Below, one piece after another: positions 1 to 48,925 of a stretch of DNA of 48,925 nucleotides. Made by a program: the position numbers and the translations under genes. The stretch spans positions 1 to 48,925 of the forward strand of contig JAKAOG010000005.1 of NCBI GenBank assembly GCA_021823325.1. The letters run 5' to 3'. The notes beneath the pieces are model-generated. The model made no database searches, had not been told where the DNA came from, and saw only the letters and a list, made by a program, of their open reading frames with translations. The first letter of the stretch is position 1. Every line of letters starts with the position of its first letter. Source of the stretch: an archaeon (GTDB lineage Archaea > Thermoproteota > Nitrososphaeria > Nitrososphaerales > Gagatemarchaeaceae).

Positions 1-946
1 TCGCGTCGGCGAAGTCGTACCTGTAGGAGCCCCTCGTGGTCGACGGGACGGCTCTGGGCTCTGATGCGACGAAGGCGGCGTCGCTCTTGCCGCGGAGCTT
101 GTCCCTCATGAACGGATAGGCGAGCCCGGCGTAGTTGCTCCCCCCGCCGATGCACCCGACGATGTAGTCAGGGTCTGCGTCGAACTCTTCCATCTGGAGC
201 TTGGCCTCCTGTCCTATCACTGACTGGTGCAGGAGGACATGGTTGAGGACGCTGCCGAGGGCGTACTTCGTGTTGTCGTGGGTGACGCAGTCTTCCACCG
301 CCTCACTGATCGCGATCCCCAGGCTTCCCGGGTGTCCCGGGTCCTTCGCCAGGTACTTCCTCCCGGCGTTCGTCTTGGTGCTAGGGGACGCGTGGACCTC
401 TGCCCCATAGACCTCCATCAGGGTCCGGCGGTACGGCTTCTGGTCGTAGCTGCTCCTCGTCATGTAGACCGTGAGGTCTATGTCGAAAAGGGCCGTAGCC
501 AGCGCGAGGGCGCTCCCCCACTGGCCAGCGCCGGTCTCGGTTGCGAGCCTTTCGGTCCCTTCCTTCTTGTGATAGTAAGCTTGGGCGATGGCCGTGTTCG
601 GCTTGTGGCTGCCCGCAGGGTTCAGGTCTTCCCTCTTGAAGAATATCTTCGCGGGGGTCCTCAGCTTCGCCTCGAGCCTGGTGGCCCTGTAGAGCGGGGT
701 CGGTCTGCCAAGGCGGAGATAGGCATCCCTGACCTCGTCGGGGATCGGGATGTACTCCTGAGTAGACATCTCCTGCATCAGGCACTCCTTCGCGAAGAGC
801 CGCATCAGAGGCTCAGGGGACATGGGCTGCAGGGTCCTGGGGTCCAGCGGAGGCGGGAGCGGTTCCGGCAGGTCGTGCTGTATGTTGTAGAAGTCTTTCG
901 GCAGGCTGTCCTGCGACAGAAGCGCCTTCAGCTGAGTCTTGCTCAT
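1..946 (-). CDS. trpB2: Tryptophan synthase beta chain, TrpB2 type (3' part cut by window edge)
   Basis: The protein is a PLP-dependent beta subunit that condenses indole with serine to make tryptophan. Reading from the ATG at 946, 315 codons are visible before the window edge. The PLP-lysine motif is in SHKPN, followed by a TETGAGQWG segment, and a glycine-rich phosphate-binding loop (GCIGGGSNY) lies near the truncated end. The long N-terminal extension (IQHDLPEPLPPPLDP) and the YIPIPDEVR-type segment are typical of the TrpB2 branch rather than TrpB1. It diverges from an HTH-ACT regulator. A TATA-like box at 970-978 is about 26 bp from the ATG, so the mRNA is probably leaderless. TrpB2 proteins can work without a TrpA partner; none is visible here. 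Confidence 0.93.
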   Translation of the reverse strand, partial: MSKTQLKALLSQDSLPKDFYNIQHDLPEPLPPPLDPRTLQPMSPEPLMRLFAKECLMQEMSTQEYIPIPDEVRDAYLRLGRPTPLYRATRLEAKLRTPAKIFFKREDLNPAGSHKPNTAIAQAYYHKKEGTERLATETGAGQWGSALALATALFDIDLTVYMTRSSYDQKPYRRTLMEVYGAEVHASPSTKTNAGRKYLAKDPGHPGSLGIAISEAVEDCVTHDNTKYALGSVLNHVLLHQSVIGQEAKLQMEEFDADPDYIVGCIGGGSNYAGLAYPFMRDKLRGKSDAAFVASEPRAVPSTTRGSYRYDFADA

Positions 947-969
947 GGAGAGACCCGCCCTGGCGGGGG

Positions 970-978
970 TTAAATCGA
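970..978 (-). promoter_or_regulatory. TATA-like box of trpB2
   Basis: Read on the minus strand the box is CGATTTAAC. Its centre is about 27 bp upstream of the ATG at 946, leaving no room for a leader. Confidence 0.6.
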
Positions 979-1030
979 ATCGTGACTGTTTCTGTACATG
1001 AGACGCGCGGGGGATTCCGACAGAAACGGC

Positions 1031-1039
1031 TAAAATGTA
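1031..1039 (+). promoter_or_regulatory. TATA-like box of the HTH-ACT gene
   Basis: TAAAATGTA is centred 29 bp before the ATG at 1064. The two divergent promoters (trpB2 and this one) share a region of about 117 bp, where the regulator could act on both. Confidence 0.55.
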
Positions 1040-1063
1040 TGCTTTTGTGCATGAACCTCATCC

Positions 1064-1570
1064 ATGTGGACGAACGTAAGGAAGCAGTTCGAACGGCAGG
1101 TCGTGCGCCCCGAGATCGTGAGGAAGATGATCGAGTGCGGGATGAGGGTCTCGGAGGACGAGAAGATATACGTGGACGACGTGGAAGTCGACTACACAGC
1201 CGTGGCGAAGGCGCTGGACGTCGACAGGCGGGTCGTCAAACAGACCGCGCAGCAGATACGAAGCAACAGATACCTCTATTCCCTGTTTTCGAAGACGAGG
1301 CCGCTCGGGACGAGCCTCGTCGATGTCGTCTCTCAGCTCGGCTACACCGCCGTAATCATCGAAGCCGACCCGAAGTCTGCTGGGGTCATGGCCGGCGTGG
1401 CAGAGATACTTTCGAGACACGGGATGGTCGTGAGGCAGGCCGTGGCGGAGGACCCCGAGATGGTCCCGGAGGCGAAGCTGACGCTCGTCATCGAGGGACA
1501 GCTTTCGGGCCCGGCGCTTGAGGAGCTCCACAGGCTGGAGACCGTCCGCAGCATAAAGATCCTGAAGTAG
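1064..1570 (+). CDS. HTH and ACT domain protein, probable amino-acid metabolism regulator
   Basis: This 168-residue protein resembles archaeal regulators of amino-acid metabolism with an ACT domain. Residues about 1-85 look helical and include a probable HTH (YTAVAKALDVDRRVVKQTAQQI). Residues about 95-168 form an ACT-like ligand-binding fold, with a glycine-containing loop near AGVMAGVAEILSRHG and a final beta strand VRSIKIL. The divergent position next to trpB2 suggests control of tryptophan synthesis or salvage with an amino acid as effector. That role is inferred from context. The start fits the box at 1031. The next gene follows 2 bp after the stop. Confidence 0.75.
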   Translation: MWTNVRKQFERQVVRPEIVRKMIECGMRVSEDEKIYVDDVEVDYTAVAKALDVDRRVVKQTAQQIRSNRYLYSLFSKTRPLGTSLVDVVSQLGYTAVIIEADPKSAGVMAGVAEILSRHGMVVRQAVAEDPEMVPEAKLTLVIEGQLSGPALEELHRLETVRSIKILK

Positions 1571-1572
1571 AC

Positions 1573-2538
1573 ATGGCCAGGAAGTACGACGCAGCTGTGA
1601 TGCACGACTACTTCGTCGACAGGCTCGTGCACACCGGGTCGCTCCGCGACACGATGGGGATGGTGCGAGAGAAGGCTGGCTCAGGGGGCGGCGGGCTGCA
1701 CGGCTTCCGCCAGGACGACGTGAGAGGAGGGAATGCGGTCAACCTTGCCCACGCGCTCGCAAGGCTCGGGATGAGGGTGCTGCTGATCACGCACAGCGAC
1801 AGGGTCCATGAGCCACTGCTAAGGCAGGCTTTCGAAGGCCTCGACGCTGAAATCCGCGTAAAGCCATACCCCGCAGGGCTCACCATAGCGTTCGAGGAGA
1901 AGGTGAACGTCATGTTGTCAGACACCAGCGGCGCGTCCGACTTCGGTCCGTCTTCGATCGCGGAGGAAGACTGGTCGGCCCTGGAGAGGTCCAGGGTCGC
2001 CTGTTCGGTCAACTGGGCCGCCAATCGCCGCGGAACGGAGCTCCTTGTCGCGCTGAGGCGGCGGCTGGGAAAGGAGAAGACGATATTCCTGAACCCTGCA
2101 GACTTCCGGGACAGGATTCAGGAGTACGGCGACCTGTTAAGGAAGATAGCAAGGGAGCATGTCGTCGACTGGATAAGCTCCAACGAACAGGAAGGGGGGG
2201 CCTCCGCCAGTTCGCTTGGAATATCGGCGCGGGGAATGGCTCCGACCTGCAAAGCCCTGGCTAGGGGACTCGGAGTAGTCTACGACCTGCATTCGGTCAG
2301 GAGCTCACACACAAGCGAAGGGACGAGGGTCTCGTCTGCGCCTGTCCACAGGATTAAGCCCAAGAGGCTCACTGGGGCGGGGGACGTCTGGGACGCTGGT
2401 GCGATATACGGGAGGCTGAAGGGGATGGACGAGGTTCCGAGGCTCGAGTTCGCAAACAGGGCCGCGAAGCTATACCTGATGAGCGAAGAGGTCCAGCCCC
2501 CGACGCTCTCTCAGGTGATGAAGGAAGAGGGCCCTTGA
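1573..2538 (+). CDS. PfkB/ribokinase-family carbohydrate kinase
   Basis: This 321-residue protein belongs to the ribokinase fold family, which phosphorylates sugars or nucleosides. The C-terminal signature RLTGAGDVWDAG (about residue 265) matches the GAGD motif holding the anion hole and catalytic Asp. The N-terminal DDVRGGNAVNLAHALARLG is the substrate-side glycine motif. The substrate cannot be told from sequence. The gene begins 2 bp after the HTH-ACT gene and so probably shares its mRNA, which may link the kinase to the same regulon. Confidence 0.8.
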   Translation: MARKYDAAVMHDYFVDRLVHTGSLRDTMGMVREKAGSGGGGLHGFRQDDVRGGNAVNLAHALARLGMRVLLITHSDRVHEPLLRQAFEGLDAEIRVKPYPAGLTIAFEEKVNVMLSDTSGASDFGPSSIAEEDWSALERSRVACSVNWAANRRGTELLVALRRRLGKEKTIFLNPADFRDRIQEYGDLLRKIAREHVVDWISSNEQEGGASASSLGISARGMAPTCKALARGLGVVYDLHSVRSSHTSEGTRVSSAPVHRIKPKRLTGAGDVWDAGAIYGRLKGMDEVPRLEFANRAAKLYLMSEEVQPPTLSQVMKEEGP

Positions 2539-2654
2539 TGCATCGATGCTTGTTCATAGCGTCGGCAGCCGCGTTCCACGGCCCCTGGCGAAGGAACGAA
2601 TCGGCGTAGGCGTCAATAGGTAGGTTATTCAGACTCTGCAGGGCTGGTTCGGGG

Positions 2655-3515
2655 TTGCCTCGCGGGCGGGATGTCTGGGACGGATACAGGAGGGCCAACG
2701 TCTCTCTCTGGAACGAATTGACCACAGTGCACAAGGGCACGGCGATGTACGACTTGGCTGGTTTCAAGAAGGGGAGGTCATCGTTGAACGGCATAGAGCT
2801 CAAAGAGGTCGGGGACGTCGAGGGAAAGTCCCTCCTCCACCTACAGTGCCACTTCGGTCTGGACACCCTGTCGTTCGCAAAGAAGGGCGCGAAGGTCACA
2901 GGGGTTGACTTCTCAGACAGGGCGGTCAACCTCGCCCGGTCCATAAGGTCAGAGGTGGGAGTCAGGGAAAGCGACGCCAAGTTCATCTGCTCCGACGTCT
3001 ACGACTTGGAAGGGAAACTGGACGGCCAGTTCGACATAGTCTTCACCTCCTATGGGGTCTTGGCCTGGCTCCGCGACCTCGGGGAGTGGGGGCGGATCAT
3101 CTCTCGCTTCCTCAAGCCCAACGGGTTCTTCTACATGGTTGAGCTCCATCCACTGCTGAACTGTTTCGACCAGGACTCGCCGGACCCCTCTAGCCTCGCC
3201 TTGAAGTACCCCTACTTCCCCAGGAGCCGCAGTCCCCTCAGGGTGGAGACCCACGGCTCCTACGCCGACAGGAACGCCCGCGTCAGGGAGCCCGCCAGCT
3301 ATCAATACGATCACCCTCTTTCGGAGGTGGTTACTGCTCTAACGAAGCGGGGTTTACGGGTAGAGTTCCTGCACGAGTTCCCGTTCGCATATAACAGGAT
3401 CTTTCCCTGGCTCGTGCAGAAGAAGGGGGACGACAGGTGGACGTTCGTGGCGGGGACCCCGCCTTTTCCTCTGCTGTTCTCCGTCAAGGCGAGCAGCCTG
3501 GCAGGAAAGCAATGA
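2655..3515 (+). CDS. Class I SAM-dependent methyltransferase
   Basis: This 286-residue protein has a Rossmann methyltransferase core. Motif I is LLHLQCHFGLDTLSFA (about residues 60-75), with Gln-Cys-His in place of the usual acidic-G-C-G. VTGVDFS carries the acidic ribose-binding residue, and a motif II/III region follows around FICSDVYDL and FDIVFTSYG. The C-terminal third (VVTALTKRGLRVEFLHEFPF) is of the type that holds the substrate. The substrate is unknown. The TTG start is chosen because GGTTATTCA at 2623-2631 lies about 28 bp upstream. Confidence 0.8.
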   Translation: MPRGRDVWDGYRRANVSLWNELTTVHKGTAMYDLAGFKKGRSSLNGIELKEVGDVEGKSLLHLQCHFGLDTLSFAKKGAKVTGVDFSDRAVNLARSIRSEVGVRESDAKFICSDVYDLEGKLDGQFDIVFTSYGVLAWLRDLGEWGRIISRFLKPNGFFYMVELHPLLNCFDQDSPDPSSLALKYPYFPRSRSPLRVETHGSYADRNARVREPASYQYDHPLSEVVTALTKRGLRVEFLHEFPFAYNRIFPWLVQKKGDDRWTFVAGTPPFPLLFSVKASSLAGKQ

Positions 3516-3601
3516 GAGAGCACACCCTCTGCTGTTCTACTACAAACCTCATCTGACGCTTCTTGGGGATCACACGTACCTCGCGGGCACTCACAGAGAG
3601 T

Positions 3602-3620
3602 TGAGTAGGTGAACTACTCA
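3602..3620. terminator. Hairpin between convergent genes
   Basis: TGAGTAG and CTACTCA form a perfect 7-bp stem around a 5-nt loop. It lies between the 3' ends of two convergent genes, so a terminator or RNA-end role is plausible. There is no T-run. Confidence 0.35.
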
Positions 3621-3631
3621 GGTATCGACCG

Positions 3632-4159
3632 TTACTTTTCCAGCATGCGAGAGAAGGTCCAGGCGACGGTGTTCAGGATCTCGTTCAGCCTGGTCTTCTC
3701 CCTGTAGTTTTCTATGATCACTTTCCCGACCGTACCGTTGGCTTCCTCCACGTCGAACCTGAGCACGTCGCCCTGCGTCAGCTTCCCTGACTTCACGAGC
3801 CCTTCGTCGCTTGACTTCATCCCCTGAAGGATCTTCCCCATCAGGAACGACTTGAAAGGAGGGGTCGAAGACTTCAGGACCACCCCGGCGGGCTCGATAG
3901 AAACCGCGTCCGAGGTTATCGACGCGGTGGCGATAACCTGGCCCCCCTTGTCCCGCTTCAGCTCCCTGATCTCAGGGACTTCCTTGGACTCGGCCATCAT
4001 CTCGATAGCGGGTCTGAACGTCCCGGCCCTGAGCGTGGCGTCGACATACCCCAGGGTCTCGTTCAGCCTTTCGATCTCTTCCTGGAGCTGGGCTATCCTC
4101 CCTTCGAGCCAGAGCTTGAGCTCTGCCGCCTTCTTCACATCCCCGTCGGTGGTAGCCAT
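3632..4159 (-). CDS. Conserved coiled-coil protein of unknown function
   Basis: I do not recognise the family. The 175-residue product starts with a strongly helical, heptad-like stretch (KKAAELKLWLEGRIAQLQEE and onward, about residues 8-45). A beta-rich middle follows (VIATASITSDAVSIEPAGVV). The C-terminus is helical (YREKTRLNEILNTVAWTFSRMLEK). There is no signal peptide or membrane segment, so it is probably cytosolic and oligomeric. The ATG at 4159 is preferred to the upstream in-frame start because a TATA-like box at 4182-4190 sits about 27 bp away. A perfect 8-bp palindrome fills the gap between box and start, suggesting repression by a dimeric regulator. Confidence 0.65.
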   Translation of the reverse strand: MATTDGDVKKAAELKLWLEGRIAQLQEEIERLNETLGYVDATLRAGTFRPAIEMMAESKEVPEIRELKRDKGGQVIATASITSDAVSIEPAGVVLKSSTPPFKSFLMGKILQGMKSSDEGLVKSGKLTQGDVLRFDVEEANGTVGKVIIENYREKTRLNEILNTVAWTFSRMLEK

Positions 4160-4162
4160 CGA

Positions 4163-4183
4163 GCGAGTCCATAGAGGACTCGC
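4163..4183. promoter_or_regulatory. Operator-like perfect palindrome
   Basis: GCGAGTCC and GGACTCGC are separated by ATAGA. The palindrome overlaps the edge of the TATA-like box (4182-4190) and ends just upstream of the ATG at 4159, so a bound dimer would cover the transcription start. Confidence 0.55.
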
Positions 4184-4263
4184 TAAAAACATTGACCGGC
4201 TTCCTTTTCCCGGAAGGGGGCTCCGATGAAAGTGTTAAGACGAGAACCGCCGACGGCGGCCCA

Positions 4264-5010
4264 GTGCTGAGGCTAAAGCGGAGGACCGCTCTCGTAGCGG
4301 CAGCGTCGGTCTTCGCGGCCCTCTACGCCATCCTCGGGACGATCCCTGTCTCAAGGTTGCTCTTGGGGTCTGGGAACTTCCTCACCGCCAGCAATTTCGT
4401 AACCCCGCTCGCAGGGATGATCTTCGGGCCGTTCGTGGGCGGGTTCGCGGCTGTCGTCGGTGACATACTAGACGTCTACGCCGGTTACATCGTGTTAGGG
4501 AGCACAGGCGCCTCTGTGATCGCGGCGGACCTGGCCACGGTCGTGACGGCTGGGCTCGCGTATACCGGAAGATGGAAGGCCGCGCTCGCGGTCCCGGTGG
4601 CAGTCATCGTCCTCTACTGGGCAGACCCTATCTCCGTCCTCTTTGTCGGGGGGATACCGTTCACGTGGCTCCACATGGCCTCACTCGTCCCGTTCGCGGC
4701 CGTCCTCCTGCTGGCGAAGGCGGGGAAGATGTCGAAGCTGAACCCCGCTTTCGTCGCCAGCGTGACCTTCGCCGCGCTCCTCTGCGGACAGCTCACAGGC
4801 ACCCTGGTAGGCCAGGAGCTGTCGGTGAGGGTCTACCAGACGCTCAGCCTTCAGACGTGGCAGGCGATAGTCCCTGCCTTCTTCCCGCTTTACCCGGTCG
4901 AGCGGACCGTCTTCACGGTCGTTGGGACGGTGATCTCCGTCCCCGTCCTTCGGGCCATCTGGAGGAGAGAGCATCCGCACTCCGCTGCAGACGAACGAGT
5001 TCGGAGTTAG
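4264..5010 (+). CDS. ECF transporter substrate-binding (S) component-like membrane protein
   Basis: This 248-residue, very hydrophobic protein has about six membrane helices, with a short basic N-terminus (LRLKRRTALVAAASVFAALYA). The arrangement and the Asn/Pro-rich segment (FVTPLAGMIFGPFVGGFAAVVGDILD) resemble S-components of energy-coupling-factor vitamin importers. The substrate cannot be assigned. No EcfA or EcfT gene lies in the window. The GTG at 4264 is preferred over upstream in-frame codons because GTTAAGA at 4234-4240 is about 27 bp before it. Confidence 0.65.
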   Translation: MLRLKRRTALVAAASVFAALYAILGTIPVSRLLLGSGNFLTASNFVTPLAGMIFGPFVGGFAAVVGDILDVYAGYIVLGSTGASVIAADLATVVTAGLAYTGRWKAALAVPVAVIVLYWADPISVLFVGGIPFTWLHMASLVPFAAVLLLAKAGKMSKLNPAFVASVTFAALLCGQLTGTLVGQELSVRVYQTLSLQTWQAIVPAFFPLYPVERTVFTVVGTVISVPVLRAIWRREHPHSAADERVRS

Positions 5011-5019
5011 CCTTTAATG
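5011..5019 (+). promoter_or_regulatory. TATA-like box of the isocitrate-type dehydrogenase gene
   Basis: CCTTTAATG is centred about 27 bp before the GTG at 5042. Confidence 0.55.
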
Positions 5020-5041
5020 GCGTAGCAGAGGGCGCGCGGTC

Positions 5042-6241
5042 GTGGCGCAGAACCATTCCTTTGACGACGCGGTGACCAGGTTCAGGAGCATACTGGAGGA
5101 GCAGAACCAGAGGGTCGACAGGATAAGCAAGGCGGCCGAATGGCTGGACTACAGCAAGCTCGACAAGCTCGTGATCGGAGTCATCGGAGGGGACGGCATC
5201 GGCCCCATCATCGCCAAGGAGACGAAGCGGGTGATGGAGGCGCTGCTGAGAGAGGAGACGAGTTCCGGGAAGGTGGAGATAAGGGAGATCGAAGGGCTCA
5301 CCATAGAGAACAGGGTGAAGCAGCTCAAGCCCCTCCCCGACGAGGTGCTCGCCGAGATCAAGAAGTGCCACGTCCTGCTCAAGGGACCTACCACCACGCC
5401 CGAAGAAGGCAGCGGGATGCCTAACATCGAGAGCGCGAACATCGCCATCAGGAAGGCGTTCGACCTCTTCGCGAACGTGAGGCCGGTAAGGATCCCGTCC
5501 GAGGGGATAGACTGGGTTTTCTTCAGGGAGAACACCGAAGGCGAGTACGTGCTTGGGAGCAAGGGGATGATGGCGACGCCTGACATGGCCGTCGACTTCA
5601 AGGTCATCACCAGGCCCGGGGCCAGAAGGATAATCCGGATGGCTTTCGACCACGCAAAGAAGACGGGGAGGAGCAGGGTCACCGTGGTCACGAAGGCGAA
5701 CGTGATCAAGACGACCGACGGGCTGTTCCTTGAGACGGCCAAAGAGGTCGCCAAAGGATACCCCGACATCAAGTGGGACGGGTGGTACATCGACGTGTTC
5801 ACCGCGAAGCTCATCGACGAGAAGCGGCGCCGGGACTTCCAGGTCGTGGTGCTCCCGAACCTCTATGGCGACATCGTCACTGACGAAGCCGCGGAGCTCC
5901 AGGGGGGCGTTGGGACCGCGGGGAGCGCCAACATCGGGGCCCGCTTCGGGATGTTCGAGGCGATCCACGGCTCAGCCCCGAGGATGATATCCGAGGGCAG
6001 AGGAGAGTACGCGGACCCACTGAGCCTCATGAGGGCGGCTGCGATGCTGCTCGAGCACGTGGGGCTTTCGGCGAAGAGCGCGAAGCTGTCGAAGGCGCTT
6101 GACGTCTGCGGCGTCTACGAGCAGAAGGTGAAGATAACCGGGAGGCCTGACGGAGCGACCGCAGCCCAGTTCGGGGACTACGTCATCTCCGTGCTGAAGG
6201 ACGCTGGCCTCGAGGCCAAGTGGAAGTCGCACCAGAACTAG
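5042..6241 (+). CDS. Isocitrate/isopropylmalate-family dehydrogenase
   Basis: This 399-residue protein is a beta-decarboxylating dehydrogenase that oxidises a 2-hydroxyacid with a 3-carboxylate. Visible motifs are the N-terminal GVIGGDGIGP, the substrate-binding stretch SANIAIRKAFDLFANVRPVR, and ENTEGEYV. The metal-binding aspartates are near NLYGDIVTDEAAELQGGVG, and the cofactor loop is FEAIHGSAP. An N-terminal extension of about 40 residues precedes the core. The SANIAIRK and ENTEGEY forms fit isocitrate or homoisocitrate better than leuB, but specificity is not settled. The GTG at 5042 agrees with the TATA box at 5011. Confidence 0.85.
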   Translation: MAQNHSFDDAVTRFRSILEEQNQRVDRISKAAEWLDYSKLDKLVIGVIGGDGIGPIIAKETKRVMEALLREETSSGKVEIREIEGLTIENRVKQLKPLPDEVLAEIKKCHVLLKGPTTTPEEGSGMPNIESANIAIRKAFDLFANVRPVRIPSEGIDWVFFRENTEGEYVLGSKGMMATPDMAVDFKVITRPGARRIIRMAFDHAKKTGRSRVTVVTKANVIKTTDGLFLETAKEVAKGYPDIKWDGWYIDVFTAKLIDEKRRRDFQVVVLPNLYGDIVTDEAAELQGGVGTAGSANIGARFGMFEAIHGSAPRMISEGRGEYADPLSLMRAAAMLLEHVGLSAKSAKLSKALDVCGVYEQKVKITGRPDGATAAQFGDYVISVLKDAGLEAKWKSHQN

Positions 6242-6246
6242 CGAGA

Positions 6247-6507
6247 TCAGCCGCGGACTCGGAAGTCCCGATAGTTTCTGGGACGCTCCTCAAAGACGAC
6301 CGCCTTTTCCACCCTGGCCTTCGGGGGACCCTTCCTGGCCCACTCCAGCACTTTCATGACCTTCATGTCGTCACCCTCCAGGTGGGCCTCCACCGAACCA
6401 TCAGGCAGGTTGCGCACCCATCCCTTCACCCCCAGCTCCGTGGCCACCCCGGCCATCGAAGCTCGGAACGACACCCCATGGACGAGCCCGAGGACCTTGA
6501 CCCGCAC
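6247..6507 (-). CDS. acyP: Acylphosphatase
   Basis: At 86 residues this is the usual family length. It hydrolyses carboxyl-phosphate bonds such as acetyl phosphate or 1,3-bisphosphoglycerate. The phosphate-cradle motif GLVHGVSFRASM contains the catalytic Arg, and GWVRNLPDGSVEAHLEG contains the catalytic Asn. It lies 16 bp downstream of marC on the same strand and probably shares its transcript. The start is GTG at 6507. Confidence 0.93.
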   Translation of the reverse strand: MRVKVLGLVHGVSFRASMAGVATELGVKGWVRNLPDGSVEAHLEGDDMKVMKVLEWARKGPPKARVEKAVVFEERPRNYRDFRVRG

Positions 6508-6523
6508 GGCGGTTACCAGTCTT

Positions 6524-7144
6524 TCACCCGAGCGCTGTGACGATGTTCGTTATCCCGGCGACGACGAATGAAATGGCCAGGGCGGCTATGAGCAGGGCGG
6601 TTATCCTCGACAGGGCGACGGTCCCGTTCCTCCCGAAGAACTTGCTGACCCAGTTCGACCCCGAGAGTATCAGATACGAAAGGACCGAGTTGCAGAGTAT
6701 CACGATGAGCGCCAGGAATGGGCTGTACGGAGCGGCCGAGATGATGATCACCGTCGAGATCGCGCCCGGTCCGGCCAGAAGAGGCGTGGCGAGGGGGAAC
6801 GCCGCGATGTCGGATGGCTCGAGCCCCTTGGACCTCTCGTCCCCGCCTCTGAGGTGGTCCACGGACACGATGAACAGGATGATGCCTCCTGCGATCCGGA
6901 AGTCGTTGATCGTGATCCCGAACGTCTCGAAGATGAGCCACCCGAAGAGGGCGAAAACGGTCAGTATGACCGTCGAGATCACCACCGCCTCCCTCACGAT
7001 CCTCTTCCTGTGTTCGGTGAAGTCCTTGGTCAGCCCGATGAAGATGGGGACGGTCCCGATCGCGTCTATCACGGCGAAGAGGAGGACGAAGGCTTCGGTG
7101 AAGAGCACGACGTCGAACGCGAAGAAAGACGAGATCAGCGACAA
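6524..7144 (-). CDS. MarC-family integral membrane protein
   Basis: This protein of about 206 residues has six predicted membrane helices. It carries the family's N-terminal LLFAVIDAIGTVPIFIGLT segment, the central DFRIAGGIILF helix, and the second-half repeat with PLATPLLAGPGAISTVII. The transported substrate of MarC proteins is not established. Upstream in-frame codons exist (an ATG-type start at 7210), but TTG at 7144 gives the usual family length and lies about 29 bp from the box at 7169-7178. The acylphosphatase gene follows. Confidence 0.88.
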   Translation of the reverse strand: MSLISSFFAFDVVLFTEAFVLLFAVIDAIGTVPIFIGLTKDFTEHRKRIVREAVVISTVILTVFALFGWLIFETFGITINDFRIAGGIILFIVSVDHLRGGDERSKGLEPSDIAAFPLATPLLAGPGAISTVIIISAAPYSPFLALIVILCNSVLSYLILSGSNWVSKFFGRNGTVALSRITALLIAALAISFVVAGITNIVTALG

Positions 7145-7168
7145 TGGCTCGCCTGGTTTCTCCAAATG

Positions 7169-7178
7169 GATAAATAAG
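7169..7178. promoter_or_regulatory. Single AT-rich box serving two divergent genes
   Basis: GATAAATAAG reads as a TATA-like box on both strands. It lies about 29 bp from the marC TTG (7144, minus) and about 30 bp from the DUF59 TTG (7204, plus). Confidence 0.55.
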
Positions 7179-7203
7179 CAGAGGGACGTTTCCGCGCTGA
7201 GCT

Positions 7204-7512
7204 TTGTCACAGGTGGAGCAGTCTGCCATAGACTCGGCGATGTCCAAGATAATCGACCCCGAGCTGGGAAGGCCGATCACTGACCTGAAGCTCATCGACA
7301 AGACGCTTATCAGCGGCAGCGTTGTGGAGCTGGAGTTCCACCTCACTGCACCCTTCTGCCCCCCGGTCTTCGCCCTCAAGATAGCCGCGGACATCAAGGC
7401 GGGCCTCCTTTCTGTCCCAGGTGTGTCAGACGCCAAGGTGACTCTGCGCGGACACTACCTCGCGGAGGCAGTGAACAAGCAGGTAAACAAGCCTCGTCAG
7501 CCGCCTCAGTAG
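7204..7512 (+). CDS. MIP18/DUF59 family Fe-S assembly protein
   Basis: This 102-residue protein belongs to the MIP18 (DUF59/SufT) family, which helps deliver Fe-S clusters to client proteins. Evidence is the N-terminal SKIIDPELGRPITDLKLI stretch and the APFCPP segment holding the conserved Cys. The C-terminus ends in VPGVSDAKVTL. The client is unknown; the window itself encodes an Fe-S protein (EtfD-like). The YbaK gene follows 10 bp later, then PhoU, so 7204-8998 looks like one operon. Confidence 0.88.
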   Translation: MSQVEQSAIDSAMSKIIDPELGRPITDLKLIDKTLISGSVVELEFHLTAPFCPPVFALKIAADIKAGLLSVPGVSDAKVTLRGHYLAEAVNKQVNKPRQPPQ

Positions 7513-7522
7513 GAGTCTCAGA

Positions 7523-7984
7523 TTGGGAAGCAGAGAGCGCGTGGTCGCATTCCTGGAGAAGTCGGGAGCAAGTTTCCAACTGCGGGAGTTCGACGAAAGC
7601 ACGAAGAACTCTGCCCTGGCGGCCCGGGCACTGGGGTGCACGACCGCAGAGATCGCCAAGAGCGTGGTGTTCGTGGGAAGCAGGGCCGCGGTAGTTGTCG
7701 TGTCAGGAGACAAGAGAGTCAGCGTCCAGAGGCTCTCGGAGGTGATAGGCGAGGCGAGGATGGCCAGCCCGGACGAGGTGCGCGAGAAGACAGGGTTCCC
7801 TATCGGAGGCGTGCCGCCTTTTCCTCATGCCGAGGGGGTCTCTGTACTCCCGGACGTCTCGCTGACCAGGTTCGAAAGCGTTTGGGCTGCAGCCGGTGCC
7901 CCCAACACGGTATTCAGGATGGCGCCGGCGGACATCGTGCGGCTGGTCGGGGCCGGCCCTTTCGACCTTTGCGAAGCTCTATAG
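7523..7984 (+). CDS. YbaK/ProX-type aminoacyl-tRNA deacylase domain protein
   Basis: This 153-residue protein has the YbaK/aminoacyl-tRNA-synthetase-associated editing fold. It hydrolyses mischarged tRNAs in trans. The conserved Lys is in AEIAKSVVFVG, and the substrate-pocket glycines are in TGFPIGGVPPFPH. The last strand region SLTRFESVWAAAGAPNTVFRM also matches the family. Which amino acid it edits cannot be read from sequence. The start is TTG at 7523, with a GGAG-type sequence a few bases upstream. It is likely translated from the same mRNA as the DUF59 and PhoU genes. Confidence 0.88.
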   Translation: MGSRERVVAFLEKSGASFQLREFDESTKNSALAARALGCTTAEIAKSVVFVGSRAAVVVVSGDKRVSVQRLSEVIGEARMASPDEVREKTGFPIGGVPPFPHAEGVSVLPDVSLTRFESVWAAAGAPNTVFRMAPADIVRLVGAGPFDLCEAL

Positions 7985-8008
7985 AGACGGCCGCCAGGTC
8001 ATAGAGAC

Positions 8009-8998
8009 ATGCCTGCGAGGAAGGCGATCGAGATGGGGAAGGGGACGATACTGGTGTCTCTGCCGAAGGACTGGGTGAGGAAGAACGGCATCAAGAAAGG
8101 CGCGGACATCTCGGTCGAGGAGCTGTCGCCGGGCAAGCTGGTCGTGAGGCCATACGAAAGCGGCGAAGAGGAGCAGAAGCAGATCGTCATCGAATACGAG
8201 GGGGACGACTTCAGCCAGGTCGCCAACGACGTCACCGGAGCGTATCTGCTCGGGTACGACATGATCAGAGTGCAGGGGTCAAGGGTGATGTCCAGGGAGG
8301 ACAGACAGAAGATCAAGGACACGCTTGGCCGCCTGGTCGGGCTGGAGATGCTGGACGAAGGGTCGAAGCGGATGACGCTGCAGTTCCTGCTCGAACCTAC
8401 CGCCATCACCCCGGAGAAGATCGTGAGGAGGATGGCAGGCCTTCTCGACAGCATGCTAGAAGACACGGCGGAGGCGCTTTCCGACGGGGACGCGAAGCTG
8501 TTCGCGCTGGTGGGGGAACGCGACGATGAAGTGGACAGGCTGTACTTCCTGCTTGTAAGGGCGACAAGGGCAGGCATCATGCGCCCCGAGGTGTCGGAGC
8601 GGTACGGCCTTTCGCCTGTCGACCTCGTCGACTACAGGGTCCTGGCCAGCTTCCTGGAGTCGGTCGGAGACGCGGTGTCCGAGCTCTCCCACAAGCTCCT
8701 AGAAGCGCCGAGCTCGAAGCAAGAAGCGCGCGACTACGCAAAGTGCGTGCTCAAGCTCAAGGAGATGAACGAGCTGTCGACTCAGGGGTTCCTGTCAAGA
8801 AGGGCAGGAAAACCTAGGACGGTGAGCAAGCAGGTGGCGGCCCTCGCTGACGAGGTCACGAAGTCTCTCGCAGCGATGGCAAAGACGTCTGGGGGAGTTG
8901 GAGCGAAGACCGCCGAGACCCTGGCGTCTCTCGAACGCGTGAGCAAGCTGCTTGTCGACGTCTCTGACCTCGCAGTGATAACGAGACAGATTCCATAG
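8009..8998 (+). CDS. PhoU-like regulator with N-terminal AbrB-like domain
   Basis: This 329-residue protein combines an AbrB/SpoVT-like swapped-hairpin domain (GKGTILVSLPKDWVRKNGIK, about residues 10-45) with PhoU-type helical bundles (DEVDRLYFLLVRATRAGIM). The same architecture is common in archaea and is linked to phosphate-dependent gene control. It is probably cytosolic and DNA-binding. No Pst transporter is adjacent, so the phosphate role comes from the family only. It is the last gene of a probable three-gene operon. Confidence 0.87.
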   Translation: MPARKAIEMGKGTILVSLPKDWVRKNGIKKGADISVEELSPGKLVVRPYESGEEEQKQIVIEYEGDDFSQVANDVTGAYLLGYDMIRVQGSRVMSREDRQKIKDTLGRLVGLEMLDEGSKRMTLQFLLEPTAITPEKIVRRMAGLLDSMLEDTAEALSDGDAKLFALVGERDDEVDRLYFLLVRATRAGIMRPEVSERYGLSPVDLVDYRVLASFLESVGDAVSELSHKLLEAPSSKQEARDYAKCVLKLKEMNELSTQGFLSRRAGKPRTVSKQVAALADEVTKSLAAMAKTSGGVGAKTAETLASLERVSKLLVDVSDLAVITRQIP

Positions 8999-9042
8999 AC
9001 CCGGTCGCGAAAGCCTTGTGTAAGGCCGTCCGATGAAGGAAG

Positions 9043-9052
9043 TCTTAATTAT
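9043..9052 (+). promoter_or_regulatory. TATA-like box of pyrG
   Basis: TCTTAATTAT is centred about 26 bp before the TTG at 9074. It fixes this rare start codon and leaves no 5' leader. Confidence 0.65.
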
Positions 9053-9073
9053 CAATGGCCGTCACCTGGTGAC

Positions 9074-10714
9074 TTGCCCAAGTATCTTTTCGTGACGGGT
9101 GGGGTCATGTCGGGGCTCGGCAAAGGCATAATCACCTCGTCGGTCGCCAAGCTTTTGCAGCTTTCTGGCGTACAGGTGACCTGTCTCAAGATTGACCCGT
9201 ATCTCAACTTCGACGCCGGCACGATGAACCCATACACCCACGGCGAGGTGTTCGTGACCGACGACGGCGGGGAGACAGACATGGACATCGGGAACTACGA
9301 GCGCTTCCTCAACCGGGACATGCACAAGTCCAACAACATAACGACCGGCCAGATCTACAAGAAGGTGATAGACGACGAAAGGGAAGGGAGATTCCTCGGC
9401 AAGTCGGTCCAGATCATACCTCACGTCACCGACGAGATCAAGAAGAGGATCCGGGCCGTCGCCGCTGCAGAGAAGGTGGACGTCCTCGTCGTAGAGTGCG
9501 GGGGGACCGTGGGCGACATAGAGAGCCTCCCGTTCCTTGAAGCGTTCAGACAGATGCGGATGGAGGAAGGCCCGTCGAAGACCCTCTTCCTCCATGTCAG
9601 CCTGGCGCCTGAGCTGTCTGTGGTAGGCGAGATGAAGACCAAGCCAACCCAGCACAGCGTCCAGGAGATGAGGCGGATAGGGGTCCAGCCGGACGTAATC
9701 GTCATACGCGGCAGCAGGGCCCTTCCCATGGAGGCCAAGGAGAAGATCTCTCTCTTCACGAGCGTCCCGCTGGAGAGCGTAATCTCCGACCCCGACGTCG
9801 AGACCATCTACCAGGTGCCGCGGCTCCTCGAAAGGGAGGGCCTCCTGAAGCCCATCCACAGGCAGCTCGGGCTACGTGCAAGGGCGGCTATGAGGGAGTG
9901 GAACGCGGTCGCCGACAGGTTCGTCGACCAGCCGCTTACTGTGAGGATCGCGATGGTGGGGAAGTACGCCAACCTCGCCGACAGCTATGTGAGCGTGAAC
10001 CAGGCGCTCTCCCACGCAGGCGCTGTAAACGGCGCGAAAACGAAGATTTCGTGGATCGAGTCAGAGGAGATAGAGAAGGACGGGTCGAGGCTTGACCTCA
10101 TCGACGCCTACGACGGGGTGGTCCTGCCGCAAGGCTTCGGGGGAAGGGGAGTCGAAGGCAAGATAGCCGCAGCGAACAGGGCGCGCGTTTCCAAGGTCCC
10201 GTTCCTGGGGCTGTGCTACGGCTTCCAGCTGGCTAGCATCTCATTCGCGAGGAACGTGCTGGGGATGAAGGGGGCGAACTCGACAGAAGTGGACCCGGAC
10301 ACGCCGTATCCTGTCATCGACCTCCTCCCGGAGCAGAGGAGGGTGAGGGACCTTGGAGGGACGATGCGGCTCGGGGGACACGACGTGCACCTGAAGAGGC
10401 CCAGTAAGGCGTTCGACATCTACGGGACAGACAAGCTCAGGGAGAGGCACAGGCACAGGTACGAGCTGAACCAGAAGTACCTGAAGCGCTTCGAGGAGAA
10501 CGGGATGCACTACACTGCGTTCAGCGACAAAGGCAGGAGGGCGGAGATAATGGAGCTTGACGGCCACCCCTTCTACATGGGGACCCAGTTCCATCCGGAG
10601 TACGTAAGCAGGCCCGAGGATCCGGAGCCGATCTATGTCGCCTTCGTGAAGGCGTGCGCCGCAAGGGCGAAGCAGGTTGGCCGCGCGGAGAAGGCAGAAG
10701 TCCTAGCGCGCTGA
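9074..10714 (+). CDS. pyrG: CTP synthase
   Basis: This 546-residue full-length enzyme makes CTP from UTP, ATP and glutamine. The N-terminal synthetase domain starts with KYLFVTGGVMSGLGKGI (P-loop) and contains KIDPYLNFDAGTMNP and GGTVGDIES. The C-terminal class I glutamine amidotransferase has the nucleophile Cys in FLGLCYGFQ, where LGMQ would be more usual. The His-Glu pair is in GTQFHPEYVSRPEDP. The start is TTG. The 3' end overlaps the convergent ThiR-like gene by 12 bp. Confidence 0.97.
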   Translation: MPKYLFVTGGVMSGLGKGIITSSVAKLLQLSGVQVTCLKIDPYLNFDAGTMNPYTHGEVFVTDDGGETDMDIGNYERFLNRDMHKSNNITTGQIYKKVIDDEREGRFLGKSVQIIPHVTDEIKKRIRAVAAAEKVDVLVVECGGTVGDIESLPFLEAFRQMRMEEGPSKTLFLHVSLAPELSVVGEMKTKPTQHSVQEMRRIGVQPDVIVIRGSRALPMEAKEKISLFTSVPLESVISDPDVETIYQVPRLLEREGLLKPIHRQLGLRARAAMREWNAVADRFVDQPLTVRIAMVGKYANLADSYVSVNQALSHAGAVNGAKTKISWIESEEIEKDGSRLDLIDAYDGVVLPQGFGGRGVEGKIAAANRARVSKVPFLGLCYGFQLASISFARNVLGMKGANSTEVDPDTPYPVIDLLPEQRRVRDLGGTMRLGGHDVHLKRPSKAFDIYGTDKLRERHRHRYELNQKYLKRFEENGMHYTAFSDKGRRAEIMELDGHPFYMGTQFHPEYVSRPEDPEPIYVAFVKACAARAKQVGRAEKAEVLAR

Positions 10715-11617
10715 GTACGACTTCGCAAGCCTGATGGCCAGCTCGGCCGCGTCTCTCGCGCTCTTCGCAAAAAGGTAGACGTTGGGCTCTATGCCGCCCC
10801 CTCCTTCCTCGACGACGGCGTCGAACCTCCCCCTATGCGACCTCAGTGTTTTTTCCATCGCCGCGACCGTGGGGTCGTCGATCCCCGGACCGCGCACCCC
10901 TCTGACCGCAAGCGGCCTGATGCCTTCCCTTCGCAGCAGGTCACCCATCTTTCCGTCGTAACGCACGTTGATGCACGCCCGGTGCCCCGGCCTGCGGGAC
11001 ATCGCAAGAAGCAGGACCCTGGCCATGTGGACGGACGCACCCGGCTCAGGAGGGAGCGTGGCTCTCGCCCTCCCCCTCGCTCTTACGACCCGCCCCGGAA
11101 CCGCTACGACGTCGGCAGGGTTGGTCGCGCCATTCGCCGCGCTGGCGATGTTCACCGACACCTCAGGCATGATCGCAACGAACTCGGGGGAACCCTCCAG
11201 CGCCCTGACCGCGTCCGAGACGTCAGCGACGTTCTCCGCCATCCCCCCGGGGCGCATTCCGTACTCGGAGATGCATACGTCGCACCCTGCGAGCTCAGGA
11301 TACACGCCTCTGTGCGCGTCGCAGACGAGCCCGCGCCCAAGCAGCCCGTTCCAGATGGAGGTCATGGTCTTCACCCCCTCGACCGGGCCGTCAGTGACGG
11401 CAGAAGACAGCTGAGCCGAAAGCCTGTCGGCGTCGCCGATGGTCACGTTCAGCGCGGCGAGGGAGGCGTAGGCTCTCTTCACGTCAGAGGAGAGGTAGAG
11501 GCTCACCGAGGCCTGGGTTATCCCCAGGAGAGAGGAGATGCGGTTCTGCGACATCCCCCTGTCCCTCAGCCGGCGGGCGACGAGCTGTCTCATGGACGGG
11601 AGGAAGGACTGCGTCAT
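10703..11617 (-). CDS. HTH-ThiN (ThiR-like) transcriptional regulator of thiamine metabolism
   Basis: This 304-residue protein joins an N-terminal HTH (RRLRDRGMSQNRISSLLGIT and onward, about residues 13-45) to a C-terminal ThiN-type thiamine-phosphate-binding domain (about 130-304, with ACINVRYDGKMGDLLRREG and EGGGGIEPNVYL). Archaeal HTH-ThiN proteins (ThiR) sense thiamine phosphates and repress thiamine genes. It diverges from an ECF S-component and an AIR-synthase-like gene, which fits. The ATG at 11617 is 26 bp from the GTTATAAC box, so it is preferred to the GTG at 11638. Whether the ThiN part is still catalytic cannot be judged. Confidence 0.85.
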   Translation of the reverse strand: MTQSFLPSMRQLVARRLRDRGMSQNRISSLLGITQASVSLYLSSDVKRAYASLAALNVTIGDADRLSAQLSSAVTDGPVEGVKTMTSIWNGLLGRGLVCDAHRGVYPELAGCDVCISEYGMRPGGMAENVADVSDAVRALEGSPEFVAIMPEVSVNIASAANGATNPADVVAVPGRVVRARGRARATLPPEPGASVHMARVLLLAMSRRPGHRACINVRYDGKMGDLLRREGIRPLAVRGVRGPGIDDPTVAAMEKTLRSHRGRFDAVVEEGGGGIEPNVYLFAKSARDAAELAIRLAKSYSAR

Positions 11618-11638
11618 CAGCTCGTCGGGAGGGTGCAC

Positions 11639-11646
11639 GTTATAAC
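11639..11646 (-). promoter_or_regulatory. Palindromic TATA box of the ThiR-like gene
   Basis: GTTATAAC is a perfect palindrome centred about 26 bp from the ATG at 11617. Confidence 0.6.
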
Positions 11647-11661
11647 CGACTTATTCACTTG

Positions 11662-11669
11662 CTTATAAG
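11662..11669 (+). promoter_or_regulatory. Palindromic TATA box of the ECF S-component gene
   Basis: CTTATAAG is a perfect palindrome centred about 26 bp before the GTG at 11691. It is 23 bp from the opposing box, so one bound regulator could cover both promoters. Confidence 0.6.
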
Positions 11670-11690
11670 GCCGCGCCGCCGGGGCGCTCT

Positions 11691-12269
11691 GTGCAAACGG
11701 AAGCCGGACCCACCCCGGACAAAGGACCGAAGAAGTCTGTCGCGCTCGCCGTGGTGGCTGTGTTCTCGGCGCTGATCGCCGTCGGGACCATCTTCTCCAT
11801 ACCTTTGCCGCCGCCGGTGTACGAGATCACCTGGTCTCCTGCCATATACCTCGCGCTCGCGGCCCTGGTGGACCCTTGGACCGCGTTCGACGCCACGGCC
11901 ATCGGAGGTTTCCTCGGGGAGGCGTTCAACGTGGCGTTCAAGGGCGGCGGGTCTCCGATCTATCCGTTCGGGATGGTATGGGCGAGGGGACCTGAAGTCT
12001 TCATCGTGGCATGGGCGAGGACGAAGGGGCCGAAGGCAATGGCGGCCGCGATGGTCGGTGCGACAATCTTCGAGACCCTGGCGTTCTTCTTCTCCGACTG
12101 GGGGTTCTACGCATATGGCCTCTTCTCCTACAGCGTCCCCGCAGGGTCGACCCCTCTGGGGCTGGCGTCTTTCGACTTCGCCACACTGCTTGACATCGCG
12201 TACATCCCCGTCGCGCTCCTCCTGATCCGGCAGGCAAGGCCTGCGTTCAGAAGGCTCGGTTACGGGTAG
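11691..12269 (+). CDS. ECF transporter S-component-like protein, candidate thiamine or precursor uptake
   Basis: This 192-residue protein has about five to six membrane helices. The first is SVALAVVAVFSALIAVGTIF, and a tryptophan-rich PVYEITWSPAIYLALAALVDPW segment follows, as in ECF S-components. Its position, diverging from a ThiR-like regulator and 9 bp ahead of an AIR-synthase-like gene, makes thiamine or a pyrimidine/thiazole precursor the best guess. This is inference from context. The leaderless GTG start agrees with the CTTATAAG box. No ATPase partners are in the window. Confidence 0.68.
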   Translation: MQTEAGPTPDKGPKKSVALAVVAVFSALIAVGTIFSIPLPPPVYEITWSPAIYLALAALVDPWTAFDATAIGGFLGEAFNVAFKGGGSPIYPFGMVWARGPEVFIVAWARTKGPKAMAAAMVGATIFETLAFFFSDWGFYAYGLFSYSVPAGSTPLGLASFDFATLLDIAYIPVALLLIRQARPAFRRLGYG

Positions 12270-12278
12270 GAGGGCGAG

Positions 12279-13325
12279 ATGGCGACTCCGGGGAAGGAAA
12301 GCGAGCGCTTCATGGAGAGGGCGGTCTACGCCCACCTCGGCGCAGTCAGAGACGCCGGCGTCGTCAGGCCAGGCGTGGGGCTCGACAACGGCGTAGTCAA
12401 GCTCGCGAGCGGGAACGTGCTGATAGTCACCGTAGACCCCGTCTCGGCCGTCCCAGAACTCGGGATGGAGCTCTCGGCGTGGCTGAGCGCGCACCTGATC
12501 GCCTCCGACTTCACCACCTCGGGGCGCGACCCTGAGCACGCGACGTTCAGCTACAACTTCCCGCAGTCGATGACCGAAAGGGAGAGAGAAGCGTTCGTCG
12601 CCTCGATGGGCAAAGCGTGCGGCGACCTGGGCGTGGCCATCGTCGCGGGGCACACGGGGAGCTACCCGGGAGGCGGCTTCACGGTCATCGGCGCCGGCTC
12701 GATGATGGCAGAAGCGCCGGCAGACGGATTCGTCACCCCCGCGATGGCAGGAGAGGGAGATTCGATCGTCGTGACCAAACAGGCGGCGATAGAGGCGGCA
12801 GGCTCGCTGGCGATGTCGTTTCCGAATCATGTGGAGGAAGCGTCAGGCCTTCCTGCAAAGCGCCGCGGCAGAGACCTGCTCGCTGGCTGCACCACTGTAC
12901 CTGACGCGAGGTCGGCTAGGAAGGTCGGGCTGGGACCAGGCGGCGTCACTTCGATGCACGATGCGACGGAGGGCGGAGTCCTTGGAGCCCTCGACGAGAT
13001 GGCGGCGGCTTCTGCGAAGGCGTTCCAGGTCGAGGTCGACAGGATCCCCGTCACGACCGACGTGCGGGCAATCTGCCATGCGTTCGGGCTGGACCCGCTC
13101 GAGACGATGGGAGAGGGGGCGCTGCTCATCACATGCGGACCCGACCGGGTGGAAGAGCTTCTCCGCACCCTCCGCAGAGACGGCGTATCAGCATCTGAGA
13201 TCGGGAAAGTGAAGCGCGGGAAGGGACTGAGGCTGAGGTCGCGGAGCCGCGTGCGCGGGTACGTGCGCCGTCCAGACCCTTACTGGCTTGCTTACGCGAA
13301 AGCGACGGCCAGCGGACTGGAGTAA
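12279..13325 (+). CDS. AIR synthase-related (ThiL/HypE-like) ATP-binding protein
   Basis: This 348-residue protein belongs to the PurM/ThiL/HypE/SelD superfamily. An N-terminal ATP-binding half includes NVLIVTVDPVSAVP and IVAGHTGSYPGGGFTVIGAG. The C-terminal half includes GPGGVTSMHDATEGGVLGALDEMA, the family's Asp-containing glycine motif, and ETMGEGALLITC. True ThiL phosphorylates thiamine phosphate. The location downstream of a ThiR-controlled transporter makes a kinase step in thiamine salvage plausible, but HypE-like or other activity cannot be excluded. It starts with ATG 9 bp after the previous stop, behind a GGAGG sequence, so it is translated as an internal operon gene. Confidence 0.78.
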   Translation: MATPGKESERFMERAVYAHLGAVRDAGVVRPGVGLDNGVVKLASGNVLIVTVDPVSAVPELGMELSAWLSAHLIASDFTTSGRDPEHATFSYNFPQSMTEREREAFVASMGKACGDLGVAIVAGHTGSYPGGGFTVIGAGSMMAEAPADGFVTPAMAGEGDSIVVTKQAAIEAAGSLAMSFPNHVEEASGLPAKRRGRDLLAGCTTVPDARSARKVGLGPGGVTSMHDATEGGVLGALDEMAAASAKAFQVEVDRIPVTTDVRAICHAFGLDPLETMGEGALLITCGPDRVEELLRTLRRDGVSASEIGKVKRGKGLRLRSRSRVRGYVRRPDPYWLAYAKATASGLE

Positions 13326-13356
13326 GGACGGCAAAAGCTCATCTACGCTGTATCTA

Positions 13357-14115
13357 ATGCCGGTCGACATGCAATCATCCCAGCTCCCCAGCCCCGAATC
13401 GTTTTCGAAGAGGATACACAACACCCTCGTCGCCCCCGAAGCCACCCGGTCTGAAGTGGTGGCGTTCTGCAGAGAGGCAAGGGCTTACCGCTTCGGGGCG
13501 GTCGTGGTCCAGGGCTGCTGGGTGAAGGTCGCCAGGGAGACGGTGGGGGGGTCCGTCGGCGTCTCGGCGGGGGTCGGTTTCCCGATGGGAGGGGTCACCA
13601 CCGAGTCGAAGGCATTCGAGATAGCCGAGACCTCGAAGGAAGGCGCGGACATGTTCGATGTGATGCCTAACATCGGCTACCTGAAGTCCGGGATGTTCGA
13701 CGAGTTCAAGGGGGACATCGCTGCCATGGTCAGGGCCGCGAAGGGGAGGCCGCTCAGGGTGATGCTGGAGTTCTCCGTCCTCGACCATGACCAGAAGGTG
13801 ACGGCCGCCAGGCTCAGCGAAGAGGCGGGGGTCGCTGGGGTGAAGAACTCGAGCGGATGGGGGAGAGGGGGACCTGCCACCGTCGAAGACATCAGGTTGC
13901 TCAGGGAGACCGTTAGCAGCAAGGTGCACGTGAAGGCGTCAGGCGGCATCCGGAACCTCGACTCGGCCATGGCCATGGTTCAGGCGGGAGCCGATTATCT
14001 CGGGACCAGGGCAGGGGTGGCGATCATCGACGAACTGAAGGCTAAGCTCGGAGACTCCGGGAAGGCTGCTGCGGGGAGCGCAAGAAGCGGAGCGCCCGCC
14101 GGCGACCTGGAGTAG
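13357..14115 (+). CDS. deoC: Deoxyribose-phosphate aldolase
   Basis: This protein of about 252 residues cleaves deoxyribose 5-phosphate to glyceraldehyde 3-phosphate and acetaldehyde. The Schiff-base Lys is in GVKNSSGWGRGG, the second Lys is in HVKASGGIR, and the acidic residue is in DVMPNIGYLKSG. The start is ATG 13357 or ATG 13369; both are within range of GGCAAAAGC around 13330. The gene ends exactly where the convergent nucleoside hydrolase ends (14115/14116). Together they suggest nucleoside salvage. Confidence 0.92.
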   Translation: MPVDMQSSQLPSPESFSKRIHNTLVAPEATRSEVVAFCREARAYRFGAVVVQGCWVKVARETVGGSVGVSAGVGFPMGGVTTESKAFEIAETSKEGADMFDVMPNIGYLKSGMFDEFKGDIAAMVRAAKGRPLRVMLEFSVLDHDQKVTAARLSEEAGVAGVKNSSGWGRGGPATVEDIRLLRETVSSKVHVKASGGIRNLDSAMAMVQAGADYLGTRAGVAIIDELKAKLGDSGKAAAGSARSGAPAGDLE

Positions 14116-15060
14116 TCAGACCAGTCCGCCATTCAGCATCGTCAAGAGCATCTTGCGGAACAGTACCCCGGACGCCGAGTAGACGACCTTTGTGTTAGGT
14201 TTCTTCTTCAGGATGCCCAGCTCGTCGACGATGGTGGCGCCACGGGACGGCCCATAGGTGTTGTCCACCTCGACGAACCTTTGCCGCGTCTCGGTGGCTA
14301 CCCTGGGGTTGAGGACGACCGCCATGGTGAGGCTGTCGGTGCACACGATGCCGTCCTGTTTGTATTCTTGCTTCATGTACCTGCGCACCTGCCTGTTCAC
14401 GGCCAGGAAGAACTTGGACTCGGTGGTGCCGATCTTCTCGATGTCGGCTATCTCTCCGGGTCCTAGGATCCCATGCCTCATGCATATCTCCCATCCCAGC
14501 ATCGTCGGATGGAGCCCAGACTCCATGACGATCTTCGCGGCGTCAGGGTCGACCCAGATGTTGAACTCTGCAGCCGGAGTGGTGTTCCCGAGGTACTGGT
14601 TGGCGCCCCCCATGAAGTAGAAGCGCCTGATCTTCTTCACTATGCCGGGGTCCTTCTTGATCGCGAGGGCGAGGTTCGTCATCGGGGCTATCTCGACGAA
14701 GTCGATCTCTCCCGGGTTGCTGTTGATCGTCTCCACGATGGCGTCGACTGCGTGCTTCGACTCCGCTCTCTGGCGGGCGAGAGGAAAGTTAGAGTTCCCC
14801 ATGCCGTCGTTACCGTGGACCTCCTCAACCGTCCGAAACGTCCTCAGCAGTGGGTTCCTGGCCCCCGGATAGACGGGGACCTTGCCTGACTTGCCTGCCA
14901 CCTGTATGGTGTAGAGCGCGTTCTTCACGTGCTGGTCAAAGTCGACGTTTCCGCAGTTGATGGTGATACCCTCCAGTACGGCGTCCTTCGCCTTCAGCGC
15001 CATCATGATCGCGATGGTGTCGTCCCCTGCTGTGTCGGTGTCTAGGAGGATGCGTCTCAT
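14116..15060 (-). CDS. Inosine/uridine-preferring nucleoside hydrolase
   Basis: This protein of about 314 residues hydrolyses the N-glycosidic bond of nucleosides. The calcium-binding N-terminus is ILLDTDTAGDDTIAIMMAL. Other family features are HGNDGMGNSNFP, the IAPMTNLALAIKKDP helix, and FYFMGGANQYLGNTTPAAEFNIWVDPDAA. The ATG at 15060 gives this classic N-terminus, although the frame stays open far upstream. A box at 15082-15090 sits about 26 bp away. It is convergent with deoC, which processes the deoxyribose side of the same salvage route. Confidence 0.93.
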   Translation of the reverse strand: MRRILLDTDTAGDDTIAIMMALKAKDAVLEGITINCGNVDFDQHVKNALYTIQVAGKSGKVPVYPGARNPLLRTFRTVEEVHGNDGMGNSNFPLARQRAESKHAVDAIVETINSNPGEIDFVEIAPMTNLALAIKKDPGIVKKIRRFYFMGGANQYLGNTTPAAEFNIWVDPDAAKIVMESGLHPTMLGWEICMRHGILGPGEIADIEKIGTTESKFFLAVNRQVRRYMKQEYKQDGIVCTDSLTMAVVLNPRVATETRQRFVEVDNTYGPSRGATIVDELGILKKKPNTKVVYSASGVLFRKMLLTMLNGGLV

Positions 15061-15081
15061 GGCGGCTCCCCGGGCCTCCTG

Positions 15082-15090
15082 TGATAAGAA
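15082..15090 (-). promoter_or_regulatory. TATA-like box of the nucleoside hydrolase gene
   Basis: TTCTTATCA on the minus strand is centred about 26 bp from the ATG at 15060. Confidence 0.55.
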
Positions 15091-15108
15091 GCCTCTTCTG
15101 CAAGGACT

Positions 15109-15118
15109 TGTATAATCG
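15109..15118 (+). promoter_or_regulatory. TATA-like box of the RIO2 kinase gene
   Basis: TGTATAATCG region, centred about 31 bp before the GTG at 15145. Confidence 0.55.
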
Positions 15119-15144
15119 AGCTCCGACGCGGCGTCCGAAGAGGA

Positions 15145-16032
15145 GTGTCGAGCACAGAGCGGGCCGCCAGGTCGCTGAAGTCTCTGAAAGACGAAGAGTG
15201 GAGGACACTGGCGGGGCTGGAACGGGCGGCGACGGGGTTCGGGACCCCCGACCTCGGAAGGCTCGCGCGGATGAGCAGGCTCCCACCGGACAGGGTCAGT
15301 TTTGCGACGGACGCGCTCGAGAGGAAGGGGCTCGCCATGAGGCGGGGAGGAGGCTACGTCCTCACAAGGGAGGGGGTGGAGGTGATGGCGCTCAAGGACT
15401 ACGTGAAGAAGGACCTCATCTTCGCTCTGGGGGCGATAATCGCGAAGGGAAAGGAGTCCGACGTGTATGAAGCCCTCACGGAGGAAGGAGAGGCCTACGC
15501 GCTGAAGCTCTACAAGATAGGGAGGGTCAGCTTCACCAACGTCAGGAAGAAGAGGGCGAGGGAGTCCGCGGAGTTCAAGAGCTGGATGACGGCGAACTAC
15601 GATGCGGCCAGGCGGGAGTATGACGCACTGAAGAAGCTCGAGGGGCTGTCCCACGCGTTCCCGAGAGCCGTAGCCTACAGCAGGAGCACCGTCCTTCTTG
15701 AGGAGCTGTCAGGGGTGAGGCTGTCACAGCGACCAGACCTTCAGGACGCCGAAGCGGCTCTGACGTCTGTGTTCGAGTCGATGCGCACGGCGTTCACGAT
15801 GGGAGGGATGGTCAACGCCGACCTGAGCGAGTACAACCTCCTGACCGACGGGGCGTCAGTGTGGCTGATAGACTGGCCCCAGGCCGTCGGGACTTCTCAC
15901 CCCAACAGCGCGGAGCTCCTGATGCACGACGTGAGAGCTGTGGCGGCGTTCTTCCGGAGAGCATACGGGATCGAAGTGGACGAACAGAAGGCGTTCGACT
16001 ACGTCAGCGGGAAGACTACTACCCTGGGATGA
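15145..16032 (+). CDS. rio2: RIO2-type serine protein kinase
   Basis: This 295-residue protein has the RIO2 layout: an N-terminal winged helix (about 1-90, ending GGGYVLTREG) followed by the RIO kinase core. The flexible P-loop is AKGKESDVYEAL, and the catalytic loop is NADLSEYNLL, with Asn-Ala in place of His-Gly before the Asp. The metal-binding Asp is in WLIDWPQAVGTSHPNSAELL. In archaea and eukaryotes RIO2 takes part in late small-subunit ribosome maturation. The start is GTG. It diverges from the nucleoside hydrolase and precedes other RNA- and DNA-processing genes. Confidence 0.94.
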   Translation: MSSTERAARSLKSLKDEEWRTLAGLERAATGFGTPDLGRLARMSRLPPDRVSFATDALERKGLAMRRGGGYVLTREGVEVMALKDYVKKDLIFALGAIIAKGKESDVYEALTEEGEAYALKLYKIGRVSFTNVRKKRARESAEFKSWMTANYDAARREYDALKKLEGLSHAFPRAVAYSRSTVLLEELSGVRLSQRPDLQDAEAALTSVFESMRTAFTMGGMVNADLSEYNLLTDGASVWLIDWPQAVGTSHPNSAELLMHDVRAVAAFFRRAYGIEVDEQKAFDYVSGKTTTLG

Positions 16033-16118
16033 AAGGGGCCGCTATTCTGGGTCCACGGACGTTCGCCGATTCAGCATTCCGGAAAGACCATGGTGGACGA
16101 GTATCGAGCAGGACGCGG

Positions 16119-16379
16119 TTACAGCCTGTCCTCTATCCTGATGTAGAGGACGTTGTTTCCCCTGATCACGACCTTCCCGTAGTTGGCGACCTTGTTGCCG
16201 TTCTCCGACTCCTCGGCGTCCGTCAGTATCACGTTCATGTACGGGTCGACGTTGGACATCTTCCCTTTGTACTCAATCTCGTTCTTGAGCCTCACCGAGA
16301 CCTGTTTGCTCGTCGCTTTCTGGAGGACGTTCAGGGGACGGCGGGTCTGTTGAGGAGGTTGTGAAGGCAGTGGAGTCAC
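16119..16379 (-). CDS. LSm/Sm-like RNA-binding protein
   Basis: This archaeal Sm-like protein is expected to form a ring that binds U-rich RNA. Sm1 motif: VSVRLKNEIEYKGKMSNVDPYMNVILTDAEE. Sm2 motif: YGKVVIRGNNVLYI. A short Pro/Gln-rich tail precedes the fold. The true start is uncertain. GTG at 16379 (86 residues) sits about 36 bp from the box at 16411-16419, and GTG at 16409 is the alternative. The frame stays open upstream, but that part overlaps the divergent recombinase gene and is not conserved-looking. Confidence 0.88.
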   Translation of the reverse strand: MTPLPSQPPQQTRRPLNVLQKATSKQVSVRLKNEIEYKGKMSNVDPYMNVILTDAEESENGNKVANYGKVVIRGNNVLYIRIEDRL

Positions 16380-16410
16380 AGGGAACTTTTTCTCAGGGCG
16401 TCGTATCACA

Positions 16411-16419
16411 GTTAAAAAG
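16411..16419. promoter_or_regulatory. AT-rich box between the LSm and RadB-like genes
   Basis: GTTAAAAAG is centred about 25 bp before the TTG at 16440 on the plus strand. Read in reverse it is the only clear TATA candidate for the LSm gene. Confidence 0.55.
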
Positions 16420-16439
16420 GAATCGGTGATGAAACGACG

Positions 16440-17171
16440 TTGAAAGTGGATGTAGGTGGGAAGACACTGAGGACGGCCGAGACCGCCGACGGCGCGATTA
16501 GGAAGGTCGAAGCGTTTCCGTTCTACGGTTCGGGTTCGGGGAAGCTCGACGGGATCCTCGGAGGCGGATACCGCGCAGGGACTTTGACCGAGATCTTTGG
16601 CAGGAGCAACAGCGGCAAGTCGCAGCTCGCGATGCAGGCGACGGTCGAGGCCGCGAGCCTGGGTCACAGGGTGCTCTACATAGACACTGAGGGGTCGTTC
16701 AGGCCGGAGAGGCTGGAACAGATGTCACTGGCGAGAGGGAGGGACGCCTCGGGGATTCTGGAGCGGGTCGTCTGCGTCAGGTCCGACTCGGCGGCGGAGC
16801 AGATGGAAGCGGTGCGTCGGATGCAGAGCAGGGCCACGACCGCCTCGTGTAGGATGGTCGTCGTCGACACGCTGACGAGGAACTTTTCTGTTGACCTTCC
16901 CGGAGCATCGAACATCGCGAGCAGACAAGAGGCGATCGACGTCCACCTGAGCGAGATGTCGAGGGACGCATATCTGAACAGCAGGGCCTACATTCTCACC
17001 AACAGGGTGACGTTCGGGCCCGTTCACGACGTGCCTATCGGCGGGAAGACCGTAGAACAGCTTGTGAGCGCCTCGGTGAGGCTCGAAAGGAACGGGTCGG
17101 GGGTGACCGCCACGAGGGAAGATAGCGGCAGGAGCGTGGTGCTCGAGATGTCGGGCGGCGGCGTCCTCTAG
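16440..17171 (+). CDS. RadA/RadB-type recombinase paralogue
   Basis: This 243-residue RecA-fold ATPase is shorter than RadA because it lacks the N-terminal HhH domain, so it is RadB-like or another RadA paralogue. Walker A is IFGRSNSGKSQ, the following strand is VLYIDTEGSFRPERL, and Walker B is CRMVVVDTLTR. A C-terminal ILTNRVTFGPVHDVPIGGKTVEQL resembles the L2 region. RadB proteins assist RadA in recombination. The TTG start is fixed by the box at 16411. It diverges from the LSm gene. Confidence 0.87.
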   Translation: MKVDVGGKTLRTAETADGAIRKVEAFPFYGSGSGKLDGILGGGYRAGTLTEIFGRSNSGKSQLAMQATVEAASLGHRVLYIDTEGSFRPERLEQMSLARGRDASGILERVVCVRSDSAAEQMEAVRRMQSRATTASCRMVVVDTLTRNFSVDLPGASNIASRQEAIDVHLSEMSRDAYLNSRAYILTNRVTFGPVHDVPIGGKTVEQLVSASVRLERNGSGVTATREDSGRSVVLEMSGGGVL

Positions 17172-17265
17172 AAAACGCGGCTTTTGCGGCTCATGCCGTT
17201 ACAGCAAAGCGTGAGTTTTCCTTTACCAACGGCCATATGGAAGGTTAAATACGATTCAATACCCC

Positions 17266-17598
17266 GTGCTCACGAAAGTCGTGCAGGCTTCCATAGCTTC
17301 GATCCTAGACTCACTGAAGAGGTCGGACCTTGAGGACGCCAAGAGGAAGATTCAGGCGCTCATGCCCGAAGTGAAGACCGAACGCGAAAGAGGGAGCCTG
17401 ATGGCAGCCTCCGGCATATACTCGAGCATGTCGAAGGCCAAGGGAGGCGCCATGCAGACGTGGGACAGCGCCAGGGTCGAGAGGGCGGCGAAGTCGATAA
17501 CGAAGAGCCAGTTGGCCGACGATTTTGATTTCGGATATGCGGATACGCTTCTGAACTATTCGAGGCTTACAGCGGAAAGCCCACAGTCCGCAGCGTGA
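17266..17598 (+). CDS. Small conserved helical protein of unknown function
   Basis: I do not recognise the family. The product has about 110 residues, is charged and almost wholly helical (SILDSLKRSDLEDAKRKIQALMPEVKTERER), and has no membrane segment or cysteine cluster. GTG at 17266 and GTG at 17281 are both possible, because the TTAAATAC box (17244-17251) is only about 19 bp from the first and 33 bp from the second. The 3' end overlaps the end of the convergent EMC6-like gene by 32 bp. Its place after the RadB-like gene may be accidental. Confidence 0.65.
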   Translation: MLTKVVQASIASILDSLKRSDLEDAKRKIQALMPEVKTERERGSLMAASGIYSSMSKAKGGAMQTWDSARVERAAKSITKSQLADDFDFGYADTLLNYSRLTAESPQSAA

Positions 17599-17911
17599 AG
17601 AGAAGCATCCACGTAAAGAGGAAGACCATCGTGAATCCGCCGATACCTGTGGTGTAGACCTTCCCCTGCTGTTCCCGCGCGAGCCCCTTGTACCACGTGA
17701 AAAGGGCGCCGTAGTAAGTGACGAGGTATACCCCTATCGCGATGCTCACCCCTATCGTCCAGTCTGTGCCGTACGCCCCGGACAGCCCCTCCGTGACCAG
17801 ACCCGCGACCACCGCCGAGCCGATCCTGAACCAGTATAGCTTATCAAACGCCGCAGGAGGAAGCGGATTCGTGGCCGAGCTTTCTGGCTTCGAGGTCTTG
17901 GTGCTCGCCAA
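17567..17911 (-). CDS. EMC6/Rab5-interacting-protein-like membrane protein
   Basis: This 114-residue protein has three predicted helices (WFRIGSAVVAGLVTEGLSG, IGVSIAIGVYLVTYYGALF, IGGFTMVFLFTWMLLFTL). The pattern of a Gly-rich third helix after a basic loop matches the EMC6/Rab5ip family, a subunit of the ER membrane protein insertase that has archaeal relatives. The TTG start at 17911 is supported by TTAATATAG near 17940-17948, which lies inside the divergent RqcH gene. The 5' ends of the two genes overlap by 41 bp. No EMC3/Oxa1-type partner is visible in the window. Confidence 0.7.
   Translation of the reverse strand: MASTKTSKPESSATNPLPPAAFDKLYWFRIGSAVVAGLVTEGLSGAYGTDWTIGVSIAIGVYLVTYYGALFTWYKGLAREQQGKVYTTGIGGFTMVFLFTWMLLFTLRTVGFPL
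17839..17848 (+). promoter_or_regulatory. TATA-like box of the RqcH gene, inside the EMC6-like gene
   Basis: GCTTATCAAA is centred about 28 bp before the GTG at 17871. It lies within codons 22-25 of the divergent EMC6-like gene. Confidence 0.55.
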
Positions 17912-19655
17912 GGAGATCGACTTTGCTCTTCGTGGCGCCTATATTAACAACATCTACTCTTACGGCTCGTCACAGCTTTTCAGGTTCAGGAAGCCCCACG
18001 GGGACGACATCTGGCTGGTGGTCTCTCCGAAGAAGGGGGCGTGGGTCTCGGCGAACGTCGCCGAGAGGGAAGAGACGAGCCAGTTCACCTCGAAGCTGAG
18101 GGGTGAGCTCGAGAGGGCGCGCTTCTCTTCCTCCACACAGGCCGACCTAGACCGCGTCTTCCTGCTAAGGTTCGAAGGGAACGAAGAGAGGACCCTCATA
18201 GTGGAGCTAATGCCTCCAGGCAACATCATCGTCACGGACGGGAGTGGGAGGATACTCCTCGCGCTGAACGAGGTGAGATCCGAAACCAGGCGCATCGTCA
18301 GAGGAGGGGTGTATTCCCCGCCGAAGCAGAGCAGGCTGAGCCCGGCCAGAGTGAACGCCGAAGAAGTCGCGAAGATGCTGGGCGAAGAGCCTACCCTTGG
18401 TCGGGCGATAGGCCGGCACGTCGGCTTGCCCAGGAAGTACGTTTCTGACGCCCTCATGAGGCTCGGCGCCGACGACAGGACCACTTCGGAGGAGATGGCC
18501 GGAAGGGAGGAGGAAGCCGCCAGCACCCTTCGAAAGATGGTGGAAGACGCGCAAGAGCGTCCCGCCCCTTGCATCTGCGAGACGCCTTCAGGTCCGGAGC
18601 TCTACGCCTATCGCCCCCAGGGGCAGAAGGTGGTCACCGGAGGGGAGACCGTTTCCGCCCTCTGCGACAGGCTGCTGTTGGACGAAGCGCTCACCTCCGC
18701 GCCGAGGTCAGAGCCAGAAGATTCGAAACGAAAGGAGATCGAGGCGACGGTCTCGAAGCTGAGGACGGACGCAGACGCTCTGAAGGCGAAGGCTGCGAAA
18801 GCCCGCGAAGCGGCGGCCGCTGCAAGAGGTTCTCCTCTTGAGGACGCGATCTCCCTCCAGCGGAGCGTGGGGCTCCAGCCCGCGAGGGGACCCGCGTCGC
18901 CCGAGTCAGCGGCTTCCGCGCTGTTCACGTTCGCGAAGGACCTCGAGTCCCGGGCCGCGGTGAGCCTCGAGTCCGCGGACAGGCTGGAGAAGAAGGCTCG
19001 CAGGGTGCCCGAAACGAAACATGCGAGGACCAGGGCGATAGTCAGGAAGAAGGGAGAGTGGTTCGAGAAGTTCAGATGGTTCGTCACGGGAGAAGGGCGG
19101 CTTGCGATCGGGGGAAGGGACGCCCAGTCGAACTCTGCGATACTCGGGAGGCACATGGACGCGAACGACACTGTCTTTCACGCCGACCTTTTCGGGTCTC
19201 CCTTCTTCGTCCTGAAAGGGGGGAGAGACCAGACAGAAGAGGAGGCGAGGGAAGTCGCGCAAGCGACGGTAGCGTTCAGCAGCGCCTGGAAGACGGGCCT
19301 GGGTTCGGCCGACGCGTACTGGGTTTCCCCCGACCAAGTGAGCTCAGCCGCTCCGAGCGGAGAGTACCTTTCAAGAGGGAGCTACTCGATCAGGGGCAAG
19401 AAGAACTTCATCCCCAAGATGATGGTGGAGCTGGCACTCGGGGTCGACAGGGACGGCAGGGTCACTGCCGGTCCGGAGGCGGCAATCAGGCTCAGGTGCG
19501 AACACTATGTCGTGCTGGTCCCTCACAACGAGAAGTCGTCCGAGACGGCGAAGAGAGTCCACAAGGACCTTTCTGGCGACGCCGCCTCGACCACCCTGGA
19601 TGAAGTACAGAGGGCGCTCCCGGCCGGGGGCGGAAAGATAATCCGGAAACTCTGA
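17871..19655 (+). CDS. rqcH: RqcH/NEMF/Tae2 homologue (NFACT family) of ribosome-associated quality control
   Basis: This 594-residue protein has the full NFACT architecture. The NFACT-N domain begins SGFEVLVLAKEIDFALRGAYI and includes IVELMPPGNIIVTDG. HhH-like and long coiled-coil regions follow (about 285-400, rich in Ala/Lys/Glu). NFACT-R has the signature WFVTGEGRLAIGGRDAQSN near residue 413, then DLFGSPFFVLKG. The family binds 60S/50S-type subunits with stalled peptidyl-tRNA and promotes C-terminal tailing. GTG at 17871 is chosen over upstream in-frame codons, which would translate the antisense of the EMC6-like gene. Confidence 0.92.
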   Translation: MAELSGFEVLVLAKEIDFALRGAYINNIYSYGSSQLFRFRKPHGDDIWLVVSPKKGAWVSANVAEREETSQFTSKLRGELERARFSSSTQADLDRVFLLRFEGNEERTLIVELMPPGNIIVTDGSGRILLALNEVRSETRRIVRGGVYSPPKQSRLSPARVNAEEVAKMLGEEPTLGRAIGRHVGLPRKYVSDALMRLGADDRTTSEEMAGREEEAASTLRKMVEDAQERPAPCICETPSGPELYAYRPQGQKVVTGGETVSALCDRLLLDEALTSAPRSEPEDSKRKEIEATVSKLRTDADALKAKAAKAREAAAAARGSPLEDAISLQRSVGLQPARGPASPESAASALFTFAKDLESRAAVSLESADRLEKKARRVPETKHARTRAIVRKKGEWFEKFRWFVTGEGRLAIGGRDAQSNSAILGRHMDANDTVFHADLFGSPFFVLKGGRDQTEEEAREVAQATVAFSSAWKTGLGSADAYWVSPDQVSSAAPSGEYLSRGSYSIRGKKNFIPKMMVELALGVDRDGRVTAGPEAAIRLRCEHYVVLVPHNEKSSETAKRVHKDLSGDAASTTLDEVQRALPAGGGKIIRKL

Positions 19656-19662
19656 AGCTCGG

Positions 19663-21477
19663 CTACAGGCACTCGGCGACGAGCTCGGCCACGTCCCTGA
19701 CCTCCATCCCCGTGTTCATCGTCCTGGTGGTGTCCTCGAACATCGACATACAGAACGGGCACTCCGTGGCGATCGCCTTCGCTCCCGTTCCCGCAGCCTC
19801 CTCGGTCCTGATGCCGGCTATCGACCTCTGCTGTGGGACTTTGAACCAGTAGTTCGAGCCTCCGGCGCCGCAGCAGAACGTCTTCTCGCCGTGCCTCCCC
19901 ATCTCCCTGACGTCGGCCACCGCGGCGTTCAGCGCGGCTCTCGGCTCTTCGAACACGCTGTTGTACCTTGAGGCGTAGCAGGCGTCGTGCAGGGTGACCG
20001 AGATATTCTGGATCTTGTCAGGGGGGACAGTGACCTTGCCTTCGCGTATGAGGTCTGAGATGAGCTGGGTGTGGTAGACGACCTCGTACTTCCCGCCGAA
20101 CTGTGGGTACTCGTTCTTCAGGGTGTTGAAGCAGTGCGGGCAGGTGGCTATGATCTTCTTGACCCCGTAGGAGTTCAGCTTCTCGACGTTCTGCAAAGCC
20201 AGCTCCTGGTATCGCCCTTCCTCCCCAATCCGCCTCGCAGGGTCGCCGGTGCACATCTCCTCGCCACCGAGGATGGCGAACGAAACGCCCGCGTGCTTCA
20301 GTATCTTGCTGAGCGAGACCGCTATCTTCTGCGCCCGCTGGTCGAATGAAGACAGGCACCCGACCCAGTACAGGTATTCGGCCTTCGGATTGGAGGCGAG
20401 CGTGTCTACCCCCAACCCCTCGGCCCAAGCGGCCCTGGAGTTGTTGTTGAAGCCGTACGGGTTCTGCTTCTGGCCGAGGTTCTCGAGCATCGTGGATTTT
20501 TCCTTGTCAAGGTTCCCTTTGGCAACCAGCTCCCGCCTGAGGTCGTAGACCGCGTCAAGGTGCTTGACGCTCACCGGGCAGCTCGCGACGCACGCGCCGC
20601 AGGTTGTGCATGACCAGAGCTCGTCTTCGGTGATCGACTCGAAGGGGCTGGCGTCCTCTCCCTTCCTGGACAGGAGGCTGACCTGCCTTACCAGGACCCT
20701 CGGAGAAAGAGGGCGGCCGGACGCCGTCGCGGGGCACGCCGACTCGCACGCCCCGATCTCGACGCAGGAGTCGAAGGAGAAGCGCGACTTTTGGTCGAAT
20801 TCGGAGACCTTGCTCACCCCGGCGCGTATGGTCTCGGGGTCCGCCTTCCCTGACATCACGTCAGCGAGGCTGAAAGGAGTCCGGACGGCGGCGAGCGGAG
20901 TGTCGAAGCCCGCTATCAGGTTGACGCTCGGCCTCGCATAGTACGCGGCCACCAGGAGGTTCCGGAGGACGCCGATTACAGAGCCTACGAGATACAGCTG
21001 TGGGAACCAGACAATGGTGAGCTCAGCCGTCGTGAAGGCGATAGCGAGTATCAGCACCACCTGCAGAAGGGTCGACGACGAAACGAAGTCCGGAGGAGAC
21101 TTCAGCTCCGCCTCCACCCGCTTGCTCGCCGCGTATCGCTCTATCCTCCATCCGAAGGCGACTACCAGCCCAGCGATCAGGGGGACTGTGAAGACTAGCA
21201 CGAGCGAGCGGAGGTACGGGACGTATCCGACGACAGGCTCTATGAGAGAGTAGACGATGGACAGCCCCACGCCCAGCGCGATCGACAGGTGCATCAGGAA
21301 CACCGGGTCGCCGGTCTTCAGCCTCGACGCTTCGTCCTTGGAAAGGCCGACGAGGCGCCCCGGCGAGAGGCTCACAGACCCCTTCCTCGCGTAGACTGAA
21401 AGGGCGTAGATCGCGACAGCGACGCTGGCGGCCGAAGCAACGTAGGCTGCCGCGTTGGCCAGGTCGATCCCCGCCAT
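19663..21477 (-). CDS. etfD: Membrane-bound Fe-S/CCG oxidoreductase, EtfD-like (ETF:quinone oxidoreductase)
   Basis: This 604-residue protein has about five N-terminal membrane helices (1-190, with AAAYVASAASVAVAIYALSV). Two 4Fe-4S motifs follow (CVEIGACESACPA near 240, CTTCGACVASCPV near 290). Two CCG-type domains come last (VGCLSSFD with CPHCFNTL, then HDACYASRYN with FCCGAGGSNYW and CPFCMSMF), as in HdrD. It is immediately downstream of etfBA and an acyl-CoA dehydrogenase. That context matches EtfD, the membrane protein that passes electrons from ETF to menaquinone. A heterodisulfide-reductase role is less likely because no hdr or methanogenesis genes are near. A TTTAAAT box is centred near 21505. 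Confidence 0.88.
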   Translation of the reverse strand: MAGIDLANAAAYVASAASVAVAIYALSVYARKGSVSLSPGRLVGLSKDEASRLKTGDPVFLMHLSIALGVGLSIVYSLIEPVVGYVPYLRSLVLVFTVPLIAGLVVAFGWRIERYAASKRVEAELKSPPDFVSSSTLLQVVLILAIAFTTAELTIVWFPQLYLVGSVIGVLRNLLVAAYYARPSVNLIAGFDTPLAAVRTPFSLADVMSGKADPETIRAGVSKVSEFDQKSRFSFDSCVEIGACESACPATASGRPLSPRVLVRQVSLLSRKGEDASPFESITEDELWSCTTCGACVASCPVSVKHLDAVYDLRRELVAKGNLDKEKSTMLENLGQKQNPYGFNNNSRAAWAEGLGVDTLASNPKAEYLYWVGCLSSFDQRAQKIAVSLSKILKHAGVSFAILGGEEMCTGDPARRIGEEGRYQELALQNVEKLNSYGVKKIIATCPHCFNTLKNEYPQFGGKYEVVYHTQLISDLIREGKVTVPPDKIQNISVTLHDACYASRYNSVFEEPRAALNAAVADVREMGRHGEKTFCCGAGGSNYWFKVPQQRSIAGIRTEEAAGTGAKAIATECPFCMSMFEDTTRTMNTGMEVRDVAELVAECL

Positions 21478-21501
21478 GGTTCACAAGCGGCTCTTCGACA
21501 G

Positions 21502-21508
21502 TTTAAAT
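21502..21508 (-). promoter_or_regulatory. TATA-like box of etfD
   Basis: TTTAAAT-type box about 28 bp from the ATG at 21477. It means etfD has its own promoter besides any read-through from etfBA. Confidence 0.5.
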
Positions 21509-21530
21509 TGTGTTCGCCGAATATTCGGGC

Positions 21531-22460
21531 CTAGCCTCTCGCGGCCAGGGCCTTTCTCAGCGCGGGGACCACGAGGTAAAGGTCGCCTATGATGCCGTAG
21601 TCCGAAGCCTGGAACATCGGCGCGTCCTTGTCGGTGTTGATCGACGCGACGACCTTCGAGTCCTTCATCCCCGCGACGTGCTGTAGCTGACCGGATATCC
21701 CGATCGCCAGATAGAGGTCTGGCTTCACGGTGACCCCCGTCAACCCGATATGGTGCTCTTCGGGGAGCCAGCCTAGGTCAGACGAGAGCGGCCTGGAACA
21801 GCCGAGGGCGCCGTGCATCTCCTTGGCGAGCTCTTCCAGCATCGGAAGGTCTTCCTTCTTCTTCACCCCTCTCCCTGCGGAGACGATTACCTTCGCGGAC
21901 TTCAGGTCCACCGCCCCGGCGGTCTTCTTCTCCCGGGAGAGAACCTTCACTTGGTCGGTGACGACCCCCACTTCCTTCTCGCTTACGCTCGCTGAGCCCG
22001 CGGTCAGCCTCGGGTACGCCCCTACTTTCACGGTCGCGACGGCTGGGAGAGGGCATGAAACCCTCGCGACCACCTTCCCCGCAAAGACGCTCCTCTCGCC
22101 AGAGAGGGCCGTGCCGTCGGTGGCGACCTTCGTTATCTCGGCCATGCACCCCACCCTGAGCTTCGCAGCCAGCCGCGACGCGATTTCCCGCCCGGTCCTC
22201 GTGGCCCCCAGCAGCACAGCCGCCGGCTGGAGCTCAGCCGCGGCCTTGGCGATGGCGCTGGAAGCAGCCCCGGCAGAGTCGCCGTTCCTCACGGAGCCCT
22301 TGATCAGCAGCTTCCCCCCGGGTGAGGAGACCCCCTGCCGCGCTTCGCCCAGCTCTATAACCTGGACGTCAAGTCCGGCCCCCTTCGCTACCTCGGCCGC
22401 GGCCGCCGCTACCTCGTTCGAGACCGAATCGGACTCCGAGTAGACCCAGACCGACTTCAT
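21531..22460 (-). CDS. etfA: Electron transfer flavoprotein alpha subunit
   Basis: This 309-residue protein has an N-terminal ETF alpha/beta fold and the C-terminal FAD-binding domain. Visible FAD contacts are in VSAGRGVKKKEDLPMLEELA, GCSRPLSSDLGWLPEEHHIGLTG, and LYLAIGISGQLQHVAGMKDSKVVASINTDKDAPMF. The start codon overlaps the etfB stop by 4 bp (ATGA), so the two are translationally coupled. It accepts electrons from the acyl-CoA dehydrogenase encoded upstream and should donate to EtfD. Confidence 0.95.
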   Translation of the reverse strand: MKSVWVYSESDSVSNEVAAAAAEVAKGAGLDVQVIELGEARQGVSSPGGKLLIKGSVRNGDSAGAASSAIAKAAAELQPAAVLLGATRTGREIASRLAAKLRVGCMAEITKVATDGTALSGERSVFAGKVVARVSCPLPAVATVKVGAYPRLTAGSASVSEKEVGVVTDQVKVLSREKKTAGAVDLKSAKVIVSAGRGVKKKEDLPMLEELAKEMHGALGCSRPLSSDLGWLPEEHHIGLTGVTVKPDLYLAIGISGQLQHVAGMKDSKVVASINTDKDAPMFQASDYGIIGDLYLVVPALRKALAARG

Positions 22461-23221
22461 TTCAGGACCCCTTCCTTGACGAGCGCCTCGACCAGCTTCG
22501 CGGCAGCCTCATCAGGGCTCCCCTCCAGGATCACCCGCTTCCTCGTCGACGGCTGCGAAGACATGGACGCGACGACGACCTGCTTGTAGTCCCCCCTAGG
22601 GGAGAGTTCCTCTCCGTTGAGCTCCTCGACCGGCTTCTTCGACGCCTGCATTATCTGGATGAGGGTCGGGTATCTCGGCTCGTTGATCTCGCTGACCACC
22701 GAGACGGCGAACGGGACAGGAGCCTCCACTGTCTCGATGCTGTCTTCGAGGGACCGCTCGATCCTCGCCGTCTGGCCGCTCACTTCGATCTTCCTGGCAT
22801 AACCGACGTAGGGGAGGCCGAGAAACTCGGCGAGCATCGGAGGGACCTGCCCGGAGTAGGTGTCCGACGACCCCTCGGAGCACATCACCACGTCGAAGGG
22901 CCCGGACTTCCTTATCGCGGCCGCGAGCATCTCAGCAGTCCTGAAGGAGTCCACCGTCAACGCGTCGGCCTGGATGAGGGCGCCTTTGTCGGCCCCCATG
23001 GCCAGAGCTTCCTTCAGCGTCTTCTTCGATTCGGGCCCGCCGACCATGAACACCGTCACCTCCCCCTGGTGCTTTGACTTCAGCCTCAGTCCTTCTTCGA
23101 CCGCGTTCTTGTCGAACGCGCTCATCTTCCCCGCGGCTCCCGCCAGCAGCGGCTTCCCCGTCGGGTCGAGCTTCAGCTCCGACTCGTCGACGGCGTGCTT
23201 GACGCAGACTGCTATCTTCAC
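22457..23221 (-). CDS. etfB: Electron transfer flavoprotein beta subunit
   Basis: This 254-residue protein begins KIAVCVKHAVDESELKLDPTGK, the typical EtfB N-terminus. SAFDKNAVEEGLRLK, VFMVGGPESKKTLKEALAMGAD, and the glycine-rich SEGSSDTYSGQVPPMLAEFLG nucleotide-binding region follow. The GTG at 23221 overlaps the stop of the acyl-CoA dehydrogenase by 4 bp (GTGA). The frame extends upstream, but that would read antisense-like sequence within the dehydrogenase gene. Confidence 0.95.
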   Translation of the reverse strand: MKIAVCVKHAVDESELKLDPTGKPLLAGAAGKMSAFDKNAVEEGLRLKSKHQGEVTVFMVGGPESKKTLKEALAMGADKGALIQADALTVDSFRTAEMLAAAIRKSGPFDVVMCSEGSSDTYSGQVPPMLAEFLGLPYVGYARKIEVSGQTARIERSLEDSIETVEAPVPFAVSVVSEINEPRYPTLIQIMQASKKPVEELNGEELSPRGDYKQVVVASMSSQPSTRKRVILEGSPDEAAAKLVEALVKEGVLK

Positions 23222-24387
23222 TGCGCCCTGGACAGCTCCTTTCTTGATATCAACATCCGCAGCACCTCCGAAGTCCCTTCGCCTATCGTAAGGAGGCGGG
23301 CGTCCCTCCAGTGCCTGTGCAGGTCGTCGGTCGTGTACCCGTATCCTCCATGTATCTGGATCGCCTCGTCGCAAGCCTTCAGGGACATCTCCGTCGCGTA
23401 CACCTTTGCCTGTGAGGCCTCGCTCGTGTAGTCTCCACCCATCTCCTTTATCCTGGCGGCGTAGAGATACATCAGACGGCCGGCGTCGATCCCCGTCTTC
23501 ATGTCGGCTATCTTCTCCCTGATCAACTGGAACTCCGAGATGGGCTTGCCGAAGGCTTTCCTAGACTTCGCGTACGCGATCGACTTGTCGTAAGCTATCT
23601 GCGAGATCCCTACGTTGAGGGCGGCCACGACTATCCTCGCGCCGTGAAGTATCTCCTTCGCGTACTCGCCGCCTTCCCCCTCTTGCCCTACGAGGCTCCC
23701 CTCGGGGACCCTGCACCCGTCGAAAATGACTTCGGAGGTCTTCGACCCTCTCATCCCCAGCTTCTTGAGGTCCTTCCCGAACTTCAGCCCCGGGTTGGGC
23801 GCCTCGACGAGGAAGCAGGATGGGCCCTTGGCCGTCTTCGCGAAGACCATGTAGAGGCTCGCCTCCCCTGCGTTCGTGATGAACATCTTAGACCCGTTGA
23901 TGACATACTCCCCTCCTTTCTTCTCGGCGGTGGTCGCCATCGTGCTGGAGTCTGACCCTGATGCTGGCTCGGTGAGCCCGAAGGAGGCGAGGGTCTTCCC
24001 CGATATGACCGCCGCGAGGTGCTTCTTCCTCTGCCCGTCGCTCCCATATCTCAGCAGGCCCTCTGCGACCGCGTTGTGTATCTCGACGCTCAGGGCGACC
24101 GACGCGTCCGCGTTCCCAAGCATTTCGACCGCCATCGCGTAAACAGAGAACGGGAGCCCGAGGCCGCCGTACTGGACAGGAAACGGGATCGCGGTCATCC
24201 CCTGCTCGAAGAGCGCCTTCCTCGGCTTCGCTATCGACGCTTCTCCGGCGTCGAGCTTCGGAGAGAGCGGAAGGATCTCTTTCTCCATGAACGCGCCGAG
24301 AGACGAGAGGACCTCCGAGAACACCTGGTGTCGGCCCGGATGGAGCATCTCCATGAGCCGCCTGCGTTCGGCGCTGTAGATCGCCAA
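23218..24387 (-). CDS. Acyl-CoA dehydrogenase
   Basis: This 389-residue flavoprotein oxidises acyl-CoA to enoyl-CoA. Family features are AEGLLRYGSDGQRKKHL, SFGLTEPASGSDSSTMATTA (FAD/CoA signature), NGSKMFITNAGEA, the ETF-docking helix region, and the C-terminal QIHGGYGYTTDDLHRHWRDAR. The catalytic Glu is probably the one in IGEGTSEVLRM. Chain-length preference cannot be read. It is first in the tightly overlapped acd-etfB-etfA series. The TTG start lies about 37 bp from GGATTTAATC around 24420. Confidence 0.94.
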   Translation of the reverse strand: MAIYSAERRRLMEMLHPGRHQVFSEVLSSLGAFMEKEILPLSPKLDAGEASIAKPRKALFEQGMTAIPFPVQYGGLGLPFSVYAMAVEMLGNADASVALSVEIHNAVAEGLLRYGSDGQRKKHLAAVISGKTLASFGLTEPASGSDSSTMATTAEKKGGEYVINGSKMFITNAGEASLYMVFAKTAKGPSCFLVEAPNPGLKFGKDLKKLGMRGSKTSEVIFDGCRVPEGSLVGQEGEGGEYAKEILHGARIVVAALNVGISQIAYDKSIAYAKSRKAFGKPISEFQLIREKIADMKTGIDAGRLMYLYAARIKEMGGDYTSEASQAKVYATEMSLKACDEAIQIHGGYGYTTDDLHRHWRDARLLTIGEGTSEVLRMLISRKELSRAQ

Positions 24388-24636
24388 GATGCGAGACCAA
24401 GACGCGGCCCCTCGGGGAGGATTTAATCGTTCTTTGGCAGGAAGGGGCTTTGGCGACTTGACGGCCGTCCGCGTCCAATTTCTCCCTAAAAACTCGCGGT
24501 TGATGGCTTGGGCTCAGGGCCGTGTAGAATGGTAGTTGATGGTTCGCGTAAGCGCCTGTGCTGCCATCCGTTGCTTAGTGAACCTGAAAGAGAGCATGCT
24601 TTGAAGGGGGACACACAAGCGGACATACGGTTCAGG

Positions 24637-25206
24637 TCAACTAAGAACGGCAAGGAAGTATCCCGAAGCTGGAGGGAACACACTCACTTGCCAGTTGCAA
24701 TTTGTCGCTGAGACCAGAACCTCGTAACTGTCCCCTACTGTCAATCCGTTACAGCTGCTGGTGAAGTTTGAGGCGCCGTTTACCGCTTTCTGGCACAGGG
24801 AGCTCGCTTCTGGACTCGTTGGATTCGGATAGACGATATACGTGAATGAGACAGCCTTTGCTGGATTGTCTGCGGTGATGTCTGCACTGATTTGAACGCT
24901 GGATGCAGAGGCGGTGAACACGCCGTCACCTGTGAGGACATTACCGCCGAAACCAGTAAGGGCGCTCTGCTCCGGCGGGAATATCGGCGTCCTACCGACC
25001 GCGAAGCCGTAACCCGTGCTGTTCACACCGTTGTAGGTCCCACCGATTCCTAGCTTCCAGTAGCTAATCGAGGCGTATCCTTGAGTTGCCATATTGCCAA
25101 GAGGACTTGAATAAGTGATGAAGTCCACCCGTAAGATGGGTACGAGGAATATGAAAGCGAGAACAACAACTATCACGGCAACGCCTGCCCTGCTCCGTTT
25201 TCTCAC
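24637..25206 (-). CDS. Small exported or membrane-anchored protein, unknown function
   Basis: I do not recognise the family. The 189-residue product begins RKRSRAGVAVIVVVLAFIFL, a basic patch followed by one hydrophobic helix. This is a signal anchor or signal peptide. The rest is rich in Ser, Thr, Asn and Gly, with two cysteines (SSLCQKAVN and SSCNGLT) that could form a disulphide outside the cell. GTG at 25206 is preferred to an upstream start because AATAAGTC at 25231-25238 is about 28 bp away. Base composition is more AT-rich than in the genes on either side, which may reflect transfer or relaxed selection. Confidence 0.6.
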   Translation of the reverse strand: MRKRSRAGVAVIVVVLAFIFLVPILRVDFITYSSPLGNMATQGYASISYWKLGIGGTYNGVNSTGYGFAVGRTPIFPPEQSALTGFGGNVLTGDGVFTASASSVQISADITADNPAKAVSFTYIVYPNPTSPEASSLCQKAVNGASNFTSSCNGLTVGDSYEVLVSATNCNWQVSVFPPASGYFLAVLS

Positions 25207-25328
25207 GAAACTAGAGAGTCGATATGACCTAATAAGTCGTGTCGTACAAGCGACAGCATCAACCGCGAGTCGATAGCGAGAACTTAGGCGGAACAACCAT
25301 CAAGTTACCAGAGCTCAGAAAGGCAATT

Positions 25329-25337
25329 CCTAAATGC
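25329..25337 (+). promoter_or_regulatory. TATA-like box of the MmgE/PrpD gene
   Basis: CCTAAATGC is centred about 27 bp before the GTG at 25360. Confidence 0.5.
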
Positions 25338-25359
25338 GCAACCCTGGGTCCGCGAGGTC

Positions 25360-26769
25360 GTGGACCTAGCCGGCCGCCTCGCAGACTACGCGCTCTCCGT
25401 CAGATATCGGAGCATCGATGAGAGGACGGTCAGGGAGATGAAGGCGAGGATAATCGACGCCCTCGGGTGCGCCATAGGCGCATATGGGGAGGAGCCCGTC
25501 AGGATGGCCCGAAGGTTCGCCCTGGGTGCGTCCAAGGGAGGGCCGTCGGGGCTGCTCGGGACTGGAGACTCGTCGTCTCCGCCGATCTCCACCTTCGTGA
25601 ACGGCCTCATGATCAGATATTTCGACTTCAACGACACATATCTCTCGAAGGAGCCCGCTCATCCCAGCGACAACCTCGCGCCGTGCCTCGCGGTGTCGCA
25701 GGCCGAAGGGTCGAACGGGAAGGAGCTTATCGCGGCCATCGTCGCGGCGTATGAGATCCAGTGCCGGTTGTGCGACGCCGCTGACATACGGCACAGGGGA
25801 TGGGACCACGTCAACTACGGGCTGGTGTCGTCGTCGCTTGCCTCGGCGAAACTGATGGGGCTGGGGGTCGGGAAGTCCACCCACGCGGTCAACATCGCCC
25901 TCAACGGGCACATCGCCATGCGACAGGTCCGCGCCGGCGAGCTGTCGATGTGGAAGGGGGCTTCTTTCGCTAACGCGGCGAGGAATGCGGTGTTCGCAGC
26001 GATGCTCGCCAGAGAAGGGATGACCGGTCCCGCGCCGATATTCGAGGGAGAGATGGGTTTCTTCAGCCAGGTGTCGGGGAGGTTCGACCTGGACGCCGGC
26101 CGGTTCGGAGGGAGGAAGGGAGAGTACAAGGTATCCGAGACGTACGTGAAGTACTGGCCGGCCGAGTACCACGCACAGACCGCGGTCTGGGCCGCGATCG
26201 AGGTGAGGAAGAAGGTGAAGGACATCCGGGGCGCCGAGAAGGTCCTCGTGGAGACCCACGAGGCAGGCTACACCATCCTCGGGAAAGACAGGGAGAAGTG
26301 GGCTCCGAAGACGAAGGAGACGGCAGACCACAGCCTCCCGTACATGGTCGGGATGGCGCTGCTGGACGGGACGGTGGACAACGAGACGTACAGCGAAAGG
26401 AACCTTGCTAACAGGTCCAACCTCAAGTTCATCGAGAAGGTCGAGGTCAAGGAAGACCCCGCGCTGACTGCGGTCTATCCTCGCGGGATGCCGAACAGGA
26501 TCACGATGTGGGAAAAAGGAGGGAAGGTCGTATCGGCCCAAGTGGACGTGCCGCGGGGGCACCCGGGGAACCCGATGACGAAAGACGAGCTGGAGGCGAA
26601 GTTCATGAAGCTCACGGAAGGAAAGGTCAGGGAGAGCGAAGCGAAGGAGGCTCTGAAGCGTCTTTGGAGGCTGGACGAGGAGGCAGAGCTCGGCGAGGTC
26701 ATGTCGATGCTGCGCGTGACCGGCGGCACCATGCCTCGGAGAGCCCCGACGGGCAGGAGAGACCGTTGA
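25360..26769 (+). CDS. MmgE/PrpD family protein
   Basis: This 469-residue protein is related to 2-methylcitrate dehydratase PrpD and to MmgE. The all-helical N-terminal part includes the family hallmarks IDALGCAIGAYGEEPVRMAR and FVNGLMIRYFDFNDTYL, followed by HPSDNLAPCLAV. The second domain includes VKYWPAEYHAQTAVWAAIEV. It may act in propionate (2-methylcitrate) or another dehydratase pathway, but no prpC or prpB is adjacent, so the substrate is open. The stop overlaps the start of the flavin-dependent oxidoreductase gene (TTGA), so the two products probably act together. Confidence 0.85.
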   Translation: MDLAGRLADYALSVRYRSIDERTVREMKARIIDALGCAIGAYGEEPVRMARRFALGASKGGPSGLLGTGDSSSPPISTFVNGLMIRYFDFNDTYLSKEPAHPSDNLAPCLAVSQAEGSNGKELIAAIVAAYEIQCRLCDAADIRHRGWDHVNYGLVSSSLASAKLMGLGVGKSTHAVNIALNGHIAMRQVRAGELSMWKGASFANAARNAVFAAMLAREGMTGPAPIFEGEMGFFSQVSGRFDLDAGRFGGRKGEYKVSETYVKYWPAEYHAQTAVWAAIEVRKKVKDIRGAEKVLVETHEAGYTILGKDREKWAPKTKETADHSLPYMVGMALLDGTVDNETYSERNLANRSNLKFIEKVEVKEDPALTAVYPRGMPNRITMWEKGGKVVSAQVDVPRGHPGNPMTKDELEAKFMKLTEGKVRESEAKEALKRLWRLDEEAELGEVMSMLRVTGGTMPRRAPTGRRDR

Positions 26770-27755
26770 AGCTCGCGATAGGCTTCAACCCGGTCCTGAG
26801 CGTCAAGGACTCGATCAGGGCCGCCGCGGACGCCGAGAAGCACGGCTTCGATTCGTTGTGGATGCACGAGAGCCTCTACCAGCGAGACGTGGTGACGTAC
26901 ATCTCAGCGATGGCGTCGGCGACGAGCAGGATACGGCTGGGGTCCGGCGTGATCAACACGTTCACCAGGCACCCCGTCACGGCGGCGACCACTTTCGCAA
27001 CATTGGCTGAGCTCTCTGGAGGGAGAGCCAACCTGGGCCTCGGAGTCGGGAGCTTCCCGACGATCCCCCTCATCGGACACAGGATATTCCCTGTGGAAGA
27101 GACCAGGCCGCTCAGGAGGCTCAAGGAGTACGTGACGGTCGTGAAGCTGATCTGGGAAGGGGGGAAGGTCGAATTCGACGGCGACTTCTTTCAGGTGCAC
27201 GACCTCACGATGGGGTTCAGGGCGGAAGGGAAGATCCCGCTGTTCATCGCCTCTCTCTCGCCTCAGACCCAGGCATACGCCGCGACGGTCGCCGACGGCG
27301 TGATACTTTCTCCGGCACTGAACACCGTGACGGGGACGAAGAAGATGATCGAGAACGTCAAACGGGGCGAGGAGAGGCGGGGCGCGTCGGTAGAAAGGGC
27401 CTCGTACATGCTGACTTCCCTTGACCGCGACCCGAAGAAGGCTGCACAGGCAGTAAGGGACTATTACTTCTTCGCATATCAGCTCGCCGAGGTCGTCCGC
27501 CCTGAAGTTCTTCTCCCATACGGCATCGACGCGGAAGCGCTCCGACCGCTGAAAGAGGCATGGAAGAGGGGAGACGTCGCCGGGGCGAAGAAACTAATCC
27601 CTGACCAGGCGATCGAAGCGCTGACGATCACGGGGGACGGCGGCCACGCCGAAAGCAGGCTCCAGGAGTATGCGAAGGCAGGGGTGACCCTCCCGATATC
27701 GATGCCCATAGGCAACATCGACTACGCGATAGACGCTCTTTCTCGGCTGACCTAG
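26766..27755 (+). CDS. LLM-class F420/flavin-dependent oxidoreductase
   Basis: This 329-residue TIM-barrel protein begins MKLAIGFNPVLSVKDSIRAA. It contains HGFDSLWMHESLYQRDVVTY, SRIRLGSGVINTFTRHPVTAATTFATL and ANLGLGVGSFP, all typical of F420-dependent luciferase-like enzymes. These include methylenetetrahydromethanopterin reductase and many other reductases, so the substrate is unknown. The TTG at 26766 overlaps the MmgE/PrpD stop by 4 bp. The frame continues upstream but only as a shadow of that gene. Confidence 0.85.
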   Translation: MKLAIGFNPVLSVKDSIRAAADAEKHGFDSLWMHESLYQRDVVTYISAMASATSRIRLGSGVINTFTRHPVTAATTFATLAELSGGRANLGLGVGSFPTIPLIGHRIFPVEETRPLRRLKEYVTVVKLIWEGGKVEFDGDFFQVHDLTMGFRAEGKIPLFIASLSPQTQAYAATVADGVILSPALNTVTGTKKMIENVKRGEERRGASVERASYMLTSLDRDPKKAAQAVRDYYFFAYQLAEVVRPEVLLPYGIDAEALRPLKEAWKRGDVAGAKKLIPDQAIEALTITGDGGHAESRLQEYAKAGVTLPISMPIGNIDYAIDALSRLT

Positions 27756-27759
27756 GCTC

Positions 27760-28662
27760 TCAGGTCGGCAGGGAGAGAGGGACGAAGAGCGCCAAGAGCA
27801 GAGACGCCATGTAGAGCAGTGAGAACTGCAGCGCCAAAGCCGCCGTCCTCGGGTCTGCGTTGTCAGGGATCTGGCCCTTGAACATCCCGGCGAGCCTTCT
27901 CGCGACAGGGAGCGTCAGCAGGACGGCGGCCGACCAGACAGGGAGCACCCTCCCCACTATCCCTCCCAAGACCAAGGCGTAGGCGAGACCGAGGAGGACA
28001 GAGTAGAGTCTCTCCGACCTCGCTGCTCCGAGTACCACGGCGAGGGTCCTGGTGCGCACCGAACCGTCGTAACCTATGTCCCTGATGTTGTTCGCGAGGA
28101 GGACCAGCGCGACGAAGAGCCCGATGGGGACGGCCGCCACCAGCGGAGACCAGGAGAAGTAACCGGTCTGCACCATGAACGCGCCGACAGGGATCAGAAG
28201 CCCCCACATCACGAAGACGGTCGCCTCTCCGAGCGCGTGGGCCTTCAGCACCACCGGGTCGGCGGTGTAGAGGACGCTCCCGAGGATGCCTGCCCCGATC
28301 ACGAGGATGATCGCGACGCCGCTTATCGACGCCAGGTAGAACCCAGCGGCAAGGGTCAGCGCGTAGAGGACGAGGCTTATCGCAAGCACGGTCGACAGCC
28401 TGGTCTCGCCGAAAGCCGCAGGATGGAGGCGGTACTTCGTGGTGGGGGCGCCCTCCCTGTCCACGCCATGGCGGACGTCGAAGAAGTCGTTGAGGACGTT
28501 TGTCGCGGCATGGAAGGCGATCATTCCAGACAAGGTAAGGAGGTAGATCAGGGGGTCGAACCTGCCGGCTATCGCCGCCATCAGCGTCCCCATGGTCACC
28601 GAGGAAAAGGTCATCGTGAAAGACCACGGCCTCGTCGAGATGAAGGCGGTCCTGGCGTCCAA
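27760..28662 (-). CDS. UbiA-family prenyltransferase (MenA-like)
   Basis: This 300-residue polytopic enzyme has both Asp-rich prenyl-diphosphate sites: NVLNDFFDVRHGVD and LLANNIRDIGYDG. The N-terminus FISTRPWSFTMTFSSVTMGTL resembles 1,4-dihydroxy-2-naphthoate prenyltransferases. A menaquinone role would fit the ETF:quinone oxidoreductase in this window. The archaeal lipid enzyme DGGGP synthase belongs to the same family and cannot be excluded. The start is TTG at 28662, with GGTAATAACG (28687-28696) about 29 bp away. It ends 5 bp from the convergent oxidoreductase. Confidence 0.87.
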   Translation of the reverse strand: MDARTAFISTRPWSFTMTFSSVTMGTLMAAIAGRFDPLIYLLTLSGMIAFHAATNVLNDFFDVRHGVDREGAPTTKYRLHPAAFGETRLSTVLAISLVLYALTLAAGFYLASISGVAIILVIGAGILGSVLYTADPVVLKAHALGEATVFVMWGLLIPVGAFMVQTGYFSWSPLVAAVPIGLFVALVLLANNIRDIGYDGSVRTRTLAVVLGAARSERLYSVLLGLAYALVLGGIVGRVLPVWSAAVLLTLPVARRLAGMFKGQIPDNADPRTAALALQFSLLYMASLLLALFVPLSLPT

Positions 28663-28734
28663 GTCACGCTAGGCGCCGGCGGGCCCGGTAATAACGATGG
28701 CAGTCGTCCTGCCGCAGATGGTCGCGACTGCGAG

Positions 28735-29193
28735 TCAGTCTGGATGCGCCCGCAGCCGGGGATTCCATTCTCGTTCCAAGATGCCATAGAGCATATCGTC
28801 TACCCATCGTCCTCGCACGGCTAAGTTCTCTTTCAGGCGGCCTTCGAGCTTCATTCCCGACTTTTTCAAGACCCGGTTCGAACCGATGTTCTCCGGGTCG
28901 CAAAGCGCGGAGATCTTGTGCAGTTTCAGCCGCGTGAACCCGAATTCAATCAAGGCCTTGGCTGATTCCGTGCCGTAGCCTTTGTTCCAATAGGCTCTGT
29001 TGAGGCAATACCCGATCGTGCCTAACTTAGGTTGCCGGATCCGTCTTTCGATGCCGCAGCCGCCTATGAGTTCGCCGGTCTGTCTGAGGGTGATAGCAAG
29101 TTCAAACCTTGTTCTGGGCTTTGAGGACTGGAACTTGATGGCTCGCCCTACGAATTTCTTGGTGTCCGACTTGGTGTTAGGGCCCCAAGGCAT
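28735..29193 (-). CDS. RimJ/RimL-type GNAT acetyltransferase, 5' end damaged or with non-standard start
   Basis: The ATG-based frame gives 152 residues with the GNAT acetyl-CoA site (AYWNKGYGTESAKALIEFGF) and the family's C-terminal DPENIGSNRVLKKSGMKLEG. But the same frame continues upstream without ATG, GTG or TTG and encodes the usual RimL N-terminus (ATERLIIREFKPADWHAVHA, then SSDDETVRY). So this ATG is internal and the real protein is about 185-190 residues. A GTG at 29306, placed correctly after a TATA-like box near 29331-29337, is in another frame and meets a stop at 29283. One missing base near 29289 would join them. The gene is AT-richer than its neighbours. Confidence 0.72.
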   Translation of the reverse strand: MPWGPNTKSDTKKFVGRAIKFQSSKPRTRFELAITLRQTGELIGGCGIERRIRQPKLGTIGYCLNRAYWNKGYGTESAKALIEFGFTRLKLHKISALCDPENIGSNRVLKKSGMKLEGRLKENLAVRGRWVDDMLYGILEREWNPRLRAHPD

Positions 29194-29548
29194 GTATCTG
29201 ACCGTCTCATCATCGGATGAGTAAGCGTGTACAGCGTGCCAGTCCGCGGGCTTGAATTCCCTGATTATCAGCCGCTCGGTCGCTATCCTGGTGATGTCTT
29301 ACTCACCGACTCCGAATAAAACTGGTCGGTGCTTAACTGCTTTTCCTCAGACGAGCGTAACGCTTTGCAAAGGGAGCCTGTAGATTTTCGACCAGTCGCT
29401 CGAGAGCCGTGTCGGATTCTCCTTTTGGTACCGGTCCGATATGATGAGCTTGAAGGCCATCCCGACTGCGGCAACGGACAGGATTCAATCCATCCAGTAA
29501 GTAGGCTGGCTTGGCAGTGCCCTTTCATGACGCGTAAACGGGCGCGCG

Positions 29549-29557
29549 ACTTTATCC
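29549..29557 (+). promoter_or_regulatory. TATA-like box of the CPBP protease gene
   Basis: ACTTTATCC is centred about 30 bp before the TTG at 29583. Confidence 0.5.
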
Positions 29558-29582
29558 GTCGTCTCATCCGGACGGCAAGGGG

Positions 29583-30200
29583 TTGAAGCCCGTCCCCCGC
29601 TTAGCCTTCGGCACGGTCGCTGTCGTCGCTTCCATGCTCGTCCTATTCACCGTCCCGTCCGAGTACTTCGTAGCGGCGACCTTTGGCTCGACCACCGTGA
29701 TGATGGTCGTGGCGTACGCCCTCGGCGCGTTCCGTCCCGCCAGGAGGCCAGGGACGAAGACGGTCGCCGTGGGGATAGTCAGCGCTGTTGCCCTCTACCT
29801 CATCTTCTACGCAGGGGCGTCCGCTATCGACTCGTTCCACCCACTCGGGATAACGGCCGCATCTGAGTCCCCCATCTATTCGCTCATCTCATCCCCCTCC
29901 AACCCGATCCAGCTCCAGGTCGGGGTGCTCCTCTTCGACTCGGCGGGATACGAGTCCTTCTTCCGCGGGGTCCTTCAGAAGAGGCTGGCACCGAAGCTCG
30001 GACTGGGAGCAGCCCCAGTAGTTGCGCTATTCGACGCAGGGCTGCACGTCGCGACGCTCAACCCGGTCTGGGTGGGAGCCACGTTCGTCACCGACCTGGT
30101 CTGGGGGATAACCTACCACTACGGCAGGGGCTCCCAGTCGAGCTTCGCCAGCCACTTCCTATGGGACGTCGCGATATTCATCATCAGGCCAGTGATGTAG
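29583..30200 (+). CDS. CPBP-family intramembrane protease-like protein, variant active site
   Basis: This 205-residue protein has about six membrane helices. The Abi/CPBP (CAAX protease-like) motifs are recognisable: AGYESFFRGVLQKRL for motif 1, FDAGLHVATL for motif 2, and SHFLWDVAIF for motif 3. The usual EExxxR of motif 1 is here YExxxR, so the first Glu is lost while the His residues remain. The protein may be inactive as a protease or use the second Glu. The TTG start agrees with the box at 29549. It precedes acetoacetyl-CoA synthetase but has its own promoter. Confidence 0.75.
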   Translation: MKPVPRLAFGTVAVVASMLVLFTVPSEYFVAATFGSTTVMMVVAYALGAFRPARRPGTKTVAVGIVSAVALYLIFYAGASAIDSFHPLGITAASESPIYSLISSPSNPIQLQVGVLLFDSAGYESFFRGVLQKRLAPKLGLGAAPVVALFDAGLHVATLNPVWVGATFVTDLVWGITYHYGRGSQSSFASHFLWDVAIFIIRPVM

Positions 30201-30220
30201 CCGCCTCTTCGAGGATTTCT

Positions 30221-30228
30221 CTTATAAC
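30221..30228 (+). promoter_or_regulatory. TATA-like box of acetoacetyl-CoA synthetase gene
   Basis: CTTATAAC is centred about 28 bp before the ATG at 30253. Confidence 0.6.
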
Positions 30229-30252
30229 CGGAATCCATCCGGCAGCGCCGAC

Positions 30253-32202
30253 ATGCCCCGGGGAGAGTTGCTCTGGCAGCCGGATGCGAGCCGCATACGC
30301 AAGACGAAGATGCACGAATACATGAAGTGGCTCGACAGCAAGGGGCAGCCCTTCGAAAGCTACGACGACCTCTGGAAGTGGAGCGTCGAGGACCTCGAAG
30401 GATTCTGGGGATCGATCTGGAAGTACTTCGAAGTGGCGGAAGCCGACTACCCGGTCCTCCCCGAAAGGAAGATGCCCGGAGCAAGATGGTTCGACGGGTC
30501 GGAGACCAACTTCGCAGAGCGGGTGTTCAGGAAGCAGAGGGAAGGGACGGCGATCATTTCAAAGGGAGAGAAGAAGGCTGACAGGTCGCTCAGCTGGCAG
30601 GAGCTGGAGAAGAAGACAGGGGCTTTCGCGTCGACTCTGCGCGAAATGGGCGTGGGGGCAGGGGACAGGGTCGCCGCCTATCTGCCCAACTCGCCGGAAG
30701 CGGTGGTGGCGTTCCTGGGTTGCGCGAGCATCGGCGCCGTCTGGTCGTGCTGCTCTCCTGACTTTGGAGCCCCGGCGGTCGTCGACAGATTCAGCCAGAT
30801 ACAGCCGAAGGTCCTCGTCGCGACCGATGGATACAGCTATGGCGGGAAGTGGTTCGACAGGACCTCCGAGGTCGCGGCGATCGCCTCCTCCCTCCCTTCA
30901 GTGAAGAAGCTCGTCGGGGTAGAGGCGAGGTCTACGAGCGTACCCCTGCATGGGTCGACGCCATGGGACGACGCTGTCTCCGGTACCACCAGGACGGAAT
31001 TCGAGATACTCCCTTTCGACCACCCACTCTGGATACTGTACTCGTCGGGGACCACAGGGCTCCCCAAGCCCATAGTCCACGGGCACGGTGGAATCCTGGT
31101 CGAGCTCATGAAGGCCGTCTCGCTGCACACCGACGTCAGAGAAGGAGACCGTTTCTTCTGGTTCACGACTACAGGATGGATGATGTGGAACTACCTCGTA
31201 GGCGGGCTTCTGCATGGCGCCTCGGTCGTCCTTTACAACGGGAGCCCGACATACCCCGGCCTCGACGCCCTCTGGGACCTCGTTGACAGGACCGAGACGT
31301 CTTTCATGGGGGGGAGCGCCGCATACTTCTCGTCCTGCGCCAAGGCGGGACTTCAGCCCCGGTCGACCCACGCCTTCAAGAAGCTCAGGGGGATCGGGTC
31401 AACGGGGTCTCCTCTTTCCCCGGAGTCTTTCGAATGGGTCTATTCCGGGGTAAAGGACGACGTCTGGCTTGCGTCGATGAGCGGCGGGACCGACGTCTGC
31501 ACCGGTTTTGTAGGCGGTTCCCCGACCCTCCCTGTCCACTCTGGGGAGATACAATGCAGATGCCTCGGGGCGAAGGTCGAGGCTTTTGATGAGAACGGCG
31601 CCCCGGTGGTGGGACAGGTGGGGGAGCTCGTGGTGACCGAGCCGATGCCGAGCATGCCCCTCTATCTCTGGGGGGATGACGACGGGAGCAGGTACGCAGA
31701 GAGCTACTTCAGCATGTACCCCGGGGTCTGGAGGCACGGGGACTGGATCGAGATCACGAAGCGAGGCACGTGCGTCATCTACGGCAGGTCAGACGCCACG
31801 ATCAAGAGGCTCGGGGTGAGGATAGGGACGAGCGAGATATACCGTGCAGTGGAGTCGCTTCCGGAGGTCGCGGACTCGATGGCGGTCGACCTCCCTGGCG
31901 AGGGCGAGAACGGGAAGCTCATCCTGTTCGTGGTGCTCGCCAAGGGGAAGAAACTGGACCAAGAGATGGTCGCGCGGATAAAGGCGAAGGTGAAGTCAGA
32001 CCTTTCGCCCAGATACGTCCCCGACGAAGTGCTGGAGGCGCCTTCGGTCCCGAAGACCCTGAACGGCAAGAAGCTCGAGGTCCCCGTCAAGAGAGTGCTG
32101 ACGGGGGCGGACCCGTCGAAGGTGATCAACAGGGACTCCATCGCCGACCCGGCCGCTGTAGACTTCTACGTCGCCCTCGCGGGAAAGCTCGCCAAGAAGT
32201 AG
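30253..32202 (+). CDS. aacS: Acetoacetyl-CoA synthetase
   Basis: This 649-residue AMP-forming ligase activates acetoacetate with CoA and ATP. The N-terminal segment (YMKWLDSKGQPFESYDDLWKWSVEDLEGFW) and total length are typical of AacS rather than acetyl-CoA synthetase. The P-loop-like motif is LYSSGTTGLPKPIVHGHGG. FFWFTTTGWMMWN, SMSGGTDVC and the C-terminal lysine region SVPKTLNGKKLEVPVKR are also present. The thiolase that would split its product starts next on the same strand but is now separated by the inserted element. Without the insert the gap would be about 53 bp. Confidence 0.93.
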   Translation: MPRGELLWQPDASRIRKTKMHEYMKWLDSKGQPFESYDDLWKWSVEDLEGFWGSIWKYFEVAEADYPVLPERKMPGARWFDGSETNFAERVFRKQREGTAIISKGEKKADRSLSWQELEKKTGAFASTLREMGVGAGDRVAAYLPNSPEAVVAFLGCASIGAVWSCCSPDFGAPAVVDRFSQIQPKVLVATDGYSYGGKWFDRTSEVAAIASSLPSVKKLVGVEARSTSVPLHGSTPWDDAVSGTTRTEFEILPFDHPLWILYSSGTTGLPKPIVHGHGGILVELMKAVSLHTDVREGDRFFWFTTTGWMMWNYLVGGLLHGASVVLYNGSPTYPGLDALWDLVDRTETSFMGGSAAYFSSCAKAGLQPRSTHAFKKLRGIGSTGSPLSPESFEWVYSGVKDDVWLASMSGGTDVCTGFVGGSPTLPVHSGEIQCRCLGAKVEAFDENGAPVVGQVGELVVTEPMPSMPLYLWGDDDGSRYAESYFSMYPGVWRHGDWIEITKRGTCVIYGRSDATIKRLGVRIGTSEIYRAVESLPEVADSMAVDLPGEGENGKLILFVVLAKGKKLDQEMVARIKAKVKSDLSPRYVPDEVLEAPSVPKTLNGKKLEVPVKRVLTGADPSKVINRDSIADPAAVDFYVALAGKLAKK

Positions 32203-32222
32203 CCCGGGCGCGATTTGGAAGC

Positions 32223-32232
32223 AGATTAATAC
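32223..32232 (+). repeat. Left copy of 10-bp target-site duplication
   Basis: AGATTAATAC abuts the left terminal inverted repeat and is repeated exactly at 35733-35742. The C-run at the junction allows 9-12 bp on this side, but 10 bp makes both element ends identical. Confidence 0.85.
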
Positions 32233-32265
32233 CCCCCTGATTTACGGCTCAAAACACCCTAAAAC
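32233..32265 (+). repeat. Left terminal inverted repeat (33 bp perfect)
   Basis: Identical to the reverse complement of 35700-35732. Imperfect pairing continues inward to 32312. Confidence 0.9.
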
Positions 32266-32299
32266 TCGTAGCAATCTCGCATGAAAATTTAGTGGGGCG

Positions 32300-32312
32300 G
32301 TGTTAACTCGTA
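32300..32312 (+). repeat. Left subterminal repeat block
   Basis: GTGTTAACTCGTA matches the reverse complement of 35653-35665. Both copies begin 67 bp from the outer ends, as expected for an ungapped longer terminal repeat. Confidence 0.75.
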
Positions 32313-32387
32313 CCCTTGGACCGGCGATTCATTCGAGATGCAGGACAGCGTAGTTAGCAACAGCCATTACTTTGAATCCTTTCACGA

Positions 32388-33224
32388 TCAGCTCCGATGG
32401 TCAACCCTTGCTGTGAAAAGGGCGCCCATGTTTGCTAGTTCGACATGTCGGACTAGTTTGCAGCCATGCTCTGTGAGCAGATTCGTTATCTCTTCATTCT
32501 TGAACCAATGACTGTAGTAGCTCTTTGCGCTAAAGGTCGCGCTCTTGAAATTGAAGTATTCGCGCCTTAATCCTCTCTCTCCAATCACTCCAGGCATGGA
32601 CCCATATAGCAGGGGAGCGTGTTTTTTGAACGCTCTGTGGCTGAACACAGAGACGACCAATATTCCCTTCGATCCTGCGCAAGCTACCATGTTGTCGATG
32701 AGAGTAGCTCGGGCATTGGCCGATACAATCCCAATGGTGTTGAGCAGACAACAGACAATCTTTCGTGAACTCTTGTACTTCGTCCTGACAATGTGGAGCA
32801 CGTCATTGTTCATTGGTAAGCTTCCAATCACTCTCGAGCGAACATCTCCGTCCGGAAAGAATCTTCGCAAATCAGTCGCGTCCATAAGCAGGAAAGAGGT
32901 TTTTTCGGCCAAGAAACGAGAATTGGTTTTCTGAAGATTCTTCCGTGCGACTTCAATCATCGGCCAAGACTTGTCTACACCAATTGCACAGACCAACCTG
33001 TTTAACAACTCGGGGTTCGGCGAGATATTGGAAAGTACACGGCCGGTGCCGCAACCAATCTCCACAATCGAGATCCCCTCTTTCCCATTGGCAACCTTGG
33101 CGAGAAGCCTTTCGAGGGCGGACATCTCGTTCGCCATAAAGTCTCTTAACGGGAGATATGCAGTATTTTCGACCTCCACTAGGTAAGAACCGGCGGCCCG
33201 GTCCCATATCCCCGAGCTATTCAT
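32388..33224 (-). CDS. Class I SAM-dependent methyltransferase (element cargo)
   Basis: This 278-residue protein has motif I IVEIGCGTGRVLSNI (about residue 50), an acidic ribose contact in AIGVDKSWPMIEVARKNL, and LLMDATDLRRFFPDG. A post-motif region SLPMNNDVLHIV follows. The substrate is unknown. The ATG at 33224 overlaps the upstream membrane-protein gene by 8 bp, indicating co-translation. An in-frame start at 33263 exists but would lie deeper in that gene. It is AT-rich compared with chromosomal neighbours and belongs to the inserted element. Confidence 0.8.
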   Translation of the reverse strand: MNSSGIWDRAAGSYLVEVENTAYLPLRDFMANEMSALERLLAKVANGKEGISIVEIGCGTGRVLSNISPNPELLNRLVCAIGVDKSWPMIEVARKNLQKTNSRFLAEKTSFLLMDATDLRRFFPDGDVRSRVIGSLPMNNDVLHIVRTKYKSSRKIVCCLLNTIGIVSANARATLIDNMVACAGSKGILVVSVFSHRAFKKHAPLLYGSMPGVIGERGLRREYFNFKSATFSAKSYYSHWFKNEEITNLLTEHGCKLVRHVELANMGALFTARVDHRS

Positions 33225-33888
33225 GTGGTGGAGCTGTCTTTGCGACCCTCCATTCGCTTTCAAATAGCGACTTCAAAGCAAAGACCATCAACGCATCTTC
33301 AGTGTTTAGACGCTCGTCGAATAATAGACCTATCTTTCTCTCCCTACTGTTCATAACCAGCAATGCCCGATGATAAATGTCGCCTCCTGATTTATAGTCG
33401 GAGTATGCTATCTCCAATCCCTGCATAGTGGTTTCTCTGCAGTCATATTTCCCTGAGTTCCTCAGGTCAGTGGTCTGCTCCAAATGCTTCATTAGGTCTG
33501 CTCTGTTCCAATTGCTTTGTGAAGTCTCCACCATTCTAAGAAGCCGATAGTGGTCCTTTTTGCTCAGAGACTCCCTTTCTTTCCTGAAATAGTCATCAAT
33601 GTCCGTAATCTTGTACTTTGTAGTCCAAGTAAGCATACATTCGTTTACTGAATCTTCTTTGAATTCTTCATACCGTTTGACCAGTTCCCTCTCGTTGTCA
33701 ATGAACTGAATTTCAGACCTCCTCTTTAGAATCTGCTCGTTGACCAGGTCAAGTGACAAAGATATGTTGAAACCAATGGCTACGAAAATAACCTCGGTCG
33801 AGAGCTGGAAAGGTACTATGAGGAGACCGCCCGCTGACAAGATTACAGGGGGAATAGCATAAAGAGCGAACTTCCTACTGAGATTCAT
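33217..33888 (-). CDS. Membrane protein with cytoplasmic domain, unknown function (element cargo)
   Basis: I do not recognise the family. The 223-residue protein has two N-terminal hydrophobic segments (YAIPPVILSAGGLLIVPF and VIFVAIGFNISLSLDLV). A charged, helical domain of about 160 residues follows (QILKRRSEIQFIDNERELVK), with WTTKYKITDIDDYF and a C-terminal MNSRERKIGLLFDERLNTED. Membrane anchoring plus a soluble helical part would suit a sensor or effector role, but nothing proves it. ATG at 33888 lies about 27 bp from TTTACAAAA at 33911-33919. The methyltransferase gene overlaps its 3' end. Confidence 0.65.
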   Translation of the reverse strand: MNLSRKFALYAIPPVILSAGGLLIVPFQLSTEVIFVAIGFNISLSLDLVNEQILKRRSEIQFIDNERELVKRYEEFKEDSVNECMLTWTTKYKITDIDDYFRKERESLSKKDHYRLLRMVETSQSNWNRADLMKHLEQTTDLRNSGKYDCRETTMQGLEIAYSDYKSGGDIYHRALLVMNSRERKIGLLFDERLNTEDALMVFALKSLFESEWRVAKTAPPHE

Positions 33889-33910
33889 CGCGGGGTGCTT
33901 CTCTGAGCGA

Positions 33911-33919
33911 TTTTGTAAA
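33911..33919 (-). promoter_or_regulatory. TATA-like box of the element membrane-protein/methyltransferase operon
   Basis: TTTACAAAA on the minus strand, centred about 27 bp from the ATG at 33888. Confidence 0.55.
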
Positions 33920-34039
33920 GCCTTTCGCGAGTCTTACTACAGTCAGATTCTGTGTTTAAAAAACAATGTTCAGGCCGACCCTGCGTGCTAACTCTCACGG
34001 TGCGGTCCGTCTGGCTTTTGCGAAGCAGTACGGCGAGAA

Positions 34040-35092
34040 TCAATCGTTCCAAGTCGTGTTTCTGAAGTCGTCGACTGCTTTTTGAAATCTCGCCTGAATC
34101 TCTGGGGAGTTCTGCTTGCTCATTTCTTCAAAGAGCCTTCTTTCCAGGACTGAGCTTGATTGCTTCTTTACTAGCTCTCGGAAGCCGTTGGTGACTCCGA
34201 GTTGTGGGAAGGTCGTTCCTGGTTCATTGCAGAGAAGGTCAATAATCACTCCCATGGCTTGTTCAGATCCCATTTCGCATAGCAGGTAGATCGCTCTGCC
34301 GCGGACAGAGAAATCCGAATCAGTCTTGACCATGCTTATGAGCTTCGGCACGAGCTTATCGCCAAAGCGCTTCTTCCTTCTTGCACCCAGCGTCGACCAT
34401 GTCGTCGCGGCCTGGTGGAGCACTTGGATCCTTACTGTCGCCTTGGGGTCATCTAACATCCCGAATATCTTATCTTCAAATCCTGGGAGCAACTCTGTCT
34501 TGTACCTGTACGTATACCTGCTTAGCTCCTTGAGCGCCTCTTCTCTGACTACGGGACTTTGGCTTCCCATATAGTCCAACAGGAAGCGCAGTTTGTCAGG
34601 ATTCCTCCGCTTTGGAGAGCTCGGAATGGAAGCCGAGGGTAGCTGTAACGGACCTATTTCCTCGCTCGGAAGAAGTCCCTTTCCCTTGGCCACTGCTTGC
34701 AATAGAGCGAAATCCATGTTTACAGTGGTGTCGCCTACTCTTAGAGGGTATCTCCCGTTCACGTCTTGGTGGACATTGCCGCTCTTCGGGATGGTTATCA
34801 CGACGACGGCGCCTATCTTCGGCACGTCTACTGTCGCAATCGATGGCTGTATCTTCGGGTTGCACCTGGAGCCCTCCAGATTGACTCGGGCAGATTTGTC
34901 GGAGTTCCACTCAACGCCTACAATCTCTTTGCTGTTGGTTACGCCTACCAGAATTTGGCCGCCTTCAGCGTTGGAAAACGCAGCCAAGTCCTTCGAGAAC
35001 TCTCGGAAAGAATCTTCCCGCAGGTCGAGTTTGAAATCGAGAGTGGTTCCCTCTCCCTTGTCGACGAGCCTTCTCACTCCTTCTGGGTCCAC
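34040..35092 (-). CDS. Schlafen-type AlbA_2 domain with HEAT-like repeats (element cargo)
   Basis: This 350-residue protein starts with an AlbA_2/Schlafen-like domain. EGTTLDFKLDLREDSFREF, then AAFSNAEGGQILVGVTNSKE and VVVITIPKSGNVHQDVNGRYPLRVG are the family's core motifs (about residues 13-130). From about residue 165 helical HEAT-like repeats follow (DPKATVRIQVLHQAATTW, DFSVRGRAIYLLCEMGSEQA). AlbA_2 domains bind nucleic acid, and several relatives are regulators, RNases or defence proteins. The activity here is unknown. The GTG at 35092 is about 26 bp from AATATAG at 35115-35121. Confidence 0.78.
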   Translation of the reverse strand: MDPEGVRRLVDKGEGTTLDFKLDLREDSFREFSKDLAAFSNAEGGQILVGVTNSKEIVGVEWNSDKSARVNLEGSRCNPKIQPSIATVDVPKIGAVVVITIPKSGNVHQDVNGRYPLRVGDTTVNMDFALLQAVAKGKGLLPSEEIGPLQLPSASIPSSPKRRNPDKLRFLLDYMGSQSPVVREEALKELSRYTYRYKTELLPGFEDKIFGMLDDPKATVRIQVLHQAATTWSTLGARRKKRFGDKLVPKLISMVKTDSDFSVRGRAIYLLCEMGSEQAMGVIIDLLCNEPGTTFPQLGVTNGFRELVKKQSSSVLERRLFEEMSKQNSPEIQARFQKAVDDFRNTTWND

Positions 35093-35114
35093 GTGAGGTC
35101 ATCCGAGATGTCCC

Positions 35115-35121
35115 AATATAG
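35115..35121 (-). promoter_or_regulatory. TATA-like box of the AlbA_2-HEAT gene
   Basis: CTATATT on the minus strand, about 26 bp from the GTG at 35092. Confidence 0.55.
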
Positions 35122-35201
35122 AAGTGATGCCTCTCGCACGGAGGTTCCCAGGCGGTAGACTGCCTGGCAGAAGCGAGCCAAGATTCGGTTCACTGAGGAA
35201 G

Positions 35202-35525
35202 TCAGGCACCCTGCGGAGGATACCAAGAGGAAGGCCTGAGCCGAGGCCGCACCAGTTCCTGGTATATCGGTCCCAGGTCACCCCAGTCCTTCAATGATGC
35301 GTGAATCTTCTCTCCTCGCCTAGTCTTACTGTAGCACTCCTTGTCGCCTTGTTTCACCTTCTCCAAGAGTTTCCAATCGGTAACTAGGCGTGCTTCCCAT
35401 CTCCTGAAGTTGTCCGAATTGCCAGCTATCCGCTCCAGATGCCACTTCAGCGCGCAGCCACCCTGCTTGTCGACCTCGTTCAGATAGTCGAGTGCCCGCA
35501 ACGCGCTGTCACGATCCGAGGGCAA
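35202..35525 (-). CDS. Small winged-helix protein (element cargo)
   Basis: This 107-residue, basic protein has a pattern consistent with a winged helix: ALRALDYLNEVDKQGGCALKWHLERIA, then the recognition-helix region NFRRWEARLVTDWKLLEKVK. A beta wing CYSKTRRGEKIHASL follows, a form common in archaeal wHTH proteins. It could regulate the element's genes or bind its ends. TTG at 35525 lies about 27 bp from GTTATTTG (35549-35556, minus). No catalytic motif is present. Confidence 0.65.
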   Translation of the reverse strand: MPSDRDSALRALDYLNEVDKQGGCALKWHLERIAGNSDNFRRWEARLVTDWKLLEKVKQGDKECYSKTRRGEKIHASLKDWGDLGPIYQELVRPRLRPSSWYPPQGA

Positions 35526-35528
35526 GAA

Positions 35529-35648
35529 TCACAGCTTCTTGGCCGCTTCAAATAACGATTGGTACTTCTTCTTCAGACGGGAGTACTTTCGTTCATAGAA
35601 GAGCCAAGCTCCCAGTCCTACGAATCCAAGCCCGAAGCTAGCGACCAC
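35529..35648 (-). CDS. 39-residue single-helix membrane peptide (element cargo, tentative)
   Basis: GTG at 35648 follows immediately after an in-frame stop and overlaps an AGGAGGTG sequence. The frame encodes a hydrophobic helix (VASFGLGFVGLGAWLFYERK) and then a strongly basic helical tail (YSRLKKKYQSLFEAAKKL). The shape resembles a small membrane-anchored peptide. It reads inward from the right terminal repeat, ahead of the winged-helix gene. It could be chance, since no comparison is possible here. Confidence 0.4.
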   Translation of the reverse strand: MVASFGLGFVGLGAWLFYERKYSRLKKKYQSLFEAAKKL

Positions 35649-35652
35649 CTCC

Positions 35653-35665
35653 TACGAGTTAACAC
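35653..35665 (-). repeat. Right subterminal repeat block
   Basis: Reverse complement of the block at 32300-32312. It lies 67 bp from the right outer end. Confidence 0.75.
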
Positions 35666-35699
35666 GCCCGCCCAAAGCCTTCCTGCGAGCTGACTGTGG

Positions 35700-35732
35700 G
35701 TTTTAGGGTGTTTTGAGCCGTAAATCAGGGGG
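35700..35732 (-). repeat. Right terminal inverted repeat (33 bp perfect)
   Basis: Exact reverse complement of 32233-32265. Confidence 0.9.
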
Positions 35733-35742
35733 AGATTAATAC
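35733..35742 (+). promoter_or_regulatory. Right copy of target duplication, serving as thiolase TATA box
   Basis: AGATTAATAC is centred about 28 bp before the thiolase GTG at 35766. It is therefore both the right target-site duplicate and the gene's TATA-like box. Confidence 0.7.
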
Positions 35743-35765
35743 CCTCCAGATCGGAGCAGGATTCC

Positions 35766-37118
35766 GTGCCTGCCTCGCGCAAGGTATACATGATATCCGG
35801 CGCTGTCACGAAGTTCGCGAAAGCCCACCCCGACATGGACTTCCGCCTCATGGTGAAGCGCGCCTTCGACTACGCGATGAAGGACGTGCCGAAGCTGAAG
35901 GCTTCAGACATCGAGAGCACCCGCATTTCATACTTCTCCGACCACTTCACCAGGCAGCTGAAGGCTGCCTCCATGGTCCAGGACTACCTGGGGATGAACC
36001 CCAAGGACTCGAGGAGGATAGAATGGGGAGGTGCCACAGGGGGTCAGGCCGTCCAGGCTGGCTGGGAGACAGTGGCGAGCGGGAGGAACGAGGTATGCCT
36101 CGTGGCAGGGTTCGAGACCATGTCGCATGTGGAGACGTGGAAGGGGAACGAGTTCATAGCGCTGGCATCAGACACCAACTTCGACTACCCGGTCGGCGGC
36201 TTCTACACGGGGTACTACGCACTCATGGTACAGCGCCACATCTACGAGTACCTGAGGAAGACGAAGTTCGCGGACATCAAGGACGAGAGGAGGGCACAGC
36301 GGGCGGCGACCGAGGAGGCCAAGAGAATCATGGCGATGGTCTCGGTAAAGAACCACGTCAACGCGCTGAACAACCCCTACTCTCAGTATCCAGAGAGCCT
36401 CACGATGAAGGGGGCGCTCGGGGGAGAGATGGTGGCGTACCCGCTCAACAGGCCGATGATATGCACGATGAGCGACGGCGCGGCGGTCGCCATCCTTGCT
36501 TCAGAAGAGGTCGCCTACAAGTACACCGACCACCCTGTCCTGATCAAAGGGGTCGGGTGCGGGACAGACACGATGAGGCTCGCAGACAGGCCCCACGCGA
36601 ACGTGCCGCTTTTCGAATGGGAGACCGCCCAGTACTATTCCAAGCTGAAGTATCCCGGGGTGCACTCCTTCAGGGCAGGCAGGACGGCCGCCCTCGAGGC
36701 CTACAAGAACGCGGGGATCAGGGACCCGAAGGAAGAGCTCGACTTCGTGGAGCTCCATGACGCGTACGCCAGCTCAGAGATCCAGACGTACGAGGACATC
36801 GGTCTGTGCAGATATGGGGAAGGGTACGACTTCGTCGACCAGGGGCATCCGTTCCTCGAAGGAGTGGACTACGGCCTGAACCTCGCCCACAGAGGGACCC
36901 TACCGGTGAACCCGTCCGGAGGGCTAATCGCTTGCGGCCACCCGGTGGGGGCGACTGGGATAATGCAAGGGGTGTTCGCCTTCTGGCAGCTTCAGAGCAC
37001 CATCGGCAAGCACTTCGGGAACGACAAGCTCCAGATCAAAGACGCCAACCGCGGACTCATCCATTCGCACGCCGGTACGGGGAGCTCAGTGACCGTGACG
37101 ATAATGGAGAGGGCATAG
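35766..37118 (+). CDS. Thiolase of the SCP2/acetyl-CoA acetyltransferase-like type
   Basis: This 450-residue thiolase-fold protein contains GGATGGQAVQAGWETVASGRNEVCLVAGFETMS in the region of the catalytic half. The conserved histidines are in LDFVELHDAYASSEIQTYEDIGLC and GGLIACGHPVGATGIMQ. It is longer than AtoB-type enzymes. The usual nucleophile Cys near residue 90 is not obvious (WGGATGG instead of a C-S-SG motif). A zinc-ribbon/OB DUF35 gene follows after 1 bp, the standard partner of archaeal thiolases. It probably acts with acetoacetyl-CoA synthetase upstream. Confidence 0.87.
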   Translation: MPASRKVYMISGAVTKFAKAHPDMDFRLMVKRAFDYAMKDVPKLKASDIESTRISYFSDHFTRQLKAASMVQDYLGMNPKDSRRIEWGGATGGQAVQAGWETVASGRNEVCLVAGFETMSHVETWKGNEFIALASDTNFDYPVGGFYTGYYALMVQRHIYEYLRKTKFADIKDERRAQRAATEEAKRIMAMVSVKNHVNALNNPYSQYPESLTMKGALGGEMVAYPLNRPMICTMSDGAAVAILASEEVAYKYTDHPVLIKGVGCGTDTMRLADRPHANVPLFEWETAQYYSKLKYPGVHSFRAGRTAALEAYKNAGIRDPKEELDFVELHDAYASSEIQTYEDIGLCRYGEGYDFVDQGHPFLEGVDYGLNLAHRGTLPVNPSGGLIACGHPVGATGIMQGVFAFWQLQSTIGKHFGNDKLQIKDANRGLIHSHAGTGSSVTVTIMERA

Positions 37119-37119
37119 G

Positions 37120-37638
37120 ATGGCGGCGCCGCGAAAGTTCTCGAAGTTCAGAGACGTGATGAAGGAGGTCAACAACAAGGGAGCCGCTCTTTACAAGAAC
37201 CCGGTCGGGACGGAAGACCTCGTCATACTTTCTCCCTATAAGATAAACTACATCCACAGCTACGCGGAGGACTCTCCGTTCTTCCTGGGACTCGCTCAGG
37301 GGAAGCTGCTTGGGAGCGAGTGCACGAGCTGCCATTATCGATACGCCACCCCTCGTAGCCACTGCATGGAGTGCGGCCACGAGACGAAGTGGTTCACGCT
37401 TCCGAAGGAGGGCAAGGTACACTCGTGGACCACGTGCTACTTCGGGGGCGAGGAGTTCCTGAAGGAGACGCCGTTCAACCTCGCGCTGATCGAGTTCGAG
37501 GGGGTGGACACCCTACTGCTGACCAGGCTGAAAGGGGCGGCAGAGAAAGATGTCTACATCGGGATGAAAGCAAAGGCTGTATTCAGGAAATCCCCCCGGT
37601 ATCTGATTTCAGACGTCCACTTCGTCCCGGCCAAGTAG
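37120..37638 (+). CDS. DUF35 zinc-ribbon/OB-fold thiolase partner
   Basis: This 172-residue protein carries a zinc-ribbon rubredoxin-like knuckle pair (CTSCHYRYATPRSHCMECG, about residues 68-86). A DUF35 OB-fold follows (GKVHSWTTCYFGGEEFLKETPFNLALIEFEG). DUF35 proteins bind thiolases and, in archaea with HMG-CoA synthase, help channel acetoacetyl-CoA. No HMG-CoA synthase gene is adjacent here. It starts 1 bp after the thiolase stop, so the two subunits should be made together. Confidence 0.9.
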   Translation: MAAPRKFSKFRDVMKEVNNKGAALYKNPVGTEDLVILSPYKINYIHSYAEDSPFFLGLAQGKLLGSECTSCHYRYATPRSHCMECGHETKWFTLPKEGKVHSWTTCYFGGEEFLKETPFNLALIEFEGVDTLLLTRLKGAAEKDVYIGMKAKAVFRKSPRYLISDVHFVPAK

Positions 37639-38003
37639 GCAGATGACTGCCTTCCTGACGAGGTGTGCTTTGAAGACCCCAATCACCGTGTAAGGCCGCA
37701 GCAGCGCTGGGCGGGACGTTGACCATCTACGATAGGCTCGCGCCTCAGCGGCTCTCACCTTGTTGTCAGGCGTCAGGTTCTGAAGCCAAGCTTTCGCGGC
37801 AAAGGAAAGGCTGACCAGTGTTCCACGTTCCTAAAGCTGACATCCACGGGATTTTTGCATCACGCCTCTCGAAGACGCGCTTGAAAAGGAGCCGTGCGAG
37901 CCGACACCACCTGGGCTGGTCGAGCTGGCGTGGTTACCGGACATCCTCGAAAATCGTGCAGCCTACCGGGATTCCGTCTTCCGGAGGTAATCCCGTCCCA
38001 ATT
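37639..38003. other. 365-bp intergenic stretch with no supported gene
   Basis: It lies between the convergent ends of the DUF35 gene and the large secreted-protein gene. Short open frames exist, but none has motifs, a promoter at the right distance or recognisable composition. No tRNA fold or strong repeat was found. Confidence 0.5.
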
Positions 38004-40694
38004 TCAGAACGCAATCGTGACCTGGGTGACGACTCCCGCCTGGGGACTGACCGTCATCGACTTCGTCTGCCCGTTGTAGGTGATCTCCACTATCAGCGAC
38101 GTTGGGTTGAGGGTGAAACCGGTGTTGTAGACCCCTGCCGAATCGGTCGTCCCCGCATCGACCACGAACCCCTGATAGAGTATGCTCACGTTTAGCCCCG
38201 CCACGGGGTAGCCCGCGCTGGTCACCGTGACCGAAAGGTCCGCCCTGCTGGTCAGGGTGATCGTGGACGTGTTGCAAGCAGTAACTGTCACGCTCTGGGT
38301 CGCGTAGGGGTTCGCGAAGAGCGTGTAGGCGGTCACAAGGTAGGTCCCCGGCGCGAGGGTCAGCCCCGAGCTGAACGACCCTGACGTCGTGGTCAGGTTC
38401 TCCACAAACACCCCCGACGACTTGGTTATCGTGATGTTTCCGGCCACAGCGTTCCCGTCAGGGTTGAGGATGGCCCCACTGATTCCCCCCATGCCGGAGC
38501 TGCACGATGCGACCTCGAGGTTGAAGGTGGCGTTGGCGGTGAGCGGGCTCCCCCACCAACCTGGACCGCCGTCCGTGGCAGTCACAGTGACCGGGTAGGT
38601 CCCTAACGGGGTCGCCCCGCCCACGCTCAGCTCGAGGTTCGAGCCCGTCGATATGGGGGACACGCTTGCAGGGCTGAAGGAAGCCGTTGTCCCAGCCGGG
38701 AGCGCCGATGCGATGGAAAGGTACGCGGGGGAGGTCACGAAGTATGGGTCGAGCCACTGGCCGAGGAACTGGGAGGATATCGTCTCGGTTCCGTTGCTCC
38801 CAGGCGCCACTAGTAGGGTGGGGTCAGCAGCCGCCAGGGAGAGGTTGACCACGCTCGCCACCACGTTCCTCACGAGGGGAAACCTGTCGAGGGTGGTCGA
38901 GAATCGGATGTTGTACCATCCAGGCGGGAGCGAACCGACGATGCTCCCCGCGCACCAGGTGAACGCTTCGGTCCCGTTGGAGTTCGTCGGACCCTGAGAG
39001 GTCACCGTCCCTCCCAGCAGCGACCCGGTGATTGTGTTCCCGGGCACGGGCGCCGAGCTGGGGTAGGCGAGGTCCATGTTCATGGGGCCGCACTGGCCCG
39101 CCGGGAGTATCGGTTCAGGGGTGGTCGACGGCTGGTAGAGGTCCGGGAAGGCGTAGTCATAGATGTTCACCTCGGCGTTTCCCCATACGGAAACCGGGGA
39201 CTCCTGGGGGATGAAGCCATACCCAGCCTTCGTAGCTGTGATGTTGTATGTCCCGGTGGGGAGGGACTGGGTGGTGTAGTGGCCGCTGACGTCGCTGACG
39301 GCGGTTGCCGCGACCGCCCCGGTCTGGGCGTTCGTGAAGGTGACCGTGACCCCCGGTATCGGGAAGGACCCCGGCCAATATGCGACCAGGCCTCCTACTG
39401 TCCCGGGGAGGGACGACTGCCAATAGACCGCCCTCCCCTGGGTGGGCCCTATGGCCTCTATGGGACAGGTGGAGAACTGGCAGGTCTGGTAATAGACGTT
39501 TGAGCCAACCTCCTGCTGGATGCTCCAGTAGGAGAACGTCCAAGACCCCGACGAATTGGTGAAGGTGGCGGGAGCGGTCAAGGCCAGGGGCTCGAAAAGG
39601 GCGGTGAACGCCGAAGGGGTCAGGCCGGGGACGTTACCGATGCTCGCCGTCACCTGGGCCAGGGGGTAGAGCCCGTAGTTCCAGGTGAAGGAGCCGAACA
39701 CCTCCCCGAGGATGGGAGTGGAGTACATCGTGACGTTCCCCGCCATCAGCTCCTGTAGCGAGTCGATGGTAGAGGTCACCGTCTCCGTGGCGTTGGGGCC
39801 CGGGTTGAAGGTCACCGAGGACGTCGCATAGGAGCCGTCTTCGACAGACCCCTGCACCCCCACCGAGGTCTCCCCCTGGCCAAAGGAGAACCCCTCGCTG
39901 CTCAGCTCGACCGTGGGCTCGACGATGCCCGCGGGGGTCCCGAAGACGGGGACCCCGATGTAGAGGGCGACACAGTCCCCAGGCTCCGGAGGCGAGCAGA
40001 CCCCCACATCCTTCGGCATCTCGGTCCCAGGCCCCGACCAGAAGCCGTCGTTGGAGGCATAGACGGCGTAGCTGTAGTGGTTGTAGTAATCGTAAGGAGC
40101 GGGAAGGTTCGTGTACTGATCGAGGGCATAAAAGAACTGGTATGTGGCGTCCAGGAGAGGGTCGGCGGCGTTGCCCGTCCGTGAGACCACCGATGGGTCT
40201 GGGGTCCCTGGGTTCTGGATGAACGCAGAAAGGGCAAGGACGAGGCTCTGCGGGTCGTAGTTGTAAAGAACGAAGTCGCTCTGACCCCTAGCCCAGCCGC
40301 CCGTAACGTGGAAGGTGGTGGTCTCGTTGGCCCTGGGCGTGATGCCGTTGGAGGAGAGGACAGAGGCGGCAAGCGCGAGGACTGGGTCGCCTGTGGCGTT
40401 AGACGCGACAGCGACCACGAAAGGCTCCGACTCTACTGACGTGAAGTTCAAGGGGGTCGCGAAGGTGAAGTTGTACTTCGCCCTGGCCTGGGCGAAGAAG
40501 GTGGGGACGGACCCCGGTAGGGAGATCGGGCCTAAAAGAACCAGGGGAGCCTTGACGGTATGGCCTGGAGAGGAAGGCGGCGCGCTCGACGTTGAAGCGG
40601 ACTTTGGCACGCCGAGGACGATGAAGGCCACCAGCCCGCTTGCCACCAGAATCAGTATGACGATGACCGATGCCAGCACTGCCCTCCTATCCAA
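38004..40694 (-). CDS. Large secreted Ser/Thr-rich surface protein with carboxypeptidase-regulatory-like repeats
   Basis: This 896-residue protein has an N-terminal anchor or signal (RAVLASVIVILILVASGLVA) and is then extracellular in character: rich in Ser, Thr, Asn and Pro with many N-x-S/T sites. Residues about 80-400 form a domain I cannot name, with aromatic-rich stretches such as YDYYNHYSYAVYASNDGFW. Beta-sandwich repeats of the carboxypeptidase-regulatory/CnaB kind follow (PGVTVTFTNAQTGAVAATAV with SDVSGHYTTQSLPTGTYNIT, then ISGAILNPDGNAVAGNITIT). There are cysteine pairs but no protease motif that I can confirm. The TTG start is tentative; the nearest TATA candidate is around 40730-40737. 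Confidence 0.75.
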   Translation of the reverse strand: MDRRAVLASVIVILILVASGLVAFIVLGVPKSASTSSAPPSSPGHTVKAPLVLLGPISLPGSVPTFFAQARAKYNFTFATPLNFTSVESEPFVVAVASNATGDPVLALAASVLSSNGITPRANETTTFHVTGGWARGQSDFVLYNYDPQSLVLALSAFIQNPGTPDPSVVSRTGNAADPLLDATYQFFYALDQYTNLPAPYDYYNHYSYAVYASNDGFWSGPGTEMPKDVGVCSPPEPGDCVALYIGVPVFGTPAGIVEPTVELSSEGFSFGQGETSVGVQGSVEDGSYATSSVTFNPGPNATETVTSTIDSLQELMAGNVTMYSTPILGEVFGSFTWNYGLYPLAQVTASIGNVPGLTPSAFTALFEPLALTAPATFTNSSGSWTFSYWSIQQEVGSNVYYQTCQFSTCPIEAIGPTQGRAVYWQSSLPGTVGGLVAYWPGSFPIPGVTVTFTNAQTGAVAATAVSDVSGHYTTQSLPTGTYNITATKAGYGFIPQESPVSVWGNAEVNIYDYAFPDLYQPSTTPEPILPAGQCGPMNMDLAYPSSAPVPGNTITGSLLGGTVTSQGPTNSNGTEAFTWCAGSIVGSLPPGWYNIRFSTTLDRFPLVRNVVASVVNLSLAAADPTLLVAPGSNGTETISSQFLGQWLDPYFVTSPAYLSIASALPAGTTASFSPASVSPISTGSNLELSVGGATPLGTYPVTVTATDGGPGWWGSPLTANATFNLEVASCSSGMGGISGAILNPDGNAVAGNITITKSSGVFVENLTTTSGSFSSGLTLAPGTYLVTAYTLFANPYATQSVTVTACNTSTITLTSRADLSVTVTSAGYPVAGLNVSILYQGFVVDAGTTDSAGVYNTGFTLNPTSLIVEITYNGQTKSMTVSPQAGVVTQVTIAF

Positions 40695-41060
40695 CGTCCG
40701 CGTGAACGGCGTGTTGATTGATAAGACTTCAGAGAGGACTCACGCCATACCGAGGCATGGCGGAGGTGGTCGTTCCCGCCCGCACCCTCTGCAGTGAGTC
40801 TCGTCTTCTTCAAGCACAACCTTGATTCCATAGCAGGTAAGGCATGAGCCTCCCCTCAGCTAAGCTCGCGGGCCTATTCTGTCCTTTGCGCCTCCGGCTG
40901 GAGCTTCGCCCTCTTTCCACGCCAGGTACACCATGTGAGCAGACCCGCAAGGACGCCTTTCTCTTTACCTACGAAGAGGCGCGGGGACGTCGTGCTCGGG
41001 GTGCGAAGTTCATCCCGACGATTCTGAGCGTGGTCGACCGGTAACCGGGCGCAGCTTGCC
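40695..41060. other. 366-bp intergenic stretch with a start-less zinc-ribbon-like frame
   Basis: It separates two minus-strand genes. On the minus strand between about 40740 and 40860 a short frame encodes CLTCYGIKVVLEEDETHCRG followed by CG, a CxxC...CxxC zinc-ribbon pattern. It has no ATG, GTG or TTG after the upstream stop. It may be a gene remnant or use a non-standard start. Nothing else was found. Confidence 0.4.
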
Positions 41061-41972
41061 CTAAGCGGAGACGGTCGTAAGCCACTTCTCGTACTTCTTT
41101 ATCTTCCCGTGAGTCGCCTGGTCGTACAGCTTCGCCATGAGGTTGGTGACGGGCGTGCCGTCGTACCCGATCCTCCTGCCGTCTATCTCGCGGACCTTCG
41201 CGATCCCCGCCGCTGTGCCGGTGAAGAAGACCTCGTCCGACGTGTAGAGCTCCTCTCTGGTGGCGTCGTTGCGGTAGAAGGTGATGTCCTCGTCCTTTGC
41301 GAACTGTATCACCGTGTCTCGGGTTATCCCCCTAAGGATCCCGGAGGTGGCAGGCGGGGTGCTGAGGACGCCGTCCTTCACCCTGAAAATGTTCTCCCCT
41401 GACCCTTCCGTCACCTTCCCTTCGGAGTTGAGCAGTATCGCCTCGTCGAAACCAGACGTCAGAGCCTGCATCTTGGCGAGCCCCGAGTTGGCGTAGTTCG
41501 CGGCGCTCTTGGCCTGCACCGGCATCGCGCGGGAGTCTATCCTCGCCCAGCTGGATATCGTGGCCCTGACCCCCTTCTCGGCGTCCCCCAGATACGACCC
41601 CCATTCCCATGAGGCGATGGCCACCGAGACCTTGCTCGTGAGTGGGTTCAACCCCATCTCGCCGTAGCCTGTGAACGCGATGGGACGGATGTAGCACTCC
41701 TTCGCAGGGTTGCTCCTGACGAGCTCCGCACACGCCTCCGCGATCTCTTTCAGAGAGTACCCCAAGTCCATGCGGTAGATCTTGGCGCTGTTCAAGAAGC
41801 GCTCGAGGTGGGCGTCGAGCCTGAAGATTGCCGTCCCCTTCGCTGTGGAAAACGCCCTGATTCCTTCGAAGACAGCCATCCCGTAGTGGAGGCCGTGGGT
41901 CAGCACGTGTACCTTGGCGTCGTCCCATGGGACGAGCTTCCCGTCCATCCAGATCTTCTTCTGCGCCTTCAT
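41061..41972 (-). CDS. ilvE: Branched-chain amino acid aminotransferase
   Basis: This 303-residue fold-type IV PLP aminotransferase interconverts Leu, Ile and Val with their 2-oxoacids. It starts KIWMDGKLVPWDDAKVHVLT and contains HYGMAVFEGIRAF, YIRPIAFTG, and the PLP Lys in VQAKSAANYANSGLAKMQAL. The phosphate-binding EGSGENIFRVKDG and GILRGITRDTVIQ regions follow. The ATG at 41972 is about 29 bp from a CTAAATACC box (41997-42005). Confidence 0.95.
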   Translation of the reverse strand: MKAQKKIWMDGKLVPWDDAKVHVLTHGLHYGMAVFEGIRAFSTAKGTAIFRLDAHLERFLNSAKIYRMDLGYSLKEIAEACAELVRSNPAKECYIRPIAFTGYGEMGLNPLTSKVSVAIASWEWGSYLGDAEKGVRATISSWARIDSRAMPVQAKSAANYANSGLAKMQALTSGFDEAILLNSEGKVTEGSGENIFRVKDGVLSTPPATSGILRGITRDTVIQFAKDEDITFYRNDATREELYTSDEVFFTGTAAGIAKVREIDGRRIGYDGTPVTNLMAKLYDQATHGKIKKYEKWLTTVSA

Positions 41973-41996
41973 CTCGATTCACGGCGCCGGAACACG

Positions 41997-42005
41997 GTAT
42001 TTAGG
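41997..42005 (-). promoter_or_regulatory. TATA-like box of ilvE
   Basis: CTAAATACC on the minus strand is about 29 bp from the ATG at 41972. It sits back to back with the box of the divergent thiolase gene. Confidence 0.55.
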
Positions 42006-42030
42006 GACAGCGCCTAACAGCACAGAGCGA

Positions 42031-42038
42031 TTTATTAT
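42031..42038 (+). promoter_or_regulatory. TATA-like box of the second thiolase gene
   Basis: TTTATTAT is centred about 28 bp before the ATG at 42063. It is too close to the ATGs at 42042/42045 for those to be transcribed. Confidence 0.6.
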
Positions 42039-42062
42039 CGCATGATGTGCAAGTCAGCCCCA

Positions 42063-43238
42063 ATGCGTGACCCCGTCATCGTGTCTGCGTGCAGGACCCC
42101 GATAGGCAAGTTCGGCAAATCGCTCGTCGGCGTGCCAGCGACAGAGCTGGGCGCCCTCGTGATAGAGGAGGCGATGAAGAGGGCGAAGCTCAAACCAGGG
42201 GGAGTCGACGAAGTGATAATGGGGAACGTGGTGTCAGCAGGCCTGGGCCAGAATCCGGCAAGGCAGTCGGCGGTGCATGCCGGGGTGCCGTTCGGAGTGG
42301 GCTCTTTCACCGTGAACAAGGTCTGTGGGTCGGGGCTCAAGGCGGTGATGCTCGCAGCCCAGTCGATAAAGGCCGGCGACAACGAAGTCGTCGTTGCGGG
42401 CGGGATGGAGAGCATGAGCAACGTCCCGTATCTGGCGAAGGGGGTCAGGTGGGGGACGAAGTTCGGGGACGCCAGGCTTCTCGACGGGATGATAGCCGAC
42501 GGCCTCTGGGATGCGTACCATGACTACCACATGGGGGTGACCGGGGAACACGTCGCGAAGAGGTTCCACATCACCAGGAAGGAAGCAGACGAGTTCGCCT
42601 ATGAGAGCCATATGAAAGCGGCGAAGGCGTCGGGAAGCGGAGCCTTCGACGAGGAGATAGTCGACGTCAAGATCGGGAAGGAAGAAGGGGTCGTGAATTT
42701 CTCCAAGGACGAGTGCATACACACGGACACCACGGTCGAGAAGCTCGGCAAGCTGAAGCCCGTCTTCAAGCCCGACGGAGTGCTCACCGCAGGCAATTCG
42801 TCCCAGCTCAGCGACGGCGCGTCGGCCGTCGTGGTCTGCTCTCAGGAGGCCGCCGACAGGCTAGGGATGAAGCCCCTCGCGAGGATAAGAGGGTACGCTA
42901 CGGGCGGGCTCGAGCCTGCGAGGGTCATGGAGGCGCCCATCCCGACCACGAAGGCCCTGCTGAAGAAGATGAAGATGAGCGTCGATGACATCGACATCTT
43001 CGAGCACAACGAAGCTTATTCGACCGCTTCGATCGCCGTCCGCAGGGCACTGGAAGTGGATGAAGAGAAGTTCAATCCGTGGGGCGGGGCCGTGGCCCTT
43101 GGGCACCCCATAGGCTGCAGCGGGGCCAGGGTGCTCACGACGCTGATATACGGACTGAAGAGGACAGGGAAGAAGACGGGGCTGGCCACCCTCTGCCTGG
43201 GCGGAGGGAACGCGGTCTCTATGATTGTCCAGGTTTGA
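42063..43238 (+). CDS. Acetyl-CoA C-acetyltransferase (thiolase)
   Basis: This 391-residue AtoB-type thiolase starts MRDPVIVSACRTPIGKFGKS. The nucleophile Cys is in VNKVCGSGLKAVMLA, the substrate His in FEHNEAYSTASIAV and GGAVALGHPIGCSGARVL, and the second catalytic Cys in LATLCLGGGNAVSM. It makes or cleaves acetoacetyl-CoA. Two earlier ATG codons in frame (42042, 42045) lie upstream of the expected transcription start, so ATG at 42063 is used. It is convergent with the acyl-CoA synthetase gene, overlapping by 20 bp. Confidence 0.95.
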   Translation: MRDPVIVSACRTPIGKFGKSLVGVPATELGALVIEEAMKRAKLKPGGVDEVIMGNVVSAGLGQNPARQSAVHAGVPFGVGSFTVNKVCGSGLKAVMLAAQSIKAGDNEVVVAGGMESMSNVPYLAKGVRWGTKFGDARLLDGMIADGLWDAYHDYHMGVTGEHVAKRFHITRKEADEFAYESHMKAAKASGSGAFDEEIVDVKIGKEEGVVNFSKDECIHTDTTVEKLGKLKPVFKPDGVLTAGNSSQLSDGASAVVVCSQEAADRLGMKPLARIRGYATGGLEPARVMEAPIPTTKALLKKMKMSVDDIDIFEHNEAYSTASIAVRRALEVDEEKFNPWGGAVALGHPIGCSGARVLTTLIYGLKRTGKKTGLATLCLGGGNAVSMIVQV

Positions 43239-44901
43239 GCTCACGCAGTTTCCTGCGCAGCACCTTGCCGATTAACGTCTTTGGCAGCTCCTGCACGAAC
43301 TCCACGGTCTTGGGGACCTTGTACTTCGCCAGCTTGGTCTCGCAGTAGCTGATGACGTCCTTCTCTGAGACCTTCTTCGCAGGATCCTTCAGGACGACGA
43401 AGGCCTTGACCACCTCCCCGCTGAAACTGTCAGGCACCCCTATGACCCCGGCCTCCTTTACGTCAGGGTTTTCGAACAGGACGTCCTCCACCTCCCTCGG
43501 ATACACCTTGAGTCCTCCTACGTTGATCATGTCCTTCTTCCTGTCGACGATGTAGAAGTAGCCGTCCTGGTCCATCTTCGCGATGTCGCCCGTCAGGAAC
43601 CACCCGTCCTTCAGGACCGAGTCCGTCTCCGACTTCTGGTTCCAGTATCCCTTCATCACCTGTGGTCCCTTGACCGCGAGCTCTCCGACCTCCCCCGGCC
43701 CTAGCACCTTGTCCCTGTTCGCCACGTCGACTATCTTGGCGTCGGTCTCGGTGAAAGGAGGCCCGATGGAGCCGTCTTTCACGACGCCCTCGCTCACGGG
43801 ATTGCAGTGGGTGATCGGGCTGGTCTCCGAAAGCCCGTAACCTTCGACGAGGTTCCCTCCTGTCAGCTCGATGAACTTCCGCCTGACCGCAGGGGGGAGG
43901 GCAGACCCGCCTGACAGGCACGCCCTGACGGAGTGCAGGTTGAACTTCTTGGCGTCCGGCCTGCTGTTGATGGCGATGTACATGGCGGGAGCCCCAGAGA
44001 AGATGGTGACCTTCTGGCCCTGTATCGTCTTCATCACCTCGTCTACGTGGAAGCTGGGAAGGAGGACCATAGCGGCTCCGGCTGACAGCGTCGAGTTCAT
44101 GGTGACGGTGAGCCCGTAGATGTGGAAGAGGGGGAGGACGCAGAGCGAGATGTCCCGCTCCGTCACCGGGAACAGAGCGCTCGCGTAGACGGCGTTGGAG
44201 ACCAGGTTGTAGTGGGTAAGCATCGCCCCTTTCGAGACGCCCGTCGTCCCCCCGGTGTACTGGAGGACGGCCACGTCGTTGACCGGGTCGGTCCGCGCGT
44301 AGTCGGTCGAGGGTGCGTTCGAGTCGACAAGCTTCACGAAGTCCAGGGTGTTTTCCCTGGGCACGTCCTTTATTCCAGCCAGCACTGCGAGCCGCCTCTT
44401 CACCGGGGGAAGGTAGTCGCCCAGGTGGGTAGAGATGACGTGTTTCAGGAGGAGCCTGTTGCGACACCCCTCCAGGCTCTTGTACAGGTCCATCCCTTTG
44501 GCCACGGTCCTGCTCGCGATGACGATCTCCGCCCCTGAGTCTTTCAGCTGGAATTCGAGCTCCCTTTCCTTGTAGATGGGGTTACACATGACGACGACGC
44601 CCCCCGCCTTCAGGATCCCGAAGTAAGCGAAGACGAGCTGAGGGACGTTGGGGAGGAATATCGCGACCCTGTCTCCCTTCTTCAGCCCGAGGGACGCGAG
44701 CGCCGCGGCGAACCTCGACGAGATCTCGTCGACCTGCGCGTACGAGAAGTCCCTGCCCTGATAATGGATGCACCTGTTCTGCGGGTGAGCCTTCGCCGAT
44801 TCGGTCAGCAACGAGTACAGCGGCTTCGGCTCCGGCCTCGGCAGCTGGTACCTCCCCCCGACGTCTGCCTTCATCCAGGGACGCCCAGCGAGCTCCTGCA
44901 A
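43219..44901 (-). CDS. Long-chain acyl-CoA synthetase (AMP-forming)
   Basis: This 560-residue ANL-superfamily ligase activates fatty or aromatic acids. Motifs are LQYTGGTTGVSKGAMLTHYN (P-loop), EGYGLSETSP, and GWFLTGDIAKMDQDGYFYIVDRKKDMI. The C-terminal catalytic-Lys region is ELPKTLIGKVLRRKLRE. It should supply substrate to the acyl-CoA dehydrogenase in this window. The frame extends far upstream, but TTG at 44901 lies about 30 bp from the palindromic GGCTTAAGCC (44926-44935), and the family-like sequence begins there. ATG at 44874 is the alternative. Confidence 0.93.
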   Translation of the reverse strand: MQELAGRPWMKADVGGRYQLPRPEPKPLYSLLTESAKAHPQNRCIHYQGRDFSYAQVDEISSRFAAALASLGLKKGDRVAIFLPNVPQLVFAYFGILKAGGVVVMCNPIYKERELEFQLKDSGAEIVIASRTVAKGMDLYKSLEGCRNRLLLKHVISTHLGDYLPPVKRRLAVLAGIKDVPRENTLDFVKLVDSNAPSTDYARTDPVNDVAVLQYTGGTTGVSKGAMLTHYNLVSNAVYASALFPVTERDISLCVLPLFHIYGLTVTMNSTLSAGAAMVLLPSFHVDEVMKTIQGQKVTIFSGAPAMYIAINSRPDAKKFNLHSVRACLSGGSALPPAVRRKFIELTGGNLVEGYGLSETSPITHCNPVSEGVVKDGSIGPPFTETDAKIVDVANRDKVLGPGEVGELAVKGPQVMKGYWNQKSETDSVLKDGWFLTGDIAKMDQDGYFYIVDRKKDMINVGGLKVYPREVEDVLFENPDVKEAGVIGVPDSFSGEVVKAFVVLKDPAKKVSEKDVISYCETKLAKYKVPKTVEFVQELPKTLIGKVLRRKLRELKPGQS

Positions 44902-44925
44902 GCGCACCTTTTCGCAGCGCGCACG

Positions 44926-44935
44926 GCTTAAGCCT
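44926..44935 (-). promoter_or_regulatory. Palindromic TATA-like box of the acyl-CoA synthetase gene
   Basis: GGCTTAAGCC is a perfect 10-bp palindrome about 30 bp from the TTG at 44901. Confidence 0.5.
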
Positions 44936-44970
44936 ATCCCCTCATAGCTGGACGTTCGGCGCTCCGGGCG

Positions 44971-44980
44971 TAAGTATAAA
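44971..44980 (+). promoter_or_regulatory. TATA-like box of the DUF373-uppS operon
   Basis: TAAGTATAAA is about 31 bp before the ATG at 45007. Confidence 0.6.
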
Positions 44981-45006
44981 CGGACAGGGTCTAGAATCCC
45001 GGCGTT

Positions 45007-46128
45007 ATGCCCCAGGCCACGGAGAAGTACCTCGTCCTTTGCGTGGACAGGGACGACGACCTGGGAGAGAAGGCGAAGGTCTCTTCGCCTGTCGTCGGCA
45101 GGGACGCAGTCATGGCTGCCGCGACGAAGCTGGCCCTCGCCGACCCGGAGGAGGCCGACGCCAATGCGATATTCGCCGCGGTGAGGAAGTTCGACGAGCT
45201 CACCAGGACGCACAACCCCTGCGAAGTGGCCATCGTCTGCGGAGACATCAACAGAGGGTTCGAGGCCGACAAGCGGGTCGGAAGGCAGGTAGCGAACGTG
45301 CTTCAGTCTGGGACGTTCACCGGGGTCGTCCTCGTCTCGGACGGGGGGGACGACGAGCAGGTCATCCCGATCATACAGAGCCTCAGACCGATAGTGTCCG
45401 TCGAGAGGATCGCGGTGAAACACAGCCAGACGGTGGAGGAGACCTATGAGGTCCTCGGGAGGTACCTCAGGATGCTTGTATTCGACTCGCACTACTCGAG
45501 GTACGCCCTCGGCGTCCCCGGCCTGATATTCGTCCTCGCGGGGCTCCTGGTGCTTGCGGGAAAGACGTTCGAGGCGGCCCTTGCGACGCTGCTCATCCTC
45601 GGAGGCGCCTTCCTCGTCAGGGGGTTCAACATAGACAGGACGGTGTCGGGGCTCCTTCAGAGAGGGTACACCGGATACATCAGGCTCTTCTCGATGGCAG
45701 CGGCAGCGCTCGTCGCGATAGCAGGGGTCTTCACCGGGTACGGCTACATGATGGCAGACACGCTGGCGGTGAACGCTGTGATAAACAACCCCAGCCAGTT
45801 CCTAGTCTATGGGGCGGTCCTGGCCGGGCACTTCATCGAAGGCGCCCTGGACCTCGTCTGGGGAGGGGCGGCCATCTACGCCACCGGGGCGCTCCTTTCG
45901 CACGTCGCAAGGGACAGCATACGGTGGAGGAGAGACGGGTTCGTGCTCGTCATGCTCGGGATTCTCTACTTCCCGTTTCTCACCTTCTCGCAGTTCCTGG
46001 TGAGCGGGACCGCGCAGGCCACCTTCCTACTCGTCTCGTACGTCCTCCTCGGGCTGGCCGCCATCTTCGCCCTTACCAGCGCCATTTATCCGCGGGTGCG
46101 GACGAGGGCGGTTCCTGAAAACGAGTGA
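45007..46128 (+). CDS. DUF373 family membrane protein
   Basis: This 373-residue archaeal protein has a soluble N-terminal domain (about 1-150: KYLVLCVDRDDDLGEKAKVS, CEVAIVCGDINRGFEADKRV, VVLVSDGGDDEQVIPIIQSL). About six to seven membrane helices follow (YALGVPGLIFVLAGLLVLAG onward). The function of DUF373 proteins is unknown. The next gene, a cis-prenyltransferase, starts 3 bp after the stop. That tight linkage suggests a role in polyprenyl-phosphate or cell-envelope lipid biology, which is inference. Confidence 0.9.
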   Translation: MPQATEKYLVLCVDRDDDLGEKAKVSSPVVGRDAVMAAATKLALADPEEADANAIFAAVRKFDELTRTHNPCEVAIVCGDINRGFEADKRVGRQVANVLQSGTFTGVVLVSDGGDDEQVIPIIQSLRPIVSVERIAVKHSQTVEETYEVLGRYLRMLVFDSHYSRYALGVPGLIFVLAGLLVLAGKTFEAALATLLILGGAFLVRGFNIDRTVSGLLQRGYTGYIRLFSMAAAALVAIAGVFTGYGYMMADTLAVNAVINNPSQFLVYGAVLAGHFIEGALDLVWGGAAIYATGALLSHVARDSIRWRRDGFVLVMLGILYFPFLTFSQFLVSGTAQATFLLVSYVLLGLAAIFALTSAIYPRVRTRAVPENE

Positions 46129-46131
46129 CCC

Positions 46132-46914
46132 ATGTTAGAGTCTGTGCTTAGGTACACAGGGGTCTACCGCATCTACGAGGGGAGGCTCCGGGCCCAGGTC
46201 GAGAAGGAGGACATCCCCAGCCACATAGGGATAATCCTGGACGGGAACAGGAGGTGGGCGCAGGAACAGGGGTTCTCTCAGGGGCTGGGGCACGAAGAGG
46301 GCGCGAACAGGGCGGAGGAGCTGCTTGACTGGTGCCACGACCTGGGGATAAAGACGGTGACCCTCTACGTCCTCTCCACCGAGAACCTTGACAGGACGCC
46401 TGAGGAGCTCGCGACCCTGTTCGAACTGATCCAGGCGAGGCTGAACAGGCTGCTGAACGACGCCAGGATCGTGAAGTACGGGGTGAAGGTCAGGGCGATC
46501 GGCCACATGGACCTTCTCCCAGGATCCATCTTCGACCTCCTGAAAGCGATAGAGGAGAAGACAGAGGGATACAGCAACCACTACCTGAACATAGCAGTCG
46601 CGTACGGAGGGAGGGCAGAGATCACTGACGTCCTACGCTCGGTCGCCCGGGACGTCAAGAGCGGGAAGATGGACCCCGACGCCATCAGCGAGGACACCGT
46701 TTCCAAGAGGCTCTACACCGCTTTCCTCCCGAACCAGGAGCCCGACCTCATCATCAGGACGTCCGGGGAAGAGAGGATGAGCGGATTCCTCCTCTGGCAG
46801 GGCGCCTACTCTGAGCTCTTGTTCGTGGACGTCTTCTGGCCCGCTTTCAGGTTCATCGACCTGCTGAGAGCCATCAGGACCTACCAAAAGAGACGGCGGC
46901 GCTACGGCAAGTAA
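46132..46914 (+). CDS. uppS: Cis-prenyltransferase (undecaprenyl diphosphate synthase family)
   Basis: This 260-residue enzyme builds long cis-polyprenyl diphosphates, the lipid carriers for glycosylation in archaea. The P-loop and catalytic Asp are in HIGIILDGNRRWAQEQGFSQ. The family's TLYVLSTENLDRTPEELATL, YLNIAVAYGGRAEITD and PDLIIRTSGEERMSGFLLWQ (isopentenyl-diphosphate site) follow, with the SELLFVDVFWPAF end. It lies 3 bp after DUF373 and shares its promoter. Confidence 0.96.
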   Translation: MLESVLRYTGVYRIYEGRLRAQVEKEDIPSHIGIILDGNRRWAQEQGFSQGLGHEEGANRAEELLDWCHDLGIKTVTLYVLSTENLDRTPEELATLFELIQARLNRLLNDARIVKYGVKVRAIGHMDLLPGSIFDLLKAIEEKTEGYSNHYLNIAVAYGGRAEITDVLRSVARDVKSGKMDPDAISEDTVSKRLYTAFLPNQEPDLIIRTSGEERMSGFLLWQGAYSELLFVDVFWPAFRFIDLLRAIRTYQKRRRRYGK

Positions 46915-46949
46915 CGTTTATGACCGATTGACCGGACGGGGACCCTAAG

Positions 46950-47414
46950 TTGAAGATAATCGTCGGCACGCTCAAGGACAAGAGCGAGGAACTCGCCACC
47001 TTCCTGGAACCTAGGATAGGGACGAAGCCCGAGGTGTCAGGGGGTTCGATCGAGATCGACGACAAGAGCGTGCGCGAAGGGGTGAAACCGCGCCACGTCA
47101 AGACGTACATCAAGCGGTTCCTGTACATGAACGGCGTAAGGAAGAACTACCGGGTGTTCGTCGCAGGAAAGGAGCTTACTCTCCAGGAGATCGAGCTGGG
47201 CGAAGAAGAGGAAGAGGAGAAGAAGGCGCCGGCGGCAAAGGAGGAAGCCGCTCCGGAGGAAGAGAAGAAAGAGGCAGCGCCAGAGGAGCCTGAAGCGCCC
47301 GAGCCCGAAGGCGAGGAAGCGGCGAAGGAAGAGGCCCCCAAGGAGAAGAAACCCAAGAAGGCCGCCGCCAAGAAACCACGGTCTACCAAGAAGAAGGCAG
47401 CCGAAGAATCTTAG
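46950..47414 (+). CDS. eL22-like ribosomal protein with long charged tail
   Basis: The first 90 residues of this 154-residue protein match the pattern of eukaryotic ribosomal protein eL22. ELATFLEPRI corresponds to the FLQERI region, SGGSIEIDDKSV to the GGGVVTIERSKSKI strand, and HVKTYIKRFLYMNGVRKNYR followed by VF to the [22 protein letters not shown] helix. An acidic run EEEEEEKK follows, as in eL22. The remaining 65 residues are low-complexity Glu/Ala/Lys/Pro and end strongly basic. eL22 is not part of the standard archaeal ribosome. The TTG start fits ACGTTTATGA at 46914-46923. Confidence 0.75.
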   Translation: MKIIVGTLKDKSEELATFLEPRIGTKPEVSGGSIEIDDKSVREGVKPRHVKTYIKRFLYMNGVRKNYRVFVAGKELTLQEIELGEEEEEEKKAPAAKEEAAPEEEKKEAAPEEPEAPEPEGEEAAKEEAPKEKKPKKAAAKKPRSTKKKAAEES

Positions 47415-47809
47415 GCGCCCCGAGCCCTGCGGGCCCTGGCGAGCCGTTTCTTCCTCAGTAGAGCCCTGAGATAGTTCCTGGACTCGCGCAGTTCCTTTAT
47501 CGCCTGTCGGAAGTCGCCGAGACGGAAGTCATCAGACCCTTTGTTGAGGTTCTTCAGGGCGAAGCGGAGCGCCTGCCTTTCGTCGGGGACGTCGTAAGGC
47601 TTCAGCTTGATGAACCGTCCAGGGTTCTCTTCGTCGAGGTCGAACTTGATGAAAGCGACGCTCTTCTCGACTTTGACGTAGGCGAGCCAGATAGAAAGGA
47701 GCTCGGCTTTTTTCGGCTCCCCCGAAAGTGTCTTCAGCGCGTCCTCGATCCTCTGTCCTGCTTCGGCGAGGTCTGAAGCCGTCTCCTCCCTCCACTCGCC
47801 GTCGCTCAC
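47411..47809 (-). CDS. Small helical protein, unknown function
   Basis: I do not recognise the family. The product of about 132 residues has predicted helices (SDLAEAGQRIEDALKTLSG), a strand pair KSVAFIKFDLDEENPGRFIKL, and a very basic C-terminus (LRALLRKKRLARARRARG) that could bind RNA. The frame is open up to a GTG at 47917, but that would overlap the divergent gene and its TATA box. GTG at 47809 is the first start downstream of that box. The start remains uncertain. It is convergent with the eL22-like gene, overlapping by 4 bp. Confidence 0.6.
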   Translation of the reverse strand: MSDGEWREETASDLAEAGQRIEDALKTLSGEPKKAELLSIWLAYVKVEKSVAFIKFDLDEENPGRFIKLKPYDVPDERQALRFALKNLNKGSDDFRLGDFRQAIKELRESRNYLRALLRKKRLARARRARGA

Positions 47810-47860
47810 TTCGACTCGCCAGATTCCCGAAGAAGCGACAAGGGGCGTTTTCGCGATTGG

Positions 47861-47870
47861 ATTATTTATA
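47861..47870 (+). promoter_or_regulatory. TATA-like box of the duplicated-domain gene
   Basis: ATTATTTATA is about 31 bp before the TTG at 47897. It may also serve the divergent small gene. Confidence 0.55.
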
Positions 47871-47896
47871 ACCAAGACGGATTCGGCGGCGACTGT

Positions 47897-48571
47897 TTGC
47901 CGAAGAAAGACGAGCACATAGGCGGTGCGTGCTATATCGGTCTCAGTTCGCTGCTCGACCTCGGAAGGCTCTCCTGCGCCCTCGAGAGGGCTCCGTTCCC
48001 GCTGTTCGCCTTCAAGGAGGGAAAGGGGACGCGGATCGCCGCGCAGGCAGACCTGTTCATGGGGACGCCGATATTCTACTATTTCGACAACGGCACCGTG
48101 GATGAGTTCCTCGCCTACAGGATAACCGGGGAAGGTGAGGAGGTGCAGTTCGTCAGTTCGGCGAGCAACGCGTCGTATCTCTACGCGCCCGTGATCAGGG
48201 TGCAGCGGATGCCGAAGCCCCTCGAAGAGAAGACAGGGTTCATGGACAAGTTCATCTCAGTGGAGGTCGAGAACATCCCGAGCCTGGTGAAGGTCGGAGC
48301 CTACAAGACTCTCTTCGAAGAGCCACCGCTCCCCCTCTTCGCTTTCCAGGACGGCCGCGGGTGGGTCATCGGCACCTTCGCCAGGATAGACGACTACGAA
48401 GAGGCGTCCATATTCTTCTACGCGAGGGTTAAGGAAGAGCCGTCAGGGTTCCTCAGGTACAACTACGACAGGATAACCGAGACCACCTATGTCAAGAGGA
48501 CCGACGAGCCGGGCTTTCACTACATCAAGGTGGTGAAGCTGACCGCTCCGCACCCTCTGGTCGAGTTCTAG
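47897..48571 (+). CDS. Conserved protein with internally duplicated domain, unknown function
   Basis: I cannot name this 224-residue protein. It contains two similar halves. APFPLFAFKEGKGTRIAAQA followed by a strand ending IFYYF (about residues 33-68) is echoed by PPLPLFAFQDGRGWVIGTFA and IFFYA (about 142-176). Both read P-x-PLFAF-x-x-G-x-G. It is beta-rich, has no membrane helix or signal, and is probably a cytosolic tandem-domain fold. The TTG at 47897 fits the box at 47861. Confidence 0.65.
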   Translation: MPKKDEHIGGACYIGLSSLLDLGRLSCALERAPFPLFAFKEGKGTRIAAQADLFMGTPIFYYFDNGTVDEFLAYRITGEGEEVQFVSSASNASYLYAPVIRVQRMPKPLEEKTGFMDKFISVEVENIPSLVKVGAYKTLFEEPPLPLFAFQDGRGWVIGTFARIDDYEEASIFFYARVKEEPSGFLRYNYDRITETTYVKRTDEPGFHYIKVVKLTAPHPLVEF

Positions 48572-48925
48572 ACGGCCGCCTTCACAAACCGTTCCGCTTC
48601 GGTCATCGTGACCTTCGAGTTGTTGTAGGACGCCTTCTTGATCGCCTCGCCGTAACGGAACCAGCCGTACCCCTGGTGCTCAAAGGAGATTTTGACGCTC
48701 TCGCTTGCCGTGGACGCGAGGAGGTACACGACCTCCTTGTGGACGTTCTTCCCGTCCCTCCGATAGAAGTATTCGATCACCTTTCTGAACCCCGGGATTA
48801 TGCTGATGTCCGTGAGACCGGTCTCCTCGCGCACCTCCCTCAGGACTGTCTGGAGCTCGCTCTCCCCCTTCTCGATGCCCCCCTTCGGGAAGTCCCAGCG
48901 CCCGGCGTTCTGCAGGAGGAGGTAC
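48568..48925 (-). CDS. NUDIX hydrolase (5' part cut by window edge)
   Basis: The visible 119 codons include an almost complete NUDIX box (FPKGGIEKGESELQTVLREV followed by REETG), with the catalytic Glu residues intact. It is preceded by RWDFPKGG and followed by SIIPGFRKVIEYFYRRDGKN and VVYLLAS. The arrangement resembles diadenosine tetraphosphate-type hydrolases. The start lies beyond 48925. The 3' end overlaps the preceding convergent gene by 4 bp. Confidence 0.9.
   Translation of the reverse strand, partial: YLLLQNAGRWDFPKGGIEKGESELQTVLREVREETGLTDISIIPGFRKVIEYFYRRDGKNVHKEVVYLLASTASESVKISFEHQGYGWFRYGEAIKKASYNNSKVTMTEAERFVKAAV

Follow-up and report, generated by a model that had tools for sequence, protein, structure and literature searches.

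Archaeal ThiR proteins are reportedly regulators of thiamine genes in which an HTH is combined with a ThiN domain and which act through a palindromic operator. In the thiMDE operons ThiM is grouped with ThiD and ThiE. Relatives of SelD release AMP, and HypE carries a C-terminal Cys with a functional role. For Flavobacteriales and Cytophagales, PMC12236431 treats ThiL together with a putative transporter as a salvage route; thiK and thiT appear in one of its legends. SelD-like proteins of Crenarchaeota were recognized by comparative genomics as a new AIRS-fold family (PMC4210487).

The locus described here lies in an archaeal DNA stretch of 48,925 nt, referred to below as the window. Like the known ThiR systems it has a ThiN domain, a palindromic operator and thiamine genes as targets. 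It differs from them in that almost all detected sites belong to one divergon and are accompanied by a shared TATA-like box.

Gene content of the divergon

The thiR gene (positions 10703-11638, minus strand) encodes a protein of 311 aa with a Pfam ThiN match of 133.4 bits (cut-off 25). A Pfam search of this protein at 0.001 gave no HTH match; its N-terminal region appears HTH-like by eye. On the plus strand are the gene for an ECF-type S-component of 192 aa (11691-12269), a predicted importer for thiamine or a moiety of it, and the gene for an AIR-synthase-fold enzyme of 348 aa (12279-13325), which has Pfam AIRS and AIRS_C domains and is predicted to be an ATP-dependent enzyme of thiamine salvage. 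The open reading frames, the ThiN domain, the S-component fold and the AIRS domains bear out the three genes named in an earlier note on this DNA.

Comparisons were made with 31 genomes of the host's archaeal family, 55 to 100% complete (85.65% for the host genome). ThiN proteins number one in 28 of these and two in G252, and none was found in G175 and G251.

Predicted operator and shared TATA-like box

The earlier note had described two palindromic TATA boxes 23 bp apart in the intergenic region. Both palindromes are present, GTTATAAC at 11639-11646 and CTTATAAG at 11662-11669, and their centres are indeed 23 bp apart; their roles have to be revised. The predicted ThiR operator, ATAACCGACTTAT (11642-11654, assigned to no strand), takes its left arm from the ATAA within GTTATAAC, and the second palindrome holds the putative shared TATA-like box TTATAA (11663-11668, likewise without strand). 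Two equivalent TATA boxes were set aside in favour of an operator half-site and one shared box, which fits better because the left palindrome differs among species outside ATAA and TTATAA is constant, although the search required TTATAA.

A composite pattern of operator and box gave 37 matches in the 31 genomes versus 6 for a reversed control, and the window contains ATAANNNNNTTAT a single time, against 0.01 expected from shuffled sequence. A chance origin of the motif was rejected on these counts. Twenty-six matches are located at a ThiR start, so that 26 of the 31 genomes have the composite site at the ThiR promoter; one precedes ThiT (G253), one precedes ThiW (G252) and nine lie elsewhere. 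The consensus ATAANYSRNTTAT was derived from the 26 ThiR-promoter sites, the other 11 matches being outside the aligned set. Although the search placed no constraint on operator positions 6-8, all 26 sites read Y, S and R there. No matching site was found at the ThiR genes of G258 and G259, and neither a ThiN protein nor an operator site was found in G175, which is 96% complete.

Measured from the centre of TTATAA, the start codon of thiR in the window is at a distance of 27.5 nt and that of the S-component gene at 25.5 nt. In the aligned set one start codon lies about 27 nt away and the second usually about 26 nt, the start codons after the box having been located by pattern. Both divergent transcripts are probably leaderless. 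It seems that one TATA-like box serves both directions, which would be a very compact form of control, and the earlier proposal that a single ThiR may cover both promoters is supported.

The S-component and the ECF module

The S-component gave no Pfam or NCBIfam match at 0.001, including the ThiT models PF09515 and TIGR02357, and a PDB sequence search with its profile returned nothing at E 10. Its AlphaFold2 model (pLDDT 85.6) does resemble ECF S-components: Foldseek matched it to ThiT 4tkr (E 2.9e-4) and to the RibU-type 3p5n (E 6.8e-4), and the first nine rows of the VIA comparison (Z 16.9 to 14.4) were all S-components, ThiT included. The window protein shares with ThiT the fold, the operon slot and control by ThiR or a TPP riboswitch, but belongs to another family.

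The common slot is clear from the 26 ThiR promoters, which lead to the S-component plus enzyme in 19 cases, to ThiT plus enzyme in four, to the S-component without the enzyme in two and to a contig end in one. The ThiT equivalog cut-off was exceeded by L063, one of the four ThiT plus enzyme loci, and by L142, which is outside the host family. After the same two genes, L130 has the S-component and enzyme and L142 has ThiT and enzyme, with a TPP riboswitch before each; a TPP riboswitch precedes relatives of the S-component in both L130 and L153. Fold, slot and riboswitches agree with the proposal of the earlier note that the substrate is thiamine or a precursor, and thiamine or a precursor or moiety is the predicted substrate.

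The S-component had also been called an orphan. It does stand alone at the locus, but a CbiQ-type T component with two adjoining ECF-type ATPases is encoded at G000:C1 in the host genome. These three proteins score below the NCBIfam equivalog cut-offs; the CbiQ family is above the Pfam cut-off in 30 of the 31 genomes, the host included.

Thiamine pathway in the host family

The host family seems unable to make thiamine. ThiC was found in none of the 31 genomes, and no TPK was above the cut-off in any of them (one 18-bit match). A ThiD-ThiN synthase is present in G252 alone. TMP-TENI proteins exceed the cut-off in G163 and G253 alone, and both have QxW where ThiE has QxRxK. A recognizable TMP synthase is found in one genome of 31. 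Two further candidates were rejected: the sole PF02110 match in the host genome (29.2 bits), considered for ThiM, is NAD(P)HX-dehydratase-like by eye, and the ThiD matches in the family besides G252, which score 18 to 52 bits and cover only the later portion of the profile, were interpreted as sugar kinases of PfkB type.

Canonical ThiL, in contrast to the synthases, was found with E <= 3.2e-61 in all 13 host-family genomes of the class sample, and the host protein scores 215 bits. If imported thiamine reaches TPP through ThiL, TMP must first be made by something. Among the families searched (ThiC, TPK, ThiD, ThiN, TMP-TENI and, in the host genome, PF02110), the enzyme of the divergon is the single candidate found. 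It was found in 30 of the 31 genomes, fragmented in three. In G261 and G262 the divergon is without the enzyme, which is encoded elsewhere beside an aminopeptidase of M1 type by eye.

Fold and relationships of the enzyme

The AlphaFold model of the enzyme has a pLDDT of 94.4. ThiL (TIGR01379) is the best-scoring NCBIfam model, at 81 bits against a cut-off of 184.15. Also below their cut-offs are hypE (TIGR02124; 66.5 bits, cut-off 251.6) and the SelD models NF010705 (42.6 bits, cut-off 291) and TIGR00476 (39.9 bits, cut-off 125). No purM model matched it at 0.001, and weak purM matches were seen in four of 18 relatives. The structure of ThiL (3c9t) was matched by Foldseek with E 6.9e-21 and by VIA with Z 29.0 (rmsd 3.0 over 294), and that of HypE (3vys) by VIA with Z 35.0 (rmsd 2.4 over 319).

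Enzyme and ThiL have the thiamine context in common, and Asp53, Asp77 and Asp228 of the enzyme align with Asp residues that none of the 32 ThiL rows lacks. However, at the position of E. coli D122, Asp in all 32 ThiL rows, every one of 44 relatives has His (H125 in the enzyme), and the enzyme has an additional N-terminal GK and C-terminal Trp. In the tree, which samples 26 of the 80 named loci and omits L039, L043 and L053, the 32 ThiL rows fall on one side of a branch with support 95/79 and the enzyme belongs to another set (100/99). Score, clade and His residue uphold the earlier view that this is not a standard ThiL. It was also rejected as the sole ThiL of the genome, canonical ThiL being encoded at G000:C1:54503-55441 and the clades being different.

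The enzyme motif HDATEGG resembles RDATRGG of HypE, and equivalents of SelD K20, H140 and T177-K178 are present, K6 being aligned with K20. The enzyme is far below both cut-offs, its neighbours in the thiamine-marker search are thiamine genes, and it ends in SGLE without a C-terminal Cys, whereas E. coli HypE ends in PRIC. Assignment as HypE was rejected on score and C-terminus. Judged from aligned sequences, the enzyme is a clade of its own, closer to HypE and SelD than to ThiL. A phylogeny uniting it with HypE or PurM had been named beforehand as counting against a thiamine role, and to this extent it was partly found. The Crenarchaeota SelD-like family is likewise of AIRS fold; the NCBIfam model SelD_rel_HyperS, which we guess represents the family of PMC4210487, matched one of 18 members of the enzyme family (E 1.7e-4). 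A third AIR-synthase-like group (AIRS3) partly adjoins another S-component-like protein, and four tree rows labelled AIRS3 were placed among the thiamine-linked enzymes.

These comparisons bear on whether the enzyme could be another TMP kinase, or a pyrophosphokinase converting thiamine to TPP in one step. The top rank of the ThiL model suggests such an activity, and AMP release, known for SelD relatives, is what a pyrophosphotransferase would do. Yet the ThiL score is less than the cut-off, the enzyme lies outside the ThiL clade, and over 18 aligned relatives the best E-value is that of HypE, not ThiL. Canonical ThiL is also present and would be needless beside an enzyme that converts thiamine to TPP directly. 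We regard this explanation as quite improbable.

Neighbourhoods and riboswitches of relatives

At least 567 loci with relatives were confirmed, and the best 80 were named; cultured bearers of an orthologue include Runella limosa and Cyclobacterium. Among these best 80, a thiamine marker lies within 200 nt of the enzyme in 68, versus none in 346,865 bases beyond 3 kb around the same loci; the marker models were derived from proteins of the very neighbourhoods they were used on, the Bacteroidota marker is a ThiE-like protein itself of uncertain function, and in L149 the marker is a 51-bit match. Of the 31 marker-bearing loci outside Bacteroidota, six have the S-component as their sole adjoining marker; with it left out, the count is 25 of 41. 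All 39 Bacteroidota loci (assigned from record titles and including two Balneolaceae loci, L165 and L169) have a TPP riboswitch ahead of the operon, as do 12 of 40 others, L180, a match at a contig edge, being left out of that search. In L179 several genes separate the riboswitch from the enzyme, 3.3 kb downstream; in L133, L134, L136, L144 and L150 it is directly before the enzyme gene.

It is very improbable that the enzyme is a mere passenger of the ThiR promoter, unrelated to thiamine. Six of the best 80 relatives (L126-L128, L135, L138, L189) showed no thiamine link in these searches, as a passenger might, but the adjoining markers and the five riboswitches immediately before the enzyme gene argue against it. 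A link of the family to thiamine is near certain. Neighbourhoods unrelated to thiamine, which the earlier note had considered as evidence to the contrary, did not emerge, and its placement of the enzyme in thiamine salvage has strong independent support from genomic context.

Part of the same context would suit a hydroxyethylthiazole kinase, a functional analogue of ThiM acting on the same hydroxyl, but of free thiazole instead of thiamine. ThiD, ThiDN or ThiE adjoins the enzyme in many archaeal and actinobacterial loci, Haladaptatus having it with ThiDN, TenA accompanies it in L052 and is 2.3 kb away in L137, and in G252 the same operator precedes ThiW, an S-component for a thiamine precursor. 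On the other hand, 30 of the 31 host-family genomes have no recognizable TMP synthase to use the product, and the enzyme is paired with ThiT in L063, L074, L075, L083, L142 and L046. This function is rather unlikely.

In Bacteroidota a cluster of methyltransferase, enzyme, ThiE-like and Trm112-like genes is found under TPP riboswitches. Together with the tree and residues nearer HypE and SelD, it would fit a PurM/HypE-type ATP-dependent dehydratase or cyclase which mends or builds a thiamine moiety, with these partners where present. Of the 23 enzyme-bearing ThiR promoters, however, 22 have none of these partners between the importer and enzyme genes, the exception being L062 with a methyltransferase. 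We regard this explanation, too, as quite improbable; the partnerless divergons hold too little for a pathway.

Proposed function

The reading that we prefer, at about even chances, is that the divergon serves thiamine salvage and that the enzyme is an ATP-dependent thiamine kinase feeding ThiL. ThiR would bind ATAANYSRNTTAT beside the one shared TATA box, and its ThiN domain would sense a thiamine phosphate, the ligand suggested by the ThiN family. Liganded ThiR would presumably repress thiR itself as well as the operon of S-component and enzyme. Thiamine would be brought in by the S-component, with energy supplied by the ECF module whose genes lie at another site of the genome. The enzyme would use ATP to phosphorylate the hydroxyethyl group of thiamine; the TMP so formed would be converted to TPP by canonical ThiL, a separate protein.

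Several observations count against a thiamine kinase. The active-site residues are nearer to SelD and HypE than to ThiL; the ThiD, ThiDN, ThiE and TenA neighbours in other lineages also fit a thiazole kinase; a plain thiamine kinase leaves the methyltransferase and Trm112-like partners of Bacteroidota unexplained; and G261 and G262 have the divergon without the enzyme, G258 and G259 a ThiR without a matching site.

A bolder and unlikely proposition is that the enzyme founds a widespread, unrecognized AIR-synthase-superfamily lineage of archaea and bacteria, controlled by TPP riboswitches or ThiR, with a thiamine step unlike that of any known enzyme. It would be the missing archaeal thiamine kinase in the simplest setting; in Bacteroidota it would act with the methyltransferase, ThiE-like and Trm112 proteins in a pathway that uses ATP chemistry like that of PurM or HypE to restore or build a thiamine moiety. 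A literature search returned no title or abstract describing the enzyme family, and earlier mention in the ThiR papers, Rodionov 2017 and Hwang 2017, is possible. One haloarchaeal relative is annotated merely as "AIR synthase family protein", and we expect most members to carry that sort of annotation.

As a maker of TMP the enzyme is a concrete and testable candidate, because all but one of the 31 family genomes have it and because it lies behind riboswitches in all 39 Bacteroidota loci among the 80 best of at least 567. A further outcome is an S-component family interchangeable with ThiT. If the thiamine kinase reading is true, the enzyme would be the missing step that lets these microbes use imported vitamin B1.

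Divergent promoter and ThiR operator

The three genes proposed in the earlier note are real: thiR (10703-11638, minus strand) diverges from the genes for an ECF-type S-component (11691-12269, plus strand) and an AIR-synthase-fold enzyme (12279-13325, plus strand). The archaeal genome has 921,181 bases and is 85.65% complete, and the window is its contig C5. The locus is preceded by a CTP synthase gene and followed by DeoC, nucleoside hydrolase and Rio2 genes. The DeoC aldolase and nucleoside hydrolase genes occupy 13360-15123, 3′ of the enzyme gene; a PfkB-type kinase gene lies between them in L044, from a family member, and in some other relatives by partial PF08543 matches, forming an apparent nucleoside-salvage set.

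The order of the divergent region is constant in relatives: the thiR start codon, about 3 nt, ATAANYSRNTTAT (the operator, 11642-11654), 8 nt, TTATAA (11663-11668) and the second gene start. In this layout GTTATAAC, previously read as a TATA box in its own right, is better read as supplying the left arm of the ThiR operator. The composite operator pattern, with at most one mismatch, gave 37 matches in the 31 genomes of the family against 6 for a reversed control; 26 of these lie at ThiR, ThiT and ThiW are each preceded by one, and nine lie elsewhere. A ThiN protein is present in 29 of these genomes; two of them (G258 and G259) had no composite-pattern match at ThiR, and in G253 thiR begins at the contig end. 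The same genome-wide searches found neither ThiN protein nor operator site in G175. Positions 6-8, unconstrained in the search, were pyrimidine, G/C, purine in all 26 aligned sites; exact complements were fewer (positions 6/8 in 15 and 5/9 in 10 of the 26). The right arm is TTGT in place of TTAT in four of the 26 ThiR sites (L065, L067, L069 and L084) and also in the operator before ThiT of L071. In G252 (L259:4754-8551) a ThiR operator stands before the ThiW gene, and next come genes for a small P-loop protein, for an MFS-like transporter and for ThiD-ThiN. Beyond the family, ATAANNNNNTTAT was matched exactly at thiR of L046 and L047, upstream of the permease of L132 and upstream of the S-component of L045; L045 has a second match at another place.

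In the window, 27.5 nt separate the centre of TTATAA from the thiR start, and 25.5 nt separate it from the other start. The former distance is 27.5 nt in 19 of the 26 sites (range 24.5 to 28.5 nt over all 26), and an opposite-direction start-like codon is located 25.5 to 28.5 nt from the box centre in 20. Such spacing is the usual archaeal TATA distance; as it applies both ways, a single TTATAA box may serve thiR and the S-component and enzyme genes, with leaderless transcripts.

Probable identity of the importer

No Pfam or NCBIfam match was found for the S-component family. Its structure model adopts the fold of ECF S-components, and the top Foldseek matches were ThiT and RibU-type structures. 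The 26 ThiR promoters lead to the S-component and enzyme (19), ThiT and enzyme (4) or the S-component without enzyme (2), and one ends at a contig edge. The importers of L063 and L142 are ThiT by equivalog cut-off. The swap is also seen behind TPP riboswitches in two loci that are Bathyarchaeota by record title (S-component in L130, ThiT in L142), and in L153 a riboswitch stands in front of the S-component. Elsewhere the genome carries genes for a T component of CbiQ type and for two ECF-type ATPases. The fold, the exchange with ThiT, the riboswitches and these ECF partners together make thiamine, or a closely similar compound, the most likely substrate of the S-component. It looks like a new family within a known kind.

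Distribution of the enzyme and linkage to thiamine genes

A profile scan of named genomes confirmed at least 567 enzyme loci, of which the best 80 were analyzed. By record title these comprise 39 from Bacteroidota, others from actinobacteria and further organisms, and archaeal loci from Thaumarchaeota/Nitrososphaerales, Bathyarchaeota, Desulfurococcales, Thermoplasmata, Haladaptatus, Halomicrococcus, Methanoregula and Metallosphaera. One named relative that has the enzyme is Candidatus Gagatemarchaeum stordalenia, phylum Nitrososphaerota. Among the best 80, a thiamine marker (ThiD, ThiE or ThiE-like, ThiN, ThiT, TenA, ThiW or S-component) was found within 200 nt of the enzyme gene in 37/39 Bacteroidota loci and 31/41 others; the 346,865 bases lying more than 3 kb from it contained no marker with a score above 40 bits. 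A TPP riboswitch over the Rfam gathering score precedes the operon in all 39 Bacteroidota loci and in 12 of 40 others examined, its end lying 43 to 64 nt 5′ of the enzyme match in L133, L134, L136, L144 and L150. Marker and riboswitch searches found no thiamine link for six of the 80 loci (L126, L127, L128, L135, L138 and L189). The riboswitch search found none in the window, where control is by ThiR instead. The setting in thiamine import and salvage, as first proposed, is well supported.

The kinase step proposed for the enzyme has about an even chance of being correct. In L145:5232-7947 and 38 more Bacteroidota loci among L154-L202, the riboswitch operon encodes a methyltransferase, the AIR-synthase-like enzyme, a ThiE-like protein and, in 38 of the 39, a Trm112-like protein. 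In the aligned ThiE-like proteins QxW replaces QxRxK, and G(V/I)H(F/L)D is present; by these motifs they are probably not normal TMP synthases. Such a cluster does not simply fit a thiamine kinase, which leaves room for different ATP chemistry. For a kinase, the hydroxyl common to thiamine and hydroxyethylthiazole means that the same catalytic design could serve for both substrates, and this could reconcile the ThiT-linked with the ThiD/ThiE-linked settings. Two family members have a fuller set of S-component, methyltransferase, enzyme and ThiE-like genes (L044:5266-8161, and L237:749-3460 with the S-component truncated by the contig end), which suggests that this set is reduced at the window locus.

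Relationship of the enzyme to ThiL and HypE

The AlphaFold2 model of the 348-residue enzyme (pLDDT 94.4) matched ThiL with TMP and AMPPCP (3c9t, E 6.9e-21) and HypE (3wjp, E 7.4e-21) about equally by Foldseek; VIA Z was 35.0 for HypE, 29.5 for selenophosphate synthetase and 29.0 for ThiL. The best NCBIfam model was ThiL for the window enzyme and HypE for a group of 18 relatives, all below cut-off. In a 98-row tree the enzyme falls inside a 48-row set (support 100/99) separate from all 32 ThiL rows (95/79) and on the HypE/SelD side, the root and deep branches being unsure and SelD and PurM each represented by one long row. Eleven residues are invariant in 44/44 relatives: G5, K6, D36, D53, D77, H125, T166, H227, D228, E231 and W336. 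As in ThiL, where the corresponding Asp are constant, the enzyme has D53, D77 and D228; unlike ThiL, which has Asp there, it has H125. K6, H125 and T166-K167 correspond to SelD K20, H140 and T177-K178. From this comparison of residues we infer that the enzyme retains the framework common to the superfamily but has its own acceptor side. The enzyme is filed as neither ThiL nor HypE, and it too looks like a new family within a known kind. A sister group of AIR-synthase-like proteins (L254-L258, L061 and L058) is possibly another salvage kinase; in L257, L258 and L058 its gene is preceded by another S-component-like membrane protein, that of L257 with a weak TIGR04002 match.

Thiamine pathway in the family

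It is at the pathway level that the earlier interpretation, in part supported, gained strength. ThiC was found in none of the 31 family genomes, nor was thiamine pyrophosphokinase over cut-off. ThiD-ThiN synthase was limited to G252, and TMP-TENI proteins over cut-off to G163 and G253, both with QxW at the ThiE QxRxK position. The same searches in 14 control genomes found ThiC in 13, TPK in 8, ThiD in 14, TMP-TENI in 11 and ThiN in 5. Each of the 13 family genomes in the class sample encodes a canonical ThiL (E <= 3.2e-61). The enzyme is present in 30/31, fragmented in G214, G254 and G256, where the G256 piece is just 100 residues at the end of a contig; the one genome without it, G251, has a completeness of 55%. 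In the class sample of 250, enzyme matches in genomes of families f2, f3 and f4 never exceeded 52 bits.

With TMP kinase retained but TMP synthase missing, a genome must obtain TMP in some other way, and the enzyme adjoining the importer is the obvious candidate. Thiamine would enter through the ECF transporter and be phosphorylated by the enzyme to TMP, ThiL would supply the second phosphate, and thiamine phosphate, acting via ThiR, would close both promoters.

Follow-up and report, generated by a model that had tools for sequence, protein, structure and literature searches.

A conserved 41-bp head-to-head coding overlap between an EMC6-like gene and rqcH, with candidate promoters inside each other's reading frames

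The locus and its two genes

The window, i.e., the whole stretch of 48,925 nucleotides that was analysed from an archaeal contig (Gagatemarchaeaceae, JAKAOG010000005.1), contains two divergent genes, one encoding RqcH and the other a small EMC6-like membrane protein, whose 5′ ends run into each other (Table 1).

Table 1 Features of the emc6/rqcH locus (positions within the window).
Feature	Position	Strand	Remarks
RqcH (NFACT) gene, 594 aa	17871..19655	+	GTG start; NFACT_N and NFACT-R domains
EMC6/OPTI-like membrane protein gene, 114 aa, three transmembrane helices	17567..17911	-	TTG start
Head-to-head coding overlap, 41 bp	17871..17911		third (wobble) positions of both frames coincide, phase 123:213
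Candidate RqcH TATA-like box CTTATCAAA	17840..17848	+	-31..-23 from GTG; EMC6 codons 22-24 (TTT GAT AAG)
Candidate EMC6 TATA-like box TTAATATA	17940..17947	-	-36..-29 from TTG; inside RqcH codons 24-27

Functionally, RqcH acts on stalled large subunits, on which a C-terminal tailing activity is known for the B. subtilis protein (PMC8373112). The window protein is RqcH as judged by its domains and by its score against the NCBIfam model RqcH_arch (424.4 bits, with a curated equivalog cut-off of 400), which agrees with the preliminary description; its tailing activity is putative. The GTG is followed by MAELSGFEVLVLAKEI, the conserved archaeal RqcH N-terminus, and in several relatives the start is fixed because an in-frame stop lies 9 nt 5′ of this codon, so that the start given in the preliminary description stands as well.

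The reading frame of the smaller gene is bounded upstream by an in-frame TAG at 17941, and from codon 2 to codon 33 it contains no ATG, GTG or TTG, the next such codon being the GTG at 17812 (codon 34). A start at this GTG, which the preliminary description had named as the alternative that would undo the overlap, was rejected, as it would remove half of the first transmembrane helix and the codon is not conserved. TTG is a weak start codon, and its use here is inferred from its conservation. The first 20 residues form an N-terminal extension that was modelled with low confidence and is absent from homologues outside the genus, which start ~18 residues later, near an FDK motif.

Taken alone, the window protein scored 10.9 bits against PF07019 (EMC6/OPTI), below the curated Pfam cut-off of 23.3; 20 of its 24 aligned homologues matched this family (best E 1.8e-7), and its best sequence match in the PDB, a weak one, was OPTI. 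A Pfam EMC6 search of the genome returned other weak matches, with the window gene absent among the matches listed, and the family was therefore settled by alignment and fold. An alignment-based AlphaFold model (pLDDT 86; the single-sequence model was poor) adopts the EMC6/OPTI fold, and its top PDB structure matches were OPTI 7tut_9 (probability 1.00) and EMC6 7ado_F and 6ww7_F (both 0.99), none with an E-value <0.001. On this modelled fold and the homologue matches, the small protein is EMC6/OPTI-like, as first proposed, with putative insertase binding: EMC6/OPTI proteins are partners of YidC-type insertases (PMC8675477), and the same genome encodes an EMC3/TMCO1 homologue.

Conservation of the overlap within the genus

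The group carrying the overlap consists of soil and acid-site archaea. Conservation in relatives had been suggested as a check on the 41 bp thought to be read in both directions, and a search across 31 genomes of the genus found the overlap kept. RqcH was present in 23 of them, including all 13 with ≥90% completeness and ≤5% contamination, and EMC6 lay head-to-head with it in all 23. The pair is unseparated in 21 genomes, many of them close relatives, and in these the homologous start positions are offset by exactly 40 nt with zero indels over ~120 bp, a stretch that begins at the RqcH box and runs beyond the EMC6 box; this geometry stays exact although the sequence of the EMC6 linker (codons 14-21) varies. 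The overlap is identical, 41 bp with TTG, in 18 genomes, and G002 has an ATG one codon later, giving 38 bp. G005 and G010 carry CTG at the TTG position and another canonical start downstream, before the first helix. The coding overlap is thus firm at 41 bp in 18 genomes and at 38 bp in one, and less settled in G005 and G010. With TTG use taken from conservation, each coding start lies inside the coding sequence of the partner, which makes this a divergent overlapping pair.

The open antisense frame itself was rejected as evidence of coding, because stops in phase 123:213 need Tyr or His/Gln codons on the opposite strand, and the first 23 residues of RqcH include none of these. A fossil of the overlap was also sought in the outgroup G033, where similarity did not exceed that of shuffled sequence.

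Candidate promoters within the coding sequences

Third positions in the relatives are on average only 19% (RqcH) and 22% (EMC6) A/T. Against this background, wobble A/T of ≥90% across the 21 unseparated genomes was reached only at codons 25, 26 and 28 among 594 in RqcH, and only at codons 22 and 23 among 114 in EMC6. Similarly, T dominates at only three of the 41 conserved two-fold pyrimidine columns: EMC6 F22 and D23 and RqcH N26. The corresponding clustering probabilities are ~1e-7 and 5e-4 if columns are independent, which is optimistic given that the genomes are related. The RqcH box 9-mer is invariant in all 21 genomes; for EMC6, relatives have TTATTAAC, which lies three bases further upstream than the candidate box of the window. 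Ahead of the starts of the window's own genes, A+T content peaks at -32..-26, and the box positions therefore fit leaderless or near-leaderless promoters. The preliminary description had placed an RqcH TATA box in EMC6 codons 22-25 and an EMC6 box around 17943 (RqcH codon 25), and the A/T-forced wobble positions of both frames bear it out: synonymous sites support both embedded promoters, with the boxes themselves as candidates.

A bidirectional promoter with one shared TATA element does not describe the locus, in which two boxes are conserved, and lost, separately. Other divergent pairs in the window have spacers of ~50-90 bp with TATA-like boxes (11638-11691, 15060-15145, 41972-42063 and 47809-47897), including a symmetric CTTATAAG between 11638 (-) and 11691 (+).

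A natural separation of the pair

In G013 and G016 the two genes are 211 and 224 bp apart. Whether the protein tree is built from RqcH or from the EMC6 core, both genomes fall inside the overlapping ones, and the overlap is therefore older and was then lost. In front of their EMC6 gene lies a decayed copy of an RqcH 5′ end, its GTG changed to GTC, with an alignment score of 70-82 against L015 (shuffled maximum 32-34); this dead copy matches the RqcH starts of overlapping species, not the RqcH of G013 and G016 themselves. A recent origin of the new RqcH 5′ end from the fossil was rejected, as the two share no similarity, and it may stem from replacement or from an older duplication. The overlap was lost once within the genus, via a fresh RqcH 5′ end.

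The separated EMC6 gene has kept its TTG and its N-terminus, and a TTATAAA box precedes it at an unchanged distance. Inside this gene, the former RqcH box has changed from GAT AAG to GAC AGG, with TTT22 kept, and the RqcH codons that formerly held the EMC6 box now read GTG AAC AAC ATC. Judged from these codons, the separated pair has lost both box signals except TTT22, and each signal is found with the gene that it serves. The freed EMC6 N-terminus has a dN of 0.098 and a dS of 0.393, from 9 changes, which is only suggestive of selection on it.

The gene pair across archaea

In a phylum sample of 121 genomes, the EMC6-like gene was found in 78 besides the window's own, and in 72 of these, from at least 19 families, it is paired head-to-head with RqcH at a distance of no more than 1.2 kb. 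In the remaining six (G171, G173, G105, G163, G211 and G167) the EMC6-like gene is on a different contig from RqcH (two genomes) or 1.9 to 11 kb off (four). The head-to-head pair also occurs in Bathyarchaeota, Terraquivivens, a Thorarchaeote and a Hermodarchaeote, and probably in a Methanobrevibacter, where the EMC6 match is weak. In the literature searched, we found no description of this gene pair or of a functional link between its products.

Start-to-start spacers of head-to-head pairs across the order were estimated at ~23 to 340 bp, with L147 wider. Many spacers are 13-40 bp, which, if these genes are also leaderless, would leave no room for two separate core promoters. Candidate independent coding overlaps were seen in families f20, f28 and f49 (L186-L188, L197, L204 and L206-L216): ~7-28 bp in f20, perhaps 65 bp in f28 and perhaps 19 bp in one f49 genome, the start choice being uncertain for some of them. 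EMC6 and RqcH overlap in at least one other clade outside the genus, the window's genus is the clearest case, and the head-to-head arrangement long predates the overlap. In family f2 of the same order, six genomes that are 91-99% complete (G046, G062, G073, G081, G088 and G095) retain the EMC6-like gene and gave no match in an NFACT_N family search; loss or strong divergence of RqcH is possible there.

Alternative explanations

A true overlap would be absent if EMC6 translation began near codon 18-21 at a non-standard codon, with the TTG frame arising only as the antisense of a conserved RqcH N-terminus; even so, a real promoter would lie in RqcH, and EMC6 would have a longer leader of ~60 nt. 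Homologues outside the genus do start at about this place, RqcH leaves the antisense frame open for free, and the model gives residues 1-20 little confidence. We nevertheless regard such a late start as unlikely, since a canonical start occurs within EMC6 codons 3-21 in only one of the 19 other genomes, i.e., those with TTG or ATG at codons 1-2 (ATG, GTG and TTG are all missing there from the remaining 18), since both CTG genomes do have a canonical start downstream, and since the separated pair has kept TTG and extension free of the RqcH constraint. Even less probable, and in our judgment very much so, is that the A+T-rich synonymous sites are regulator binding sites or RNA-level signals rather than core promoters: conservation by itself names no factor, and wobble A/T is somewhat raised elsewhere too within the first 30 RqcH codons, but both boxes sit at the genome's usual promoter distance from their starts, and in the separated species each signal goes with the gene needing it.

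A real overlap could also be the product of neutral compaction, with no regulatory role and persisting because it is hard to undo. From the very short spacers of many families an overlap is a small step, and the genus has lost it a single time, through a fresh RqcH 5′ end, all of which makes this quite a serious, if tentative, possibility; head-to-head retention across the phylum argues against it insofar as the adjacency is used, which does not extend to the overlap itself.

Proposed mechanism

The reading that we consider likely is that an ancient emc6/rqcH pair has been compressed to a 41-bp overlap with reciprocal embedded promoters and likely mutual interference. The divergent genes would have been pressed together until their coding starts overlapped, leaving each core promoter within the coding sequence of the partner. 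The rqcH transcript would begin at about its own GTG (leaderless), via CTTATCAAA in emc6, and the emc6 transcript ~6 nt before its TTG (short leader), via the A+T-rich box in rqcH. The two promoters would thus face each other ~100 bp apart, each RNA polymerase would cross the promoter of the other gene, and the mRNA 5′ ends would be complementary over ~47 nt, both start codons included, with a predicted duplex energy of -105 kcal/mol at the inferred start sites. Mutual interference would be the likely outcome, leading to a fixed product ratio or to alternating transcription bursts. From sequence, we infer the transcription start sites, the use of TTG in the cell and the regulatory outcome, and the two genes may share expression control, probably through such interference. 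The preliminary description had proposed that the arrangement would couple expression; because the promoters face each other, interference between them or a fixed balance of the two products has at least the same likelihood as co-expression.

Comparison with known systems

Head-to-head coding overlaps are rare, as the preliminary description had held: one survey counted 331 divergent cases among ~15,000 overlaps in 58 genomes, with phase 123:213 the commonest among them (PMC2174442), and a second counted 457 among 42,055 (PMC2478687). In the second survey, each of the 75 cases that exceeded 60 bp was put down to a wrongly assigned start, and spurious divergent overlaps mostly arose from 5′ extensions with weak starts. 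The present pair shares with the catalogued ones the opposite strands, the starts inside each other and the phase; long cases in the catalogues were mostly attributed to misannotation, and what sets this pair apart is its starts conserved in 21 genomes, promoter footprints in both frames and a natural separation. The window overlap nevertheless bears two typical warning signs, a TTG start and a 5′ extension, which call for caution at the protein level.

Bidirectional archaeal promoters (PMC6640164) likewise transcribe divergently from a short region, but do so from a single TATA element used in both directions, their start sites lying ~49 bp apart, whereas here two separate facing boxes lie ~100 bp apart and the predicted transcripts overlap. 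The excludon (PMC7154746) is similar in that divergent genes have transcripts which overlap and could thereby interfere, here a prediction; it differs in that the overlap described here is coding at both 5′ ends and short (~47 nt), with mutual repression putative. The small protein resembles the archaeal EMC6-like partner of archaeal YidC/EMC3 in its fold and in the presence of an EMC3/TMCO1 homologue in the genome, and the available text of that account (PMC8675477) mentions no linkage to RqcH.

Implications

True divergent coding overlaps are hard to tell from annotation errors, and the EMC6/RqcH case adds conservation and the synonymous-site footprints of both promoters; the natural separation, which removed both footprints, strengthens it. 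More speculatively, and on balance doubtfully, EMC6 and RqcH could make up an ancient archaeal module in which membrane insertion is tied to ribosome-associated quality control, and they would have stayed head-to-head across the phylum because their facing promoters balance the two. The genus would be the extreme, its conserved dual-coding start region, in which each gene holds the promoter of the other, acting as a minimal mutual-exclusion switch. The wider gene pair, as seen in genome sequences, suggests that in archaea the quality control of stalled ribosomes has a functional link to an insertase partner, and it is a reasonable idea that RqcH and EMC6 may meet at membrane-bound stalled ribosomes.
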